A model generated the notes under the pieces. That model searched no databases, was not told the origin of the DNA, and worked only from the letters and a program-made list of their open reading frames with translations. Both the position numbers and the translations under genes were made by a program. From Pelobacter propionicus DSM 2379 (GTDB taxonomy: Bacteria; Desulfobacterota; Desulfuromonadia; Geobacterales; Pseudopelobacteraceae): a DNA stretch of 64,000 nucleotides. This document shows positions 1 to 64,000 of this stretch, in pieces (the stretch's first letter is position 1; every line of letters begins with the position of its first letter). The DNA lies in the NCBI RefSeq assembly GCF_000015045.1, contig NC_008609.1, positions 2,737,501 through 2,801,500 on the forward strand. Direction: 5' to 3'.

Positions 1-83
1 TAATCGAACTCGCAGGCCTGACCGATGACGATGGGGCCGGCGCCGATGATCAGGATCTTTTTAATGTCTGTACGTTTTGGCAT
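1..83 (-). CDS. carB: Carbamoyl-phosphate synthase large subunit, N-terminal fragment (gene runs off the left edge)
   Basis: Only the first 27 codons are inside the window; the gene continues past base 1. The visible protein starts [20 protein letters not shown] and continues GQACEFD, the conserved beginning of CarB, which forms the ATP-grasp synthetase half of carbamoyl-phosphate synthase. The enzyme makes carbamoyl phosphate for pyrimidines and arginine in the cytoplasm. It lies 25 bp after the small membrane protein gene and is the last visible gene of the pyr operon on this strand. Identification rests on the highly conserved N-terminus alone. Confidence 0.93.
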
Positions 84-108
84 GTATGTATAACTCCTTC
101 TCTAAAAA

Positions 109-435
109 TTACCTAAAAATGAAGAACACCGCTCCGGCCAGACAAAAGCCGGCCCAGAGGTAGTTCCAGTTGAGGCTGGTCCCCATGTACAGCACCGCAA
201 AGGGGACGAACACGGCCAGGGTAATGACTTCCTGCAGGATCTTCAGCTGCGCCAGACTGAACCTACCGTAGCCCATGCGGTTGGCCGGCACCTGGATCAG
301 GTACTCGAAGAAGGCGATGCCCCAGGAGACCGCAACGGCTATCAGCCAGTGCCGGGTGCGCAGGTTTTTTAGGTGGGCGTACCAGGCAAAGGTCATGAAC
401 ACGTTGGATATGATTAAAAGAACAACGGTACGCAT
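109..435 (-). CDS. DUF486 family small membrane protein (DMT-like)
   Basis: A 108-residue, strongly hydrophobic protein with about four predicted membrane segments. It matches my recollection of the DUF486 family: an N-terminal FMTFAWYAHL stretch, a central FFEYLIQVPANRMGY segment and a C-terminal hydrophobic end. Members resemble half-size drug/metabolite transporters, but no substrate is established. The ATG follows the radical SAM stop codon with no gap, so the two are probably co-translated. Its place between carA and carB is unusual; it probably rides on the pyr transcript rather than taking part in pyrimidine synthesis. Confidence 0.8.
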   Translation of the reverse strand: MRTVVLLIISNVFMTFAWYAHLKNLRTRHWLIAVAVSWGIAFFEYLIQVPANRMGYGRFSLAQLKILQEVITLAVFVPFAVLYMGTSLNWNYLWAGFCLAGAVFFIFR

Positions 436-1392
436 CTAATCCTGCACCCAGCCGTTCTCCAGGCCGCACGTTTCCAGCCACTCCACTGCCCGCTCATACT
501 CATCATCCGTGATCTTGCGGCAGATCCCGGGGGTCTCGGCGGCCAGGTGGGCGGGGAAGTACTGCCGCATGAGCGAGATGTGCGTCTCCCTGCCCAGGTT
601 CTCGGCGATCCAGGCCAGGGTTTCATCGCTTCCGGCCAGGTTGTCGGGCAGCACCAGGTGACGGATGATCATCCCGCCGGTCGCTACTCCCCGCTCATCC
701 AGCCGCAGGTGCCCAACCTGGCGCAGCATCTCGGCCACCGCCAGGCGGTTGCTGCGGCAATAGCCGGGGGCATTGGAGAGCCGCAAGGCTGTTTCGTCAT
801 CCGCATACTTCATGTCCGGCAGATAGACCGCCACCACCCCCTCCAGCAGGGCCAGGGCATCCGGTTTCTCGTAGCCGCTGCTGTTCCAGACCAGGGGCAA
901 CCGGAAACCGAGCACGATGGCCAGCCAGAGGGAAGCCAGAATCTGGGGCAGGTAGTGGCTGGGGGTGACGAAGTTGATGTTGTGCACCCCCTGGCGCTGC
1001 AAGCGCAGCATCCTCTCGGCCAAGGCGCGGGTGGTCAGCTCCTGACCGTTACCCAGCTGGCTGATGGGGAAGTTCTGGCAGAAGCGGCAACGTAAGGAAC
1101 AGCCGCTGAGGAAGATGGTACCCGACCCATGATCGCCGGAGATGGGCGGTTCCTCCCCGTTGTGCACGCTGGCCGCGGCGATCTTCGGCAGCAGCCCTGC
1201 GCCGCAGATTCCCCGTTCTCCCCCGATGCGGTCCACCCCGCAGTCGTGGGGGCAGAGGTCGCAGGAGCGGAGCCTCCTGTATGCCTCACGGACCCGCTCA
1301 AGCAGCTCACCGGAATGGAAGAGTTCCAGGTAGGACGGGGAACCGGGAACCGGGGAGCAGTTTGTCGGATCATGCGTTACGTCGGCCCTCAC
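436..1392 (-). CDS. Radical SAM protein, PflA-like (COG1313 type)
   Basis: A 318-residue protein of the uncharacterised radical SAM group related to pyruvate formate-lyase activating enzymes. An N-terminal cysteine-rich stretch (CDLCPHDCGVDR, then GICGAG) precedes the core cluster motif CSLRCRFCQN, a CxxxCxxC that would bind the SAM-cleaving [4Fe-4S] cluster. NFVTPSHYLPQI and LPDMKYAD fit the TIM-barrel core. The start is a GTG behind a GAGGAG ribosome site; there is no nearby ATG. It sits 17 bp after carA and abuts the DUF486 gene. Its substrate is unknown, and no partner enzyme is encoded next to it. Confidence 0.82.
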   Translation of the reverse strand: MRADVTHDPTNCSPVPGSPSYLELFHSGELLERVREAYRRLRSCDLCPHDCGVDRIGGERGICGAGLLPKIAAASVHNGEEPPISGDHGSGTIFLSGCSLRCRFCQNFPISQLGNGQELTTRALAERMLRLQRQGVHNINFVTPSHYLPQILASLWLAIVLGFRLPLVWNSSGYEKPDALALLEGVVAVYLPDMKYADDETALRLSNAPGYCRSNRLAVAEMLRQVGHLRLDERGVATGGMIIRHLVLPDNLAGSDETLAWIAENLGRETHISLMRQYFPAHLAAETPGICRKITDDEYERAVEWLETCGLENGWVQD

Positions 1393-1409
1393 TCTTCACT
1401 CCTCGCTCC

Positions 1410-2531
1410 TCACCGGTTTCGTTCCATCATCTCCACGAAGCGGCCGAACAGATAGTGGGAGTCGTGGGGGCCGGGAGAGGCCTCGGGGTGGTGCTGCACC
1501 GAGAAGATCGGAAGCGTGCAGTGGCTGATTCCCTCCACGGTCTGGTCGTTCAGGTTCTCGTGCCCCAGGCAGGCCGCATCCCCCAGGGAATCCAGGTCAA
1601 CGGCAAAGCCGTGGTTCTGGGAGGTGATCTCTACCTTGCGGGTGGCCATGTCCATGACCGGCAGGTTGGAGCCGTGGTTGCCGAAGGGGAGCTTCATGGT
1701 CTTGCCACCCAGGGCCAGCCCCAAGAGCTGATGCCCCAGGCAGATACCGAAGATCGGTTTCCTGCCGATCATCTTCCTGATCTCCTCCTGCACCGCCACC
1801 AACGGTTCCGGGTCACCGGGACCGTTGGAGAGGAAGACACCGTCCGGGTTCATGGCCAGCGCCTCTTCCGCCGGGAAGGAGGCTGGCACCACGGTCACGT
1901 CGCAGCCGGCGTCCACCAGGCAGCGGAGGATGTTGTACTTGATGCCGAAATCGTAGGCCACCACCTTGTACTTGAGCGTAACGGGATCCACCTGGGGATA
2001 GCCGTCCTTCAGGTCCCAGAGCCCCTCGGTCCAGTGATAGGGTTTGTCGCAGGAGACGCCCGTGGCCAGGTCCAGGCCGGCCATGCTGGGGATGGCCCGC
2101 GCCTTGGCCACCAGGCTCTCCCGGTCCAGGTCAATGGTGGAGATGATGCCGTTCTGGGCACCCTTGTCCCGCAGGTGGCGGGTGAGCGCCCGGGTGTCGA
2201 TCCCCTGGATGCCGATCACGCCGTTCTCCTTGAGGTAGGAGTCCAGGCTCATGCAGGCCCGCCAGTTGGAGTAGCACTCCTGGTACTCGCGGACGATGAA
2301 GCCGGAGAGGAACAGGCCGCGGCTCTCGATATCCTCGGCATTGATACCGGTGTTACCGATCTGGGTGTAGGTCATGGTGACCATCTGCCCCTTGTAGGAG
2401 GGGTCGGTCAACACCTCCTGGTAGCCGGTCATGGCGGTGTTGAACACCACCTCTCCGCGGGCCTCGCCTCCCGCTCCGAATGATTTCCCCTCAAAGATGC
2501 GCCCGTCGGCGAGCGCCAGTAATGCTTTCAT
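1410..2531 (-). CDS. carA: Carbamoyl-phosphate synthase small subunit (glutaminase)
   Basis: A 373-residue protein, normal length for CarA, which hydrolyses glutamine and channels ammonia to CarB. The N-terminal domain begins MKALLALADGRIFEGKSFGA. The class I glutamine amidotransferase domain shows SNGPGDP, the nucleophile elbow GICLGHQLLG (catalytic Cys) and HPEASPGPHD (catalytic His and Glu). An in-frame GTG lies 69 bases upstream, but the ATG at 2531 gives the conserved N-terminus. It follows pyrC in the pyr operon; carB comes only after two unrelated genes. Confidence 0.97.
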   Translation of the reverse strand: MKALLALADGRIFEGKSFGAGGEARGEVVFNTAMTGYQEVLTDPSYKGQMVTMTYTQIGNTGINAEDIESRGLFLSGFIVREYQECYSNWRACMSLDSYLKENGVIGIQGIDTRALTRHLRDKGAQNGIISTIDLDRESLVAKARAIPSMAGLDLATGVSCDKPYHWTEGLWDLKDGYPQVDPVTLKYKVVAYDFGIKYNILRCLVDAGCDVTVVPASFPAEEALAMNPDGVFLSNGPGDPEPLVAVQEEIRKMIGRKPIFGICLGHQLLGLALGGKTMKLPFGNHGSNLPVMDMATRKVEITSQNHGFAVDLDSLGDAACLGHENLNDQTVEGISHCTLPIFSVQHHPEASPGPHDSHYLFGRFVEMMERNR

Positions 2532-2669
2532 AATAGTGACTCCAAAGAAATTCTGTAAAATCCGAAAAACAGCAGACTCACACGAAGGCACGAAGCGCAC
2601 GAAGAAAACCGCTCTTCATCATCCTGCGTTCCCCTGCAATCTTCGCGTACTTCCCGTGAGCGTTATCTC

Positions 2670-3944
2670 TTACCGCCTGTACACCACCCTGCCGGCCACG
2701 ATGGTGGCAACGGCAGCCCCCTTCATCTCCTGTCCCATCCAGGGAGTATTCGTGGATTTGCTGGCCAGCTTGTCAGCCTCCACGACCCACGGGAGAGTCG
2801 GATCGATCAGGGTAATGTCGGCCACGGCGCCCTTTGCCAGCGTTCCCCGCTCCAGCCCCAGGATCAGGGAGGGGCAACAGGACATGCGCTCCACCAGCTG
2901 GCTCATGGTCAGCACCCCCTGCTCCACCAGCGCCAGCGACAAAGGAAGCGACGTTTCCAGGCCGATGATGCCGTTTGCGGCGACGTTGAACTCCACGTCC
3001 TTCTCGTCCAGGTGGTGCGGGGCGTGGTCGGTAGCGATGACGTCAATGGTGCCGTCGCTCAGTCCGGCCCTGATTGCCGCCACGTCGTCGGCCTCCCTGA
3101 GCGGCGGGTTCATCTTGGCGTTGGTGTTGTAGCCGCGCACCGCGTCGTCGGTCAGGGTGAAGTAGTGCGGCGCGGTCTCGCAGGTCACCCTCACCCCCCG
3201 CAGCTTGGCGTTGCGGATGATGCGCACCGCTCCGCTGGTGGAGACGTGGGCGATGTGGATGGGGGAATTGGTGTACTCGGCCAGCATGACGTCGCGGGCA
3301 ATGGCGATGTCCTCGGCTACCCGGGGAATCCCCTTCAGCCCCAACTCGGTGGAGGTGAAGCCCTCGTTCATCACCCCCTCCCCCACCAGCGACAGATCCT
3401 CGGCATGGGAGATGACCGGAATCTGCATGCCGCGGGCGTACTCCAGGGCACGACGCATCAGCTCTGCGTTGACCACCGGCCGGCCGTCATCGGACACGGC
3501 CACGCAGCCGGCCTCCTTGAGTTCGCCCATCTCGGCCAGCCGCTCCCCCTTGGATCCGGCGGTGAGGCAGCCGACGGGGAAGACGTTGCACAACCCGGCC
3601 TCCCTGCCCCTGGCGATGACGTAGCGGGCAAGAGCCTTGTTGTCGATCACCGGCTTGGTGTTGGGCATGCAGGCGATGGAGGTGAAACCACCGGCCACGG
3701 CCGCCCGGGAGCCGCTCTCGATGTCTTCCTTGTACTCCAGCCCCGGCTCGCGCAGATGCACGTGCATGTCCACCAGTCCGGGAACCACGCAGCATCCTGC
3801 CGCATCAACTATTTCTACACCGGCCGGAGCCGTGAGCCCCCTGCCCATCTCCCTCACCAGACCGTTTTCCACCAGCAGGTCCAGCTCTTCGTCCAGCCCC
3901 TGGGAGGGGTCGATCACCCGGCCGTTTTGTATCAGAAGGTTCAT
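2670..3944 (-). CDS. pyrC: Dihydroorotase
   Basis: A 424-residue class I dihydroorotase, which closes carbamoyl aspartate to dihydroorotate in the third step of pyrimidine synthesis. The amidohydrolase zinc-binding motif [10 protein letters not shown] is at about residue 59, [11 protein letters not shown] binds substrate, and IATDHAPHH carries the catalytic Asp near residue 305. The length and the AGKGAVADI-like end fit the bacterial single-domain enzyme. It lies between pyrB and carA. In some bacteria pyrB is followed by an inactive pyrC paralogue; here the metal ligands are intact, so the protein should be active. Confidence 0.96.
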
Positions 3945-3963
3945 GTCATCACCTCATTATATT

Positions 3964-4029
3964 GGTTCCAGGTTCGAGGCTCGAGGCTCAAGGTTTAATC
4001 CACGCCCCCTGAACCTTGAACCACGAACC
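3964..4029 (-). repeat. Imperfect inverted repeat in the pyrC-pyrB gap
   Basis: The gap holds degenerate copies of GGTTCGAGGC and two exact inverted arms, TCAAGGTT (3988-3995) and AACCTTGA (4012-4019), with GGTTC and GAACC further out. It may be a dispersed extragenic repeat or a weak RNA hairpin in the operon transcript. There is no T-tract to make it a terminator. Confidence 0.4.
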
Positions 4030-4032
4030 GGT

Positions 4033-4965
4033 TTATTCCAGCTCCCCTTCGCAGACGTGGTAGAGCATGGACATCCTGACGGCCACGCCGTTCTCCACCT
4101 GTTTCAGGATCCAGGACTGGTCGCCATCCACCACGCTGCTGGCCATCTCCACCCCGCGGTTGATCGGGCCGGGGTGCATGACCATGGCATCCGGCTTGGC
4201 CAGCTTGAGGTTCTCCGGGTTGAGGCCAAAATAGCGCGCATACTCGCGGGCGTTGGGCATGAGGGTCTTGCCCTGGCGCTCCTGCTGGATGCGCAGCATC
4301 ATGACCACATCGGCATCCTGGATGGCCTCTCGCAGCGAGTCGCAGACGGTGACGTTGCCCAGGCGCTCCACGCCGGGGGGCATCATGGTCGGGGGACCGG
4401 CCAGGAAGACCTGGGAGCCCAGTTTGGTCAGCCCCTGGATGTTGGAGCGGGCCACCCGGCTGTGGCTGATGTCCCCCACGATGGCCACCTTCAGCCCGTC
4501 AAGGCGGCCGAAGCGGTCCTTCATGGTCAGCATGTCAAGGAGCCCCTGGGAGGGGTGCTCATGGACGCCGTCCCCAGCATTGACGATCGAGCAGGGGAGT
4601 TTTTTGGAGAGGAAGTAGTGCGACCCGGAAACAGAGTGGCGCATGACGATGATGTCCGGTTTCATGGCCAGCAGGTTCAGGGCAGTGTCTGCCAGGGTCT
4701 CCCCCTTGGTGGCGGAGCTGGTGGAGGGAGAGATGTTCACCGTATCCGCCGAGAGCCGCTTGGCGGCCAGTTCGAAGGAGGTACGCGTACGGGTCGAGGA
4801 CTCGTAGAACAGGTTGACGATGGTCTTGCCCCGCAGGGTGGGGACCTTCTTGATGTCGCGATTGTTGATCTCGCGCATGCTCTCCGCCGTGGACAGCAGC
4901 AGTTCGATCTCCTGTTTGGTCAGGTCCTGCAGCGCGATGATGTCCTTGTGTTTGAAGTTCGCCAT
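4033..4965 (-). CDS. pyrB: Aspartate carbamoyltransferase catalytic subunit
   Basis: A 310-residue catalytic chain of aspartate transcarbamoylase, which joins carbamoyl phosphate and aspartate. It has the carbamoyl-phosphate site [15 protein letters not shown], the PALM-type core and HPGPINRG near the C-terminus. The start at 4965 follows a GGGAGGG ribosome site; an in-frame GTG 36 bases upstream is less likely. No pyrI regulatory chain is present, as expected where PyrR controls the operon. pyrR ends 11 bp upstream. Confidence 0.97.
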
Positions 4966-4976
4966 GCCACCCTCCC

Positions 4977-5513
4977 CTATTTTTCCAACAGCACTTCGCA
5001 CGCATGGTTGGCGGCGTCGAAAATAACCTGAACGTTCTCTTTCATGCTGGTCGGCACGTTGCGCCCCACGTAGTCGGCCCGGATGGGGAGATCGCGGTGC
5101 CCCCGGTCGATCAGCACCGCCAGCTGGATGCAGCGGGGCCGGCCGTGGTCCATCAGGGCGTCCATGGCGGCGCGAATGGTGCGGCCGGTACAGAGCACGT
5201 CATCCACCAGCACGACCCGTTTGTTCTCCACGGAGAAGGGGATGTCGGTCCTGCCCACCGGCTGGCGGGACTGGCTGCTGCCCACATCGTCACGGTAGAG
5301 GGTGATGTCCACCGTCCCCACCGCCGGCTTTATCCCTTCGATATCCTCAAGGGTAGCGGCAAGTTCCGTTGCCAGGAAGGCCCCGCCGGAACGGATGCCG
5401 ATCAGGACGACGTCATCCAGCCCCTTGTTGCGCTCCAGAATCTCGTGGGAAATGCGGGTCAAGGCCCGTTTTATGCCGGAGTTGTCCAGAATCACGGTCT
5501 TTTCGTCTGCCAT
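4977..5513 (-). CDS. pyrR: Bifunctional pyr operon attenuator / uracil phosphoribosyltransferase
   Basis: A 178-residue PyrR. The family binds UMP/UTP, then binds nascent pyr leader RNA so that the terminator forms; it also has weak uracil phosphoribosyltransferase activity. The PRPP loop [21 protein letters not shown] sits near residue 100, and the N-terminal [11 protein letters not shown] segment is typical. The start at 5513 is preceded by GAGGTGAC. The gene heads the pyr operon directly behind a leader holding a PyrR-like RNA site and a terminator, so both halves of the switch are visible. Confidence 0.96.
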
Positions 5514-5533
5514 GTCGTCACCTCGCGTAGACA

Positions 5534-5572
5534 TAAAAAAAGAGCCTCACCGTGCACGCGCGGCAAGACTCT
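5534..5572 (-). terminator. Attenuator terminator in the pyr leader
   Basis: On the minus strand a 12-bp stem (AGAGTCTTGCCG / CGGTGAGGCTCT, with G-U pairs) closes an 8-base loop and is followed by eight T residues, ending about 20 bases before the pyrR start. Being inside the leader and downstream of a PyrR-binding-like loop, it should be the regulated terminator of the operon. Confidence 0.88.
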
Positions 5573-5616
5573 TCTGTCCTATGAATTATTCGGCTGGTCA
5601 TCGATTGGTACCCTTG

Positions 5617-5633
5617 CCAGCCTCTCGGACTGG
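5617..5633 (-). promoter_or_regulatory. PyrR-binding RNA loop (anti-antiterminator) in the pyr leader
   Basis: The minus strand reads CCAGTCCGAGAGGCTGG, a short stem (CCAG/CTGG) around the PyrR recognition core. The known consensus is close to ARUCCNGNGAGGYU; this copy is one base shorter between UCC and GAG. It lies about 45 bases before the terminator stem, the expected order. Confidence 0.82.
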
Positions 5634-5671
5634 ATTAAAAGGTTCAGAGCAGTGTGCGTTTGAGCTTTGGA

Positions 5672-5700
5672 AGACTATCACCCCATGCCGGCCAGGTCAA
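5672..5700 (-). promoter_or_regulatory. Candidate sigma-70 promoter of the pyr operon
   Basis: The minus strand has TTGACC, a 17-base spacer and TAGTCT, about 160 bases before pyrR and upstream of the PyrR site and attenuator. The -10 box is a moderate match. No other good pair was seen in this gap. Confidence 0.5.
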
Positions 5701-5849
5701 GGAAGTTTTGCCAGCGGCCGGAAAGATGCTGTCGTTCATCGTCGTCCCCTGCCCCGTGATTCGAGGCGGGTGCCAGGCCAGTCGCCACCCCTTATCAAAC
5801 AGCCTCATAAAGTGTCATGGCAAAGGACTCCGCTTACTGAAAAGTTCAC

Positions 5850-7760
5850 TTACGCCAGCCCCGCGGCAAGCTCCCTCCAGTACACGATGTCCAGACGCCT
5901 GCTGGCGCGGGTAACGCAGACATAGAGCAGATTCCGGTCCAGGGCGGACTTCCTGAAATTCCTGGAATTCGGGTCGTACAGGATCACGTTGGCGAATTCC
6001 ACTCCCTTCACCTGATGGGCGATGGTGACCAGGGCTCCCGGCTCGAAGGTCAACTCACCCTGTTGATGCAGCCCGGGTATACCGGCCAGGGCCTTGTGGA
6101 GCATCTTCTCGTCCGACTTTTTCTTGCAGATGACGGCGGTCAGGCTGTTCCTGTCCTCGGACGTCAGCTGTTCAACCAACCGGCGCAACAGCGCCAGTGC
6201 ACCCTCCTCATCCTCTGCCCTGTGGTACTCCAGGGCGCCGGAATGCCTGCCCACCTGCTCGCTGTCACGGTTGCTGATCCTAGCGGCCAGGGCCATGATC
6301 TCCGTGGGGCAGCGGTAGGAAACGGACAGGGTCTCGTTGCTCACCCCGACCTCCTTCAGGTTCGTGCGGAACAGATCGAAGTCGGCCGCATCCACCCAGG
6401 ACAAAATCTTCTGTCTGCTGTCGGCGCTGAGGGTTATGCTGCTATGCCTGTCCGTTGCCGCGAGGATCGCCTCCAGCTCCAGGAGCGAAAGGTCCTGCCC
6501 CTCATCCACAATGATATGGGCGTACCAGTCCAGGGCCTCACGGACCGGACCCTCATTTTCCCGCAGCTGACAGAGCCTGAGCAGCACGCTCAGGTCGGCA
6601 AACGACACTGCCTGGCTTCTGACCGAGTAGCGCAGGCGCAGGTCTGCCAGAAATTCTTCTCTCCCCGTTCCATCCACAAACAGGGCATCCAGGACGTACG
6701 GCTGGCCGTAAAACCGCCACAGATCCTGAAGCGGCTCCACCTCCTGCACCTCCCTGACATAGCGGGCCAGCAATGCGGACAGGCGTGACGATTTCTTCCG
6801 AGCCGTCAGGGCATCGCCCACAACCGGCTTGATGACCTTGCCGGTCAGGGCGGTGATGGCGCTCAGGGCCCAGGCGCTGAACGTGTCCACCCGCGTGGTG
6901 CCGAGCAGGTCGGCAGAGGTCTGCCGGACGTAGTTGCGGAGCACCTTGTTGAACATGAGGACGAGGCAGCGCTCAGGGGTGAACCGGTCCGGGTCGTTGA
7001 ACTGCAGGCACGACAGCCGGTGGAGGCTCACCACCGTCTTGCCGCTGCCGGCACCGCCAGTGATCAGGGTACAGCCGTCAGTGGCTTCCGCCGTAATCAT
7101 ATGGAACTGATCGGGAGAGATGAGCGAAACGATATCCACCATGCGGTGGTCCTGGTTGGCCAGCTTGGTGTCGGTGGTCGAGTGATACTGCTTTGGGTTT
7201 TTCACCCATCCGCCGCCGGCTAGCTCAAACACATCATCGCCGCACTCCATGCGCCGCAGCCGGCGTTTCGCGATCTCCACCGTGTCACGCCGGGTTATCA
7301 CCCCTTCCCGCTCTTTGCCCTGAATGGTTTCGCAGTACTCATCCCCCAGCTCATAGTCATAGAAAAAGCGGGAGATGGGGGCTTTTCGCCAGTCAACGAC
7401 CAAAGCCCGGTTGTCATGGGAGACAAAGCCCTGCTTGCCGATCCGATATTCTCGGGCTCCGAGCCTCCTGTCGCAGTCGTTGATCCCCACAATGCCGAAG
7501 TACGGGCTGTCCGTCATCTGGAAGGAGGCAAGATATTTGGCAGGATCAAACGCGTCGTTCTCGATCAGTTTTTCCGTCAGCGAGTTTTTTTCGCGCCAGC
7601 TGACGGAGTCCAGGCGTTCCTTCTTCAGTTCAGCCATGTAAGTTTCATGATTGGCGATCTTGGTCCTGTTCTGTCGGGCCGTCTCCTCGATGGAGCTGAG
7701 CAGTTCGGACAGGCGCTGCTGCTCCCGAAGGACTATGTCAAATGGAGGTTGTTCATTCAT
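5850..7760 (-). CDS. UvrD/Rep-superfamily helicase, HelD-like
   Basis: A 636-residue superfamily 1 helicase. The N-terminal 60 residues look like a coiled coil, followed by YFGIVGINDCD and ALVVDWRKAPISRFFYDY, which match the HelD group (B. subtilis RNA polymerase recycling factor, E. coli helicase IV) better than Rep or PcrA. Walker A is ITGGAGSGKTVVSLHRL near residue 235, Walker B is VDEGQDLS near residue 420, and the C-terminal motif VKGVEFANVILYDP is present. It is a single gene transcribed towards the pyr promoter. Whether it acts on DNA or clears RNA polymerase cannot be decided from sequence. Confidence 0.75.
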   Translation of the reverse strand: MNEQPPFDIVLREQQRLSELLSSIEETARQNRTKIANHETYMAELKKERLDSVSWREKNSLTEKLIENDAFDPAKYLASFQMTDSPYFGIVGINDCDRRLGAREYRIGKQGFVSHDNRALVVDWRKAPISRFFYDYELGDEYCETIQGKEREGVITRRDTVEIAKRRLRRMECGDDVFELAGGGWVKNPKQYHSTTDTKLANQDHRMVDIVSLISPDQFHMITAEATDGCTLITGGAGSGKTVVSLHRLSCLQFNDPDRFTPERCLVLMFNKVLRNYVRQTSADLLGTTRVDTFSAWALSAITALTGKVIKPVVGDALTARKKSSRLSALLARYVREVQEVEPLQDLWRFYGQPYVLDALFVDGTGREEFLADLRLRYSVRSQAVSFADLSVLLRLCQLRENEGPVREALDWYAHIIVDEGQDLSLLELEAILAATDRHSSITLSADSRQKILSWVDAADFDLFRTNLKEVGVSNETLSVSYRCPTEIMALAARISNRDSEQVGRHSGALEYHRAEDEEGALALLRRLVEQLTSEDRNSLTAVICKKKSDEKMLHKALAGIPGLHQQGELTFEPGALVTIAHQVKGVEFANVILYDPNSRNFRKSALDRNLLYVCVTRASRRLDIVYWRELAAGLA

Positions 7761-7859
7761 ATGCGGACCGAAACCAATCCTGTCGTGTAGTGAAAGAGGT
7801 ATCCAATGGCACGTCGATATCAGGAGGGGGAGCCGTAAAAGACCGGCTTTTAAGCAGTA

Positions 7860-8135
7860 TCAGTACACCGAATCGTGGTCGCCAACGTTCACCGGAATAA
7901 TTTCCTGGTCTTTCATCAGAAACTCCAGCGTGATGCGATAAGACAGGTTGATTGAAACCGAGTGCAAACCGGCAAGTCGTCCTGAAAGCGGATGCTGGCG
8001 CAATGAGGGATGGAGAGGGTTAGCCTCCAGAAGTTGCAGGGTTTTCAGATACTGTTTTTCAAGCTCCGGATGGCGTTTCAGAAAACGCAGGGCACGTTTT
8101 TCGTACTGCTCGGTAAATACCAAAGACCAACTCAT
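7860..8135 (-). CDS. RelE/YafQ-like toxin of a type II toxin-antitoxin pair
   Basis: A 91-residue basic protein with the ParE/RelE fold signature: FTEQYEKRALRFLKRHPELEKQYLKTLQLLEANPLHPSLRQHPLSGRL in pieces, then LSYRITLEF and a final VGDHDSVY. Family members cut mRNA at the ribosome or poison gyrase; the HPLSGRLAG and GDHDxVY pattern favours the RelE/YafQ mRNA endonuclease side. The ATG at 8135 overlaps the antitoxin stop by one base (TGATG), so translation should be coupled. Confidence 0.8.
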   Translation of the reverse strand: MSWSLVFTEQYEKRALRFLKRHPELEKQYLKTLQLLEANPLHPSLRQHPLSGRLAGLHSVSINLSYRITLEFLMKDQEIIPVNVGDHDSVY

Positions 8136-8389
8136 CAAGCGCCCTTGAGGCGGGCCAGGTGATCTTCGGCGCTCTCTTTGACAAAACGCCCTCCGGCAAG
8201 ATCGGCACGGGTCTGTGCAAGAGCGGCTTCCAGTTCACACTCGCGCAGATAATGATAATGGTCCATACTCATCACCACGAACCGCTCCTTGCCGCGAACT
8301 GAAATAACCGCTTCCGGCTGCGTGGCAAGCATGGCTTCAATTGCGGAAACCCCTTTAACTTTCAAATCGTTTGCAGATATATGCGGCAT
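8135..8389 (-). CDS. Phd/YefM-like antitoxin
   Basis: An 84-residue protein with an N-terminal Phd/YefM DNA-binding domain: MPHISANDLKVKGVSAIEAML, then AVISVRGKERFVVMSMDHYHYLRE, and an acidic-basic helical C-terminus that should wrap the toxin. The ATG at 8389 is preceded by GGGGG; an in-frame GTG at 8407 is less likely. It comes first in the pair, as usual, and probably represses its own promoter with the toxin as co-repressor. Confidence 0.82.
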   Translation of the reverse strand: MPHISANDLKVKGVSAIEAMLATQPEAVISVRGKERFVVMSMDHYHYLRECELEAALAQTRADLAGGRFVKESAEDHLARLKGA

Positions 8390-8403
8390 GACGAACCCCC
8401 ATG

Positions 8404-8449
8404 ACACTCTTCATAACACACTTAACCACACCATTAAGAGTGTTGTCAA
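8404..8449 (-). promoter_or_regulatory. Promoter and palindromic operator of the toxin-antitoxin pair
   Basis: On the minus strand TTGACA (8444-8449) is followed after 17-18 bases by GTTAAG/TTAAGT. Inverted arms ACACTCTT (8404-8411) and AAGAGTGT (8436-8443) bracket the -10 region, a layout suited to autorepression. Confidence 0.55.
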
Positions 8450-8511
8450 CGATGTTGTTTGGTTATGCATGGGGAATTGGATCGGTTTCAATAACCGGCC
8501 TGAAACCCGGA

Positions 8512-9225
8512 TTATCCTAAAAAACGTTCCGTCCGCCACTGCCAGTTGTCCAGCTTTACTCCCAGAGTGAGTTCCGGCTCAGCGATCAGCAGTCTGTTTT
8601 TCGGCGTGATATCCCCCGGGATCTGCTGGGTGAACACACGGTACCCCTGGGAGCGCAATTGGAACACGCGGACTGCATCCATTGCCAGCGGACCAGGCAG
8701 CCAGCCCTCCAGGCCACCGAGATCGGCACCCTTGAGATCGTGACAGCAGGGCAACACTGCAACTCTGGCTCGTGCTTCAACCGCCCGGTCGAGTATCAGG
8801 TCCGTCAGTCCGCCGCAGGCATGCGCCGAGACTATCAGATCATCGTGATGCAACACTACCTCCCGCAGATCCGTCTCGACAAACCGGATTCTGTCCTTCA
8901 AACGCGGCCAGCAATCGTTCATCGCTACTGCCAGGGCGACGGCACTCTTCGGGATCTGCCGATCAACAGCCAGGGCCACAGGAGAACTGTCGTCAAGCAG
9001 CAGGAGGATCTGCGCCAGCAGTCCGTGACCACAGGCAAGGTCGACTATCCGCCCCCCTCTGAAGCGCCGTCGCACCCGCCTTGCAACTTCCCATGCTTCG
9101 TACAGCTCCTTGCGCGGCAGACAACCGGCACGACAGACCGCCCGGGCGATGGTGTCAAACAGGGTGTCTCCGGTAAATTTATGGAGGAGTTTTTCGGTAA
9201 GCCGATTGCGTGACGAGCGATCCAT
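8512..9225 (-). CDS. SAM-dependent methyltransferase-like protein
   Basis: A 237-residue protein with a Rossmann-type methyltransferase core. Motif I is RIVDLACGHGLLAQILL near residue 60, the acidic end of strand 2 is ALAVDRQIP, and motif IV is DLIVSAHACGGLTDLIL. VLPCCHDLKG adds a cysteine pair, seen in a group of uncharacterised methyltransferases related to RNA-modifying enzymes. It starts 4 bp after the rhlE stop, so it is probably co-transcribed with the RNA helicase, which hints at an RNA substrate; that is inference. Confidence 0.7.
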   Translation of the reverse strand: MDRSSRNRLTEKLLHKFTGDTLFDTIARAVCRAGCLPRKELYEAWEVARRVRRRFRGGRIVDLACGHGLLAQILLLLDDSSPVALAVDRQIPKSAVALAVAMNDCWPRLKDRIRFVETDLREVVLHHDDLIVSAHACGGLTDLILDRAVEARARVAVLPCCHDLKGADLGGLEGWLPGPLAMDAVRVFQLRSQGYRVFTQQIPGDITPKNRLLIAEPELTLGVKLDNWQWRTERFLG

Positions 9226-9229
9226 TGGG

Positions 9230-10540
9230 TTACGACCTGGCCCCCCGGCGACCGGTTTTGGGGGCGGGCCTCTCTTCCACGACTTTTTTTCGTCGGGAAG
9301 TCCTGGTCTTTTCCGGAGCCTGCGTCAGCTTTTCCCGTGTCTTCCTAGCCTTGGACTTTTCCTTGGCCTGCTTGCTTTCCTTTACCTCGATACTCCGTTT
9401 GGCCGCATACTGCGGGAACTCCGCCAGGGTCTGACGCGGGATGGCATACTTGAGCAGTTTCTCAATCGCCTGCAGCAGCGGCTGCTCTTCCCGGCTGACC
9501 AGCGAGAGAGCCACCCCGTCCTCTCCGGCCCGGCCGGTGCGACCGATCCGATGCACATAGTCTTCGGGAACCTGGGGCAGATCGTAATTCACCACATGCG
9601 GCAGGCGCTCGATGTCGAGCCCGCGCGCCGCCACATCGGTCGCCACCAGCACGCGAAACTCACCCCGCTTGAACTCCGCCAGGGTACGCGTCCGGAGCGA
9701 CTGGCTCTTGTTGCTGTGAATGGCGGAAGCCTTGATCCCGTCAAGGAGCAATTCTTCAGTCAGCTTGTCCGCGCCGTAACGGGTGCGGGCGAAGACCAGC
9801 ACCTGATTCCATCTCCCCGTGCGGATCAGGAACGAGAGCATTTCCCGTTTGCGGCTACGTTCGATCTGATAGACCGCCTGGGTAACCGCGTCGGCGGCGA
9901 TATTGCGGCGCGCCACTTCGATCCGCCGCGGCTGATTGAGCAGCTCGTCGGCCAGCTGCTTGATGCTCTGGGAATAGGTTGCCGAAAAGAGCAGAGTCTG
10001 GCGCTTGACCGGCAGATACTGCGCCACCTTGTGGATAGCGTCGATAAATCCCAGATCAAGCATGCGATCGGCCTCGTCCAGCACCAGAAACTTGATCCGG
10101 GAAAGGTTCACGGTGCCCCGTTCCGCGTGATCGAGCAGCCGCCCCGGCGTGGCGACCACGATATCCACGCCGCGGTGCAGCCGTTCGATCTGCGCCTGGA
10201 TGTTCACCCCGCCGTAGATCATCGTGGAGCGCAGCGACAGGCGGCGGGCGTAATTGTTCATCTGCTCGCTGACCTGGGCCGCCAGCTCGCGGGTCGGAAC
10301 CAGGACCAACGCGCGCGGCCGGCGGCGTTTGTCCGGGGGAATATTTTCACCCAGCATCTGCACGATCGGCAGGGCAAACGCCGCAGTCTTGCCGGTGCCG
10401 GTCTGGGCACCGGCCAGCAGGTCGCAGCCCTCGAAAATCGCCGGGATCGCCCCGGTCTGGATGGGGGTCGGATTGGTATAGCCCTGGGCGGCAATCGCGC
10501 TCAGCAGCTCGGCGCGCAGGCCAAGAGTTTCAAAAGACAT
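9230..10540 (-). CDS. rhlE: DEAD-box ATP-dependent RNA helicase, RhlE type
   Basis: A 436-residue DEAD-box helicase. Motifs run in order: Q motif around GYTNPTPIQ, Walker [52 protein letters not shown] and [10 protein letters not shown]. The last 60 residues are a lysine/arginine-rich tail typical of RhlE-group proteins that bind RNA non-specifically. Family roles are ribosome assembly and RNA turnover. The start has a normal ribosome site; a methyltransferase gene follows after 4 bp. Confidence 0.93.
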
Positions 10541-10598
10541 TGATCGAACTCCTTATGTAAATACATCAGGGATGGCGGTTTCAAAAGCAGTTTGGCGC

Positions 10599-10630
10599 AA
10601 AAATAAAACCACAGGGTGTCCCCTGTGGTT
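10599..10630 (-). terminator. Rho-independent terminator upstream of rhlE
   Basis: AACCACAGGG and CCCTGTGGTT form a perfect 10-bp stem with a 4-base loop; on the minus strand it is followed by TTTATTTTTG. It would end transcription coming from the brnT/brnA relic. Confidence 0.75.
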
Positions 10631-10775
10631 CGATGCATTCCATGTATAGCACGCCGGCTCTTGTAGCGACAACGGCTTTCTTGCGCAGCTTCCTGATATC
10701 GCGCCAGTTCATGGAACCCCGGCCTGGAACGAGACGATCCTGCCTTCTTCCGCCTGATAACTGATTTCGATGGGG

Positions 10776-11035
10776 TTACAGCACTTCGCAGTCCTCGATG
10801 TAACGGCATTGATCATGGATTGGTGGCCTTTCCCCTGTTTCTTGAAGAACTCGATCACATCCAGATCTATGCGCAGAGTGACCTGTTTTTTCTTCTCCGG
10901 CCAGCGGATTTGGGCATCTTTAAAGAAGTTGTCGCGAAGGGGCGGGATGTCGGAGTAATCGATCTCTTCGTCCTTCATCTTTGTAACCCGCCCCCAATCA
11001 GTGCGCGAAGGCCTTGAAGTATGCTTCTCTTTCAT
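10776..11035 (-). pseudogene. brnA: BrnA-family antitoxin, frame-disrupted
   Basis: The protein starts like BrnA (MKEKHTSRPSRTDWGRV, DEEIDYSDIPPLRDNFF, IRWPEKKKQVTLRIDLDVIEFFKKQGKG) but breaks after MINAV. BrnA relatives continue roughly LRAYIE at this point. Here the reading frame shifts: the +1 frame downstream gives YIEDCEVL and then a stop at 10776-10778, whereas the original frame runs on to 10709 with unrelated residues. The simplest reading is a deletion of about 10 bases that removed the LRA codons. The ribbon-helix-helix core survives, so residual DNA binding is possible. Confidence 0.65.
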
Positions 11036-11132
11036 CACGATCACCTTTTCTGAAGGAAATTATCCGCATGATCCCTTTCTTCCCTGTTCCCTCGCACACC
11101 CCATCATTTACCCATGCCATAAAAATGTTCTC
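10998..11132 (-). pseudogene. BrnT-family toxin remnant (C-terminal part only)
   Basis: About 45 residues survive: GENIFMAWVNDGV, then IMRIISFRKGDRDEREAYFKAF. The RIISxRK...ER..Y ending is the most conserved part of BrnT (ribonuclease toxin, PF04365). No N-terminal BrnT half (EFDPxKxxxNxxKH type) is found upstream in any frame. The stop lies inside the start of the BrnA relic, the normal brnT-brnA arrangement, which supports the assignment. Toxin activity is not expected. Confidence 0.55.
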
Positions 11133-11367
11133 ACCTATACCCCACGGCACCACTGCTGTCAACGCGCTACGACAGCCGCCATGACACATTACGGCATAGC
11201 TCAGTCAATCCCCGCAAAGCCCGCATCACCGCTTACGGTTCACGCTCGATCACCCACAGCTATTTCCCATCCGTTCCTCCACCTTTCTGCATCACTTCCC
11301 TGATCTTACACCCTGCCCAAACAAAATTTGCCCGCCCTCCCCCCTTTGTGCTACACATTGTCCCCCT

Positions 11368-13386
11368 ATGAAGAAACTCAACCCGCAACAGTTCCTGGCA
11401 GTGCGCCACACCGAGGGGCCGCTCCTGATCCTGGCCGGGGCAGGCTCCGGCAAGACCCAGGTCATCACCACCCGCATCGTCCACCTGATCAAGGACAGAC
11501 AGGTCCCGGCGGAGAATATCCTGGCGGTGACCTTCACCAACAAGGCGGCCCGCGAGATGCGCGAACGGGTCGCCTCCATGGCCGGTAAAAGTTCCGAGGG
11601 GATCATCATCTCCACCTTCCACTCCCTGGGGGTGCGTATCCTCAGGCGCGACATCCGGTCACTGGGATTCAAACCCAACTTCTCCATCTACTCATCCTCG
11701 GACCAGGCCGGGGTCCTGCGCCAGGCCATGCGCGAGCGCAACATCGACCCCAAGCAGTGCGACCCGGACAGCATCCTCTGGCGCATCTCCGGCGCCAAGA
11801 ACCGGCTGGTAGGGCCCTACGAGTTCAAACCGACCAGTGACGACCGCATCGAGCTGGCCACGGCCAGCGTCTACCCCCGCTACCAGGAGCTGCTGAAAGG
11901 CTTCAACGCCATCGACTTCGACGACATCATCATGCTGTCGGTCAAGCTGCTGCAGTCCACCCCGGCCATCCTGGAGCACTGGCAGAAGCGCTTCAGCCAC
12001 ATCATGGTGGACGAGTACCAGGACACCAACGCCTCCCAGTACCTGCTCATCTCGCTCCTGGCAAAGCTGCACGGCAACCTGTGCGTGGTGGGGGACGACG
12101 ACCAGTCCATCTACGGCTGGCGCGGGGCCGAGGTGCGCAACATCCTCAACTTCGAGCATGACCACGCCGGCTGCCGGGTGATCAAGCTGGAGCAGAACTA
12201 CCGCTCCACCAGCTCCATCCTGGATGCCGCCAACAGCGTCATCAAAAACAACCAGCTGCGCACGGACAAGGCGCTCTGGACCGCCCTGGGCAAGGGCCGC
12301 GAGATCGACCTGATCGTGGCCGGGAGCGAGGAGGACGAGGCGGCCAAGGTGGTGGAGAGCATGCTGATGGAGCAGTTCCGCGACAAGCTCTCTTGGTCGG
12401 ACCTGGCCATCCTCTACCGCTCCAACTCCCAGAGCCGGGCCTTCGAGGAGAAGCTGCGCCAGGAGCGCATCCCCTACGTGGTCATCGGCGGCCAGCAGTT
12501 CTACGAGCGCAAGGAGGTCAAGGACGCCATCGCCTACCTGAAGGTGATCGACAACCCCAGCGACGAGGCGTCGCTCCTACGCATCATCAACTTCCCCCGC
12601 CGGGGGATCGGCGACAACACGCTGGTGCGGCTGAACCAGTGGTCCCTGGAGCACGACCTGCCGTTGTTCCAGACATTGGCACGGGTGCGGGATATCCCGG
12701 ACATATCCGAGTCGTCCAAGAAGGCGGTGGAGGCGTTCCACGCCATGATGCGGGGGGTAATGGAGGGGTTCAAAAATATCCGCATGGGGGAGCAGGTCAA
12801 TGCCCTGTTCAACCGGCTGCGCATCGAGGATGAGCTGTACCGCACCCTGAACGACGCAAGCCAGGCCCGAAAGCGCATCGAGAACATCGAGCAGGTGGTC
12901 AACTCCCTGGCCGTGTACGAGGAGCAGAATCCCAAGGGCACCCTGTCCGCTTTCCTGGAACGCATCTCGCTTTTGGACGAGGACAAACCAAACGAGGACG
13001 ACAAGGAGCATGGTCGCGACGCGGTCACGCTCATGTCGCTGCACTCCAGCAAGGGGCTGGAGTTCAGCCACGTCTTCCTGGTGGGGATGGAGGAGGACCT
13101 GCTGCCCCACAAGCGCTCCATCGAGGAGGACCCGACGGTGGCCGAGGAGCGGCGCCTCTGCTACGTGGGCATCACCCGCGCCCGGCGCCACCTGACCATC
13201 TCCCGCTGCCGCACGCGCAGGAAGTACGGGGCGGTGGAACAGCGCAACCCCAGCCGCTTCCTGGACGAAATACCGGAGCATCTTTTGAACAGCGAGGGGG
13301 GCGAACAGCAGGAGGGGGCAAAGGATTCAGACTCCATGGCAGCCGACTTCTTCGCCCAGATGCTGGGGGAAAACAGTGATCAGTGA
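11368..13386 (+). CDS. rep: ATP-dependent DNA helicase Rep/PcrA type
   Basis: A 672-residue UvrD-like helicase that translocates 3'-5' on single-stranded DNA and helps replication forks past obstacles. Motifs run in order: Q-motif LNPQQFLAV, Walker A LAGAGSGKTQVITTRI near residue 25, TFTNKAAREM, Walker B MVDEYQDTN, DDDQSIYGWRGA, LEQNYRST, VTLMSLHSSKGLEF and VGITRARRHLTISRCRTRRKYG. Length and the TRRKYGA end match Rep. No operon partner is close; dgt is convergent. Its last codons are part of a 7-base tandem repeat. Confidence 0.92.
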   Translation: MKKLNPQQFLAVRHTEGPLLILAGAGSGKTQVITTRIVHLIKDRQVPAENILAVTFTNKAAREMRERVASMAGKSSEGIIISTFHSLGVRILRRDIRSLGFKPNFSIYSSSDQAGVLRQAMRERNIDPKQCDPDSILWRISGAKNRLVGPYEFKPTSDDRIELATASVYPRYQELLKGFNAIDFDDIIMLSVKLLQSTPAILEHWQKRFSHIMVDEYQDTNASQYLLISLLAKLHGNLCVVGDDDQSIYGWRGAEVRNILNFEHDHAGCRVIKLEQNYRSTSSILDAANSVIKNNQLRTDKALWTALGKGREIDLIVAGSEEDEAAKVVESMLMEQFRDKLSWSDLAILYRSNSQSRAFEEKLRQERIPYVVIGGQQFYERKEVKDAIAYLKVIDNPSDEASLLRIINFPRRGIGDNTLVRLNQWSLEHDLPLFQTLARVRDIPDISESSKKAVEAFHAMMRGVMEGFKNIRMGEQVNALFNRLRIEDELYRTLNDASQARKRIENIEQVVNSLAVYEEQNPKGTLSAFLERISLLDEDKPNEDDKEHGRDAVTLMSLHSSKGLEFSHVFLVGMEEDLLPHKRSIEEDPTVAEERRLCYVGITRARRHLTISRCRTRRKYGAVEQRNPSRFLDEIPEHLLNSEGGEQQEGAKDSDSMAADFFAQMLGENSDQ

Positions 13387-13418
13387 TCAGTGATCAGTGA
13401 TCAGGGTACAGGGTACAG
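13374..13418. repeat. 7-base tandem repeat overlapping the rep stop codon
   Basis: Four exact copies of CAGTGAT (13374-13401) are followed by CAGGGTACAGGGTACAG. The repeat includes the last three codons and the TGA of rep. Because 7 is not a multiple of 3, copy-number changes beyond the stop would leave the protein unchanged. Confidence 0.8.
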
Positions 13419-13444
13419 TAAAACCGCTGTCCACTGTCCACTGC

Positions 13445-14587
13445 CTACATCCTCTCGTACGGTTCGAACAGGCGGCGGTATTCGTCCATGGCGAAACGGT
13501 CGGTCATGCCGGCGATGTAGTCGCAGACCACCCGCTGCAGACCGCAGCGCTGGTAGCGGGCCTGATACTTGGGCGGCAAAAGGTTGGGGAAACGGAGATA
13601 GGTCTCGAACAGGCGGGTGATCACGATCTCGGCCTTGACCCGCATCTTGTCCACCTTATGGTGGCGGTAAAGCTTCTCGAACAGGAAGCGTTTCAACTCT
13701 GCATTGCGGGTGATAATATCGTCGCTGAACTGGGCCACGCAGCTGTTCACCAGCCGCAGATCATCGGTGGTGACGATGCCCAAGCGCTCCAGGTTGGACT
13801 CGATCATGGCGCACAGGTCGGTGAGTTGCAGGCCGATCAGGGCGCTGATGGTCTGGTACACCAGCCGCCTGTCGTCGATGGCAGGGTATTTGCCCCGCAC
13901 CCCTGAGCTGACCTGGCGCCACAGGTCGACCTCTTCCAGCATGGCCAGGGAGAGATGCCCCGCCTTGAGCCCGTCGTCGATGTCGTGATTGTTGTAGGCG
14001 ATCTCGTCGGCAGAGTTGATGATCTGGGCTTCGATGGAGGGCACCACCCCCGGCAGATATTCCTTCATGATATCCAGGGGGGCATCGTAGGGACTGGCAT
14101 GCTTGATGATCCCCTCGCGCACCTCCCAGGTCAGGTTGAGTCCGTTGAAGCCGGGGTAGCGTTCCTCCAGCGAGTCCACCACACGGAATGACTGCAGGTT
14201 GTGCTCGAAGCCGCCGAAATCCTCCATCAACCGGTCCAGCACCTCCTCGCCGGTATGGCCGAAGGGGGTGTGCCCCAGGTCGTGGGCCAGGGCCAGCGCC
14301 TCGGTCAACTCCTCGTTGAGATGGAGCTTTCGGGCGATGGCACGGCCGATCTGGGAGACCTCCAGGGAGTGGGTCAACCGGGTGCGATAGTAGTCCCCCT
14401 CGTGGTTGACGAACACCTGGGTCTTGTACTCCAGCCTGCGGAAGGCAGCGCAGTGGATGATCCGGTCCCGGTCGCGCTCGAAGGCCGGGCGGTTGTCGCG
14501 GAACTCCTCGACATGCTTCCTGCCCAGGGAGAGGGCGCTGCTGCAGGCATAGGACGCCAGATCGGCTCGTTCGACGGAATCGCTCAT
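13445..14587 (-). CDS. dgt: dGTP triphosphohydrolase (dGTPase), HD domain
   Basis: A 380-residue HD-superfamily dNTP triphosphohydrolase. Metal and substrate motifs are RDRIIHCAAFRRLEYKTQVF, RTRLTHSLEVSQIGR, ALAHDLGHTPFGHTGE (H..HD) and SADEIAYNNHDIDDGL (second D). The family cleaves dNTPs to nucleoside plus triphosphate and lowers dNTP pools. The start at 14587 follows GGAGGAGGAGG; longer upstream readings look spurious. It converges on rep with 58 bases between the stops. Confidence 0.92.
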   Translation of the reverse strand: MSDSVERADLASYACSSALSLGRKHVEEFRDNRPAFERDRDRIIHCAAFRRLEYKTQVFVNHEGDYYRTRLTHSLEVSQIGRAIARKLHLNEELTEALALAHDLGHTPFGHTGEEVLDRLMEDFGGFEHNLQSFRVVDSLEERYPGFNGLNLTWEVREGIIKHASPYDAPLDIMKEYLPGVVPSIEAQIINSADEIAYNNHDIDDGLKAGHLSLAMLEEVDLWRQVSSGVRGKYPAIDDRRLVYQTISALIGLQLTDLCAMIESNLERLGIVTTDDLRLVNSCVAQFSDDIITRNAELKRFLFEKLYRHHKVDKMRVKAEIVITRLFETYLRFPNLLPPKYQARYQRCGLQRVVCDYIAGMTDRFAMDEYRRLFEPYERM

Positions 14588-15032
14588 AGTGGTTCCTCCT
14601 CCTCCCCTTGATAGCACACTTTCCCGGCCATACCACAGTATTTTCAACCTGATGGGGATCAATGCGCTCCCTTCGCCGCCCCTGGTGGACGCGCTCCCGC
14701 CCCTGTCATCGCCCCCCCCTCTCAACCTTTGTTTCCAATCGGCATGTTCCGGCCGGCAAGTCGCAGGCTGCGCCCCTCACCGTCAAGGCTACGCATGCTC
14801 CAATGCGGCAGCCACCACCACCCATCACTTTGAAAACGTTCGACTATTATACAGACAGAGCCGTACGGCGCCGGCGCACAACTGATAAATTATTTTGACA
14901 TCCAGCAATACACATGTTAATTGGTAATACAACTAAACCAAATCACCACCACAGATAAAACGATGTGCCGCTACCATGGCAGACGATTCCAAACCTGGCA
15001 CTACCCACAGAACTCAACAGAGGAGGATGCAG
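14588..15032. other. dgt-glcD divergent intergenic region
   Basis: About 445 bases between two divergent genes with no convincing coding region. It falls from GC-rich near dgt to AT-rich near glcD, where the only recognisable promoter-like elements lie. Confidence 0.6.
14895..14932 (+). promoter_or_regulatory. Candidate glcD promoter with GntR-like half-palindrome
   Basis: TTGACA (14895-14900), a 17-base spacer and TAATTG form a plausible promoter. TTGGTAATACAA (14921-14932) resembles the TGGTNNNACCA operator of GntR-family lactate/glycolate regulators. Both are weak matches, and no regulator gene is adjacent. Confidence 0.3.
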
Positions 15033-16427
15033 ATGCTTGACAGGTCGATAATCGAGAAACTTGAGGCGCTGGTCGGAAAAGAGAACGTACTGACCAGCAA
15101 GATGGATCTGGTGGCCTACAGCTACGACGCCACGGCGGATGTACCCCGCCAGGCGCCGGACGTGGTGGTTCTTCCCACCACGAGCGAGATGGTCCAGGAG
15201 ATCGTCAACCTGGCCCGGGCCAACAAGATCGCCATCTACCCCCGCGGCTCCGGTACCAACCTGAGCGGCGGCACCATTCCGCTCAAGAAAGGGATCGTGC
15301 TCTCCATGCAGAGGATGAACAAGATCCTGGACGTCGATGCAGCCAACCTGACCGCCGTGGTCCAGCCCGGCGTGGTCATCGCCGCCCTGAACTCCGCCGT
15401 AGCCCCCTTCGGCCTGATCTACCCGCCTGACCCGGGCACCGTCACCACCGCATCCATGGGCGGATCCTGCGCCGAGAACTCCGGCGGCCTGCGCGGCCTC
15501 AAGTACGGCGTGACCAAGAACTATATCATGGGCCTGGAAGTGGTCCTGGCCAACGGTGAAAAAGTCCGCTTCGGCGGCAAGACCGTCAAGAACGTCACCG
15601 CATACGACTTCTCCAACCTGTTCGTCGGCTCCGAGGGGACCCTGGGCATCATCACCGAGATCACCGCCAAGCTGATCCCGGCCCCCAAGTACCGCCGCAG
15701 CATGATGGGCATCTTCAAGACCCTGCAGGACGCCGGCAACGCAGTGGCCGGCATCATCGCCGCCCAGGTCATCCCCGCCACCCTGGAGATCATGGACCAG
15801 ATGACCATCCGCACCGTCGAGGACTTCGCCAACATCGGCCTGCCCACCGATGCCAAGGCGCTGCTCTTGATCGAGGTGGACGGCATGTCCCAGGACGTGG
15901 TCACGGCAGAGGCCGAGGCGGTCATGAACGTGGTCAAGACTAACAACGGCGACCTGCACACCGCCGATACCGACCAGGAGCGCGACCAGCTCTGGACCGC
16001 CCGCCGCAACGCCCTGCCGGCCCTGGCATCCCTGAACAACACCGTTGTCCTGGAGGACGCCACCGTTCCCCGGAGCCGCATCACCGATATGCTGGTGGCC
16101 TGCGAGAACATAGGCAAGAAGTACAACCTGACCTTAGGCACCTTCGGACATGCCGGCGACGGCAACCTGCACCCCACCATCCTGTGCGACAAGTACAACA
16201 AGGAAGAGATCTCGCGGGTTCACAAGGCGGTTGACGAGATCTTCGAGGCGGCCCTGGGGTTCGGCGGCACCCTCTCCGGCGAACACGGCATCGGCATCGC
16301 CAAGATGAAGTACCTAGGGAACGAACTGGGCCAGAGCGGCCTGAACCTGATGAGAAGCATGAAGGAAGCCCTTGACCCCGAGTACCTGTTAAACCCCGGG
16401 AAGATGGTTCCCCTGAAAGAGGTATGA
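15033..16427 (+). CDS. glcD: FAD-linked oxidase, glycolate/D-lactate oxidase subunit GlcD
   Basis: A 464-residue flavoprotein. The FAD_binding_4 domain has PRGSGTNLSGGTIP near residue 75 and DPGTVTTASMGGSCAENSGG; the FAD-oxidase C-terminal domain has GHAGDGNLHPT and SGEHGIGIAKM. The family oxidises 2-hydroxy acids (glycolate, D-lactate) and passes electrons to an iron-sulfur partner. AGGAGG ends 6 bases before the ATG at 15033, which decides the start over an in-frame ATG at 15027. The stop overlaps the next gene by 4 bases (ATGA). Glycolate and D-lactate cannot be told apart from sequence. Confidence 0.88.
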   Translation: MLDRSIIEKLEALVGKENVLTSKMDLVAYSYDATADVPRQAPDVVVLPTTSEMVQEIVNLARANKIAIYPRGSGTNLSGGTIPLKKGIVLSMQRMNKILDVDAANLTAVVQPGVVIAALNSAVAPFGLIYPPDPGTVTTASMGGSCAENSGGLRGLKYGVTKNYIMGLEVVLANGEKVRFGGKTVKNVTAYDFSNLFVGSEGTLGIITEITAKLIPAPKYRRSMMGIFKTLQDAGNAVAGIIAAQVIPATLEIMDQMTIRTVEDFANIGLPTDAKALLLIEVDGMSQDVVTAEAEAVMNVVKTNNGDLHTADTDQERDQLWTARRNALPALASLNNTVVLEDATVPRSRITDMLVACENIGKKYNLTLGTFGHAGDGNLHPTILCDKYNKEEISRVHKAVDEIFEAALGFGGTLSGEHGIGIAKMKYLGNELGQSGLNLMRSMKEALDPEYLLNPGKMVPLKEV

Positions 16428-17770
16428 CCATGACCGCAGCAGCGAATACGAAAACCACAGCAACCACGACATACCACGACGACCTGGAGATCGTCAGGCA
16501 GGAACTGGACAAGTGCATGAAATGCGGCAACTGCATGGCGGTCTGCCCGGTGTATTCCATCGACAAGGTGGAATCGGCGGTCACCCGTTCCAAGATAGCG
16601 GTTGCCGACGCGGTGCTGACGGGTGAGCTCTCCCTGGACGACCCACAAGTCTATCATATGGTCTTCAACTGTCTGGTCTGCAAGTCCTGCATGACCAACT
16701 GCCCCACCAAGGTCAACTTCGACCGCATCGTCCTGGCGCTCAGGGCTGCCCTGGTGAGGAAGAACGGACTCCCCTGGCTGAAGAAGATGATCTTCTCCAC
16801 CTTGAAGCATCCCAAGCTGTTCGATACCGGCATGAAGGTGGGCGCCGCCATGCAGGGGCTGGTCTTCCGCACCGACAAGACCAAGAAGGCGATCTCCCCC
16901 CGCTCACCCTTTGCCTCCCTGGGCGAGGGGTTCGGCTTCGACGCCGACCGGCAGATGCCGGAACTGACCGTCACCCCCCTGCGGGACCGGGTACCGGACG
17001 TGATCAAGGTGGACAAGCCGGCGCTCAAGGTCTCCTTCTTCACCGGCGATTCCCTCAACTACTTCTATCCCGATGCCGGCCAGGACCTGATCGAGGTACT
17101 GACCGCGAACAACATCGAGGTGCACATACCCAAGGATCAGTCCTGCTGCGGCGTGCCGGTTCTGGTGCACGGCGATATCGACACGGTACGCACCCTGGCC
17201 AGGAACAACATCGACGCCTTCGATAAGACCGGCAGCGACTACCTGATCACCGGCTGCGGTTCCTGCGGCGGCGCCTGGAAGCACGACTACGTGGAACTCC
17301 TGGCCGCCGACCCGGTCTACGGACTAAAGGCCAAGCACTGGGCCGAACGCACCTACGACATTTCCACCTTCCTCACCAAGGTGATCAGCTTCCGCAAACC
17401 CATGGGTGAGGTAAGATCGGTGGTGACCTACCACGACTCGTGCCACCTGAAGAAGTCCATGAAGGTCTTCGCCGAGCCGCGCGAGATCCTGAAGAGCATC
17501 CCCGGCGTCACCTTCAAGGAGATGTCGGCCCCGGACACCTGCTGCGGCAGCGGCGGCTCCTACGTGGTATCCCACTACGAGACCGCCTCCGGCATCGGCA
17601 AACGCAAGGCCGAGGATATCAACAAGACCGGCGCCGACACCGTATCGGTCGGCTGTCCCGCCTGCATGATGCAGCTCCTGGACAACATCAACCGCTTCGG
17701 CAACGCCCAGAAGACCCGGCACTACATCTCGCTCCTGGCCGAGTCGTACCGCAAGGAAAAGGGGAAATAG
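16424..17770 (+). CDS. glcF: Iron-sulfur (CCG-domain) subunit, GlcF-like
   Basis: A 448-residue electron-transfer partner for the preceding flavoprotein. Two [4Fe-4S] ferredoxin motifs lie near the N-terminus (CMKCGNCMAVCPVYS and CLVCKSCMTNCP), followed by two CCG-type cysteine-rich repeats: DQSCCGVPV with TGCGSCGGAW, then DTCCGSGGSY with GCPACMMQ. These bind further clusters and dock to a quinone-reducing chain. Translation is coupled to glcD through the ATGA overlap. A strong hairpin follows the stop. Confidence 0.88.
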   Translation: MTMTAAANTKTTATTTYHDDLEIVRQELDKCMKCGNCMAVCPVYSIDKVESAVTRSKIAVADAVLTGELSLDDPQVYHMVFNCLVCKSCMTNCPTKVNFDRIVLALRAALVRKNGLPWLKKMIFSTLKHPKLFDTGMKVGAAMQGLVFRTDKTKKAISPRSPFASLGEGFGFDADRQMPELTVTPLRDRVPDVIKVDKPALKVSFFTGDSLNYFYPDAGQDLIEVLTANNIEVHIPKDQSCCGVPVLVHGDIDTVRTLARNNIDAFDKTGSDYLITGCGSCGGAWKHDYVELLAADPVYGLKAKHWAERTYDISTFLTKVISFRKPMGEVRSVVTYHDSCHLKKSMKVFAEPREILKSIPGVTFKEMSAPDTCCGSGGSYVVSHYETASGIGKRKAEDINKTGADTVSVGCPACMMQLLDNINRFGNAQKTRHYISLLAESYRKEKGK

Positions 17771-17802
17771 GTAATCAGCTCTTTTCCAGCGAAATTCGAA
17801 GC

Positions 17803-17845
17803 AAACGTACAAAGCCTCCCGCGCCAGGGGAGGCTTTGTACGTTT
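17803..17845 (+). terminator. Strong hairpin terminator after glcDF
   Basis: AAACGTACAAAGCCTCCC and GGGAGGCTTTGTACGTTT form an 18-bp perfect stem around a short loop, about 35 bases after the glcF stop. The distal arm ends in CGTTT, so the T-tract is short; it may act in both directions. Confidence 0.7.
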
Positions 17846-18107
17846 ACGGCTCAACAGGCTGGTTGGCCCCTATCACAAAGAGTACAATAGTTTACATATG
17901 ATAACAGTCTTCCAGCGGCACGGACACAGCGGCTGCCGCCCACAATGTCAACCACACCGACACTTTTACAGCACCTCCCCCATCCTTCCCACCTCACCAC
18001 CGCCACACGACACGAACCCACCAAGTTAACTATCTATAAACAGGGCTATTTTTACTTTCACAGTTTCGAGACATGCCCACACGCGTCCGAAAGGCCTGAA
18101 GCCTAGC

Positions 18108-18125
18108 TGTCGACAAAGTTTACGA
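18108..18125 (+). promoter_or_regulatory. Predicted enhancer-binding-protein site, PEP-CTERM gene 1
   Basis: CTGTCGACAAAGTTTACG fits the motif TGTCGRY-N4-TTTACR, which is also found upstream of the other two PEP-CTERM genes in the window. It ends 60 bases before the sigma-54 box. PrsR, the NtrC-like regulator of PEP-CTERM systems, is the obvious candidate binder. Confidence 0.7.
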
Positions 18126-18185
18126 ATACCGATCCCCTCCCGACCTCTCACTATATTCAGCAATGAACTCAGTCACTTAAAAAGT

Positions 18186-18201
18186 GGGCATCAGTTATGC
18201 T
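18186..18201 (+). promoter_or_regulatory. Sigma-54 promoter of PEP-CTERM gene 1
   Basis: GGGCATCAGTTATGCT keeps the invariant GG-N10-GC of the -24/-12 element (consensus TGGCACNNNNNTTGCA). It is the weakest of the three in this window. The gene starts 85 bases downstream. Confidence 0.65.
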
Positions 18202-18285
18202 TTCTGTTTACCTGTAAAAAGTAACCACCTGGATACGCAGAGGCATATCGTGCTGAACAGGCACACTACTTGAGAGGAGGACGTC

Positions 18286-18963
18286 ATGAAAAGCATGGTG
18301 AGGGCACTATTTCTGGTCGGTACACTGCTACTTTCCCTCGCAGCCAGCGCGGGGGCCTATACCTATCCTGTCGCGATGAATGACACCGTGTATATCGGCA
18401 ATGGCCCGGGACTATACAGCGGAGGTGAATTCTACGTCTACAACAGTGCAAGTCGAACCACATCGTTATTCAGCACGTTCTGCCTTGAACGCAACGAATA
18501 CATTAACTACGAAAGCGCATTCAGAGTAGCTGAAATAAGTGATTCAGCACAACGGGGCGGAGCCAACATAACCCAGCCACCTTATGGGGACCAACTGGAT
18601 CAGAAGACAAAATGGTTATATTGGAACTTCGTGCAGGGCACGCTCGACGACAAAGTGCCAGACTTCACCTATGGCACGGCAGCATCCAATGAGGCCCTGC
18701 AACTGCTTATCTGGATAACCGAGGATGAAGGGGTTCCCGTTTTATACGGAGGCGAACACAACGATCTGATTAACAAGCTTTCGAACGCCTATTCCTCAGA
18801 TGACGTCATCGGTGACGTCAAGGCATTAAATCTTATGGATTCGAATGGCGGCTATGCCCAAAGCCTGCTGGTGGCAGCCGTTCCCGAACCGGGAACCATG
18901 GTTCTGCTGGGCATGGGCATGCTGGGGCTGGCGGTATTCGGAAAACGGCGCATAAACCGCTAG
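18286..18963 (+). CDS. PEP-CTERM sorting-domain exported protein 1
   Basis: A 225-residue secreted protein. Residues 1-24 are a Sec signal peptide (MKSMVRALFLVGTLLLSLAA, then SAGA). The C-terminus has the PEP-CTERM anchor: VPEPGTMVLLG, a hydrophobic helix and a basic FGKRRINR tail, recognised by exosortase and linked to surface or exopolysaccharide placement. The middle contains FCLERNEYINYE, a Cys-containing motif seen in a subset of PEP-CTERM proteins. The ribosome site is GAGAGGAGG. It is a single-gene unit with its own sigma-54 promoter and terminator. No exosortase gene is in the window. Confidence 0.9.
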   Translation: MKSMVRALFLVGTLLLSLAASAGAYTYPVAMNDTVYIGNGPGLYSGGEFYVYNSASRTTSLFSTFCLERNEYINYESAFRVAEISDSAQRGGANITQPPYGDQLDQKTKWLYWNFVQGTLDDKVPDFTYGTAASNEALQLLIWITEDEGVPVLYGGEHNDLINKLSNAYSSDDVIGDVKALNLMDSNGGYAQSLLVAAVPEPGTMVLLGMGMLGLAVFGKRRINR

Positions 18964-18989
18964 CGCTGGAAGCAGTCGTCGCGTTGACC

Positions 18990-19024
18990 AAAAAAGACGG
19001 TACCTGTGGGTACCGTCTTTTTTT
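18990..19024 (+). terminator. Rho-independent terminator after PEP-CTERM gene 1
   Basis: AAAGACGGTACC and GGTACCGTCTTT form a 12-bp stem with a 4-base loop and a seven-T tail. It also has an A-tract on the left and so can serve the convergent aldolase gene. Confidence 0.9.
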
Positions 19025-19045
19025 ACGTTTGGGAAATGATGGCGA

Positions 19046-19759
19046 TCAGTGCACCTCTTCCCGGTTTTGCCCAGCCGCGTCGAATTTATTTACACCCCCA
19101 GCACCCGAACCGGTTGTCCCCCTCTGGCCGTACACGGCGAACTTGCCGATCACCCGCTCCATCTCGTCCTGGGGAACCATGACCGGTTCGCCGATGCACT
19201 TGGCTTGGTAGTAGATCTGTGCCACCAGCTCGATCTCCTCGGCAACGGCAAAGGCGGTGGCCAGGTTGGGACCCACGGCCACCAGGCCGTGGTTGGCCAG
19301 CAGCAGGGCATTGTGCTCACCGATGGAACCGGCAACGCTGTCGGCCAGCTCCCGGCTGCCAAAGGTGGCATAGGGGGCAAGGGGCACCTTGTGTCCCGAG
19401 AAGGCCACCAGATAGTGCACGGCCGGGATCTCCCAGCCCAGACAGGCCATGGTGGTGGCGTAGACCGAATGGGTGTGCACCACGGCTCCGATGTCGGGGC
19501 GGGCATGGTAGAGCGCCAGGTGAAAGCCGAACTCACTGGACGGTTTGCGTTCCCCGGTTACGGCAACGCCGTCCAGGTCCAGCACCGGAACATCCGCGGG
19601 CTCGGTCTCGTCGTATTCCATCCCGCTGGGACTGATGGCCACCAGCCCAGCGTCCCGGTCGATGACGCTCAGGTTGCCGCCAGTCCCCGAGGTAAGCCGG
19701 GCACTGACCATTTTGCGGCCGAAACGGACGATCTCCTCACGCTCATTCTGCAGTAGCAC
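19046..19759 (-). CDS. Class II aldolase/adducin family protein (L-fuculose-phosphate aldolase-like)
   Basis: A 237-residue class II aldolase. It shows the family pattern SGTGGNLSV, SPSGMEYDE, zinc-binding HTHSVYAT with upstream Glu in the SSEFGFHLALY helix, and LLANHGLVAVG (third His). Relatives cleave fuculose-1-phosphate, rhamnulose-phosphate or methylthioribulose-phosphate; the true substrate is not clear. The start is a GTG at 19759 with GGGAGG 5 bases upstream; longer readings run into rodA. It follows rodA closely, probably on the same transcript, without an obvious functional link. Confidence 0.8.
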   Translation of the reverse strand: MLLQNEREEIVRFGRKMVSARLTSGTGGNLSVIDRDAGLVAISPSGMEYDETEPADVPVLDLDGVAVTGERKPSSEFGFHLALYHARPDIGAVVHTHSVYATTMACLGWEIPAVHYLVAFSGHKVPLAPYATFGSRELADSVAGSIGEHNALLLANHGLVAVGPNLATAFAVAEEIELVAQIYYQAKCIGEPVMVPQDEMERVIGKFAVYGQRGTTGSGAGGVNKFDAAGQNREEVH

Positions 19760-19785
19760 TAATGCCTCCCGTAAAGCTTTCGATT

Positions 19786-20886
19786 TCAGAACATGAACCT
19801 GCGCATGCTGATGCTCTGCAGGATGCCGATCCCCACCATGGAGGTGATCATTGAGGTCCCGCCGTAGGAGAAGAACGGCAGCGGCACCCCCACCACCGGG
19901 AACAGGCCGATCACCATGCCCATGTTGATGACGATGTGCCAGAAGAGCATGGCGGTCACCCCCATGGCCAGCAGGCTGCCGAAGCGGTCGTTGCAGCGCC
20001 GGGCAATGTTCAGCCCCCACAGCACCAGGCAAAGGTAGAGGGCGATCAGGATCAGACAGCCGATAAAGCCCCACTCCTCGGCGAAAACCGAGAAGGCGAA
20101 GTCGGTGTGCTGTTCCGGCAGGAAACGGAGCTGGGACTGGGTTCCCTTGATATACCCCTTGCCCAGAAAACCGCCGGAACCGACGGCAATCTTGCTCTGG
20201 ATGATGTGGTAGCCGCTGCCCAGGCGCGAACGCTCGGGATTGAGGAAATCCAGCACCCGGTTCTTCTGGTAGGGGCGCAGCAACTGGGCCCAGGAGAACC
20301 AGACCAGCGGTATGGTGACCAGCGCGAAGGTAACCACCGTGGACCAGCGCAAGCCGACATAGAAAGCCATGGAGAAGGCGATCAGGATCACCAGGGTTGC
20401 GGTACCCAGGTCCGGCTGCTTCATGATCAGCATCGCAGGCACGGCCAGTATCGCCAGGGGGATGAGCACGTCCCGCACCGTCATGCCGCCATCGGCGTGA
20501 AAACGGCTGAAGAAACGGGCAAAGGTCACGATGACAACAATCTTCATCGGTTCAGACGGCTGGAGACTGAAGAGCCCCAGGTTCAGCCAGCGGGTGGCGC
20601 CCATGGAGGTCCGTCCGAAAAGCAGCACCATCAGCAGCAGAAACAGAACGAAACCGTACAGCCAGTAGGAGAAGTCCTCCAGCAGGTGGTAATCCACGCA
20701 GCAGACCGCCACGGCCACGAACAAGCCGAAGAAGAGCCAGTAGAACTGCTTGATGAAGTAGGGATCGCCCACCGGGGCATAGGAGAATGAGGCGCTGTAG
20801 ATGTTGGCTATTCCCACCAGGCAGATGACCAGGGCCAGGGCGGTCAGGGTCCAGTCGATGTTGGTGAACAATCGGCGGTCAATCAT
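19786..20886 (-). CDS. rodA: Rod-shape peptidoglycan glycosyltransferase RodA
   Basis: A 366-residue SEDS-family membrane protein with about ten transmembrane helices. Family marks include IYSAS in helix 1, GATRWLNLG and QPSEPMKIV in the first large loop, QPDLGTA, and the C-terminal PLPFFSYGGTSMI. RodA polymerises lipid II for side-wall growth with PBP2. Its start overlaps the mrdA stop by 8 bases. Confidence 0.95.
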   Translation of the reverse strand: MIDRRLFTNIDWTLTALALVICLVGIANIYSASFSYAPVGDPYFIKQFYWLFFGLFVAVAVCCVDYHLLEDFSYWLYGFVLFLLLMVLLFGRTSMGATRWLNLGLFSLQPSEPMKIVVIVTFARFFSRFHADGGMTVRDVLIPLAILAVPAMLIMKQPDLGTATLVILIAFSMAFYVGLRWSTVVTFALVTIPLVWFSWAQLLRPYQKNRVLDFLNPERSRLGSGYHIIQSKIAVGSGGFLGKGYIKGTQSQLRFLPEQHTDFAFSVFAEEWGFIGCLILIALYLCLVLWGLNIARRCNDRFGSLLAMGVTAMLFWHIVINMGMVIGLFPVVGVPLPFFSYGGTSMITSMVGIGILQSISMRRFMF

Positions 20887-22807
20887 TGCGTTCCTCCCCA
20901 TCCGGGTGTGGCTGCTGTTCCGTCGCCGGAGCCTCGTCCGTCTCCTCTTCGGCCTCCGTTTCTTTCTCAGCCACAGGGCGGGCCACCGGTTTGGGGGGAT
21001 GCTTTGTCTCGTACCAGGTCCGTATGATGCGCCCGGCGATGGGCGCGGCGGCGGAACCGCCGTGCTCGCCATGTTCGATGACCACCGCCACGGCGATTTC
21101 CGGCTTCTCAAAGGGGGCAAAGGCCACGAACAGGGCATGATCCCGATACTGGTAGGGGATTCCTCCCCGGCTGTCGCGCAGCTTTACGACCTGGGAGGTA
21201 CCGGTCTTTCCGGCCACCGTCACATAGCCGACACGCGCCGCGCCGCCGGTACCGCCCCGCTCGTTCACCACGGCGAAGAGCCCCTGTTTCACCAAGCGGA
21301 AGCTGCGCGCCGATATGCCGGTGGTTCCGATGCGTTCCGGCCCGAACTCCCTGAGCGTCCTGCCATCGGCATCGACGATCCGTTTCACCAGTTGGGGACG
21401 GTAGATCGTCCCCTCGTTAGCCACAGTGGCGATCATGGAGGCCAGCTGAATAGGCGTCATCAGCACATACCCCTGGCCGATGGACACCGAGGGGGTTTCA
21501 CCGCGGATCCACGCTTTCCCGAAGCGCTTCTGCTTCCAGGCGATGCTGGGGATCAGCCCCCCTTTTTCGTGCTTCAGGCCGATGCCCATGGGCGAGCCGA
21601 GCATGAATTGCCTGGCCGTGGCGGCGATGCGGTCCACCCCCAGCCGTTCTCCCAGATGGTAGTAATAGACGTCGCACGACTCACGCAGGGACTTTTTCAG
21701 GTTAACGCTTCCGTGGCCGTGCCTGTTCCAGCATTTGAAGGTGGAGGTCCCCATCCTGTAGGCGCCGGAGCAGCTGACGCTGCTGTTTTCATCGACCAGA
21801 TTGTTCTCCAGGCCGGCCAGGGCGGTGATGATCTTGAAGGTGGAGCCGGGGGGATACTGGCCGCTCAGGGCCTTGTTCTCCAGGGGACGGCGCTTGTCCT
21901 CCAGGTACTGTTTCCAGACATCCGGCGGCATCTTGCCGCTGAACAGGGCGGGATCAAAGCCCGGATTGCTGACAAAGGCCAGGATCTCGCCGCTGTTCAC
22001 ATCCATGGCCACCGCTGCGCCCGCCTGTTCACCGAAGGCGCTCTCGGCCCCCTGCTGGATCCTGGCGTCGATGGTCAGCACCACGCTGTTGCCCACCAGG
22101 GGCTGAGTCTCGGAGATGGTCCGCAGGACCCGTCCGCGGGCATCCACCTCAAGCTGCCGGCCGCCGTCACGGCCGTGCAGCACCGCCTCCCAGGCCCGTT
22201 CTATACCGTTCTTGCCGATGTAGTCGCCGGGGTTGTATGCCTCGTTCCCCTTCCGGGAAAGTTCGTCCTCGGAAACCTCGCCGATGTAGCCCATCAGGTG
22301 CGAAGCCAGCATTCCGCTGGCATACTGCCGCACCGGCTTGACCTCGATCTCCACCCCCGGCAGACGCAGATGGTTCTCCTCGATGATCTCCACCTGGTCG
22401 CGGGTGATGTTGGCGGCCAGCACGATCGGGTAGTATCTGGCCCTCCCCTGCCCCTTCTTCCAGCGCTCGGCAAGCTCCTCCCGGTCGACCCCCAAAAGCG
22501 AGACCAGCTGGTCCAGCAGGGCCTCCTTGTCCTTCACCTCCTGGGGGACGACCGCCAGGCTGAAGGAGGGCTGGTTGCTGACCAGCACCGTAGCGTTGCG
22601 GTCCATGATCGCGCCCCGGGAGGCGGCAATGGGCACGAAGCGCAACCGGTTGTCCTCGGACTTGCTGCGGTAGTCATCGGCGTTCAATATCTGCAGGTGC
22701 CAGAGGCGCAGCAGCAGCAGGAAGAAGATGGCGGCAACCATGAAGGAGAGCAGAACGGTGCGTTGCTTCATCTCCATGAATTCACGGACGAAACGTTTCT
22801 CTTTCAT
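20879..22807 (-). CDS. mrdA: Penicillin-binding protein 2 (peptidoglycan transpeptidase)
   Basis: A 642-residue class B PBP. A short cytoplasmic start is followed by one membrane helix (residues 18-38), a pedestal/dimerisation domain, then the transpeptidase domain with nucleophile motif STFK (Ser322, Lys325), SCD near residue 375 and KTGTSQ near 550. The last 40 residues are Glu-rich and low-complexity. It cross-links the glycan made by RodA during elongation. It overlaps mreD by 4 bases on one side and rodA by 8 on the other. Confidence 0.95.
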   Translation of the reverse strand: MKEKRFVREFMEMKQRTVLLSFMVAAIFFLLLLRLWHLQILNADDYRSKSEDNRLRFVPIAASRGAIMDRNATVLVSNQPSFSLAVVPQEVKDKEALLDQLVSLLGVDREELAERWKKGQGRARYYPIVLAANITRDQVEIIEENHLRLPGVEIEVKPVRQYASGMLASHLMGYIGEVSEDELSRKGNEAYNPGDYIGKNGIERAWEAVLHGRDGGRQLEVDARGRVLRTISETQPLVGNSVVLTIDARIQQGAESAFGEQAGAAVAMDVNSGEILAFVSNPGFDPALFSGKMPPDVWKQYLEDKRRPLENKALSGQYPPGSTFKIITALAGLENNLVDENSSVSCSGAYRMGTSTFKCWNRHGHGSVNLKKSLRESCDVYYYHLGERLGVDRIAATARQFMLGSPMGIGLKHEKGGLIPSIAWKQKRFGKAWIRGETPSVSIGQGYVLMTPIQLASMIATVANEGTIYRPQLVKRIVDADGRTLREFGPERIGTTGISARSFRLVKQGLFAVVNERGGTGGAARVGYVTVAGKTGTSQVVKLRDSRGGIPYQYRDHALFVAFAPFEKPEIAVAVVIEHGEHGGSAAAPIAGRIIRTWYETKHPPKPVARPVAEKETEAEEETDEAPATEQQPHPDGEERND

Positions 22808-23298
22808 GCAACTTCCTCTTCCGATGAGAACAGGGGGAGCAGGGCAACCAGCGAAGCCGCGAAGGCGTTGACCAGCAGGTGGGGAAAGAGCCCGGAGGCC
22901 ATGGTGTAGAGCAGATTGGGGGAATCGGTGAGCATCACCAGCAGCAGGAGGTTGACGAGCATGCAGACCAGGGTCGCTCCGCTGACCGTCATCACGAACA
23001 GCAGGCCGCTCTCCGTATAGAGGCGGTCGGCCACACTCTTGATCAAGAGGAAGATGATCAGGAAGGAAAAACCGTTCAGCCCCAAGTAGAGGCCGCTGAA
23101 CACATCCTTGACCATCCCCAGCAGCCAGGCCAGGGGCATGCCGGTGCCATAAGAGACGCGCAGGGCCAGCACCACCATGATGATCAGCAGCAGGTCGGGC
23201 TTGAACATTTCCACCAGATACAGCGGCAGCAGGGAGGACTGAAGCACGATGGCCGTCAGGGTGGAGAAGAAGAGAATCAGGGCGCCGCGATGATTCAT
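22804..23298 (-). CDS. mreD: Rod shape-determining protein MreD
   Basis: A 164-residue integral membrane protein with five or six hydrophobic helices and few polar residues (LILFFSTLTAIVLQSSLLP, LLLIIMVVLALR, GLNGFSFLIIFLLIKS). MreD links MreC and the cytoskeletal MreB to the wall-synthesis enzymes. Identification leans on the fit in size, topology and position between mreC and mrdA, with 4-base overlaps on both sides. Confidence 0.9.
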   Translation of the reverse strand: MNHRGALILFFSTLTAIVLQSSLLPLYLVEMFKPDLLLIIMVVLALRVSYGTGMPLAWLLGMVKDVFSGLYLGLNGFSFLIIFLLIKSVADRLYTESGLLFVMTVSGATLVCMLVNLLLLVMLTDSPNLLYTMASGLFPHLLVNAFAASLVALLPLFSSEEEVA

Positions 23299-24113
23299 AG
23301 CCCCCCCCGCTGAATCACCAGGACCTCTTCCAGATGGTCGCTGTTGACCGCCGGGCGGATGGTCACGGTCTGGAAGATGCCATACTCGCCCCGCTTGACC
23401 ATGGTCACCTCTCCGATGGGCAGTCCCTTCATGAAGACACCGCCGATACCCGAGGCCACCACCTGGTCGCCCACCTTCACATCCTCTTCGCGGGTGGTGA
23501 ATTCCAGGGTGCAGAGCCCCTCACCCTTCCCTTTGACCACCCCCCTGGCGCGGGAGCGCTGGATGGTGGCGGCAATACCGCTGCTGTGATCGGTCAGCAG
23601 CAGAACACGCGAACTCTCCGGGGCGACCTTGATGATCTGCCCGACAACGCCGTCCGCCGCCACCACCGCCATTCCCTCCCGCAGGCCGCTGTTGCTGCCG
23701 CGGTCAATGATCAGGGTACGGAACCAGGTGGAGAGATCCTCCCCCACTACCGAGGCGGTCAGGGTGGGCGCCTGCAGCGCCTCCTTCATGGCCAGCAGAC
23801 GGGCTAGGCGCCGGTTTTCCAGCACCGCCTCGTTCTGGAGCACGATGTGCGTGTTCAGTTCCTTAATCTGACTGATCAGTCTCTGGTTTTCCTGCTGTAC
23901 ATCCACCAGGTTGACATAGTCATTCCACCCGTCAGAGCAGAAACGGCCCATTGCGGTTACCGGCCACATCACCGGCGATACAAGGGTCAAAACGCAGCGT
24001 TCCAGGACGTTGGCCTCCCGGTTGCGGGGGATATTCAACGAAAACAGGATCAGGGCAGTGAGAAGCGCGAAACAGATCACCGCGATCAGACCGTACTTTT
24101 TCAGGTTGTCCAT
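23295..24113 (-). CDS. mreC: Rod shape-determining protein MreC
   Basis: A 272-residue bitopic protein: one membrane helix near the N-terminus (residues 8-25), a coiled coil (about 65-110, VDVQQENQRLISQIKELN onwards), then the periplasmic beta-rich domain with IIDRGSNSGLREGMAVV, VLLLTDHSSGIAATIQRS and VASGIGGVFMKGLPIGEV. The ATG at 24113 is chosen because the upstream extension has no family similarity. mreB, normally just upstream, is not in this position; rfbA is there instead. Confidence 0.93.
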   Translation of the reverse strand: MDNLKKYGLIAVICFALLTALILFSLNIPRNREANVLERCVLTLVSPVMWPVTAMGRFCSDGWNDYVNLVDVQQENQRLISQIKELNTHIVLQNEAVLENRRLARLLAMKEALQAPTLTASVVGEDLSTWFRTLIIDRGSNSGLREGMAVVAADGVVGQIIKVAPESSRVLLLTDHSSGIAATIQRSRARGVVKGKGEGLCTLEFTTREEDVKVGDQVVASGIGGVFMKGLPIGEVTMVKRGEYGIFQTVTIRPAVNSDHLEEVLVIQRGGL

Positions 24114-24323
24114 AACAATCAGTCCCGTGGATGCGCCCGATGACGGATATCCACCCGCAGAGGTATATCCGAAGAGGGGGAGTGGGCTAAAGAGCCGAAT
24201 TCGTCTCCGTTGACAGAGTATCAAGCCAAATATGACTGCTGCGCTTCCTGCCGCAGCTTCTGAGGCCGGAAGCGATCGGCGAACACAATGACGGGCAAAC
24301 ACAGCCCGGTTGGGGCCTCGCTC

Positions 24324-25223
24324 TCAGGAAGCGATCGCACAGCGCTCCGCCTCTTCGCAGACCCGCCGGAGGTAGTCGCCATAGGATGAGACGGGAGTCT
24401 CCCTGATCAGCTTCCGCATCTGTGTCAGGCCGATAAAGCCGAGCCTGAGGGCGATCTCCTCCAGGCAGGCGATCTTCAGCCCCTGGCGCGATTCGATGGT
24501 TTCGATGAAATTGCTGGCCTCCAGCAGGCTCTTGTGGGTACCGGTGTCCAGCCAGGCGATGCCCCGCCCCAGGCGCTCCACGGTCAACTGGCCACGGCGT
24601 AGGTACTCCAGGTTGACGTCGGTGATTTCCAGTTCTCCCCGGGCGGAAGGTTTCATGGCCTTGGCGATGGACACCACCTGGTTGTCATACAGATACAGCC
24701 CCGGCACGGCGTAGCTGGATTTTGGGTTCTGCGGTTTTTCCTCGATGGAGAGCACCGTGCCGGCGCAGTCGAATTCCACCACGCCGTAGCGTTCGGGATC
24801 ATGAACCTGGTAGCCGAAGATGCGCGCCCCCCACTGAAACTCGGCCATAATGCGGTCCAGATGCATCCTGCCGTAGAAGATGTTGTCCCCCAGGATCAGG
24901 GCAACCGGCTGATCTGCGATGAACTCCTCTCCGAGCAAAAACGCTTGGGCGATCCCCTTCGGTTCCGGCTGAACCATGTAGGAGAGGGAGACCCCCCAGC
25001 GCGAGCCATCACCCAAGAGCGCATGAAAGCGGGGGATATCGTGGGGAGTGGATATAAGCAGGATATCGCGGACACCAGCGGCCATGAGGGTCGCCAGAGG
25101 GTAGTAGATCAGCGGCTTGTCGTACACCGGCTGGAGTTGTTTGCTGGACACCAGCGTCAAGGGGTAGAGACGGCTTCCCGCTCCACCTGCCAGCACGATT
25201 CCCTTGGTGATTCCACGGGACAT
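24324..25223 (-). CDS. rfbA: Glucose-1-phosphate thymidylyltransferase
   Basis: A 299-residue nucleotidyltransferase that makes dTDP-glucose, the first step to dTDP-rhamnose and other surface sugars. The signature [17 protein letters not shown] is at the N-terminus, with [29 protein letters not shown] and [13 protein letters not shown]. The start at 25223 follows AGGAGG; an upstream extension is unlikely. The other rml genes are absent here. gmhB, another envelope-sugar gene, lies just upstream on the same strand. Confidence 0.95.
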
Positions 25224-25279
25224 GACATAAACCTCCTGGAAAAAATGAGTGTGAAATTTACACTGCGGAAAAAAACCTG

Positions 25280-25840
25280 TCAAACACCATCGCACATGGC
25301 GGCAAGGGATATCGCCGCGGCCAGCAGGTCATCGTACACGGCAACGCCGGGGGGGAGGCGGGACTCCTCATCGGCGCCGTATCCGCTGCGCACCAGAATG
25401 GGACTGCATCCGGCCGCGCGGCCGGCCTCTACGTCGCTCAGCTTGTCGCCGATCATGAACGACGAGGCCAGGTCGATGTCCAGCCTGTCCGCCGCCTCCA
25501 GCAGCATACCGGGAAGCGGCTTGCGGCAGGAGCAGGAGACGGCGTAAGCCCCCCTGCCGTCCGGATGATGGGGACAGTACAGCCAGAAGTCGACCCGTGC
25601 CCCGGCGGCTGTTAACTGGGCCGCGATGTGGCGATGCAGCGCCTCCACATCCTTTTCAGCGTAGTAGCCGCGCGCCACGCCGGACTGGTTGGTGACCACC
25701 ACCACCAGGAATCCCGCCCGGTTCAGCAGGCTGATGGCCCAGGGCACGTCGGCGATGAAGCAAAAATCCTCGACGCGGTGGAGATACTCCCGCTCCTGAT
25801 TGATGGTACCGTCCCTGTCCAGAAAGACCGCCCGCCGCAT
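25280..25840 (-). CDS. gmhB: D-glycero-manno-heptose 1,7-bisphosphate 7-phosphatase
   Basis: A 186-residue HAD phosphatase of the histidinol-phosphatase/GmhB group. The nucleophile motif is FLDRDGTIN, motif [12 protein letters not shown], a zinc site [20 protein letters not shown], and motif [14 protein letters not shown]. It removes the 7-phosphate in the ADP-heptose pathway for lipopolysaccharide core. The ATG at 25840 is preceded by AAAGGAG. It is divergent from the DAHP synthase gene. Confidence 0.88.
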
Positions 25841-25923
25841 AGTAAAACTCCTTTGACAAACCACCGTGAAACCGATAACAATAGCCGGTCAGCCGGCAAA
25901 TCCACGAAAACGGACCATGAACC

Positions 25924-26976
25924 ATGATCAAAACCAACAACCTGAATGTCTCCGCAATCACCCCCATCATCGCCCCGGCCGAACTGCGCCAGGTCTTCCC
26001 TCTTTCGGCAAAGGACAGGGATTTCGTCAGCAGGAGCCGCGGCCAGATCAAGGATATCCTTCAGCGTAACGACCGGCGCCTGATGGTGGTTGTGGGCCCC
26101 TGTTCGATCCACGATACCGAGGCAGCCAAGGAGTATGCCAGGCGACTGGCCGACCTCTCCCGGCGGGTGAGCGACCAGTTGCTGCTGGTCATGCGGGTCT
26201 ACTTCGAAAAGCCGCGCACCACCATTGGTTGGAAAGGGCTGATCAACGACCCGGACATGAACCACACCCACCTGATTTCCAAGGGGCTGGGCATTGCCCG
26301 CGGCCTTTTGGGCTGGATAACCGCCCTGGAGGTGCCGGTGGCCAACGAGATGCTCGACCCGATCACGCCCGAGTACGTTGCCGACATGATCAGCTGGGGC
26401 GCCATCGGAGCCCGCACCACCGAATCCCAGACCCATCGCGAGATGGCCAGCGGCCTCTCCTTTCCGGTGGGGTTCAAGAACGGAACCGACGGCAACCTGC
26501 AGATCGCCATGGACGCCATGAAGGCAGCCCAGCACCCCCACAGCTTCCTTGGCATCAACCGCGAGGGGCGCACCTCCATCATCCAGACCACCGGAAACCC
26601 GGATGTGCACATCGTCCTGCGCGGCGGTAGCCGCAAATCCAACTACCATGCCGAAGACATCAGACTCGTGGAGGAGTGCCTGGAGAAAAACCAGCTCTTC
26701 CCCACCATCATGGTGGACTGCAGCCACGGCAACTCCAACAAGGATTACCAGAGGCAGGCCTTGGTGCTGGATGACATCGTCCAGCAGGTCGTGGACGGCA
26801 ACAACTCCATCTCGGGGGTCATGCTGGAGAGCTTCCTCTCAGCCGGCAACCAGAAGATACCGACGGACACCAGCCAGCTCAAGTACGGCGTTTCCATCAC
26901 CGACGCCTGCATCGACTGGGAGACCACCGAGCGCATCCTCTTGGACGCCCATGCCAAACTGAAAGAGAGACGGTGA
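25924..26976 (+). CDS. aroF: 3-Deoxy-7-phosphoheptulonate (DAHP) synthase, class I
   Basis: A 350-residue AroF/G/H-type enzyme that condenses phosphoenolpyruvate and erythrose-4-phosphate, the first step of aromatic amino acid synthesis. Conserved blocks are VVVGPCSIHD, MRVYFEKPRTTIGWKGLINDP, EMLDPITPEY, IGARTTESQ, GFKNGTDG, VDCSHGNSNKD and ESFLSAGNQ. The N-terminal arm is of the feedback-inhibited kind, but which amino acid inhibits it cannot be read. It is a single gene. Confidence 0.95.
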   Translation: MIKTNNLNVSAITPIIAPAELRQVFPLSAKDRDFVSRSRGQIKDILQRNDRRLMVVVGPCSIHDTEAAKEYARRLADLSRRVSDQLLLVMRVYFEKPRTTIGWKGLINDPDMNHTHLISKGLGIARGLLGWITALEVPVANEMLDPITPEYVADMISWGAIGARTTESQTHREMASGLSFPVGFKNGTDGNLQIAMDAMKAAQHPHSFLGINREGRTSIIQTTGNPDVHIVLRGGSRKSNYHAEDIRLVEECLEKNQLFPTIMVDCSHGNSNKDYQRQALVLDDIVQQVVDGNNSISGVMLESFLSAGNQKIPTDTSQLKYGVSITDACIDWETTERILLDAHAKLKERR

Positions 26977-27033
26977 GGGACAAAGGGTTAGGCGTCAGAG
27001 GTAAGGGGTAAGGAGCAGGCCTCCCTCACTTCC

Positions 27034-27921
27034 TCACTCCCTCCCGTACATCAGCAGCATGCCCCCGCTGGCCCTTCCCAGGGCCTTCTCCAGCGCCCCT
27101 TCGGTCCCATCGGCCAGCAGATCCCAGTAGTTCACCTTCTTCCGGGGGGGAAGCACCACCTCCGGCTCACCCTCAATGCCGGACAGCCTCCCTGCCTCCT
27201 CGATGGCATCCTGCAACGTTCCCAGGCGGTCCACCAGTTTCAGGGCCAGAGCCTGTTCGCCGGAGAGGATGCGGCCGTCGGCGATCCTGCGCACCTGCTG
27301 GACAGGCAGCTTGCGGCCGCTGGCCACCGCCCGGACAAACTGTTCATGCGTGCTGTCGATCACGGACTGCAGCATGGCCCGGTCATCTTCAGACAGCTTG
27401 CGCAGCGGAGAACCGGAGTCCTTGTACTTGCCGGTCTTCAGGGTGTGGGACTTGATGCCGATCCTGTCCATCAGCGTCTCGATGTTGGAGAGTTTCAGGA
27501 TCACCCCGATACTGGCCGTGAGGGTGCCGGGGTTGGCATAGATCAGCGTGGCCGGGGCAGAGACGTAGTAGCCGCCCGAGGCGGCCAGGCTCCCCATGGA
27601 AACGATAATCTTCTTCCGGGCCGCGAACTTCCTGACTTCTTCACATATCTCCTGGGAGGGGGCCACCACGCCGCCAGGCGAGTCAACCCGCAGCACCACC
27701 GCCCTGATCTCGTCCTGCTTGAGGAAATAGCGCAACTGCCTGACGGTTTCCCGGGAGTCGAGAATCATCCCTCTGACTTCCACCAGCCCTACCCCCCGGT
27801 TCCCGGCGATCTTCACATCGGCATCACCCAAGAGAACCCTGGCGATCAGCATCGAAACAACGAAGAGCCCCCCCAGGACGATGACAACCGCGGAGATGAT
27901 CATCAGCATTTTTTTTGACAT
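27034..27921 (-). CDS. sppA: Signal peptide peptidase SppA, short (36 kDa) type
   Basis: A 295-residue membrane-anchored serine peptidase that degrades cleaved signal peptides. An N-terminal helix (residues 5-28) anchors it. VLRVDSPGGVVAPSQEI and SMGSLAASGGYYVSAPA hold the oxyanion region and catalytic Ser; the general-base Lys should be in the later TGKYKDSGSPLR segment. It is divergent from the phosphodiesterase gene at 27976. Confidence 0.9.
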   Translation of the reverse strand: MSKKMLMIISAVVIVLGGLFVVSMLIARVLLGDADVKIAGNRGVGLVEVRGMILDSRETVRQLRYFLKQDEIRAVVLRVDSPGGVVAPSQEICEEVRKFAARKKIIVSMGSLAASGGYYVSAPATLIYANPGTLTASIGVILKLSNIETLMDRIGIKSHTLKTGKYKDSGSPLRKLSEDDRAMLQSVIDSTHEQFVRAVASGRKLPVQQVRRIADGRILSGEQALALKLVDRLGTLQDAIEEAGRLSGIEGEPEVVLPPRKKVNYWDLLADGTEGALEKALGRASGGMLLMYGRE

Positions 27922-27975
27922 GTCACGACCCGCTTTTTATTTTCATTAAAAGATGCGATTTGCTACACTGGCGCC

Positions 27976-28446
27976 ATGAAGATCTTGGTGACATCCGATA
28001 GCCACGGTAACTACCCGCTCCTGTTCCGGGCCAGCGACGCGGCCGCTCCCCTGGATGCGGTCATCCACCTGGGTGACGGAGGCGAAGACGCAGAGTTGCT
28101 CAACCAGGCAACCGGTATCCAGGTCATCGCCATAGCCGGCAACTGCGATTACCATCCCTCCGTGCCGCGGGAACTGCTCTGGGAGTGCGCCGGGATCCGC
28201 TTCCTGCTGACCCACGGTGACCGCTATGGCGTCAAGAGGGATCTGAACCTGCTGGAAAAGCGCGCGCTCCAATTGGAAGCGAACGTGGTGCTGTACGGCC
28301 ACAGCCACCAAGCCGCCATCTCCACTCGCTCGGAGATCCTGTTCGTCAATCCCGGCACCCTGATCAAGGGCACCAGCCGCACCAGCTATGCGACCCTGGA
28401 AATCGGCCCCAACGGCCTGAAGCCGCTCCTGCACGACATCAGTTGA
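27976..28446 (+). CDS. YfcE-type metallophosphoesterase
   Basis: A 156-residue calcineurin-like phosphodiesterase. All metal-binding motifs are seen: VTSDSHGN, HLGDGGED, AGNCDY, THGDRYG and GHSHQA. Small proteins of this type cleave phosphodiesters such as bis-p-nitrophenyl phosphate, but the natural substrate is unsettled. NPGTLIKG near the end is characteristic of the YfcE/MJ0936 group. It is a single gene, convergent with pssA. Confidence 0.87.
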   Translation: MKILVTSDSHGNYPLLFRASDAAAPLDAVIHLGDGGEDAELLNQATGIQVIAIAGNCDYHPSVPRELLWECAGIRFLLTHGDRYGVKRDLNLLEKRALQLEANVVLYGHSHQAAISTRSEILFVNPGTLIKGTSRTSYATLEIGPNGLKPLLHDIS

Positions 28447-28530
28447 TACCATGCCTGCACGAGAAAAGGCGGGAAAAAACACGCCCGCCCAACCTCTCCG
28501 CATCGACAACCTTCCCCCGGCGCACCAGCC

Positions 28531-29346
28531 TCACTGGCGCAGCGACTCATGCCCCTTGCGCATGGCCTTCTCCAGCCGGCGCCGACGTGGCCAGCCCAGA
28601 AGGAAACCGATCGGGCCGGACAGGGTATAGCAGAGCATGATGGCAAAGGTCATCACCACAGGCTCGGCCACCACGATGATCAGCAGGACCACCGCCAGCA
28701 TCAGGAAGCCGAAGGGTTGGCGCCTGATCAGGGCCGGGTCCTTGAAGGAGTAGTACCTGATATTGGACACCATCAGGAAGGCCAACAGGTAAATCAGGGT
28801 AATCAGCCCCACCCGCTTGAACATGGAGGGATTCTGGATAAGTTCCTGGGGAAAACGGTTCAGGTGATGGAACAGGAGCACGGTGGCGGCAACCATGCAG
28901 GCGGCCGCAGGTATGGGCAATCCCACAAAACGCTTGCTCTCCACGGTATTCACCTGCACGTTGAAGCGCGCCAAACGCAGCGCTCCGCAGGCGACGAACA
29001 GAAATGCCGCCAGCCACCCCAGACGCCCGTAGGGGCGCAGGGCCCAGGAATAGACCATCAGGGCAGGCGTCACGCCAAAGGCGACCACATCGGCCAGTGA
29101 GTCGTATTCCACACCGAACTTGCTGGTGGTGCCGGTCAGGCGGGCAACCTTGCCGTCCAGACCATCGCACACGGCGGAGATGAAGATCAGTATGGCAGCC
29201 ATGTAATAATCGCCGTTCAGGGTGGAAACCAGGCTATAGAATCCGGCAAACATGCTGGCGGTGGTTACCAGGTTGGGGAGGATATAGATCCCCCGTTTGA
29301 TGCTTTCGGTTGTTTCAATCCGCTCCTGCGGCGTTTCGGGATTCAT
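28531..29346 (-). CDS. pssA: CDP-diacylglycerol-serine O-phosphatidyltransferase
   Basis: A 271-residue membrane enzyme making phosphatidylserine. The CDP-alcohol phosphotransferase motif is seen at about residue 63: DGLDGKVARLTG, then EYDSLAD. Six or so membrane helices follow. The next gene upstream, psd, decarboxylates its product, so the two complete phosphatidylethanolamine synthesis at the membrane. They lie at the end of the ilv cluster, an order I recall from other Geobacter genomes. Confidence 0.94.
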   Translation of the reverse strand: MNPETPQERIETTESIKRGIYILPNLVTTASMFAGFYSLVSTLNGDYYMAAILIFISAVCDGLDGKVARLTGTTSKFGVEYDSLADVVAFGVTPALMVYSWALRPYGRLGWLAAFLFVACGALRLARFNVQVNTVESKRFVGLPIPAAACMVAATVLLFHHLNRFPQELIQNPSMFKRVGLITLIYLLAFLMVSNIRYYSFKDPALIRRQPFGFLMLAVVLLIIVVAEPVVMTFAIMLCYTLSGPIGFLLGWPRRRRLEKAMRKGHESLRQ

Positions 29347-29362
29347 CCGATCAGTTCTCCCC

Positions 29363-30025
29363 TCACCCGAGACGTCCCAGTACCGTCTCGCCTGCTATCG
29401 TTTTGTCCCCCAGTTTCACCAGAGGCTGCACATCCGGCGGCAGGTACACATCCAGTCGCGAGCCGAAACGGATCAGTCCGTAGCGCTTCCCCCGTTCCAG
29501 CATCTCCCCGTTGCGGGCATAGCAGACAATGCGCCGCGCGATCAGGCCGGCCACCTGCACGAACGCCATGCGCAGGCCGGAAACGGTCTCCAGCACGATG
29601 GTGCTGCGCTCGTTCTCGCAGGAGGAGCGGCTGTCGCGCACATCGAAGAACTTGCCCGGAGTATGGGTCAGTTCCACGACCCTGCCGGAAAAGGGAACCC
29701 GGTTGACATGGACGTTGAAGACCGACATGAAGATGCTGATTTTGAGCGCCTCATGGCCCAGGGGGGTCACGGGAACCCGGTCGACGACGATCACGGTGCC
29801 ATCGGCGGGAGCAACCACGGCCCGCTCGTCGGCAGGCGGCGTCCGCTGGGGATTGCGAAAAAAGTAGAGACTGAACAGGGTCAGGAGCGCAAAGAGGGCG
29901 GAGAAGCCGTACAGGATGGCCGAGCAGAGTTTCCCCGCTGAAAGCGCGGTCAGGAGTGTCAGTGCGGCAAAGCCTGCTATGAAAGGGAAGCCTTCGAAGG
30001 CGATGGGGGTGTTCTGGTTTTTCAT
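29363..30025 (-). CDS. psd: Phosphatidylserine decarboxylase
   Basis: A 220-residue pyruvoyl enzyme of the short, archaeal-like class. Two N-terminal membrane helices are followed by VVAPADGTVIVVD, FMSVFNVHVNRVPFSGRV and the self-cleavage site RFGSRLDVYLP, where the Gly-Ser bond is cut to give the pyruvoyl group. It converts phosphatidylserine to phosphatidylethanolamine. It sits 16 bp upstream of pssA. Confidence 0.94.
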   Translation of the reverse strand: MKNQNTPIAFEGFPFIAGFAALTLLTALSAGKLCSAILYGFSALFALLTLFSLYFFRNPQRTPPADERAVVAPADGTVIVVDRVPVTPLGHEALKISIFMSVFNVHVNRVPFSGRVVELTHTPGKFFDVRDSRSSCENERSTIVLETVSGLRMAFVQVAGLIARRIVCYARNGEMLERGKRYGLIRFGSRLDVYLPPDVQPLVKLGDKTIAGETVLGRLG

Positions 30026-30161
30026 CAGACCTGCCTGAGATCCGAATTCGTGACACCGAGCGGGGCCATCCGCTCCACCCGGCTAGATTGTCACCGGCGG
30101 CTTTGGATGCAAGGCATTACGCCCGCTTCCGTCATCCAGGCGTCACTGATTCAGCCAAAAA

Positions 30162-30197
30162 AGAATAACACCCCTCTCCCGTGGGAAGAGGGGTGTT
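30162..30197 (-). terminator. Terminator after ilvC
   Basis: AACACCCCTCT and AGAGGGGTGTT pair with a 9-base loop; on the minus strand ATTCTTTTTT follows. It lies 20 bases after the ilvC stop and separates ilvC from psd-pssA, which may be read through. Confidence 0.85.
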
Positions 30198-30216
30198 GGA
30201 GCAACGGAAACGCGAG

Positions 30217-31272
<1,056 letters not shown>

Positions 31273-31448
31273 TCAACCTATTGATTTAAAGAAGAATGAA
31301 AGTACTACATCAACCGGAAGCTGTCAATGTAAATAGCAATAACACGGGGATGGCACATACTATTGCCGTATCAGGGGGAGTTGTTTCGGGAAGAGGTGCG
31401 GACCAGAAATGCCGCGACCGGATGAACACGAGGGCTTCGACTTTCCAG

Positions 31449-31946
31449 TTATCCCTTCCACCCCCTGGCCCCCCGGCCGATGGCCGTGGTGCCGCTGCGG
31501 ACCAGTTCCCTGATCCCCAGGGGACGCAGCATGTCCAGGATGGCGTTGATCTTTGAGGGGGCGCCCGTAACCTCGATGGTGTAGGAAAGGGGGGTGACAT
31601 CGATGATCTTGGCCAGGAAGATAGTGGCGATGCGCAGCACCTCGGCGCGGTTCTCGTCCTTGGCGGTCACCTTGACCAGGGCCAGTTCCCGCTCGATTCC
31701 ACTGGACTCCGTGAAATCGACCACCTTGAGTACGTCCACCAGCTTGTTGAGCTGCTTGGTAATCTGCTCAAGCACATTCTCGTCGCCATGGGTGACGATG
31801 GTGATGCGGGAGAGCCCCTCCTCGTTGGTTGGGGCCACGTTCAGGGAGTCGATATTGAAGCCGCGGCCGGAGAAGAGCGCTGCCACTCGCGCCAGGACGC
31901 CGAATTCGTTTTCAACCAGCACGGAAATGGTATGGGTATGTCGCAT
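31449..31946 (-). CDS. ilvH: Acetolactate synthase small (regulatory) subunit, copy 1
   Basis: A 165-residue regulatory subunit: an N-terminal ACT domain (HTISVLVENEFGVLARVAALF, SLNVAPTNEEGLSRIT) and a C-terminal ACT-like domain (VTPLSYTIEVTGAPSKINAIL). It binds valine and controls the catalytic subunit. The start at 31946 aligns with copy 2; an upstream extension has no similarity. It is a close paralogue of the gene immediately upstream, with which it shares long identical stretches. Confidence 0.93.
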   Translation of the reverse strand: MRHTHTISVLVENEFGVLARVAALFSGRGFNIDSLNVAPTNEEGLSRITIVTHGDENVLEQITKQLNKLVDVLKVVDFTESSGIERELALVKVTAKDENRAEVLRIATIFLAKIIDVTPLSYTIEVTGAPSKINAILDMLRPLGIRELVRSGTTAIGRGARGWKG

Positions 31947-31987
31947 GTCGCACTCTCTCCGGGTGTCTGTTGAAGGGGCGGCGCGCC

Positions 31988-32479
31988 CTAGCCTGCCCAT
32001 CCCTTTGCACCGCGGCCGATGGTGATGGCGCCGGTGCGCACCAACTCCTTCACCCCCAGGGGACGCAGCAGTTCGATAATGGCGTCGATCTTGTTGGGAT
32101 TGCCGGTTGCCTCGATGGTGTAGGAACGGGAGGTGACGTCGATGATCTTGGCGCGGAAGATATCCACGATGCGCAGCACCTCGGCTCGGCTCTCGTCCTC
32201 GGCGGTCACCTTGATCAGGGCCATCTCCCGCTCGATGCCGCTGCCGTCGCTGAAGTCGATGACCTTGACGACGTCGATCAGTTTGTTGAGCTGCTTGGTG
32301 ATCTGCTCGAGCACGCTCTCGTCGCCATGGGTGACGATGGTGATACGGGAGATGCCCTCCTCGTTGGTGGGGGCACCGATAAACGAGTCGATGTTGAAGC
32401 CTCTGCTGGAAAAGAGCGACGCCACACGGGAGACAACGCCAAACTCGTTTTCGACCAGGACGGAAATAGTATGTCGCAT
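31988..32479 (-). CDS. ilvH: Acetolactate synthase small (regulatory) subunit, copy 2
   Basis: A 163-residue small subunit with the same two-domain layout as copy 1: MRHTISVLVENEFGVVSRVA, SFIGAPTNEEGISRIT, LIKVTAEDESRAEVLRIVDIF and VTSRSYTIEATGNPNKIDAI. It follows ilvB by 46 bp and precedes copy 1 by 41 bp, so both are on one transcript. The N-terminal ACT residues that contact valine (GVxxRV, NIDS with APTNEEG) are kept in both copies, differing as SFIG here versus SLNV in copy 1. Confidence 0.93.
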   Translation of the reverse strand: MRHTISVLVENEFGVVSRVASLFSSRGFNIDSFIGAPTNEEGISRITIVTHGDESVLEQITKQLNKLIDVVKVIDFSDGSGIEREMALIKVTAEDESRAEVLRIVDIFRAKIIDVTSRSYTIEATGNPNKIDAIIELLRPLGVKELVRTGAITIGRGAKGWAG

Positions 32480-32525
32480 GGGATACGCCTCGACGGAAAA
32501 AAAGTGAAGGGGAGAAACGGTGAGC

Positions 32526-34226
32526 TTACGCGTTCAGCAGCATCTCGTTCAACGACGCCCCGGAGGGGACCATGGGGAGCACCTTCTCCTCCCGTGCCAC
32601 CCTGAACTCCATGATCACCGGACCTGGTTCGGCAAAGCCCTGGCGGATGACCGTCTCCACCTCGGACGGTTTTGAGGCCACGAACCCCTTGGCGCCGTAG
32701 GCGTCGGCCAGCTTGATGTAGTCGATGGGCAGCTCCAGACAGGATTGGGAGTAGCGCTTGTCGAAGAACATCTCCTGCCACTGGCGCACCATGCCGAGGA
32801 AGTTGTTGTTGATGATCACGATCTTCACCGGCAGCCGGTTCTGCACCAGGGTGGCCATCTCCTGGATGTTCATCTGAATGCCACCGTCGCCGCAGATGGC
32901 GATCACCTGGCGTCCCGGGAACGCTGCCTGGGCCCCCATGGCCGCCGGCAGGCCGAACCCCATGGTGCCCAACCCGCCGGAGGTCAGCAGGGTGCGTGGG
33001 CCGGTGAAGCTGAAGAACTGGGCCGTCCACATCTGGTGCTGCCCCACGTCGGTGGAGACGATGGCGTCCCGGTCGGACAGCTCGCGCAACTTCTGGATTA
33101 CGAACTGCGGCTTGATCACCGCCGAGCTCCTGGTGAATGACACCGGATGTTTCTCTTTCCAGCCGGCGATCTGTTCGTGCCAGGGGGCCAGGGACTCCCG
33201 GTAGGCGGCCTGATCTCCCTCGGACTTTTCCACCTTCTTGATCATCTTGGTCAGCACGTCGCGCACATCTCCCACGATAGGGAGATCGACCCGCACGTTC
33301 TTCCTGATGGAAGTGGGGTCCACGTCGATGTGGATGATCTTGGCGTGGGGGGCAAAGGTATCCACCTTGCCGGTCACCCGGTCGTCGAAACGGGCGCCGA
33401 CGGCCACGATCAGGTCGCTGTGGGTCATGGCCATGTTGGCGCAGTAGGCGCCGTGCATCCCCAGCATGCCCAGGGAATTGACGTCGTCCCCCGGAAAGGC
33501 GCCCAACCCCATCAGGGTGGTGGTGACCGGAATGGAAAGCAGGCGGGACAGGGCGGTCAACTCCGGGGCTGCATTGCTCAGGATCACCCCGCCGCCCACG
33601 TACATCACCGGACGATGGGAAGCCAAAAGCATGCTCACCGCCTTGGACACCTGGCGGGGGTGGCCACCGGTGGTCGGCTTGTAGCTGCGCAGTTCCACGC
33701 TCTCCGGGTAGCAGAATTCGGTCTTGGCGATCTGCACGTCCTTGGGCAGGTCCACCAACACGGGACCGGGACGACCGGTGCGTGCGATGTAGAAGGCCTT
33801 CTTGATGATCGGGGCGATATCATTCACGTCCTTGACCAGGAAATTGTGCTTGGTACAGGAACGGGTGATACCGACGATATCCACCTCCTGGAAGGCATCG
33901 TTGCCGATCAGGGCCGTGGGCACCTGACCGGTGATGATCACCATGGGAATGGAATCCATGTAGGCCGTTGCGATGCCGGTGACCGTGTTGGTTGCCCCCG
34001 GTCCGGAGGTGGCGATGGCCACACCCACCTTGCCGGTTGCCCGGGCATAGCCGTCGGCCGCATGGGTGCCGGCCTGCTCGTGCCGCGGCATGATGTGGCG
34101 GATCTCTTTACAACCGAAGAGTTCGTCGTAGACATTGAGAACCGTGCCACCAGGGTAGCCGAAGACCGTGTCGACCCCTTCCTTCATGAGGCACTCCAGC
34201 AGGATACGCGCGCCGTTCATTTTCAT
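32526..34226 (-). CDS. ilvB: Acetolactate synthase large (catalytic) subunit
   Basis: A 566-residue ThDP- and FAD-dependent enzyme joining two pyruvates, or pyruvate with 2-oxobutyrate. Marks are FGYPGGTVLNVYDEL, the catalytic Glu in PRHEQAGTHAADGYAR, FQEVDIVGITR, and the ThDP/Mg motif GDGGIQMNIQEMATL...NNNFLGMVRQWQ. The start at 34226 follows GGAGTGAT and fits the family. It is first in ilvB-ilvH-ilvH-ilvC; ilvD is 160 bp upstream on the same strand. Confidence 0.96.
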   Translation of the reverse strand: MKMNGARILLECLMKEGVDTVFGYPGGTVLNVYDELFGCKEIRHIMPRHEQAGTHAADGYARATGKVGVAIATSGPGATNTVTGIATAYMDSIPMVIITGQVPTALIGNDAFQEVDIVGITRSCTKHNFLVKDVNDIAPIIKKAFYIARTGRPGPVLVDLPKDVQIAKTEFCYPESVELRSYKPTTGGHPRQVSKAVSMLLASHRPVMYVGGGVILSNAAPELTALSRLLSIPVTTTLMGLGAFPGDDVNSLGMLGMHGAYCANMAMTHSDLIVAVGARFDDRVTGKVDTFAPHAKIIHIDVDPTSIRKNVRVDLPIVGDVRDVLTKMIKKVEKSEGDQAAYRESLAPWHEQIAGWKEKHPVSFTRSSAVIKPQFVIQKLRELSDRDAIVSTDVGQHQMWTAQFFSFTGPRTLLTSGGLGTMGFGLPAAMGAQAAFPGRQVIAICGDGGIQMNIQEMATLVQNRLPVKIVIINNNFLGMVRQWQEMFFDKRYSQSCLELPIDYIKLADAYGAKGFVASKPSEVETVIRQGFAEPGPVIMEFRVAREEKVLPMVPSGASLNEMLLNA

Positions 34227-34389
34227 ACCATCACTCCATCCGCAAACATGAACCGGGAAAATGTACATAGCCACAGAGGGCACAGAGTTCTCTGGGAAAA
34301 ACGTGTCTGACACCAGAGCAACATCATTTCAGGGATCAGGAAATGACAAAATCACCAGATTCCAAATCGATTCTGTTTTTTACCTGACA

Positions 34390-36051
34390 CTACTCCGCCG
34401 TAGTCACCGCGCCGGTGTGGGCCGAGGTAACCACCTTGGCGTAGCGGGCCAGCCACCCCTTGGCAATCTTGGGGGGAGGAGCCACCCAGGTAGCTGCGCG
34501 TGCCTGCAGCACAGCCTCATCAACCAGCAGCTCCAGCCTGCGAGCCGGGATATCCAGGGAGATGCGGTCGCCGTCCTGGATCAGGCCGATGGGGCCGCCC
34601 TGGGCCGCCTCGGGGGAGATGTGGCCGATGCAGGGACCACGGGTGCCGCCGGAGAAACGGCCGTCGGTGATCAGGGCAACCGAGTCCCCCAAACCAAGCC
34701 CCATCAGGGCGGCGGTGGGAGCCAGCATCTCGCGCATGCCGGGGCCACCCTTGGGCCCCTCGTAGCGGATCACCACCACATTACCGGCAACGATTTCCCC
34801 TTCCATCAGGGCGGCCATGGCCAGCTCCTCGGAGTCGAAGCAGCGCGCCGTCCCCTCGAATTTCATCATCTTGTCCGACACGCCGGACTGCTTGACCACC
34901 GCCCCCTTGGGCGCGATGTTGCCGAACAGGACCGCGATGCCCCCCTCCTTCTTCACCGGGTTAGTAAGCGGACGGATCACCGTCTCGTCCACGTTCTCCA
35001 CGCTGGCTGCCAGCTGCCTGGTGGTCAGGCCGAACAGGGTCTGCGTATCCTTGATCTTGTCGCCCAGCTGCTTCATGACGCCGCTGACGCCGCCGGCCAC
35101 GTCCAGGTCCTCCATGAAGTGCTCGCCGGCCGGGTTCATGGATGCCAGTTGGGGGGTCTCCTTGGCCAGGATGTCGAAGGTCTCCAGCGGCAGCTCAACC
35201 CCTGCTTCGTTGGCGATGGCCAGCAGGTGCAGCACGGTGTTGGAGGAGCCGCCCAGGGCCAGGTCCACCCGGATGGCGTTCTCGAAGGCCTCGCGGGTCA
35301 GGATGCTGCGCGGGGTGATGTTGTTCTGCACCAGCTCCACGATCTTCTCCCCCGAGGCAAAGGCGATGCGCCGTTTCAGCGCCGACACCGCCAGGGCCGT
35401 GCCGCAGCGCGGCAGGCTCATGCCCATGGTCTCGGTCAGGATGGCCATGGTGTTGGCGGTGAACAGCCCCTGGCAGGAGCCGATGCCAGGGCAGGCGTTC
35501 TCCTCGCAGACCATCAGTTCCCTCTCACTGATCACGCCGGCCTTGTAGCGGGCCATGGCCTCGAAGGTATCGGTGACAAAGGAGAATTTGCGCCCTTCCT
35601 GGCCGCGGCCGCTCATCATGGGACCGGCGGTGACCACGATGCAGGGGATATCCAGCCGGGCGGCGGCCATGAGCATGCCGGGGGTGATCTTGTCGCAGTT
35701 GGTCAGCAGCACCAGCCCGTCCAGGCGGTGGGCTTCGGCCACCGACTCCACCATGTCGGCGATAAGCTCGCGGGTCGGCAGGGAGTAGTGCATCCCCTTG
35801 TGCCCCATGGCGATGCCGTCGCACACGCCGGGCAGGCCGAAGAAGAAGGCGTGGCCGCCGCCGGTGTGGACCCCCTTCTCGATGAAGCGCTCCAGGTCGC
35901 GCATGCCCACGTGCCCGGGAATCAGGTCGGTAAAGCTGGTGGCCACGCCGATGAACGGCTTGTCCATCTGACTCTGTGGGACACCGCTACCCTTCAGCAG
36001 GGCGCGGTGCGGAGTGCGTTCAAACCCTTGTGTAATCGTATCGCTTCTCAT
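34390..36051 (-). CDS. ilvD: Dihydroxy-acid dehydratase
   Basis: A 553-residue iron-sulfur dehydratase acting third in valine/isoleucine synthesis. Cluster cysteines are seen in [12 protein letters not shown] and [39 protein letters not shown] is the C-terminal signature. It heads the ilv cluster. The 160-bp gap to ilvB holds no clear terminator, so one transcript is plausible. Confidence 0.96.
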
Positions 36052-36370
36052 GGTTCAGCCCCTTCTTGGTTATGAATAATATTGTGCGCGGATTGCCGCA
36101 AAGCCGTTGGATACACGGCGAGCAAGTGTCAGAAGATACTATATGAGTCAAAAGGGTGTCAACCGCGAAAGAGCCGCAAGAAGCGGCGCTCCGCGGCGTC
36201 GGGAGTCTCACCCGGCCGCTGGCGTCCAATTTTATCATGGCAGGCAAGAAGATTAGCCCCGTATCACCCAAATGTGCTACCATGCCGCAGCATCCCTTCC
36301 GTCATGATTTGTGCGTCGGAAGGATGGAAACGTCGGAAAACGCATTTGAGCTGGCAAGGAGAACTAAGTA
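36052..36370. other. Divergent control region between ilvD and the ThDP enzyme gene
   Basis: A 319-bp region with no coding signal. It contains a candidate promoter towards ilvD and, near 36295-36320, an inverted repeat CCTTCCG/CGGAAGG before the divergent gene. I saw no Leu/Ile/Val-rich leader peptide. Confidence 0.5.
36136..36162 (-). promoter_or_regulatory. Candidate promoter for ilvD and the ilv cluster
   Basis: On the minus strand TTGACA is followed after 15 bases by TAGTAT (or after 17 by GTATCT), 85-110 bases before ilvD. The -35 is perfect, but the spacing is short for the better -10. Confidence 0.42.
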
Positions 36371-38092
36371 ATGGCACTGACGGTAAGCGATCTGATCGTG
36401 GAGTATCTGGAGCAGTTTGGCGTGGAGTACGTATTCGGCGTCCCGGGCAGCCCGTTGGGGCCGCTGTTCGACGCCCTGGTGTGCAGCGAGAAACGGGGCG
36501 GCCCGCGGCTTGTGCTGGCCCGCCACGAGGCGGGAGCGGCGTTCATGGCCGACGGCTATGCCCGGGAGAGCGGAAGGATCGGCGTCTGCTGCTCCACCAC
36601 CGGGCCGGGCGCCACCAACCTGATCACCGGCGTGGCCGGCGCTTATGCCGAGCAGGTGCCCATGCTGGTGCTCTCCTCCCAGACCAGGGTGACCGATTTC
36701 AGCTTCGGCTGTTTCCAGGACTCTTCCCGGGACGGCGTGGACATCATGAGCATGTTCGCCTGCTGCACCCGCTACAACTCCCTGGTGTCACACCCCAACC
36801 AGTTGGAGAAGAAGCTGGCCTCGGCCCTGACCACGGCGTTGGGCAGCCCCCGGGGACCGGCCCACCTGAGCATCCCCATCGACATCTTCGGCGCCGATGC
36901 CAGTGGTCCAGCCTCTTATCCCGGACTGCACTCCCTGGTGAGCGCCGAGGAAAGCACCGTCGACGGCGCGGCTCTGGAGCGGTTGATGAATGAGATCACC
37001 ACCGTACGGAGCACTTCCGGCCGGATCGTCCTGCTGGCAGGGGCCAACGCCATCAGCGCAGGCGACCTGATCACACGCTTCGCCGAACTGACCGGGGCCA
37101 AGATCATCACCACCCCGCGGGGAAAACCGGCCATCAACCCCTATCATCCCTTGGCGCGCGGCGTGTTCGGTGTTTCCGGGCACAGTTCGGCCCGCCAGAC
37201 ACTGGCGGAGGATAACGTCCAGCTGATCTTGGCCGTGGGGAGCAACCTGGGGGAATGGGAGACCAGCAAATGGGACCCAATCCTGATGAACGATTGCATG
37301 GTGCACATCGACAGCGACCGCCAGAACTTCACCCGCTCCCCCATGGCCAGACTGCACCTCTACGGGGGGATTCATGCCATCTTCGAACAGTTGAACCGCC
37401 GACTGGAGCAACATGACGGCTCGGCCGTCTCCCGTTCCAAAGGGTCCGCTGAAACCGCTCCCGCGACGAGCGCCTATGTGCCGGCGGGAATCAGCGTGCG
37501 CAACGCCGACTGCTGCGCTCCTCCTGCCAGCGGCCAGCTGCTCAAGGCGCCCCAGGTGTACGTGGAGCTAATCCAGCGCCTGCCGCGGGAGAGCCGTTTC
37601 TTCATCGACAACAGCAACAGCGTGCCCTGGTCCATCCACTACTTCTTCCACCAGCGACCGGAGGCGCTGCACTACTCCATCGAATTCGCCACCATGGCCT
37701 GGGCCGTGGGCGCCGCGGTGGGAGGAGCATTCGCCAATCAAAAGGCGCCGTCAGTCTGCATCGCCGGCGACGGTTGCTATCTGATGAGCGGCCAGGAGAT
37801 AACCGTGGCGGTGGAGCGGCGCCTGCCGGTGATCTTCGCGGTGCTGAACGACCAGGCCTACGGCCTGATCAGGCACGGCCACCGGACCCACGGCAGGGAG
37901 GCGGTGGATTTCAGCATTCCGCCGGTGGATTTCGCCATGATGGCCCGCTCCACCGGCGCCCAGGCCTTCACCATCCGTTCCATCGAGGACTTCGAAACCA
38001 TCGACTGGCAGAAGCTGGCAACCCACCAGGGGCCGACGCTCTTGGATGTGACCATCGACCCGAAGGAACCGCCGCCACTGGCCATGGCGTAG
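36371..38092 (+). CDS. ThDP-dependent enzyme, acetolactate synthase-like
   Basis: A 573-residue member of the acetolactate synthase / benzoylformate decarboxylase superfamily. It has FGVPGSPLGPLFDAL, the catalytic Glu in LARHEAGAAFMADGYAR, and the ThDP motif GDGCYLMSGQEITVAVERRLPV with NDQAYGLIRHGH. It is clearly different from IlvB: there is an insertion near residues 345-400, and the FQEVDxVG-like FAD segment is replaced by FQDSSRDGVDIM. It is divergent from ilvD and has AAGGAG 9 bases before the ATG. Substrate unknown; a second acetolactate synthase or an oxo-acid decarboxylase are both possible. Confidence 0.75.
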   Translation: MALTVSDLIVEYLEQFGVEYVFGVPGSPLGPLFDALVCSEKRGGPRLVLARHEAGAAFMADGYARESGRIGVCCSTTGPGATNLITGVAGAYAEQVPMLVLSSQTRVTDFSFGCFQDSSRDGVDIMSMFACCTRYNSLVSHPNQLEKKLASALTTALGSPRGPAHLSIPIDIFGADASGPASYPGLHSLVSAEESTVDGAALERLMNEITTVRSTSGRIVLLAGANAISAGDLITRFAELTGAKIITTPRGKPAINPYHPLARGVFGVSGHSSARQTLAEDNVQLILAVGSNLGEWETSKWDPILMNDCMVHIDSDRQNFTRSPMARLHLYGGIHAIFEQLNRRLEQHDGSAVSRSKGSAETAPATSAYVPAGISVRNADCCAPPASGQLLKAPQVYVELIQRLPRESRFFIDNSNSVPWSIHYFFHQRPEALHYSIEFATMAWAVGAAVGGAFANQKAPSVCIAGDGCYLMSGQEITVAVERRLPVIFAVLNDQAYGLIRHGHRTHGREAVDFSIPPVDFAMMARSTGAQAFTIRSIEDFETIDWQKLATHQGPTLLDVTIDPKEPPPLAMA

Positions 38093-38114
38093 CTGTCGGT
38101 TATCAAGATGAGGG

Positions 38115-38161
38115 CAAAAAACAGCCCTTGATGAGGATTTTCAACGTTCATCAAGGGCTGT
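38115..38161. terminator. Hairpin after the ThDP enzyme gene
   Basis: ACAGCCCTTGATGA and TCATCAAGGGCTGT form a 14-bp perfect stem with a 13-base loop. The T-tract is on the minus-strand side only (TTTTTT), so it is a poor intrinsic terminator for the upstream plus-strand gene but may still stop or stabilise its mRNA. Confidence 0.55.
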
Positions 38162-38269
38162 CCCGGCAACCCACGCCACAATATATACAAGCTCAAACCA
38201 TCAATGCCTTATCCCACAGGCCGTACGCGGGTGATCCCTCCCCTAAGTTTAATTGGCCCACAACACGTA

Positions 38270-38287
38270 CTGTCGATAAGATTTACA
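38270..38287 (+). promoter_or_regulatory. Predicted enhancer-binding-protein site, PEP-CTERM gene 2
   Basis: CTGTCGATAAGATTTACA matches TGTCGRY-N4-TTTACR exactly. It ends 62 bases before the sigma-54 box of the PEP-CTERM gene. Confidence 0.75.
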
Positions 38288-38349
38288 TATCAGCCTCACT
38301 CCATTTCAACCGACACGCATAATGCACTAAAATCAGTCAGTTACCTAAA

Positions 38350-38365
38350 TGGCAATAATTTTGCA
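38350..38365 (+). promoter_or_regulatory. Sigma-54 promoter of PEP-CTERM gene 2
   Basis: TGGCAATAATTTTGCA is a very good -24/-12 element (GG-N10-GC kept, TTGCA perfect). The start codon is 52 bases downstream. Confidence 0.88.
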
Positions 38366-38417
38366 TGAAATATTTAAAAACGAAACACCAGTATATGACT
38401 GAAAAAGGAGAGGGAAA

Positions 38418-38927
38418 ATGAAAAAGATTTGCTTAGTGGTTTTATTTGCATTGTTTTTAGGTGGAATTGCACACGCAACCTCCTACACTTACGTTGGCTC
38501 TTATGCCGTTTATGACGGTCCCAATTGGACAAACAACCCATCCGTCTATTCTGCCGTCGAAGCAGCTGCCCTCATATTTGGAGGGACAGCAGCAGATTAT
38601 GTAACTTCAATAAATTCTAACACCACTGACCCAAACACAATTACATTTACTGCATGGTACGACGGATGGGGTGAACATCAAGGTATGGTTTTTGATGACA
38701 CCTATAAACTTGACACAGGGAACCCTGGCTATAATGACCCATACGGGGGGCCGTCGCGTTCCGCTTATGTACAGGACGGATTATCCGACACTGATGTATA
38801 TCGCAACTACGTATGGGAAGTTAATTGTGCCCCCGTTCCCGAACCTGGCACTTTGATGTTGCTTGGTGTTGGCATGGCTGGCCTTGCCCTCTACGGAAAG
38901 CGTCGAACAAATAAAAGAAACGCCTGA
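38418..38927 (+). CDS. PEP-CTERM sorting-domain exported protein 2
   Basis: A 169-residue secreted protein: signal peptide MKKICLVVLFALFLGGIAHA, a mature domain rich in Tyr, Asn and Asp (NWTNNPSVYSAVEAAALIFGG, YVTSINSNTTDPNTI), and the C-terminal anchor VPEPGTLMLLGVGMAGLALY followed by GKRRTNKRNA. The mature part resembles small PEP-CTERM proteins with a SVYSxxEAAxLIFGG motif; no function is known. The ribosome site is AAAGGAGAGGG. The gene is AT-richer than its surroundings and is a single-gene unit. Confidence 0.9.
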   Translation: MKKICLVVLFALFLGGIAHATSYTYVGSYAVYDGPNWTNNPSVYSAVEAAALIFGGTAADYVTSINSNTTDPNTITFTAWYDGWGEHQGMVFDDTYKLDTGNPGYNDPYGGPSRSAYVQDGLSDTDVYRNYVWEVNCAPVPEPGTLMLLGVGMAGLALYGKRRTNKRNA

Positions 38928-38949
38928 TACAAAATAGCGTCCATAGTTA

Positions 38950-38987
38950 AGCGAAAAAGGCGTTGCATCTGCAACGCCTTTTTCGCT
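38950..38987 (+). terminator. Long-stem terminator after PEP-CTERM gene 2
   Basis: AGCGAAAAAGGCGTTGCA and TGCAACGCCTTTTTCGCT form an 18-bp perfect inverted repeat around 2 bases, 22 bases after the stop. The internal A and T tracts make it bidirectional. Confidence 0.82.
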
Positions 38988-39005
38988 GTCGACATTTTTT
39001 TACAC
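38986..39005 (+). promoter_or_regulatory. Orphan near-copy of the PEP-CTERM enhancer motif
   Basis: CTGTCGACATTTTTTTACAC follows the terminator directly. It matches the motif with one extra base in the spacer (N5 instead of N4). No sigma-54 box lies 60 bases downstream. Confidence 0.35.
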
Positions 39006-39093
39006 TATCAAGGGCCAACCGTGGGGGGCAGTTCTCGACACGGGGCAAAGTTGCTCCCACGAAACAAACACAGCCCGCCACCGCAACCACGCA

Positions 39094-39141
39094 AAAAAAG
39101 CCGCTCGAATCAACTCTTACGCTGATTCGGGCGGCTTTTTA
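39094..39141. terminator. Bidirectional terminator between PEP-CTERM gene 2 and the IS3-type relic
   Basis: AAAAGCCGC(T)CGAATCA pairs with TGATTCG(G)GCGGCTTTT around a 10-base loop, with A and T tracts at the two sides. It can end transcripts from both directions. Confidence 0.75.
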
Positions 39142-39168
39142 CTTTCCTGGGTTCCTGCGTCTTCCGAA

Positions 39169-39429
39169 CTAATCCTGCCCGTTCTCCCGCAGCCTGGCCA
39201 ACCGGTGGAAAAGATCGATCACCTCGATCTCATCAGAAAATTCCCTCATCTCGTCCCTCTCGAAGAAGCGGGGGGCGTTTTCGATCAATTCCCCCTTCCA
39301 GCGGTCGACCTGACCAACGCTAATTCCGTATTCCCGCGCAAGCTCCGCGCTCCCCTTTTCCCCCGAAAGCGCTGCCAGGGCTACCCTGGCCTTGAATTCA
39401 GCCGTATGGCATTCATGGCGCTGTGACAT
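39169..39429 (-). CDS. Orphan transposase OrfA-like helix-turn-helix protein (IS3 type)
   Basis: An 86-residue protein similar to the first ORF of IS3-family elements: MSQRHECHTAEFKARVALAA, then GEKGSAELAREYGISVGQVDRWKGEL, a helix-turn-helix that recognises the element ends. No OrfB (DDE integrase) follows, and I see no terminal repeats around it. It is therefore an IS remnant or a captured DNA-binding protein. The start at 39429 has AGGAGATGCACC upstream, so expression is possible. Confidence 0.7.
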   Translation of the reverse strand: MSQRHECHTAEFKARVALAALSGEKGSAELAREYGISVGQVDRWKGELIENAPRFFERDEMREFSDEIEVIDLFHRLARLRENGQD

Positions 39430-39565
39430 GGTGCATCTCCTTTTAACCTGTGCTCGTTTCAGCAACCATGCACCATTTCACCGCATACCTCTGTGACGCA
39501 GAACATAAAAACAGAGATCATTATTTCACGGCCGGCAGCATCGACTCAACCTTACGCTCTTCGAT

Positions 39566-40096
39566 TCAGACAAAGCTTTCCCCGCCCCAGCGATCGATCT
39601 CCACCAGCCCCCTCTCCCCGGCATAATCCCGTGCGCTGGAGTAGCGCCACTGTTCGGCGCGCTCCACGTACCCCCGCTTGACCGGGTTGATGTGGATGTA
39701 GTCGATGACCTTCCCCATCACCCCCTCCCCGACCGGTTCCTGTTCGACCGGCTGCTGCCAGACGCGGCAGCGCCCCTCAGCGTCACGGGGGAGCCGCTTC
39801 AGAAAGCGCTCCAGCCGCTGCTGCTCCAGAAAGGCCAGCATCCGGTCGGAGGTTTCCTCCATGAAACGTTCCAGACAGCTGTCCAGCCGTTCCACCCGGG
39901 CCAGGAAGTGCAGGTGTTCTTCCATGATCACGTAGGCGTACAGGCGCAGGCCGCACTGTGCACGCAAAAGGCGCCAGCTGTCGAAGACGATGGCCACCAG
40001 CTGGGGCTGGGAGAAGAGCGGCAACAGCTCATGCACCACGCAGGTCAGGTGATGGGTAAGGTTCGGCTCGGTCATGGCGTTGCGACTGGCGTTCAT
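39566..40096 (-). CDS. REP-associated tyrosine transposase-like protein (RAYT, Y1_Tnp)
   Basis: A 176-residue protein related to IS200/IS605 TnpA. It has the HUH-type metal site variant MEEHLHFLARV and the C-terminal block YIHINPVKRGYV...WRYSSARDYAG. The N-terminal HxxxCVVH region fits the RAYT group, which handles extragenic palindromes. The first His of the usual HLH pair is preceded by EE rather than PN. It lies among several long inverted repeats at 38950-39141. Confidence 0.8.
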   Translation of the reverse strand: MNASRNAMTEPNLTHHLTCVVHELLPLFSQPQLVAIVFDSWRLLRAQCGLRLYAYVIMEEHLHFLARVERLDSCLERFMEETSDRMLAFLEQQRLERFLKRLPRDAEGRCRVWQQPVEQEPVGEGVMGKVIDYIHINPVKRGYVERAEQWRYSSARDYAGERGLVEIDRWGGESFV

Positions 40097-40119
40097 GGGG
40101 AATCCTCCGTCTGGTATGT

Positions 40120-40644
40120 TCAGCTCTCGCTCAGATAGCGCCGCACCGCCCGGCGCAGGGAATCGAAGGCGATGCGATCAAACTCCACGGCGCCGCGCTC
40201 GACCCAGACGACATCGGCCAGGTCGTCCGCCGCCTTCACGGGTGGGGGCTGGTCCCAGCGCACCAGGAAGATCTGGTCCAGGGTGTCGTAGACCATGCCG
40301 CCATAGGGGTAGCGGTTGGGGAAGGAGAACAGGTAGCGCATCTCCGGAACCTCGATGCCCAGTTCTTCCCGCAGTTCCCGCCGCGCCGCCTCCTCGGCGC
40401 TCTCACCGGCATCGGCGAATCCGCCGGGCAGGTCCAGCATGCCGCGCCCCGGTTCATGCTTTCTCACCCCGAAGAGCAGCTTGCCCTGGCACTCCATGAT
40501 CACCGCCACCGCGGCCGCGATGTTTAGGAAGAGCACGAACCCGCAGCAATCGCAGCGGAAATTCTTGGGGGTGGGCCAGGAGAGGCGTTCGCCGCCGCAG
40601 CGGGGACAGAACCTGACCCCCTGATGTTGTGCCTCGTCCACCAT
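40120..40644 (-). CDS. Nudix hydrolase with N-terminal zinc ribbon
   Basis: A 174-residue Nudix protein. Residues 12-37 form a zinc ribbon (FCPRCGGERLSWP...RCDCCGF); the Nudix box is GGFADAGESAEEAARREL followed by REELGIE. The zinc ribbon plus Nudix layout recalls NudC (NADH/de-NAD enzymes), but the protein is short and lacks the SQPWPFPxS motif. An ADP-ribose or nucleotide pyrophosphatase is possible. Substrate unresolved. Confidence 0.82.
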   Translation of the reverse strand: MVDEAQHQGVRFCPRCGGERLSWPTPKNFRCDCCGFVLFLNIAAAVAVIMECQGKLLFGVRKHEPGRGMLDLPGGFADAGESAEEAARRELREELGIEVPEMRYLFSFPNRYPYGGMVYDTLDQIFLVRWDQPPPVKAADDLADVVWVERGAVEFDRIAFDSLRRAVRRYLSES

Positions 40645-40835
40645 GCTCCCGCCTTTCCGGGCTTATCAAGCGCCCTGTGCCGATCAAGCAGGAAAAAACT
40701 AGCCCTGCGCCGTCTGGAAGTCAAGCGCCCTCCGCCTTCCCCCACCAGAGCAGACAACAACAAAGAGCGGAAGCCGGGTTGACTCTCAGCTAAGGAATTG
40801 ATACGGTTCGGGCTTTTTGAGACCAAGGAGGTTTA

Positions 40836-41639
40836 ATGAAAGCACCGACAAAGGCTCTGGCTCTGCTGGCGCTGCTCGTTTCACTGACCATTTCCCCTGC
40901 TCTGGCTGGGCAGACAAGCTGCCCCGAACACTTTGCGGATGGCGAGGCCCCGGACCTGATCAACCAGAAACTCGACACAAAGACCCGTGAAGTATGCTAT
41001 TCCGGTTATGCCATCAAACATTCCGGCATAACCAGGACGCCGCTGTACGCGGCCGAGCACCTGACCCGCCAACGGCTCACCCGGGGCAAGGGGCTGAAAC
41101 GCCACAACCGTTTCCATGCCGATGAAAACATACCGGAATCGGAACGGGCCGAACTGCGCCACTACGCCCGCTCCGGGTACGACCGCGGCCACGTGGCCCC
41201 CTCGGCGGATATGTTCGACACGCAGTCCCAGTACGAGTGCTTTTCACTGGCCAACATGATGCCCCAGATTCCGGAGAACAACCGCGGCCCCTGGGAGGGG
41301 ATCGAATCCAGCGTGAGGAAGATGGCGCGTGAACGGGGCGACCTGTATGTGGTCACCGGCCCGATCTTCCGGGGAGAGCGGGTGCAGCGCATCGGCGGCG
41401 CGGTGCTGGTGCCTAGTAGCATGTTCAAGGCGGTCTACGACCCCACAAGGCAGGAGGCGGGCGCATACCTGATCGACAACAGCGCTGACAGCCAGCCGCA
41501 AATCATCTCCATAGCCGAGCTGGAGAAGGTGACCGGCATCAGCATCTTTCCGGCCTTGAAACGCAAGGTCAAGGCCACGCCCATGAACCTGGCCGAGGCC
41601 GAGTCGTACCGGGAGCGTAAACAGAGGAGAGGAATATGA
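40836..41639 (+). CDS. Secreted DNA/RNA non-specific endonuclease (NUC1 family)
   Basis: A 267-residue exported nuclease. Residues 1-24 are a signal peptide ending LAGQ. The beta-beta-alpha metal motif YDRGHVAPSADM (DRGH) is near residue 112, with NMMPQIPENNRGPWEGIE supplying the metal-binding Asn. The family (Serratia nuclease, EndoG) cuts single- and double-stranded DNA and RNA. A periplasmic or extracellular role, such as nutrient scavenging, is likely. It overlaps the next small gene by 4 bases, which is curious. Confidence 0.88.
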   Translation: MKAPTKALALLALLVSLTISPALAGQTSCPEHFADGEAPDLINQKLDTKTREVCYSGYAIKHSGITRTPLYAAEHLTRQRLTRGKGLKRHNRFHADENIPESERAELRHYARSGYDRGHVAPSADMFDTQSQYECFSLANMMPQIPENNRGPWEGIESSVRKMARERGDLYVVTGPIFRGERVQRIGGAVLVPSSMFKAVYDPTRQEAGAYLIDNSADSQPQIISIAELEKVTGISIFPALKRKVKATPMNLAEAESYRERKQRRGI

Positions 41640-41893
41640 CCAAGGCACAAACGATTAAACCGTTCGATAACGAGAGCGATTGTCTCCAGATGGGGGATCT
41701 GACCATCGAAAACCGGCTGGACAGAGTCTCCCTCTTCGGCAGCCTGGACATCACCCGCGACAGGGAGGGGCTTGCGCTGGCCCGTCTGCTGAAAGAGGTT
41801 CTGGACCTGACCCTGCGGGAACTGGAGGGAGCGGAGCTTCCCGCTCGCATCACCCGGGAAGCTGGCGACAGCGTGGAGAATCCCTTTGCATAG
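41636..41893 (+). CDS. Conserved small protein of unknown function
   Basis: An 85-residue soluble protein, acidic in its first half: FDNESDCLQMGDLTIENRLD, RVSLFGSLDITRDREGLALA, then an amphipathic helix. I recall near-identical small proteins in other proteobacteria without a function. It starts within the stop of the nuclease gene (ATGA overlap) behind GAGAGGA, and its own stop overlaps the YheU-like gene, so three genes may be translationally coupled. Confidence 0.72.
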   Translation: MTKAQTIKPFDNESDCLQMGDLTIENRLDRVSLFGSLDITRDREGLALARLLKEVLDLTLRELEGAELPARITREAGDSVENPFA

Positions 41894-42131
41894 CCGGGAT
41901 GAGGTGACAGGGGAAGAGCCGCTGGAGATCCCCCTGGAGCGCATTTCCCCGGAGACGCTGGCCAGAATGCTGGAGGAGTTCGTGACGCGGGATTGGTGTG
42001 AACCGGCCAACGGGGAATACACCCTGGAGCAAAAGGTTGAACAGGTGCTGCGGCAGTTGCGGGACAGACAGGCCATGATCGTCTTCGACCAGGCCTCCGA
42101 AACCTGGAACATCATCCCCCGCCAGCCGTGA
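41886..42131 (+). CDS. YheU family (UPF0270) protein
   Basis: An 81-residue protein matching E. coli YheU in pattern: EIPLERISPETLARMLEEFVTRDW, EYTLEQKVEQVLRQLRDRQA, MIVFDQASETWNIIPR. The function of the family is unknown. The likely start is TTG at 41886, with GGAG 7 bases upstream and overlapping the previous stop; a GTG at 41904 is the alternative. Confidence 0.8.
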   Translation: MHSRDEVTGEEPLEIPLERISPETLARMLEEFVTRDWCEPANGEYTLEQKVEQVLRQLRDRQAMIVFDQASETWNIIPRQP

Positions 42132-42217
42132 CGCGGCCACCTCCCTTGCCATACCCGGCCGGCTCTGCTATTGTTTCGCCTTTCAGATCCGACGTAAACA
42201 AACCAAACATTCCAGCC

Positions 42218-43348
42218 ATGACCAGCATTCCACGACACATCACTCGACAGCGGCTCTTCGCCACATTCATGGAGCTGTGCGCCATCGACTCCGAACCGGG
42301 CAGGGAACGACAGATGGCTGATTTCCTGCGGGAACGTCTGACCGGGCTGGGCTGTTCCGTCAGCGAGGACCGGGCCGGGCAGCCGACCAACGGAAACACG
42401 GGCAACCTCCATGCCCGCCTGGAGGGAAGCGGGCCGGGCGAGGCGCTCTTTCTCTCCTGCCACCTGGACCGGGTCGCGCCGGGAACGGGGGTCAGGCCGC
42501 GCATCCAGGGGGAGTATCTGGTCAGCGACGGCACCACGGTACTGGGCGCGGACGACGGCGCCGGCCTGGCCGCCATCCTGGAGGCGCTGACAACCATCAG
42601 GGAACACAGGATCCCCCACCCCACTCTGGAGATCGTCCTGACGGTGGCCGAAGAACTGGCCCTGGCCGGTGTCCGCCATTTCGACATCTCCCGGCTCGAG
42701 GCGCGGTCCGGCTTCGTGCTGGACGCGGCCGGCAGGGTCGGCCAGATCGTCGTCCAGGCGCCGGAGAAGGTCAACTTCAGGGCGGTTTTCCACGGCAGAA
42801 GCGCCCATGCCGGCTTTAGCCCGGAGCAGGGCATCTCGGCAATCCAGATGGCGGCTCTTGCCATCAGCCGCATGCGGCTCTTGCGCATCGATCCGGAAAC
42901 CACCGTCAACCTGGGCAGCATATCCGCTCAGGGAGCATCCAACATCGTTCCTGAATTCTGCGAGCTCAGCGGGGAGATTCGCTCCCTGGACCCGGCCAAG
43001 GTGCGCGCCCAGCTGGAGGCCATCGAACGGGCCATGGAATCGGCGGCCACCGAACTGGGCGGCAGCACGGAGCTGAGGGTGACGGAGCGCTACCCGGCGT
43101 ACCAGCTGGCGGAAGAGACAAAAGCGGCCCGTCGCGCCGCCCGGGCCGCCCGACGGATCGGCGCACCGCTCTTGTTCACCTCAACCGGCGGCGGGTCCGA
43201 TGCCAATATCTTCAACAGCAGGGGCAGGGAGACCGTCGTGCTGAGCTGCGGCTATGAGCACGCCCACACCACCGCGGAGCGCATCTCCCTGGAGCAGCTC
43301 TCCCTGCTGGCGGAGTGGGTGCTGGCCCTGATCGTGGACGACGAATGA
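42218..43348 (+). CDS. M20 family metallopeptidase, PepT-like
   Basis: A 376-residue di-zinc peptidase. Metal and catalytic motifs are SCHLDRVAPG (His), LGADDGAGLAA (bridging Asp), VAEELALAG (general base Glu-Glu), FVLDAAG (Asp) and CGYEHAHTTAE (His). The inserted dimerisation domain spans about 185-290. The closest named group is PepT (tripeptidase) or PepT-like peptidases, but tissue of true substrates is unknown. The ATG at 42218 is preferred; an in-frame GTG at 42128 adds 30 residues without similarity. Confidence 0.85.
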   Translation: MTSIPRHITRQRLFATFMELCAIDSEPGRERQMADFLRERLTGLGCSVSEDRAGQPTNGNTGNLHARLEGSGPGEALFLSCHLDRVAPGTGVRPRIQGEYLVSDGTTVLGADDGAGLAAILEALTTIREHRIPHPTLEIVLTVAEELALAGVRHFDISRLEARSGFVLDAAGRVGQIVVQAPEKVNFRAVFHGRSAHAGFSPEQGISAIQMAALAISRMRLLRIDPETTVNLGSISAQGASNIVPEFCELSGEIRSLDPAKVRAQLEAIERAMESAATELGGSTELRVTERYPAYQLAEETKAARRAARAARRIGAPLLFTSTGGGSDANIFNSRGRETVVLSCGYEHAHTTAERISLEQLSLLAEWVLALIVDDE

Positions 43349-43460
43349 TCGTTGCTTCCCCCCTTCCGCTTGATCAGTTTTCGCAAAACGAGGTTCGCCC
43401 CCCACTCACGACGGCGTTAATAACAGCACCGTTCCACTCTCTTCCCGGAAAGAACCGACC

Positions 43461-44693
43461 ATGAAAATCCTGCACACATCGGACTGGCACATCGGCCGCG
43501 CCCTGTACGGCCGCAAACGCTACGAAGAGTTCGAGCTCTTTCTCGACTGGCTGACAACCTGCATCCAGAGCGAGCAGATCGAGGCGTTGCTGGTGGCGGG
43601 AGACGTGTTCGACAACGGCACCCCCAGCAACCGGGCGCTGGAGTTGTACTACCGCTTCCTCTGCCGCGCGGCCGGCGCTGGCTGCCGGCAGGTGGTGGTC
43701 ACGGCCGGCAACCACGACTCCCCCTCGCTCCTCAATGCCCCCCGCGAACTGTTGCGCCACCTGGACGTGCATGTGGTCGGCTGCATGACCGAGACGGTCG
43801 AGGACGAGCTGGTTGTGGTGAAACAGGAGGACGGCCAGCCCGGCCTGATCGTCTGCGCCGTCCCCTACCTGCGCGACCGGGACATCCGCAGGGCCGAGGC
43901 GGGAGAGACCTTCGAGGACAAGGGGCGCAAGCTGGTGGAGGGCATCGCCGACCACTATTGCCGGGTGGCCGACGCTGCCGCTGCCCTGAACGCCCGGCTG
44001 GGGGGCAACATCCCCATCGTCGCCATGGGGCACCTCTTCACCAGCGGCGGCACAACCCTGGAGGGGGACGGCGTGCGCGAACTGTATGTGGGGAACCTGG
44101 GTCAGGTGACCAGCGATCTTTTACCCGACAGTTTTCGCTACCTGGCCCTGGGCCACCTGCATGTGGCCCAGCGGGTGAATGGTTCGAGCACTCGGCGCTA
44201 CTGCGGCTCCCCCCTGCCCATGAGCTTCGGCGAGGCAAATCAGCGCAAGCTGGTCCTGGCTGTCGAACTGGACGCAGCGGGGCTCAGGGTGGATGAGCTC
44301 CCAGTCCCCTGTTTTCAGCAGCTGGCCACGCTGCGCGGGGACTGGGATCACATCAGCCGGCGGATCCAGGAGCTGAAGCGGGAGTCCGCCGCCATCTGGC
44401 TGGAGGTCGTCTACGAAGGGGGCGAGATCGTGGGCGACCTGCAGGAGCGGCTGCGTGAGCTTGTGGAGGGGACATCCCTGGAGATCCTGCGCACCAGGAA
44501 CATGCGCTTGGTGGATCAGGCCCTGAGCGCCATGGCAACCGAGGAGACCCTGGACGACCTGAGCGTGGACGACGTGTTCGCCCGCTGCCTGGACGCCCAT
44601 GGGGTGCCAGACGAACAGCGCCCCGACCTGGCCGCACTCTTCGCCGAGACCATGGCCGCGCTGCACGAGGACGACAGCAGGGGGGCCCCATGA
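43461..44693 (+). CDS. sbcD: Exonuclease SbcCD, nuclease subunit SbcD
   Basis: A 410-residue Mre11-type nuclease: ILHTSDWHIGRALYG, VAGDVFDNGTPSNRA, VVTAGNHDSPS, VAMGHLFTSGG and LGHLHVAQRV form the phosphoesterase site. With SbcC it opens hairpins and trims blocked DNA ends. The ATG follows AAGAACCGACC without a strong ribosome site. It overlaps sbcC by 4 bases. Confidence 0.95.
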   Translation: MKILHTSDWHIGRALYGRKRYEEFELFLDWLTTCIQSEQIEALLVAGDVFDNGTPSNRALELYYRFLCRAAGAGCRQVVVTAGNHDSPSLLNAPRELLRHLDVHVVGCMTETVEDELVVVKQEDGQPGLIVCAVPYLRDRDIRRAEAGETFEDKGRKLVEGIADHYCRVADAAAALNARLGGNIPIVAMGHLFTSGGTTLEGDGVRELYVGNLGQVTSDLLPDSFRYLALGHLHVAQRVNGSSTRRYCGSPLPMSFGEANQRKLVLAVELDAAGLRVDELPVPCFQQLATLRGDWDHISRRIQELKRESAAIWLEVVYEGGEIVGDLQERLRELVEGTSLEILRTRNMRLVDQALSAMATEETLDDLSVDDVFARCLDAHGVPDEQRPDLAALFAETMAALHEDDSRGAP

Positions 44694-47600
44694 AAATTCT
44701 GCGCCTCAGCTTCCGCAACCTGAACTCCCTGGCCGGCGACTGGGATCTGGACCTGACCCATCCGGCCTACGTCTCCAGCGGCATCTTCGCCATCACCGGC
44801 CCCACCGGCGCAGGCAAGACGACCATCCTGGACGCCATCTGCCTGGCCCTCTACGGCCAGACCCCCCGCCTGGGCAGAATCACCCAGGGCGAAAACGAGA
44901 TCATGTCCCGCCAGAGCGGCGACTGCTCCGCCGAGGTGGAATTCGAAACCGGCCATGGCCGCTTCCGCTGCCACTGGAGCCAGCACCGCTCACGCAGGCG
45001 GCCGGACGGTCAGCTGCAGCAGCCGCGCCACGAGATCGCCGAGGCCGAGAGCGGCAAGATCCTGGAATCCAGGCTGAAGGGGGTGGCAACCCGGGTCGAG
45101 GAGGTCACCGGCATGGATTTCGACCGATTCACCCGCTCCATGCTGCTGGCCCAGGGAGGATTCGCCGCCTTCCTGCAGGCCCGCCCTGACGAGCGCGCCC
45201 CGATCCTGGAGCAGATCACCGGAACCGCCATCTACAGCCGCATCTCCATCAAGGTACATGAGCGCACAACGGAAGAGCGCAACCGCCTGACCGAGATGCG
45301 CGCCGAACTGGAGGGCATCCGGCTGCTGTCTCCCGAGGAGGAGCAGGAACTGCTGCTGGCCAAAACCGAGCGCAAGCAGAGGGAGAGTACCCTGAACTCC
45401 GAGGCCGGGGCGATCCGCGAGACTCTGGCCTGGCAGGAGCGGATAGCGCTCCTCCAGCAGGAACTCCTGCAACTGGACAACGAGCAACAGGCCTTCCAAG
45501 AACGCAGAGAGGCAGCCGCGCCGCAGCTGGAGAAACTGGCCCTGGCCGGCCGCGCCCTGAAGCTGGGCGGCGACCATGCCCATCTCCTACTGCTGAGAAG
45601 CCAGCAGCAGGAGGAGCAGACAGAGCTGCGGACGGCGATGGAGCGGCTCCCCCGGCTCCAATCACAATGGCAGGAAGCCTTCGAGGGGCTGGAACGGGCC
45701 GACGCCGGGTGCGCTCAGGCACGGCAGACCCAGGAACGAGAGGCGGAGCTGATCCGGCTGACCCGTGAGCTGGACTTAAGAATCGGCGGACTCCAGGCCC
45801 AGCTGCGGGACCTGACCGCGGAAACGGAAGCCACACGCCGCCAGGCCAGCGGTTACCGCCTGGCCATGGAAGGGTACCACCGTCGCATGACCGAGAGCGG
45901 GGAAGAGCTGCGGCACGTGGCGGCCTTCCTGGAAGAGCAGCACGCCGATGCCGGCCTGGTGGAAGCCCTGACCGGCATCGAACAGCAGCTCAAGGGCCTG
46001 GGGACGACCGTGCGGCAGCATGACGAGATCAGGGCAGCACGGGAACAGCAGGCAGCAGTGTTAGAGGACGCCACGCGCTCCTTCGCCCGGACGGAGGAGC
46101 AGTGGCACAAGGCCCATACTGCCGCCACGGAGGCCGAAGAGCGTCTCGCAACGATCCGCGGGCAGCGCCAGGCCCTGCTGAAGGGGCGGGAGCTTAGTGC
46201 CTGGCGCGATGAGACACAGTTCCTGGCCGGTCGCCTCACCCGTCTGGAAAGCATCGGGCAGCTGCTGGAACGGATCGAAGAGAACGGACACAGGCTGACG
46301 GAACTCAGGGGCCGGCAGCACGAGCTGGAACAGCGGCAACAGGCGCTGATCCTCCGGGAGCGTTCACTGGCAGGGGAATGCCAGTTGCGCGAGCGGATCG
46401 TCCGCGAGCTACAGGACAAGCTACTCCTGCTCAACCGGGTGCGCAGCCTGGAAGAGGACCGCAAGCAGCTCGTGGATGGCGTAGCCTGCCCCCTCTGCGG
46501 CGCAACCCGACACCCCTACGCCGCCGGCACTGTTCCCCAGCCTGACCAGGCGCGGCAGGAACTGGAGACGGCGCTTGAGGAGAGTGGAAAAGCCGGGGAG
46601 CTGCTCTCCCGTGTCAGACAGGAGCAGGTCGCCGTCCAGAAGGACCTACAGCGGGCCGGCCAGGACCGGGGCGAGCTGGAAGCGCGCCTGCTGGATGACC
46701 GGACAATCCGCGACAACGCCTCCCACGAACTGGGGATCGGCCCGGAAGCGGATCAGGCCGCCGATGGCCAGGCTTGGACGCTGCTCATCGATCGGGAGAC
46801 CCGGGCCTGCCGCGAACGGCTGGCCGAGCGGCTGGCCGTCATCAGGGAGGGGGAGCGCCAGGAAGGTGATGAGCGCGGCGCAGGGGAACTCGTTGAAAGG
46901 CTCAAGGGGGAACTGGCCGCGCGCGACCAGGCCCGCCTGTCCGCACGGCTGGGGCGGGAATCGGCGCAGACGGAGCGGATGCGTCTGGAGCAGCAGGTTG
47001 CCGCCCTGGGCGCCGAGCGTGACCGGGTCCTGGAGGAGATGGGGAGAGTGCTGGCGCCCTTCGGTATCCCGGAGATTGCCCCGACCGGGGGAGACGAGCT
47101 CCTGGCCGCTCTGACCGGCCGCCGCGACGCCTATGTCCGCCACCTGCGGGCCAGGGATCTCCTGGAAAGGGGACGAACCGAGTGCGCCGCCGAGGGGGAG
47201 AAGCAGCGGGCACTTTTGGCGGAGACGGAACGGGCGCTTTGCGACAGGGAACAGCAGCTGCGGGAGATGACTGCCCACAGGGGTGCGCTGGTGGAGCAGC
47301 GGCTGGAGCGCTATGGCGAGCGCGACCCGGACAAAGAGGAGAAACGGCTGGCCGATGCCCTGCGTCAGGCCGACAAGCGGCGCGAGCAGGCGCTGCGGGA
47401 ACAGAGCCGCCTCCAGGACGAACTCGGCGGCCTGAAGCAACAGATCGAGAGGATGACGAGCTCCCGCGACCGCCGTGGCGAAGAGATCTCTCGGCGGGAG
47501 GCGGCCTTCCTGGCGCAGCTTCAGGAATCGGGCTTTTCCGATGAGACAGCCTATCTGCACGCCTGCCTGCCCCAGGAGCGCTTCGATGAACTGACGCGCT

Positions 47601-48382
47601 GGGCCGATGAGCTGGCCAGGGATGAGACCTCGATCACGACCCGCCTGCGGGACCGCCAGGAAACCCTGCGAAGGGAGACTGAACGGAACCTGACCGCCAA
47701 GTCGCTGGAGCAGATCCATGAGGAGCATGCCGCCCTGGCCTCCCAGTTGGGTGAACTCCAGAAGGAACTGGGGGCGATCGACCAGCAGCTGCGCCAGCAT
47801 GCCGAACAGCTGCAACGTCACCAGAGCCGGCTGCAGGAGATTCGGCAGCAGGGACACGAGTGCCAGCGCTGGGAGCTGCTGCGCAGCCTGATCGGATCCA
47901 GCGATGGCAAGAAGTTCCGCAACTTCGCCCAGGGGCTGACCTTCGAGCTGATGGTGGCCCATGCCAACCGCCAGTTGAGCAAGATGAGCGACCGCTACAT
48001 ACTGGTGCGCGACACAGCCGAACCGCTGGAGTTGAACGTGATCGACAACTACCAGGCCGGCGAGATCCGCTCCACCAAGAACCTGTCCGGCGGCGAGAGC
48101 TTCATCGTCAGCCTGGCCCTCTCCCTGGGGCTGTCCAGAATGGCCAGCCGCAACGTGCGGGTTGATTCGCTGTTCCTGGACGAGGGGTTCGGCACCCTGG
48201 ACGAGGACGCCCTGGAGACGGCCCTGGAAACCCTGGCCGGTCTGCAGCAGGAGGGGAAGCTGATCGGCATCATCTCCCACGTGCCGGCGCTGAAGGAGCG
48301 CATCGGCGCCCGCATCCAGGTTGAGGCCGGCAACGGCGGGCGCAGCACCTTAAGCGGGCCGGGCTGCCGACGCGTTTCCTGA
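44690..48382 (+). CDS. sbcC: Exonuclease SbcCD, ATPase subunit SbcC
   Basis: A 1230-residue SMC-like ATPase. Walker A is AITGPTGAGKTTILDAI near residue 37. Long coiled coils flank a zinc hook CPLCG (Cys600, Cys603). The C-terminal lobe has the ABC signature LSGGESFIVSLALSLGLS and Walker B LFLDEGFGTLDEDAL. Length is somewhat above the E. coli protein. The coiled-coil arms tether two DNA ends while SbcD cuts. The Gln/Arg/Glu-rich arms produce many long false readings on the other strand. Confidence 0.95.
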   Translation: MKILRLSFRNLNSLAGDWDLDLTHPAYVSSGIFAITGPTGAGKTTILDAICLALYGQTPRLGRITQGENEIMSRQSGDCSAEVEFETGHGRFRCHWSQHRSRRRPDGQLQQPRHEIAEAESGKILESRLKGVATRVEEVTGMDFDRFTRSMLLAQGGFAAFLQARPDERAPILEQITGTAIYSRISIKVHERTTEERNRLTEMRAELEGIRLLSPEEEQELLLAKTERKQRESTLNSEAGAIRETLAWQERIALLQQELLQLDNEQQAFQERREAAAPQLEKLALAGRALKLGGDHAHLLLLRSQQQEEQTELRTAMERLPRLQSQWQEAFEGLERADAGCAQARQTQEREAELIRLTRELDLRIGGLQAQLRDLTAETEATRRQASGYRLAMEGYHRRMTESGEELRHVAAFLEEQHADAGLVEALTGIEQQLKGLGTTVRQHDEIRAAREQQAAVLEDATRSFARTEEQWHKAHTAATEAEERLATIRGQRQALLKGRELSAWRDETQFLAGRLTRLESIGQLLERIEENGHRLTELRGRQHELEQRQQALILRERSLAGECQLRERIVRELQDKLLLLNRVRSLEEDRKQLVDGVACPLCGATRHPYAAGTVPQPDQARQELETALEESGKAGELLSRVRQEQVAVQKDLQRAGQDRGELEARLLDDRTIRDNASHELGIGPEADQAADGQAWTLLIDRETRACRERLAERLAVIREGERQEGDERGAGELVERLKGELAARDQARLSARLGRESAQTERMRLEQQVAALGAERDRVLEEMGRVLAPFGIPEIAPTGGDELLAALTGRRDAYVRHLRARDLLERGRTECAAEGEKQRALLAETERALCDREQQLREMTAHRGALVEQRLERYGERDPDKEEKRLADALRQADKRREQALREQSRLQDELGGLKQQIERMTSSRDRRGEEISRREAAFLAQLQESGFSDETAYLHACLPQERFDELTRWADELARDETSITTRLRDRQETLRRETERNLTAKSLEQIHEEHAALASQLGELQKELGAIDQQLRQHAEQLQRHQSRLQEIRQQGHECQRWELLRSLIGSSDGKKFRNFAQGLTFELMVAHANRQLSKMSDRYILVRDTAEPLELNVIDNYQAGEIRSTKNLSGGESFIVSLALSLGLSRMASRNVRVDSLFLDEGFGTLDEDALETALETLAGLQQEGKLIGIISHVPALKERIGARIQVEAGNGGRSTLSGPGCRRVS

Positions 48383-48510
48383 GGCGCCGACGATTCAGAG
48401 GATCTGCCCGCCCTCCCGTCTTGCCACGGGGCGCTGATGCTGCTATCGTTGTGCGCCGGACCGGGCAGCGCCCGGCTTCAATCACAAAAAAACCATGGGA
48501 GATCATAGAC

Positions 48511-49302
48511 ATGCATGTGGAAACCGTTGTCGCCGAATCATGGGATCACCTCCAGCACGAACTGTTTGCCGATTCATGGAACGAGGATCTGCGGCGCTTC
48601 CGGTCACGGGTGGCCTTCCGCGGCCTTTCCGACAGCAGTTACCGCCTGGAGACGACCCTGATGCGCATGGGAGGTCCCTTTGCCGAGCTGGAGCGGCACA
48701 TGCTGCGCAATTTCAAGAAGTACGCCCACCGCAACGTGGTGGAAGCGGACTCCCTCTGGCACTGGCTCTCCGTTGCCCAGCATTACGGCCTGCCAACGCG
48801 GGTGATGGACTGGACCTACTCCCCCTTCGTGGCCATGCACTTCGCCACGGGCGACCTGGAGAAATTCGACCGCGACGGCGCCATCTGGTCGGTGAACTAC
48901 GTAAAGGCCCACGAACGCCTCCCCCGGCGCCTGCGGGAATGGGTGGAGCAGGAGGGAGCCAACGTGCTGACCGTTGAATTGTTGTCGGACGTGGTCAACT
49001 CCCTGCACGAACTGGATACCCTAGACAGCGAGAAGGTGCTGATCTTCTTCGAGCCCCCCTCCATTGACGACCGCATCGTCAACCAGTACGCCTTCTGTTC
49101 GGTCATGTCCGACCCGCGCCTGGTGCTGGACGACTGGCTCTGCACCCACCCCGGCATCGCCCGCAAGATCGTCATTCCGGCGGCTCTGAAGTGGGAGGTG
49201 CGCGACAAGCTGGACCAGGCCAACATCAACGAGCGGGTGCTCTTCCCCGGCCTGGACGGCCTCAGCCGCTGGCTCAAGCGCCACTACTCCCCCCGGCGCT
49301 GA
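48511..49302 (+). CDS. FRG domain-containing protein
   Basis: A 263-residue protein. Its N-terminal half carries the FRG domain: VAFRGLSDSSYRLETTLMR, then LSVAQHYGLPTRVMDWTYSPFVAMHFA, with an invariant FRG and the H-Y-G-x-P-T-R-x-D-W block. The domain's biochemical role is not settled. The start at 48511 has GGGAG upstream. It follows sbcC by 130 bp and may share its transcript. FRG proteins often occur in phage-defence or toxin settings, so a DNA-end or defence link with SbcCD is a guess only. Confidence 0.82.
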   Translation: MHVETVVAESWDHLQHELFADSWNEDLRRFRSRVAFRGLSDSSYRLETTLMRMGGPFAELERHMLRNFKKYAHRNVVEADSLWHWLSVAQHYGLPTRVMDWTYSPFVAMHFATGDLEKFDRDGAIWSVNYVKAHERLPRRLREWVEQEGANVLTVELLSDVVNSLHELDTLDSEKVLIFFEPPSIDDRIVNQYAFCSVMSDPRLVLDDWLCTHPGIARKIVIPAALKWEVRDKLDQANINERVLFPGLDGLSRWLKRHYSPRR

Positions 49303-49338
49303 ACTCACTGCGTTCTACCAGATCCATCCCCACTGCCC

Positions 49339-49363
49339 TGTGGGGCACGCACCGTGCCCCACA
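49339..49363 (+). terminator. Hairpin after the FRG gene
   Basis: TGTGGGGCACG and CGTGCCCCACA form an 11-bp perfect stem with a 3-base loop, 37 bases after the stop codon. No T-tract follows, so termination is uncertain. Confidence 0.45.
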
Positions 49364-49527
49364 CGCCCTTCCCCGCGGAACTACTGCCGCACCTCTTGCT
49401 TTGCAAGAAACAAACGTTACACTACTCCATATAAAAACATTTAATAGCCAATACTTCACCAGCAGCGAATCAGGGGCCATCACAAGCCGCTGAAGCAGTC
49501 CACAAAGCAACAGACATATACAATTCC

Positions 49528-49612
49528 GGTAATCGATACTACTAAACCATCCGCGAGGATGGGACGGAAAGCCCACAGGGTCTCCAGAAGACAGCCGGGT
49601 CGCCGAAATACC
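49528..49612 (+). ncRNA. GEMM-Ib riboswitch, predicted 3',3'-cGAMP type
   Basis: The 85-base segment matches the GEMM-I aptamer: outer stem GGTA...TACC, stem CCATCC-GCGA-GGATGG with the GNRA loop, the core GGGACGGAAAGCC, then a second arm around GGGTCTCCAGAAGACAGCCGGG and CGCCGAAA. It is very like the Geobacter cGAMP riboswitches I recall. Counting back from AAACC, the ligand-discriminating position (G20 in Vibrio Vc2) is A here, the change that shifts preference from c-di-GMP to 3',3'-cGAMP. It lies 160 bases before the peptidase gene. A short GC stem with TTGTTTTTT at about 49620-49645 could be the expression platform. Confidence 0.88.
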
Positions 49613-49773
49613 TGTTGCAGGGAGTCGGCCCCGGCTTGTTTTTTGGAGGGGGTATCGCTCCATCCGCCGAACCCGCTTCAGGTTGTATCCGTACCTTCGG
49701 GCGGTGTCACCCACAGGACGGAGGTTTCTCGCACGGCAGGAGCGGTCCTGTCGACAATCACAAGGAGGAAGGA

Positions 49774-51255
49774 ATGATGGCTGCCAGAATGTATGGAATG
49801 GTGTGTGGCCTGCTGTTTGTCTGGGCAGGCACGGTATGGGGCGCGGATACGGCCAGGATCACCCAGCTCGCAGGCACGGTTCACACGGACCTGCATCGCC
49901 TGGTCAAGGAACGGAAGATGAAGATAGCCGACGCGGTAACGCAACAGAAGGCCTTTCTGCTGCGCCAGGCCGAGGTCAAAGAGGTTAAGCAGTTACGGGG
50001 CAACAACCTCATGGTCCACTTCAAGGACGGCAACGAACTGCTCATGCTGCTGGGAGAGGATCGGCTCGGCTCGGCTGACACCATAACAATCGCGCAAGCG
50101 CAGCAGGATGTCCTGAAACCGGTGCCCCAGGTGATCATCCCCGAGCGCGAGGTCAATCGTGACGTACTGCAGCGTCTGCTCCCCTGCGCTCCCAAGAGCA
50201 ACAAGGCGCTGATCTTCGACTGCCTGGAAGACGACGCAAACGTGGTATCGCCGAAGATCTGGACCCAGGTCAAATCGGACCTGGAATCCCTGGGCTACAC
50301 GGTGACCACCAAGCTGAACAACAACGCCAACCTGGCCAATGCAGCACTGATCGATGACGGCGAGTACGGCGTCGTCCTCATGCGCGGACACGGCGGCGAC
50401 ATGGGCGGCGACTTCGGCTTCCTGGTCCGCCCCTGGTACACCAGCTATCCCCCGGCCAACAGTGGCTATACCGGAACCGTTCGCGCCAGCGCATACAACC
50501 ACGCCGCCGGCGCGACCCAGTTCGGCTACATCATCACCGGCAGCTTCAGCTCCAGCTACTGGAACAACAAGGCATTCCCCTCCACCATATTCTTCCTGGA
50601 GAGCTGCCATGGCGCCGACCCCGGCGCGCTGCCGGGCATGCCGACCTGGACGACCAATCACGGCGCATCGGTCTGGCTCGGCTGGAACGAGTCGGTCTCC
50701 TTCAACTGTGGCGACAACGGCACCGACCTCTTCTTCCAGAAGATGAAGGAACAGGCATCGGTGGGCGACGCGGTAGCCGCCGTCTATGCCACAGGATGCC
50801 GCCCCCCCGAACTGGTGGCCTTCCCCAACAGTAGGGGCAGGTGCCAGCTGGCTGTCTGGAAATCCGATCCCAACGAGACTAGCGTGATCGACGCCCGGGA
50901 TTTCAAGCTGATCAGGCTGGTATCCGACGGCTCCCGACTCTACTCCACCATCACCTTCTACGGTGCTCCCTCCTTTGACGAGTTCTTCTTCTATGCCGAC
51001 ACCGGCGGAACCGCGGCGGCCGAGGTGCTGGTAAAGTGCCGTCCGGGCAGCTTCGACGTCTACAAGCAGACATCACCCGGACTGTTCACGAACAAGGTGC
51101 ACAGCGGCACTCCCAGCATCAGCGGCAACAGCTACAGCATCAGCGTTCCCTGGAACACCTCCTACGGGACCGCGAGCCAGGTCAAGGTATGGCTCTATGA
51201 CATGACCGGCAGGGACCGGCTGCCCGACAGCGGCAGCGTTACTCTGAAGAAGTAG
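49774..51255 (+). CDS. Secreted caspase-like (clan CD, C25-like) cysteine peptidase
   Basis: A 493-residue exported protein. Residues 1-23 are a signal peptide. Residues 30-100 form a small N-terminal domain ending in LMVHFKDGNELLMLLGEDRL. Residues 140-345 look like a caspase/gingipain fold: the His is in VVLMRGHGGDMG (His206) and the Cys in TIFFLESCHG (Cys278) after a hydrophobic strand, followed by NHGASVWLGWNESVSF. About 130 residues of beta-rich C-terminal domain follow. The start has AAGGAGGAAGG upstream. Expression should respond to the riboswitch in the 5' leader. Target unknown; family assignment rests on motif order, not overall similarity. Confidence 0.72.
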   Translation: MMAARMYGMVCGLLFVWAGTVWGADTARITQLAGTVHTDLHRLVKERKMKIADAVTQQKAFLLRQAEVKEVKQLRGNNLMVHFKDGNELLMLLGEDRLGSADTITIAQAQQDVLKPVPQVIIPEREVNRDVLQRLLPCAPKSNKALIFDCLEDDANVVSPKIWTQVKSDLESLGYTVTTKLNNNANLANAALIDDGEYGVVLMRGHGGDMGGDFGFLVRPWYTSYPPANSGYTGTVRASAYNHAAGATQFGYIITGSFSSSYWNNKAFPSTIFFLESCHGADPGALPGMPTWTTNHGASVWLGWNESVSFNCGDNGTDLFFQKMKEQASVGDAVAAVYATGCRPPELVAFPNSRGRCQLAVWKSDPNETSVIDARDFKLIRLVSDGSRLYSTITFYGAPSFDEFFFYADTGGTAAAEVLVKCRPGSFDVYKQTSPGLFTNKVHSGTPSISGNSYSISVPWNTSYGTASQVKVWLYDMTGRDRLPDSGSVTLKK

Positions 51256-51270
51256 ATTCCGACCAGCAGC

Positions 51271-51306
51271 GGGCAGGGGGCGCGTCAAGCCCCCTGCCCT
51301 CGTTTT
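51271..51306 (+). terminator. Intercistronic terminator after the caspase-like peptidase gene
   Basis: GGGCAGGGGG and CCCCCTGCCC form a 10-bp GC stem with a 9-base loop, followed by TCGTTTT. It ends just before the lipoprotein ribosome site and may lower expression of the downstream genes relative to the peptidase. Confidence 0.65.
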
Positions 51307-51320
51307 CCGGGAGATGCGCC

Positions 51321-51635
51321 ATGAAGAGAGTGAGCTCCGTATCGTTGGCAATCGTTCTGTTGATCGCCTCGGCATGCTCGGCCGGATCCGGAACAGGGGA
51401 GGAATCCGCCGGCAACCTGTCACCGGAAACGGTGGCGCGCAAGGCCGAGAGCAGCTTCGGGGAATTCCTGGACACCCATGGGGGAGATCGCAAGGCGGCA
51501 ACGGAACGCACCGCCGCGTACCTGAAGACACTGCCGGGGGTGAAGGAGGTCAGGGTGCGCGGCAGCGACAGCTTGCTGGTCATCATGGCCGACGGCAACG
51601 AGCTGATGGTGTTGCTCGGGCGGGACAGGCTCTGA
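51321..51635 (+). CDS. Lipoprotein duplicating the peptidase N-terminal domain
   Basis: A 104-residue protein with a lipoprotein signal peptide (LLIASAC, lipidated Cys19). The rest is similar to the N-terminal domain of the peptidase encoded just upstream: VKEVRVRGSDSLLVIMADGN with ELMVLLGRDRL here, against VKEVKQLRGNNLMVHFKDGN with ELLMLLGEDRL there. It ends exactly where that domain ends. Stand-alone copies of protease prodomains often inhibit or chaperone the enzyme; that role is inferred. It should sit on the periplasmic face of a membrane. GGGAG lies 7 bases before the ATG. Confidence 0.75.
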   Translation: MKRVSSVSLAIVLLIASACSAGSGTGEESAGNLSPETVARKAESSFGEFLDTHGGDRKAATERTAAYLKTLPGVKEVRVRGSDSLLVIMADGNELMVLLGRDRL

Positions 51636-51717
51636 AGGTGCGCGGCTCATGCTTTCAAAGGGGAGCGAATGATCCCATGACCCGAGACCGGCCGTTTTCC
51701 AGCCCCATGCATACGCT

Positions 51718-52296
51718 ATGAACGCAGCCCCCCACCTTGCCGCCCTGATCGTTTCGATTCTTCTGGCAGCTTCCGGCCTGGCCGCGGAAGCTGCCCCCAC
51801 GGATCAACAAACAAGCCAGGATCCCGCCGCTTCCCGCCCCGCCGCACCCTATATCATTGAGATAAGCATCAGCCGCACCCTGCTGACCCTCTACGAGCGG
51901 CATGGTACCGGGAAAATGTTCCCCGTCGCACAATACCGGGTGGGCAGCGCCATGAGAGGACTCACAACCTATCCCCTCGGCCCAGGCAGGGTGACCGCCA
52001 TCCAGTTTGACCCCTGGTGGCACCCCACCGCCTACTCCCGCCAGGTATTTCGGGAACGGGGCATCAGCCTCCCTCGCGCGGTCCCGCCCGGCCACCCCCT
52101 GAACTACATGGGGCCGTTCAAGATATCCCTGTCCCACCGCACATGGAAAGGGGCCATCTACCGCATCCATGGCAACAACAACCCCAGGCGGGTGGGCCGG
52201 CGGGTGACGGGCGGCTGCTTCGTCATGCACAACAGGGACGGACTGGAACTGGCCCGCAGGATCAGGGTGGGGACGGTGGTGAACATCGTACCGTGA
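51718..52296 (+). CDS. L,D-transpeptidase (YkuD domain)
   Basis: A 192-residue exported protein: signal peptide 1-26, a short Ala/Pro/Gln linker, then a YkuD domain. The active-site region is YRIHGNNNP (His151) and VTGGCFVMHNRD (Cys167), a variant of the usual SHGCIRM. The domain makes 3-3 cross-links or attaches proteins to peptidoglycan. It follows the lipoprotein by 82 bp on the same strand and probably shares the riboswitch-controlled transcript when the intergenic terminator is passed. Confidence 0.85.
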   Translation: MNAAPHLAALIVSILLAASGLAAEAAPTDQQTSQDPAASRPAAPYIIEISISRTLLTLYERHGTGKMFPVAQYRVGSAMRGLTTYPLGPGRVTAIQFDPWWHPTAYSRQVFRERGISLPRAVPPGHPLNYMGPFKISLSHRTWKGAIYRIHGNNNPRRVGRRVTGGCFVMHNRDGLELARRIRVGTVVNIVP

Positions 52297-52427
52297 GAGG
52301 GAGGACAGGCGGGAGAGAGCTTCTTGATTGAGCGGCACGCTGGCGAGGAACGCACCGGCGTGGACCAATTTCAGCTACATGCCATCGACTGCGCGTTTCC
52401 GAGAGGCTACGGCGCCGACTGCACGCA

Positions 52428-53774
52428 TCAGCGTTTCAAGAGCATATGCAGCCGTCTGGTCATGCGAACGATCTGCGGCCAGTCGTTACGGGTAATATCC
52501 TGCCCGTGGGCAAGGTTGTTGCGGAGCGATTCCAGCTCCTTGATGACTTTCTTCGTCGCCGCTGCGGACGCAAAGCCGGATTCTTTGAATGTAGCAACGC
52601 GCAGCATGGCCACCGCCATCTTGTCCGAAAACTGGAGGCAGTCCAGCAGATCACCTCCCAGCTTGCGTCTCGTCCGCTCTTCAAGCAACTGCCGCGCCTT
52701 ATTCAGGCGCCCCTCGCTGACAAACTCCTGCCACGCTCCGTCGGGAAGGTGCCTGCGGATGCTCTCCACAACGGCCATCTCCACGAGAATGATCATCCCG
52801 AACAGCCACATGCGCACCACCGGCTTTTCGACGTTAGGCCGGCCGACCACGCCGATAATGCTGCCATCCAGCAGGACGAAGCAGTAGGAGAAACTGCTCA
52901 GGACATGGATCACGTCGGAGAGGGAATCCTCAAGCTGCACGGTCTGCTGCGGCAATATGGGGTGCGCCACCGGAACAGGGGAGCCGGGGTGCAGGTCGTC
53001 CGACAGGAGGTAGCCGACGATTGAACCTTCTTCTCGAATACCGACCACCGAGCAGTTGTGCCGACCACAGGCCTGTCGCATGCCCTCCGGATCGCCCCCC
53101 CCATCAAAGGAGAGCAGCGGTTCAAAGATATCCCGGGCCGTGAAGGCCTCGATTAACAGGCGAATCCCCCGATAGCGGCTGAACAGCTCGACCTCCTGGG
53201 GCGAAGACTCGATCCCGTCGGATTGTTCAGACAGGGATGAGCTTTCGACCACCCCCAGTGTGCGGGCGCATTTTTCCACGACCCGCCCGGCCCGCTCGTA
53301 CAGGATGGCATCCCCCTCGTGCAGTACGGCCAGCAGGGCCATCATCTCCACGATGTAGACCCGGCCGAAGCGCTCGTCATGCTTGCAGATATCCTGGCTG
53401 TTGACTATCAGGTCGGCAAGCTTGACGGTCTTGGCCCGTGGGGAGGCCAGTGCCAGATGCCGGCGGTCGATCTCCTTTCGCGCCGCGCGGTTGCCGTCAC
53501 TGGGCTTACTGACGTCGGTCAGCTCCGTGACCAGACAGGCAACGCCGGGCCCGAAATCACGGCTGATATCCTCGAAGGTGGCCGGTGTATCCTCCAGCGT
53601 GTCATGAAGCCAGGCAGAAGCTATGGTTTCAGGGTCATCGGTGACCGACGCCACCAGATCGGCAACCGCCTTGAGATGGACATCATAGGGCTGCAAGATG
53701 TACTTGAGGCGCTGATTGATGCGGGCATGATTCTGCACCGCATGGGCTCTGGCACGTTCAACAAGGTCATTCAC
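52428..53774 (-). CDS. HD-domain (SpoT-hydrolase-like) protein with CBS region and HEPN-like tail
   Basis: A 448-residue protein of three parts. Residues 1-170 resemble the RelA/SpoT-type hydrolase HD domain: LQPYDVHLKAVADLV, AWLHDTLEDT (His57-Asp58, Glu61-Asp62) and KTVKLADLIVN. Residues about 200-310 look like a CBS pair (ACGRHNCSVVGIREEGSIVGYLLSDDL and SFSYCFVLLDGSIIGVVGR). The last helices end in LRNNLAHG, an Rx4H motif like HEPN domains. A nucleotide-sensing alarmone hydrolase is possible. The start is GTG at 53774, with GGAGGG upstream. It follows the dipeptidase gene by 66 bp. Confidence 0.65.
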   Translation of the reverse strand: MNDLVERARAHAVQNHARINQRLKYILQPYDVHLKAVADLVASVTDDPETIASAWLHDTLEDTPATFEDISRDFGPGVACLVTELTDVSKPSDGNRAARKEIDRRHLALASPRAKTVKLADLIVNSQDICKHDERFGRVYIVEMMALLAVLHEGDAILYERAGRVVEKCARTLGVVESSSLSEQSDGIESSPQEVELFSRYRGIRLLIEAFTARDIFEPLLSFDGGGDPEGMRQACGRHNCSVVGIREEGSIVGYLLSDDLHPGSPVPVAHPILPQQTVQLEDSLSDVIHVLSSFSYCFVLLDGSIIGVVGRPNVEKPVVRMWLFGMIILVEMAVVESIRRHLPDGAWQEFVSEGRLNKARQLLEERTRRKLGGDLLDCLQFSDKMAVAMLRVATFKESGFASAAATKKVIKELESLRNNLAHGQDITRNDWPQIVRMTRRLHMLLKR

Positions 53775-53840
53775 TGTGGCGTTCCCTCCTGTCCCGTCTT
53801 CCGACTCCCCTGACGGCGCTCTCCCCAAAAGATGACCGCA

Positions 53841-54875
53841 TCAGACAAAAGCTCTCCCTGACGGCACCCCATCCAGGCAGGAGCCTACGGGGAAATGCCT
53901 TCCGTCCACCGAAGAATCGGTGAGCAGACGTCGAAAAAAACGGAACCAGTTGCCCCCCATGATCCCCGCCACCGCCTCCTCGCCGTAACCGGCCCGCTCC
54001 AGCATCTCCCCCAGCCGCGGCAGGCGGGAGTGGTCCTCCAACCCGTCGCATACCGAATCAAAACCGCCGAAATCCGAGCCGATGCCAACAGCCTCGGCCC
54101 CGTTGCGCTGGACCAGCCGATCGATCTGGGCAAAGACGGTCCTGATGTCGGCCCGTCCGTCAGGGGAGAGGATCTCCGGGGCAGCGGCGATACCGACAAC
54201 GCCGCCACGGGAGAGGATGGTTCTCACCTGTTCAGCCGACAGGTTGCGCGGAATGCGGAAGAATGAGCGCAGCCCGCCATGACTGCAGATCAGCGGGCCA
54301 CCGAACTGTTCGACCACATCCCGAAAGGCGGGCTCCGACAGATGGGCCGTGTCAATGGCAAACCCCAGGCGCTCCAGCTCCCGCAGCAGCTCCCGTCCTG
54401 CCGGGGTCAAGCCTTCCGGATGCTCCACACCGTTGCCATCGGCCAGTCTGTTGCGCCCCCCGTGGGTCAGACCGACCACACTGAAGCCGCGCCGTTTCAG
54501 TTCCTCCACGGGGAACTCCAGCAGCGCATCCCCGTTTTCCAGGAGCCTGAGGCAACCCGACGCATCTTCTCCCCGCCAGCATGCCGCAAGTTCCCGTGGA
54601 GTCCTGATCGGAGCCAGCCCATCAAGGTAGGTGTCGGCATACTCCAGCAGAGAGCGAAGGTGGGCGGATGCCGTGACAGGGCCGTTGTGGCTGTCGGGAC
54701 AGTAGAAGGCGGAAACCATCACCCGCACCTCCCCCTCCCGGAGCCGGGGAATGCTGACCCAGGCATGGGGCAGATCAACAAGACGGGTGTTCGGATGCCT
54801 GGCCATGAGGTGGTGGAGCAGGTCAACATGGGCATCGATAACCGGCCAAGGCCGCTTTGGGTCGCAACGTTTCAT
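53841..54875 (-). CDS. Membrane dipeptidase (peptidase M19, renal dipeptidase family)
   Basis: A 344-residue M19 metallopeptidase: first zinc motif VIDAHVDLLHH near the N-terminus, GLTHGGRNRLADG, CSHGGLRSFFR, and AVGIGSDFGGFD near residue 270. The family cleaves L-L and L-D dipeptides. No signal peptide is seen, so it is probably cytoplasmic. It follows the Cys-repeat precursor gene by 96 bp, with a terminator between them. In this setting it may trim leader or core fragments of the modified peptide, which is inference. Confidence 0.85.
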   Translation of the reverse strand: MKRCDPKRPWPVIDAHVDLLHHLMARHPNTRLVDLPHAWVSIPRLREGEVRVMVSAFYCPDSHNGPVTASAHLRSLLEYADTYLDGLAPIRTPRELAACWRGEDASGCLRLLENGDALLEFPVEELKRRGFSVVGLTHGGRNRLADGNGVEHPEGLTPAGRELLRELERLGFAIDTAHLSEPAFRDVVEQFGGPLICSHGGLRSFFRIPRNLSAEQVRTILSRGGVVGIAAAPEILSPDGRADIRTVFAQIDRLVQRNGAEAVGIGSDFGGFDSVCDGLEDHSRLPRLGEMLERAGYGEEAVAGIMGGNWFRFFRRLLTDSSVDGRHFPVGSCLDGVPSGRAFV

Positions 54876-54917
54876 TTGTTCATCGCCTTCGTTTCCTCCT
54901 GCGGGAAGAGGTCGGGC

Positions 54918-54958
54918 AAAAAAAGGGCGGGCGGACCGGAATATCGATCCGCCCGCCC
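54918..54958 (-). terminator. Terminator between the precursor-peptide gene and the dipeptidase gene
   Basis: On the minus strand GGGCGGGCGGA and TCCGCCCGCCC form an 11-bp GC stem with a 12-base loop, followed by seven T residues. Lying 13 bases after the precursor stop codon, it should make most transcripts end there. Confidence 0.88.
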
Positions 54959-54971
54959 GCTCTGGCGCTCA

Positions 54972-55097
54972 TCAGGCAGGGGCATGGCATGCCGGTGCGT
55001 GACAGGCTGGCGCATGACAGGCCGGGGCATGGCAGGATGGGCCATGGCAACCGGCGGCGGACATTGTTCTCTTCTCAACCTTCCTGACCTTCAGCAT
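54972..55097 (-). CDS. Cys-repeat RiPP precursor peptide (CHAPA repeats)
   Basis: A 41-residue peptide. The N-terminal part MLKVRKVEKRTMSAAG is basic and would be the leader; the rest is five pentapeptides, CHGPS then four copies of CHAPA, so that a cysteine occurs at every fifth residue. The ribosome site GGAAGGAGGTG is near perfect. The gene lies 84 bp after a B12-binding radical SAM gene with a PqqD-like tail and before an M19 dipeptidase. I recall a RiPP family described as Cys-every-fifth (CefA), which it may belong to; I could not verify this. The product could be a thioether or otherwise cross-linked peptide. Confidence 0.8.
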   Translation of the reverse strand: MLKVRKVEKRTMSAAGCHGPSCHAPACHAPACHAPACHAPA

Positions 55098-55181
55098 AGA
55101 ATCACCTCCTTCCCATGACGAAACCCGACTCCCTGAAGGATTCGGGGAAATGCAACGACATCTTTTGCGATGCGAACCCCG

Positions 55182-57206
55182 CTATGACGGCAGCCGCACC
55201 AGATCCATCTCCCTGAGCGTCTCCATCGCTTCCCGACACTCGTCCATGAAGCCTTCGCTCCCCATGCCGGAGCCGTAGCGTTGGTACAGGTCGCGGGCGA
55301 TCTCCTCCAGCCGGGCCGAACCGTCGCACAGTTCCAGCAGATCCCGGCCGAACTCGTTGATCTGGGTCACCTCCACCCCGTTCTCCCCGGCGGAGAAGAC
55401 CAGCAGCGTCGGCTCCTGGGGATAGCTCTCCCGGAAGATCCCCTCCTTCAGGTCGTCGACGATGCCGGGCAGGTTGTGGGAAAATTCCCTGACCACAACG
55501 CCCCTGTCCCGCCGGGGAAGCAGCTCCGCCAGGCGGCAGAGGTCGGCGGTGGCGGTCGCCCGGTTCAGCGGGACGATGGCCGTCTCCAGGGACTGGGTTT
55601 CGTAGAGGACGATTTCGGGCAGATGGCACCAGGAGCCGTCGACACGGGCCTCGGCAAGCGCTTTGCCGCAGAAAGAGGGAACATGGCAACGGCACTCCTC
55701 GGGGGTGAGGGAGAGGACCGTCCGCGCCTCCGCGACGGCGACATAACCCAGCAGGCGGGAAAAAAGCCGGCTGGGCGGCTCCCCCAGCGCCATGGCCAGG
55801 AGCAGAAACGTCTTGGGGTACAGGTTGACGAGCAGCGGGAAAAAGCGGGACAGGCGGTCCAGTTCGTCCAGCCCGAGACCGGCGCAGGGGAGATTGTAAA
55901 ATCCGCTGAACAGGAACGGGTCTGACTCGATCAGCCGGGAATCCTCTTCCAGGCGCCGGGCGTCATGGAATTCCAGGCCGAGGGAGAAGTAGCTGTCAGC
56001 CTCGCGCACCAGACAATCCACGTAGCGCCGGTGCAACTCGGTGCCGGGGAGCACCGTGGGGAGCTGGATCAGCGGGTTGCAGTTCCCCTGGATTCCGGCC
56101 CTGAGCGCCAGAAAGAGGGTCTGGTCCACATCCTCCCGCTGTTCCTCGGGGAAACCTATCACGAAGCTGAGCGTCGGCACCATTCCCTCATCCGTGGTCT
56201 CCCTGACCCGCTGGTAGAGGATGGTTTCATCGATCTGCTTGCCGATGAATGCCAGGGTGCGCCGCGACCCCGAGTCGATGCCGTAGCACATGGACTCGCA
56301 CCCCGCCTCCCGCATCAGCCGCAGCAGTTCCACATCCATGGAGTCGAGCCGGGAGATGCAGTACCAGGGGGTGTCGTTCAGCCCCTCCTCCAGGACCCGT
56401 CGGCAGAACTCCTCCACGAAGCGCCGGTCTGCGGTGAACTGGTCGTAGGCCAGCAGGAAGCACTGGGCGCCGTAGCGCTCCCGCAGGCGGCGCATCTCAT
56501 GGGTGATGCGGGGGATGGAGAAGGTGCGCGTGCGCCGCCGCCACATGATTGATTCGGAGCAGTAGACGCAGGCATGGGGGCATCCCCTCCCCACCTCCAG
56601 GATGGCTATGGCGCGGGGAATCCCGCAGGCGTCACGGTAGGTTTCAAGGTCGGGCACGAAGCCGTAGTCCGGGAGCGGGAGCACGTCCAGGTCGCTGATC
56701 AACTGCCGGTCCGGGTTGCGGATCACCTCGGTTCCCCGGCGCCAGCTGATTCCCTCGATCCCCTCCCCCTCCTCTCTCACGGCCCAGGCAGAGACCAGTT
56801 CCGACAGGCTCAACTCCCCCTCCCCCCTGACCACCGCGTCGATCCAGGGAAAGCGTTCCAAGGTCCGTTCGGCGACGAACGTCACGTCATGGCCGCCAGC
56901 AACGATCCGTATCTCCGGCCTGGCCTTCTTCAGCCGTTGGGCGATCTGGACGACAGCCGGAAAGGTGGCGCACTGCACGGAAAAGCCCACCAGGTCGGGA
57001 TCATGGCGCAGGATCATGCGGGCGGCGTCTTCGTAGATGGCGGAGCTGGGGTTAAGCGTCTTCAGGCGGAGGGCGAGGACAAGATCCAGGACATCGACCT
57101 GATGCCCCCCCTCCCTGAGCAGGGTGGCAAGGTTGAGCAGCCCCAGTGGCGGGAGGTTGTAGAGCGACTGGAGGTAGAATGGCGGGAAGACGAGTGTGAT
57201 CTTCAT
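55182..57206 (-). CDS. B12-binding radical SAM enzyme with C-terminal PqqD-like domain
   Basis: A 674-residue enzyme. Residues 1-140 form a cobalamin-binding-type Rossmann domain (FPPFYLQSLYNLPPLGLLNLA, VAGGHDVTF). The radical SAM barrel has LEVGRGCPHACVYCSES (Cys209, Cys213, Cys216), YGIDSGSRRTL and FVIGFPEEQREDV. The last 85 residues (TQINEFGRDLLELCDGSARLEEIARDLY) resemble PqqD, the domain that binds precursor leaders. This combination suits a maturase of the CHAPA peptide encoded next to it. The start at 57206 is chosen for the MKITLVFPPFY opening; the ribosome site is weak. Confidence 0.82.
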   Translation of the reverse strand: MKITLVFPPFYLQSLYNLPPLGLLNLATLLREGGHQVDVLDLVLALRLKTLNPSSAIYEDAARMILRHDPDLVGFSVQCATFPAVVQIAQRLKKARPEIRIVAGGHDVTFVAERTLERFPWIDAVVRGEGELSLSELVSAWAVREEGEGIEGISWRRGTEVIRNPDRQLISDLDVLPLPDYGFVPDLETYRDACGIPRAIAILEVGRGCPHACVYCSESIMWRRRTRTFSIPRITHEMRRLRERYGAQCFLLAYDQFTADRRFVEEFCRRVLEEGLNDTPWYCISRLDSMDVELLRLMREAGCESMCYGIDSGSRRTLAFIGKQIDETILYQRVRETTDEGMVPTLSFVIGFPEEQREDVDQTLFLALRAGIQGNCNPLIQLPTVLPGTELHRRYVDCLVREADSYFSLGLEFHDARRLEEDSRLIESDPFLFSGFYNLPCAGLGLDELDRLSRFFPLLVNLYPKTFLLLAMALGEPPSRLFSRLLGYVAVAEARTVLSLTPEECRCHVPSFCGKALAEARVDGSWCHLPEIVLYETQSLETAIVPLNRATATADLCRLAELLPRRDRGVVVREFSHNLPGIVDDLKEGIFRESYPQEPTLLVFSAGENGVEVTQINEFGRDLLELCDGSARLEEIARDLYQRYGSGMGSEGFMDECREAMETLREMDLVRLPS

Positions 57207-57258
57207 GGCACCATATCCCTGACGCGGCAATTAATTGCAGGATGGTAACGATGTTCCC

Positions 57259-57286
57259 AGACTACCATGCAACGGCGGCTTTGCAA
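57259..57286 (-). promoter_or_regulatory. Candidate promoter of the radical SAM / RiPP operon
   Basis: On the minus strand TTGCAA is followed after 16 bases by TAGTCT, about 55-80 bases before the radical SAM gene. A modest match. Confidence 0.32.
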
Positions 57287-57440
57287 GGAAGGGATTGGCC
57301 ACCGTCATGAGGGGCATTCTCACGGGGAACTGGTTCGACAAATGAGTTCGCAGCAATGATGCAGGTTTCCCGACAGGTAAGCCCCGTTTCCGAGACATTT
57401 TTTGGGAGAGGGAGGAAAAAGCGGAGGGAAGGGCTGAGAA

Positions 57441-57458
57441 TGTAAATTTTATCGACAA
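57441..57458 (-). promoter_or_regulatory. Orphan perfect copy of the PEP-CTERM enhancer motif
   Basis: On the minus strand TTGTCGATAAAATTTACA matches TGTCGRY-N4-TTTACR exactly. It lies just after the PEP-CTERM gene 3 terminator and about 235 bp upstream of the radical SAM gene. I found no GG-N10-GC sigma-54 element on this strand between it and that gene. Confidence 0.5.
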
Positions 57459-57492
57459 AAAAATATGGCGATGCTCTCCGCATCGCCATATT
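57457..57492 (-). terminator. Rho-independent terminator after PEP-CTERM gene 3
   Basis: On the minus strand AATATGGCGATGC and GCATCGCCATATT pair around a 5-base loop and run into seven T residues. It lies about 28 bases after the stop codon. Confidence 0.9.
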
Positions 57493-57520
57493 GGATTCCA
57501 TTCAACCGGACTATAACCGT

Positions 57521-58147
57521 TTATTCCCTGTTCATGCGTCGTTTGCCGAAGATGGCCAGGCCCAGCATGCCGGCCCCCAGGAGGACCATGGTGCCCGGTT
57601 CGGGGACAGGGGTCTGTTCAACATCGCGCGCGTAGAGTGTTAAATGGGACAGATCTGGTATCTGCCCACCATTGTTTGTGAAGGTAATTGCCCAACTATC
57701 GCCGGTGCCGTTTGACCCAGTTGCATTGAGCAGTTCATTGTCAAACAAATAGGCGCTCCAACTACTTGATCCTTTGAGAACGGCCACCAAATCTACGGTT
57801 GCAGGAAGTGATGCACCACTCCATGTCAGGTACCACGTTCCCGAAGTCCCACCTGTTGAACGCAAAGAAAAGTAAATGCCATCCAACTCACCTATAGAGG
57901 AAGCTTGACCATTAAGCGTTTCGTCTTTTGCGACAAAAGTAAATTCGTTGCCCCGAAAAAGCGAGTCGGAGTACCCTAAGTCATTCAGCCCACCTGCGGA
58001 ATCGTTTCCGGAATTCGGTCCACTGCACGCATCAGCAGCAAATCCATTCAGTTGCATATCAGAGTTCAAGCATGAAGATGAATGTGCCATACTCACCATT
58101 CCAGCCATGAACACACTCGTTAGCAATGTAATCAATATCTTTTTCAT
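57521..58147 (-). CDS. PEP-CTERM sorting-domain exported protein 3
   Basis: A 208-residue secreted protein: signal peptide about 1-22 (MKKILITLLTSVFMAGMVSM, then AHS), a beta-rich mature region with conserved CSGPNSGNDSAGGLND, SSGTWYLTWSG-like and LVAVLKGSSSWSAYLFD segments, and the C-terminal anchor VPEPGTMVLLGAGMLGLAIF then GKRRMNRE. The pattern WxGxxLPATVDLVAVLKGSxxWSAYLFD is typical of a PEP-CTERM subgroup; function unknown. The start at 58147 has AAAGGAG upstream. It has its own sigma-54 promoter and terminator. Confidence 0.9.
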   Translation of the reverse strand: MKKILITLLTSVFMAGMVSMAHSSSCLNSDMQLNGFAADACSGPNSGNDSAGGLNDLGYSDSLFRGNEFTFVAKDETLNGQASSIGELDGIYFSLRSTGGTSGTWYLTWSGASLPATVDLVAVLKGSSSWSAYLFDNELLNATGSNGTGDSWAITFTNNGGQIPDLSHLTLYARDVEQTPVPEPGTMVLLGAGMLGLAIFGKRRMNRE

Positions 58148-58192
58148 GAACCAATCTCCTTTATAATGCATTGCCGGACTTTACAAATACCA

Positions 58193-58208
58193 TGCATAAC
58201 CAGTGCCA
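58193..58208 (-). promoter_or_regulatory. Sigma-54 promoter of PEP-CTERM gene 3
   Basis: On the minus strand TGGCACTGGTTATGCA is an excellent -24/-12 element (TGGCAC perfect, ATGCA). The start codon is 45 bases downstream. Confidence 0.9.
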
Positions 58209-58270
58209 AAAACCAACAACCTAATATTCCGCTAGAAAACACACAAAGAAGCAACAAACTGGCTAGTCAT

Positions 58271-58288
58271 TGTAAAATAAATCGACAA
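58271..58288 (-). promoter_or_regulatory. Predicted enhancer-binding-protein site, PEP-CTERM gene 3, proximal
   Basis: On the minus strand TTGTCGATTTATTTTACA fits TGTCGRY-N4-TTTACR. It ends 62 bases before the sigma-54 box, the same distance as at gene 2. Confidence 0.75.
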
Positions 58289-58384
58289 CATTTTTACTGC
58301 TTTCACTTCTCCACCTGCATCAATCTCATATAACTCGCTGGAAACAACTTATTACCAACCTACTTCAACGGAGTCAATTCAGAC

Positions 58385-58402
58385 TGTAAAAAATACCGAC
58401 AA
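58385..58402 (-). promoter_or_regulatory. Predicted enhancer-binding-protein site, PEP-CTERM gene 3, distal
   Basis: On the minus strand TTGTCGGTATTTTTTACA is a second copy of the motif, centred 114 bases (about 11 helix turns) upstream of the proximal copy. Confidence 0.68.
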
Positions 58403-58491
58403 AACAGCAATCTTTTCTGCATTATTCAAACTATCTGAGTGTGGGAGATCGACGATGAACGGGAAGCGATGATCCGAACAGTTCCAGCTAG

Positions 58492-60168
58492 GAGTCTGTC
58501 GGGCTTAACGCATTCAGCCGTCATCTCCAGGGCGTTTTCAATTGGTTAACCTGCTGTATTTATTGAATAAGTCGTCAGCTTTAGCTTGCGTTTTCTTGGT
58601 GTATCCCGTATATTTGTCCGGTAATATCAACTGGTTAGGTATCGGGGTTGACTATGAAATCAAAGTTTATTGAAGTTGACCGGGAAACACCCTATCTGCT
58701 CCCGCCATCGCTGCAGGATTGGCTACCAGAAAAGCACTTGGCCCGGTTTGTGGTCGAAATTGTCGAACAGCTCGACCTGCGCTCTTTGAAAGCTACCTAT
58801 GCCGGCCGAGGCTCGCAGCCCTATAACCCTGAGATGCTGGTAGCATTGTTGTTTTACGGTTATGCGACAGGCGTATTCTCCAGCCGGAAGCTTGAGCGCA
58901 GCACCTACGACTCCGTGGCATTCCGGTTCATAGCGGCAAACAGTCATCCTGACCACGATACCATTGCCACCTTCCGCCGGCGTTTTCTGCCGCAACTGAA
59001 CAAGCTGTTTGCCCAGATTCTGCTGATCGCTCATCAGATGGAGGTGCTGAAACTGGGCAACGTTAGTTTGGATGGCAGCAAAATCAAGGCGAACGCCTCC
59101 AAGCACAAGGCGCTGAGCTATGAGCATGCCTGCAAGCTTGAAGAGCAGATCAAGGCTGAGGTTGGCGAACTGCTCAAAAAGGCCGAGGCAGCGGACCGTG
59201 CCGATATTCCGGACGGCATGAACATCCCCGAAGAACTGGAACGTCGGGAAAAGCGTCTTTCCGCCATTGCCGCAGCCAAGGTCGAGATCGAAAAACGAGC
59301 CGCTGAGCGCCATGCTCGTGAACAGGCCGCTTATGAGAAGAAAGTCGCCGAACGGGCCAAGAAGGAGCAGGCAACGGGCAAGAAGGCCAAGGGGAAAGAG
59401 CCGAAACCGCCCAAATCCGGCCCCACTGCCAAAGATCAGGTCAATCTGACCGATGAAGAGTCGCGGATCATGCCGACCTCCGGTGGCGGATTCGAGCAGA
59501 CTTACAACGCCCAGGCCGGTGTGGATACAGCATCAAAGCTCATCGTTTCGGCCCATGTTACCCAGAATCCCAATGACAAACAGGAGCTGACACCGACCCT
59601 GGAGAACCTGGCGGCGCTGCCTGAGAAGCTTGGCAAGGCAACCGATCTGGTAGCTGACAGTGGCTACTTCAGCGAAACCAATGTAACTGCCTGTGAGGAG
59701 AACGGGATAACTCCCTACATTGCCGTAGACCGGCAGAGTCACAACGTGCCACTGATGGAGCGCTTTGCCGAACCGCCGCCGTTACCCGAAGATGCCGATT
59801 CCGTGGCCAGAATGAAGCATCGCCTGAAGACACCTTCCGGCAAGGCGATCTACGCCCAGCGAAAAGTCACCTCGGAACCGGTCTTCGGCATCATCAAGGC
59901 GGTCATGGGATTCAGAAGCTTTCTTCTTCGTGGCTTTGAAGCAGTAAAAGGCGAATGGAACCTCGTCTGCATGGCCTACAACATCAAACGGCTGCATGTC
60001 TTGGCCGGATAGAATGAGAAATAGCGAAAATCAGCCTGTAATAACCGCAGTCATCGCTGAAAGGGCTGAATTAACCAGGTTGCCGGTGGGAAGACGAACA
60101 CATACGGAACTTTTTTAATCGGCTTGGCCACAAAAGAGGGCGCCCCTGAGGTCAAGCCCGACAGACTC
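58492..60168 (+). mobile_element. Complete IS1182-family insertion sequence
   Basis: A 1677-bp element bounded by perfect 15-bp inverted repeats GAGTCTGTCGGGCTT (58492-58506) and AAGCCCGACAGACTC (60154-60168). CTAG flanks it on both sides (58488-58491 and 60169-60172), consistent with a 4-bp target duplication of a palindromic site. One intact transposase gene lies inside. The flanks show no interrupted gene. Confidence 0.9.
58654..60012 (+). CDS. IS1182-family transposase
   Basis: A 452-residue DDE transposase. The N-terminal domain is LPPSLQDWLPEKHLARFVVE with SHPDHDTIATFRRRF. Catalytic blocks are VSLDGSKIKANAS (first Asp), LVADSGYFSE (second Asp) and the C-terminal YAQRKVTSEPVFGIIK (Glu). 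A charged coiled-coil insertion (AEKRAAERHAREQAAYEKK-like) lies between the first two, as in the family. The ATG at 58654 is preferred over a TTG 6 bases upstream. The reading frame is intact, so the element may be active. Confidence 0.93.
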   Translation: MKSKFIEVDRETPYLLPPSLQDWLPEKHLARFVVEIVEQLDLRSLKATYAGRGSQPYNPEMLVALLFYGYATGVFSSRKLERSTYDSVAFRFIAANSHPDHDTIATFRRRFLPQLNKLFAQILLIAHQMEVLKLGNVSLDGSKIKANASKHKALSYEHACKLEEQIKAEVGELLKKAEAADRADIPDGMNIPEELERREKRLSAIAAAKVEIEKRAAERHAREQAAYEKKVAERAKKEQATGKKAKGKEPKPPKSGPTAKDQVNLTDEESRIMPTSGGGFEQTYNAQAGVDTASKLIVSAHVTQNPNDKQELTPTLENLAALPEKLGKATDLVADSGYFSETNVTACEENGITPYIAVDRQSHNVPLMERFAEPPPLPEDADSVARMKHRLKTPSGKAIYAQRKVTSEPVFGIIKAVMGFRSFLLRGFEAVKGEWNLVCMAYNIKRLHVLAG

Positions 60169-60172
60169 CTAG

Positions 60173-60607
60173 AGACCCGCTTGCATCATAGACTCTGCTT
60201 ACCGAGTGCATTTCAGGGGGATTTCAGAGCATACCCCTGAGGGCCGAGGCCACCACGTGCCCCATGAGACCATATCGAGCACAGGGGCAGGGATAGCCAT
60301 GGCTTTTGCGCTCCATAACCACAGGAGCCAAATACGGAACAAATTGGAGTCTTTTTAATAAATCACGAGATTCACACCCATAACACAACCACCCAGCCCT
60401 TACAGCAGAATTAGATCCACACAATATAAGTCTTGCCTAACGCAACAGCTTGATCTAGAGTGGCAACTCCTTGCATCCACAAGACCCGTACCACTAAAAG
60501 AAGGAAGTATGTTCTGGCTTTTAATGCTCACAACCTAAGCATCCAAAACAGGAAGATGACCAAATTTAGTTAATAACAAGTTACATCTTTAGAGGCAAAC
60601 ACTATCT
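60173..60607. other. Non-coding stretch right of the insertion sequence
   Basis: 435 bases with lower GC than the main chromosome and no supported gene. A short inverted repeat TCAGGGG/CCCCTGA is present near 60211-60240. Nothing else was recognised. Confidence 0.5.
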
Positions 60608-61888
60608 ATGCGTCGAGTTCTAGCCACTGATTTTGGCATCTGGCCTATGTTACAGCACTTGGAACGAGCATCAGATCACATGATTGCAACCAGTGAGTAC
60701 TGGGCCAGACTGGCTAACTACCTTCTCCTTTACGACCAGATCGTCATTCCCACAGGAAATCTTCAAATACTTCCGGTCCTTCGCCTCATGGTGGGCGAAG
60801 CAGCATTCGATGAGCTTGTCCGAACGAGGAGCATAGTCTTCGCCAGGTTTGACCAATGGTTCGGCTATGCAGGAAACGGTGAAGGCTTAGTTTATTTCCA
60901 GATATCAGATGGCCCCAATCACCCCACAAGCACTCCAAATATCGCAACAGCCTTCTTTAAGCCACTTGACTTAGCAATCACTGACATGTTGTCAGCTTCA
61001 AACCTTCCATCCACAGCTGAACGTAAAGCAGAGATCAAAAACCTATTACTGGACAATGTTGTACAGCTTCCTACACCGGTTATTACTGAAGGACTCAGGG
61101 ACGAATCATACAAGGACGTATTGGGTAGCCCACACCTTAGGGACTTCCTTTCGCTCCGAAACTCTGGTCGATCATTGGATGCCTTGCGTGATATCAGGCC
61201 TGATCAAATGGTGGTGTTCAACCCCCACGTACCACCTGAACCGAACTCTTCACGCGAAATACGGGCTGTGCTACGAGTTGTTTTTGAGAACTTCTTGCTT
61301 AGTATCGGAGGTCATGTCGAATCGACTGAAATAACTGGCGATGCCGACACACTAAATGTCCTTCTCGCAAAGGGACAACGACTAGGTTATTCACCAGAGG
61401 GCAATCAAGCATTCGCTCAGATCCAGAAAATTAGCGGTGTGCCTGACCTCGGTGCAGCATTTGCTGCAAAGCAAATTTCTCCAACGCAACTACTCGACCT
61501 TCGCAATTCCAAGCATGCACAAGCTTTAAGAGACTGGTTCGCCCTTGGAGCACCAAGTGCAACAGAGGAAGAGACTGTCCGTAGGTATATAGAGACAATT
61601 GGTAAACCTGGTTTAGTCGATTCAGTACCTACGAAGATCCTCCGATTTGCAACCACAGCAGGGTTAGGTGCAATAGAGCCCATCACTGGTGCTATCGCTT
61701 CGGCTGCTGATACCTTCTTATTGAGTAAGTGGTTCCCTGGAAAATCACCACGCCTATTTATGAAACAAGCAAAGGTGATGCTCACTAACTCACCAGTGAT
61801 CCAGCCACCATTGATGCGAGGCAGAGATCGGAACAAACCATGCTCCTGCGGTAGCGGGAAAAAATTCAAAAAGTGCTGCGGTCGGTAG
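60608..61888 (+). CDS. SEC-C motif protein of unknown function
   Basis: A 426-residue protein not recognised over most of its length. The last 20 residues form a SEC-C zinc motif: KPCSCGSGKKFKKCCG. Residues 355-385 contain a small hydrophobic segment (LGAIEPITGAIASAADTFLL). The gene is noticeably AT-richer than the chromosome and lies between an IS element and a serine recombinase, so it is probably acquired cargo. SEC-C tails occur on many mobile or defence-associated proteins as binding modules; a defence role is a guess. Confidence 0.65.
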   Translation: MRRVLATDFGIWPMLQHLERASDHMIATSEYWARLANYLLLYDQIVIPTGNLQILPVLRLMVGEAAFDELVRTRSIVFARFDQWFGYAGNGEGLVYFQISDGPNHPTSTPNIATAFFKPLDLAITDMLSASNLPSTAERKAEIKNLLLDNVVQLPTPVITEGLRDESYKDVLGSPHLRDFLSLRNSGRSLDALRDIRPDQMVVFNPHVPPEPNSSREIRAVLRVVFENFLLSIGGHVESTEITGDADTLNVLLAKGQRLGYSPEGNQAFAQIQKISGVPDLGAAFAAKQISPTQLLDLRNSKHAQALRDWFALGAPSATEEETVRRYIETIGKPGLVDSVPTKILRFATTAGLGAIEPITGAIASAADTFLLSKWFPGKSPRLFMKQAKVMLTNSPVIQPPLMRGRDRNKPCSCGSGKKFKKCCGR

Positions 61889-61999
61889 CTTTAATTAAAT
61901 TCTTGATAACAAAGAGCACGAGAGCGTCAGACTAATGGCAGAAATCAATTGGGGAGACTATCAAGATAAACATAATCAACACGCATTGATCTAATTATA

Positions 62000-62557
62000 C
62001 TATTTCTCTTTACACTCTTTCATGATCCTATAGACGCTAGCAACCCCGATCTTCAGTTCATCAGCAATAGCTTGTTTGGTCATACCTTGCCCGATCAACT
62101 CCATGACCTTCTCGGACTGCGCCATTGCAGTTGCCTTCCTACCCTTGTACTTCCCTGCTTCCTTAGCAGCCCGTATGCCTTCCCTTTGTCGCTCTAGCAT
62201 CATCTCACGCTCGAAGGTCGCTATTGCACCAAGCATGGTTAACATAAGTTTCCCAGTGGATGTGGTGGTATCAAGCTGAATGTTGAGCACCTTAAAGGCA
62301 ACGTGCCTCTCTTCCAGATCCTCAGTGATGCTCAGTAGATGTTTTGTGCTCCTAGCGATTCTGTCGAGCTTACAAACCACCACCGTGTCACCTTCCCGGA
62401 CATAATCCAGCATCGCTGCAAGCTCCGGTCTATCAGCATCCGCTCCGCTTGCCTTCTCTTGGTACACCTTGTCGACACCAGCGGCCCGGAGCTGCTCTAA
62501 CTGAACGGCCAAGTCCTGTTCTTGAGTACTGACCCTTGCATACCCGATTACAGCCAT
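62000..62557 (-). CDS. Serine recombinase (resolvase/invertase family)
   Basis: A 185-residue small serine recombinase. The catalytic Ser is in GYARVSTQEQDL (Ser10), with the conserved Arg in LDRIARSTKHLL, the E-helix region GAIATFEREMMLERQREGI, and a C-terminal helix-turn-helix (MTKQAIADELKIGVASVYRIM). Such proteins resolve cointegrates or invert DNA. AGGAG precedes the ATG. No Tn3-type transposase is adjacent, so it may belong to an integrated plasmid or genomic island. Confidence 0.92.
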   Translation of the reverse strand: MAVIGYARVSTQEQDLAVQLEQLRAAGVDKVYQEKASGADADRPELAAMLDYVREGDTVVVCKLDRIARSTKHLLSITEDLEERHVAFKVLNIQLDTTTSTGKLMLTMLGAIATFEREMMLERQREGIRAAKEAGKYKGRKATAMAQSEKVMELIGQGMTKQAIADELKIGVASVYRIMKECKEK

Positions 62558-63615
62558 ATCATTCTCCTATCAATAACGCTTAAGACGTTGTGATAATATA
62601 CTATCAAAATCCATATGTCAATTTATATGATAGGTCTTGACGACATACACCACACCTATCACGGAGGCATGCCCTATTGGTAACAAAGAAAAGATTCAGC
62701 GTGCCTGCAAGATCGGAACAAATACGACAACCACCACTAGACAGGTAGGCGGAAGATCAGCGTTAGCCACAAGACCATTCTAAGCAACGGAGTTGTATAT
62801 ATCGGAGAATAGATAACAACAGACTGCCACACTAATTCAATACCAATGAAGCCATATAACCACGTAAAAGACAGCAGACACTTAACAGACGTACAAGCCT
62901 ATCACGGTATACAGTTATACAGTCGAGCTATTTTGCACCATGAGCTTCAACTTACATATTACAGCAGATGCCACCAAGCTCCTTATCAACTGTTTTTGTA
63001 ATCTGGCTACATTTGTTTGCTCATAATGTTAGCTGTTTATGTTACTGGATATATTTTAAATCATGTTATCTTATGCTGAGCACGAGTAACAATCATAATG
63101 CATAACGTTGAATGTGCTGCATTAAAATCTTGAGTGCTTATAATATATAACGGCTATATTATGTGCATTGCGTACACATACCTGTTTAGGTTCATACCGT
63201 ATGTTATGTTATAAGATTACTGTGTTGTGTGTTATATAAAGTATGCATCTATGCTTATGTTGTGCATGGTGTGGTTACATCGTGCATCATGCGGTTACAT
63301 GCTGGTGTGCACATGGGTAAGTCAAAGTCTTGCACGTTGTAGTGCTCTTGTCCTGTTGGCAATAGATACGCGGGTATCTGATTCTATAAGTGGTCTGTAT
63401 TGATTCCGTGCAACAAAGAAGTTGGACAGACCAAGGACAGCTATACCTGTCCGCACAAACAACAAGCTCAGCTCTGTAACGTAATGCGTAGGGGAACAAG
63501 CGAGACATACGAAGTATGAACATCCTTGTGCAGCATCAGGCAGCTCACAACATTCGTCAGCTCAGCAGGATCAAGCCTCTCCTACCAAGAAGAGGCCCGA
63601 CCCATTCATCCGAGA
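62558..63615. other. AT-rich non-coding region of a mobile island
   Basis: About 1.05 kb with no supported gene on either strand. From 62950 to 63330 it is dominated by TGTTAT, ATGCAT and GTGTG-like words, including TGGTGTGGTTACATCGTGCA and near repeats (GCGGTTACATGCTGGTGTGC). The composition differs sharply from the rest of the window. It could be a degraded or regulatory segment, a replication/transfer region, or a bulky untranslated RNA; nothing decides between these. Confidence 0.45.
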
Positions 63616-63874
63616 TTAGCGTACTACAGCTAACAACCCATCAGCCCAAGCTTGCACCTCCGTACGCAGCCACCCTACCCGACCAGCAGCCAACTGCCTC
63701 CGAGCTGGAAACTGCCCCGCCTTCTCCATGTTGTAGATCGTCGTGTAACACAGCCCTGTTGCCCGAACCACATCCTGCCGTTTCATTATCATGCTGTCTC
63801 CCTCACTCACCCGAATGCGTATCGACGTTCATCAGCATTCACGGCGGCACAAATTTGTTCATCTATAAGTGGTC
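63383..63874 (+). repeat. 13-base direct repeat flanking the AlpA-like gene
   Basis: TCTATAAGTGGTC occurs at 63383-63395 and 63862-63874, bracketing the AlpA-like gene. It may be a binding site pair or a recombination scar; two copies of 13 bases in this AT-rich region is suggestive only. Confidence 0.4.
63616..63792 (-). CDS. AlpA-family DNA-binding protein
   Basis: A 58-residue protein with the AlpA/MerR-like helix-turn-helix: MKRQDVVRATGLCYTTIYNM, then EKAGQFPARRQLAAGRVGWL and a Trp-containing C-terminal helix. AlpA proteins regulate excision and integrase genes of prophages and genomic islands. The start at 63792 has GAGGGAG upstream; a GTG at 63810 is possible. No integrase is inside the window, but the island seems to extend to the right. 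Confidence 0.85.
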   Translation of the reverse strand: MIMKRQDVVRATGLCYTTIYNMEKAGQFPARRQLAAGRVGWLRTEVQAWADGLLAVVR

Positions 63875-64000
63875 CCTATTCACCGGCCTACCGGGCTCAC
63901 GAAGGAGACAGAGCCGCGCCTGCACTGACGCGCCCGTGAACGCACCCACAGCCCGTATGAGCGGCCCAGACCAGCAAAGCACACAAAGACCCGTGTCACG
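63811..64000. other. Right-edge non-coding sequence
   Basis: 190 bases upstream of the AlpA-like gene with no supported coding region. GC content rises again near 63890. Any divergent gene would begin outside the window. Confidence 0.4.

Follow-up and report, generated by a model that had tools for sequence, protein, structure and literature searches.

The locus lies within a 64,000-nucleotide stretch of the Pelobacter propionicus DSM 2379 genome (hereafter, the window) and combines the genes of a B12-binding radical SAM enzyme, a short precursor peptide and an M19 peptidase, all on the reverse strand (Table 1). The precursor gene follows the radical SAM gene after a spacer of 84 bases and encodes the peptide MLKVRKVEKRTMSAAG-CHGPS-(CHAPA)x4, with a basic leader that has no hydrophobic signal stretch. 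Its ribosome-binding site is AAGGAGGTGA; of 30 precursors with inspected upstream sequence, 29 also have AGGAGG. The five units are written with different codons (TGC-CAT-GGC-CCA-TCC, TGC-CAT-GCC-CCG-GCC, TGT-CAT-GCG-CCA-GCC, TGT-CAC-GCA-CCG-GCA and TGC-CAT-GCC-CCT-GCC), and these differences rule out a recent duplication of the CHAPA repeat. Thus, the open reading frame, the ribosome site and the codons bear out the earlier note, which had described a 41-codon gene with a strong ribosome site, one CHGPS and four CHAPA units, and no recent DNA duplication. The scan that identified the terminator-like hairpin returned 3 such sites versus 2.2 in shuffled sequences, a count that is not significant in itself.

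Table 1. Features of the precursor-enzyme locus (window coordinates).
Feature	Position	Strand	Basis
M19 (membrane dipeptidase-like) peptidase, 344 aa; putative role in product release/trimming	53841..54875	-	PF01244 209.7 bits (cut-off 26)
Terminator-like hairpin, 14 pairs and T run, 3' of precursor gene	54925..54958	-	consensus match only
Precursor peptide gene, 41 aa; five CHxP units behind a basic leader	54972..55097	-	ORF; relatives in other genomes
Ribosome-binding site of precursor gene	55102..55111	-	4 bases ahead of ATG
B12-binding radical SAM enzyme, 674 aa	55182..57206	-	ATG at 57206; orthologs in 35 other genomes
PqqD/RRE-like C-terminal domain, residues 613-662; presumably binds the leader	55221..55370	-	PF05402 21.9 bits (cut-off 23.4)
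Radical SAM core, residues 204-366	56109..56597	-	PF04055 66.5 bits (cut-off 29.5); 34/34 members
CxxxCxxC, residues 209-216	56559-56582	-	C209, C213 and C216 invariant
B12-binding domain, residues 16-137	56796..57161	-	PF02310 76.2 bits (cut-off 32.1); 34/34 aligned members

The CxxxCxxC motif and a B12-binding domain above cut-off identify the protein as a B12-binding radical SAM enzyme; an upstream TTG start would lengthen it to 682 aa. Known enzymes of this type mostly methylate their substrates. The best-scoring named family in NCBIfam is ApyD, at 257.8 bits against a curated cut-off of 750, which places the window enzyme outside that family. The proposed PqqD-like maturase tail is a candidate RRE-like domain: the PqqD model matches 14 of the 34 aligned enzymes at E<=0.01, the window's included, and the ApyI model matches residues 542-671 of the window enzyme (25 bits), yet the window's own PF05402 score falls slightly short of the cut-off. 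An AlphaFold model built from three sequences was poor (mean pLDDT 51.4).

The earlier note had made its reading depend on conservation of the short gene beside homologous radical SAM genes, and such conservation is what we found: a short precursor gene lies directly downstream of the enzyme in 34 of the 36 enzyme-bearing loci. Two loci (L063/L010 and L074) carry the enzyme without a precursor and count against the interpretation that we favor below. Since a common leader (M-[LV]-x-[IV]-[KR]-x-[VI]-E-x) and a CHxP core recur downstream of the enzyme elsewhere, the short gene is more than a chance reading frame. Precursors are of two types: C-H-x-P units occur in 21 and a single U-H-A-P unit in 13. 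The 20 Cys-type precursors without gaps contain 128 Cys residues, every one of them followed by His within CHxP, x being Ala (100), Gly (16) or Ser (12); conservation extends to the Ala and Pro within the unit. A Cys at every fifth residue, as first described, fits the window peptide but not the family as a whole, because 13 precursors have the single UHAP and the five CHAP units of the L078 precursor are irregularly spaced; the latter identifies the C-H-x-P unit, rather than the five-residue spacing, as the conserved feature. A conserved short gene beside a modifying enzyme is one of the general criteria for a ribosomally synthesized and modified peptide (RiPP), and by its sequences the cassette is predicted to be of this kind. 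Hence, the RiPP reading stood as a precursor and B12-radical SAM pair conserved across the phylum, and lost its strict spacing and the tentative match to the CefA family. CefA also has Cys at intervals of five, a spacing not conserved here, and the scores for its model (NF038108) rule out membership (15 bits for the window peptide and 16.0, 19.4 and 19.5 for three relatives; cut-off 30). The same model gave four sub-threshold matches resembling low-complexity frames, and none above cut-off, over 57 relatives.

The expected co-occurrence in other Geobacterales failed to materialize, for among 57 close-relative genomes only the window's own encodes the enzyme at E<=1e-60. Kin of the enzyme come from different families and classes within the phylum. 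Viral contigs contained no relatives, and on plasmids there were just two radical SAM proteins, both distant (34-35%); at the one on a Sinorhizobium plasmid, three translated intergenic gaps contained no CHxP peptide. Scanning genome contigs with six peptide patterns found two relatives; with matching limited to exact patterns, a lack of hits elsewhere is weak evidence on other phyla.

A Trm112-methyltransferase fusion adjoins the enzyme in 18 of the 36 loci. All 18 fusions match TIGR04345 ('4-mercaptohistidine N1-methyltransferase') at E<=0.001, and it is the best-matching catalytic family of two that scored 93 and 93.9 bits and so fell below the curated 170. The nearest solved relatives are the 5-thio-/5-selenohistidine N-methyltransferases OvsM (2.4e-31 with the fusion profile), OvoA (4.6e-31) and OvoM (3.6e-30), the next structure following at 1.9e-13. 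Of the 36 enzyme-bearing genomes, 34 encode the methyltransferase, linked or not; the two lacking a match are G513, which has the precursor, and G500, which does not. All 15 enzyme-bearing genomes of family f94 encode it away from the cassette, and so does the window organism, elsewhere on the chromosome. The window genome copy (L039:1390-2175) is a canonical stand-alone member of TIGR04345, scoring well above the curated cut-off (305.8 bits) and matching OvoM at 1.5e-64. As it is the sole match to the methyltransferase query, no methyltransferase-fused OvoA was found in this genome; likewise, the N-terminal sulfoxide-synthase part of OvoA had no match in any locus examined. The co-occurrence was also seen within one class (15 of 16 enzyme-positive versus 7 of 39 enzyme-negative genomes; Fisher 1.9e-7) and one order (13 of 14 versus 16 of 71; Fisher 1.0e-6), relatedness being ignored in both comparisons. 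A relative of the M19 peptidase is another recurrent neighbor, near the enzyme in 21 of the 36 loci, the window included, and in only 8 of the 21 Cys-type loci (some contigs end early).

In the 13 loci with single-unit precursors, an in-frame TGA occupies the Cys position and is followed by a putative SECIS-like hairpin. The frame is coding on both sides of the TGA and ends in UHAP[TS][EQ]SPVRR before the stop. A TGA aligned with the Cys of homologs is one criterion for bacterial selenoproteins, and we accordingly predict selenocysteine (Sec) at all 13 loci, each time in UHAP; in 9 of these precursors no Cys is left. Stem codons showed synonymous changes in 22 of 368 pairs versus 170 of 272 in HAPx. 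The hairpin appeared in 11 of the 13 minimum-energy folds, two sequences folding otherwise, and with z-scores of only -2.90 to -0.04. Further, SelB scored above cut-off in 12 of the 13 Sec-type genomes (partial only in G545), and tRNA-Sec was detected in the two examined (76.7 and 73.4 bits). The methyltransferase of Sec-type genomes is unlinked to the cassette, an arrangement that argues against our preferred explanation.

The pairing of precursor and enzyme, the Cys/Sec-His dyad, the recoding signature, the co-occurring methyltransferase and the neighboring M19 gene point to a RiPP-type cassette that probably shifts the sulfur of Cys (selenium of Sec) to the adjacent His and releases an ovothiol- or ovoselenol-type small product. 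With its PqqD-like tail the enzyme would bind the leader, and every C-H-x-P or U-H-A-P unit would serve as substrate, the sulfur or selenium most likely being moved onto the imidazole of the adjacent His. The transfer may proceed via a Cys-His thioether, with the carbon side of the Cys lost as dehydroalanine. The M19 dipeptidase and other peptidases could then free 5-thiohistidine (5-selenohistidine), which the OvoM/OvsM-type methyltransferase would convert to the ovothiol-type (ovoselenol-type) molecule, so that the route would run without the O2-dependent sulfoxide synthase OvoA. A Sec at the reacting chalcogen position is what Cys-to-His transfer predicts, and methyltransferases of 5-selenohistidine exist (OvsM). 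Counting against the reading, besides the unlinked methyltransferase of Sec-type genomes and the loci lacking a precursor, are the methylating habit of known B12-radical SAM enzymes, the two enzyme-bearing genomes with no methyltransferase match, the sub-cut-off TIGR04345 scores of two linked fusions, the low share of Cys-type loci with an M19 neighbor and the 23 genomes that have the methyltransferase but not the enzyme. The full scenario is an even call: an O2-independent ribosomal route to ovothiol/ovoselenol catalyzed by the B12-radical SAM enzyme, in which one clade adopted translation-inserted Sec and one unit in place of several Cys units, and L078 reverted to five Cys units.

A product that remains a peptide is a weaker candidate, though one to be considered. 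The enzyme would then methylate (C- or S-methyl) or cross-link Cys to His in each unit, the OvoM-like methyltransferase would act on the peptide imidazole, and the M19 enzyme would trim ends only. This agrees with a B12-radical SAM enzyme having an RRE-like tail, with a best named family, ApyD, that is described as a peptide beta-methylase (PMC11002830), and with the tandem units, as in multi-core RiPPs, but leaves unexplained why one UHAP unit is enough in 13 loci, why the methyltransferase groups with enzymes of free thio-/selenohistidine, and why recurrent neighbors include no transporter or immunity gene, other than the ABC-type proteins that a minority of loci have upstream. Mass alone cannot separate a thioether cross-link from sulfur transfer plus dehydroalanine, since each costs 2 H per unit. 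We consider it unlikely that the peptide is metallothionein- or metallophore-like, its Cys-His pairs binding Cu, Zn or Hg and the enzyme tuning the binding: the many Cys-His copies of the Cys-type precursors would suit such a role, but the reduction to one UHAP, mostly Cys-free, would not, no metal transporter or regulator was recognized among recurrent neighbors (whose annotation was not exhaustive), and the thiohistidine methyltransferase would have no part. Cross-links and metal binding are no longer the leading ideas, given this methyltransferase, the M19 dipeptidase and the selenocysteine variants. Very improbable is an unmodified or regulatory peptide, either with overlapping CX4CH heme c motifs, which CHAPACH fits, or as an attenuation leader with Cys/His codons before the terminator-like hairpin, as the leader lacks a signal stretch, L078 breaks the spacing, Sec-type precursors have one unit, and the Ala and Pro are conserved too.

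The sulfur transfer that we favor has partial counterparts in known systems. Ovothiol/ovoselenol biosynthesis (OvoA/OvoB/OvoM; OvsM) shares the methyltransferase type, with Cys as the sulfur source and His as the target in both. OvoA, as outlined in the reviews, needs O2 to join Cys and His as free amino acids (PMC10903977, PMC12631010), whereas the cassette has Cys/Sec and His side by side within a ribosomal product, and a radical SAM protein as the candidate enzyme. Selenobacteriocin-type (SbtA-SbtM) thio(seleno)oxazole RiPPs also involve a radical SAM enzyme and a Sec-containing precursor (PMC11002830, PMC13188914); SbtM is a SPASM protein and the listed motif is SGUG, in contrast to a B12-binding enzyme with no Pfam SPASM match, UHAP and other neighbors. 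The aminopyruvatide maturase ApyD resembles our enzyme in B12-radical SAM type and RRE-type tail and is described as beta-methylating Tyr (PMC11002830), but the precursor here has no Asp/aromatic signature, nor was a P450 or MNIO recognized nearby. Pearlins such as 3-thiaglutamate, built on the TglA scaffold, provide a precedent for a small sulfur amino-acid analogue made on a peptide and then released (PMC9016710); there, a PEARL enzyme adds Cys to the C-terminus, while the reacting residues here are ribosomal and often in tandem.

Ovothiol-type thiols are usually regarded as products of O2-dependent enzymes. The two reviews drawn on here give O2-independent routes for ergothioneine and none for ovothiol (PMC10903977, PMC12631010), and a literature search covering few subscription papers returned nothing on a CHAPA/UHAP peptide or a ribosomal ovothiol route. 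The short gene that travels with the radical enzyme and the methyltransferase suggests that anaerobes make sulfur- and selenium-histidines on a disposable ribosomal peptide. If so, strict anaerobes would use a ribosomal scaffold for thio-/selenohistidines, B12-radical SAM chemistry would extend to C-S/C-Se transfer on imidazole, and selenobacteriocin would be joined by another type of RiPP precursor that contains selenocysteine, with Sec insertion serving to make a selenium metabolite and not the active site of an enzyme. The Cys/Sec switch within one clade would allow the reasons for using Sec to be studied as a natural experiment.

The methyltransferase was also found in 23 genomes where this radical SAM enzyme went undetected. 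In 18 of these 23 loci it is followed by a molybdopterin enzyme of ~690 aa, versus none of the 8 unlinked loci of enzyme-positive genomes, a contrast that favors the thiohistidine reading of the cassette. MES, the anaerobic ergothioneine synthase, similarly inserts sulfur into the histidine imidazole independently of O2; it differs from the cassette in acting on free trimethylhistidine with a fused desulfurase and no peptide. The nearest relative of its sulfur-inserting half is acetylene hydratase (PMC9516567), as it is for the one molybdopterin enzyme that we examined (8.4e-80).

Both genes claimed by the earlier note, a short precursor gene and the gene for a putative radical SAM maturase, are present in the window. 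In the 674-aa enzyme, the B12-binding and radical SAM core domains score above the Pfam cut-offs, and a PqqD-like tail slightly below its cut-off. As the note had observed, the five units of the precursor differ in codons; 3' of the gene lies a hairpin plus T run. The conservation in close relatives that it had proposed to check was not found, the enzyme being detected at E<=1e-60 only in the window's own genome among 57 genomes. This absence and the transposase-like and resolvase-like frames are consistent with a cassette gained by transfer.

Features of the cassette, its surroundings and related loci
Feature	Location	Strand	Remark
Precursor gene	window 54972-55097	-	MLKVRKVEKRTMSAAG, then CHGPS and four CHAPA
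Radical SAM gene	window 55182-57206	-	
M19 dipeptidase gene	window 53841-54875	-	start 97 bases past end of short gene
PEP-CTERM protein	window 57521-58147	-	immediately 5' of radical SAM gene, same strand
Transposase-like and resolvase-like frames	window 58648-60012; 62000-62557	+; -	by-eye reading
Enzyme frame reading into ESPVRR tail	L074, around 5914-5950		SECIS-like hairpin retained
Open frame, repeated CGRH[ET] units	L012, about 1480-1600	-	CefA model match below cut-off
Two neighbouring radical SAM genes	L135, 4803-8446		Sinorhizobium plasmid; first 34% identical to window enzyme
Class V PLP protein	L031, L034, L035, L038, L071, L072, L074, L077		
Methyltransferase and molybdopterin enzyme	L103-L109, L112-L116, L118, L120, L121, L130-L132		

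The enzyme is patchily distributed in the phylum (13 of 395 evenly drawn genomes) and occurs in 14/85 genomes of one order and 16/55 of one class, all at E<=1e-70. Pooling these samples with the window's genome gave 36 distinct enzyme-positive genomes; identity to the window enzyme is 42-58% across the 33 aligned relatives of almost full length. We inspected the DNA 3' of the enzyme at all 36 loci and identified Cys-type precursors, with C-H-x-P units, at 21 (the window and 20 others) and Sec-type precursors, with a single U-H-A-P unit, at 13. Their leaders resemble one another (MLKIKKVEKKVSSAAS in L027, MLQVKDIEKKILVTAV in L079). No precursor was found 3' of the enzyme at L063, which shares a contig with L010, or at L074, where a Sec-type precursor seems to have been removed by a deletion that left its tail behind.

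All 128 Cys residues of the 20 gap-free Cys-type precursors lie in C-H-x-P units (4-9 per precursor; x is Ala in 100, Gly in 16 and Ser in 12), and 13/13 Sec codons lie in UHAP. The L078 precursor retains five CHAP units with their spacing lost; thus, the conserved feature is the unit and not the period, and the regular five-residue spacing described in the earlier note does not extend across the family. The CefA match it thought possible also fails on score, as does membership of the enzyme in ApyD. The CGRH[ET] frame at L012 could simply be a shadow frame of another repeat. None of the NCBIfam models names the precursor, and we found nothing on this system in the open-access literature searched. 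A 2026 prokaryotic selenoprotein inventory includes, in its available text, a selenobacteriocin with the motif SGUG (PMC13188914); a term search of that text did not find 'UHA'. We rate the precursor-enzyme pair as a novel cassette of the RiPP type; its probable chemistry would likewise be novel.

Selenocysteine is indicated first by a TGA that occupies the Cys position in 13 genomes, flanked on either side by the same coding sequence (HAP[TS][EQ]SPVRR, then stop). Codons in the stem of the hairpin directly 3' of the TGA differ synonymously in 22/368 comparable pairs, as opposed to 170/272 for the HAPx codons, 50/78 for the loop Val codon and 196/532 for the leader. The folding energy does not stand out by itself (z -2.90 to -0.04 over the 13 sequences), and the minimum-energy fold is another one in two. 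SelB scored above cut-off in 12 of the 13 genomes (partial only in G545) and tRNA-Sec was present in both genomes tested; the window's genome has neither above cut-off. In an enzyme tree rooted by midpoint only, the 13 Sec-type rows all belong to a single clade of 15 with good support (99/97), together with the precursor-less L074 and the Cys-type L078 (nested at 97/90). Most simply, Sec would have been gained once and lost twice, L078 reverting to Cys with five units. Four Sec-type precursors (L034, L036, L072, L073) carry decayed CH units ahead of the Sec unit.

Clustering of neighbour genes over the 36 loci revealed two recurrent partners, a methyltransferase and an M19 peptidase. The methyltransferase (~312 aa, Trm112-like N-terminus) is linked at 18 loci, all Cys-type. 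Its best families are Trm112 and, for 18/18 members, TIGR04345 (OvoA C-terminal, '4-mercaptohistidine N1-methyltransferase'), and its best solved structures, far ahead of others, are OvsM, OvoA and OvoM. Because two Trm112-fusion members score 93 and 93.9 bits (cut-off 170), we term it a relative, not a member, of TIGR04345. All 15 enzyme-bearing genomes of family f94 encode the same methyltransferase away from the cassette (45-51% identity; contig-end part only in G532). The window's genome lacks a Trm112 fusion; a canonical stand-alone enzyme (TIGR04345 305.8 bits, cut-off 170; OvoM 1.5e-64) lies ~0.4 Mb from the cassette. Thus, 34/36 enzyme-positive genomes have a methyltransferase, G513 and G500 giving no match at E<=1e-12. 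It occurs in 15/16 enzyme-positive versus 7/39 enzyme-negative genomes of one class and 13/14 versus 16/71 of one order, comparisons whose Fisher values ignore relatedness.

The M19 peptidase is present at 21/36 loci: 12 of Sec type, 8 of Cys type (the window among them) and L074. Among the proteins of the window and 20 relatives, the His of the usual H-P-R-N motif, a metal ligand, is replaced in 20/20 sequences that extend to it, and HxD, E and SH are retained; solved 3ly0 and 3fdg likewise align without this His. Among the solved relatives of the window protein is the gliotoxin-pathway enzyme GliJ, a dipeptidase acting on sulfur conjugates. A cysteine desulfurase-like class V PLP protein lies 3' of the cassette on the opposite strand near 8/36 loci; the one member tested scored 136 bits with SufS (cut-off 475) and 88 with EgtE (cut-off 400).

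The invariant Cys/Sec-His pair, the thio-/selenohistidine methyltransferase and the M19 peptidase fit a scheme in which the enzyme would form a radical-based C-S (C-Se) bond from Cys (Sec) to the adjacent imidazole, the Cys carbons being lost as dehydroalanine. The peptide would then be broken down, M19 acting at the dipeptide step, and N-methylation would come last. Most known B12-radical SAM enzymes methylate. The nearest named family, ApyD, beta-methylates Tyr (PMC11002830). For these reasons we favor the full transfer, release and N-methylation scheme with some reserve, and regard a modified peptide as the product as rather unlikely.

With the methyltransferase as query, the window's genome gave only one match (E<=0.001), as did every one of the 15 f94 genomes (E<=1e-12). 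OvoA's own methyltransferase domain matches it at 3.9e-20, so a fused OvoA would be expected to appear if present; a plasmid OvoA query found no sulfoxide-synthase part in any locus examined, among them a 17-kb stretch surrounding the methyltransferase gene in the window's genome. A ~690-aa molybdopterin enzyme comes next after the methyltransferase in 18/23 loci of genomes that have the methyltransferase but not the radical SAM enzyme, and in 0/8 loci examined from enzyme-positive genomes. The one tested (L112) is closest to acetylene hydratase and lacks a fused desulfurase. MES inserts sulfur into trimethylhistidine without O2 and has an N-terminal half akin to acetylene hydratase (PMC9516567). 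We consider the molybdopterin enzyme a candidate MES-type enzyme for anaerobic 5-thiohistidine synthesis, and infer two unrelated anaerobic routes, radical SAM and molybdopterin, to the substrate of one methyltransferase. At nine loci (L119, L122-L129) a ~276-aa protein, CysQ-like by sequence reading, follows the unlinked methyltransferase.
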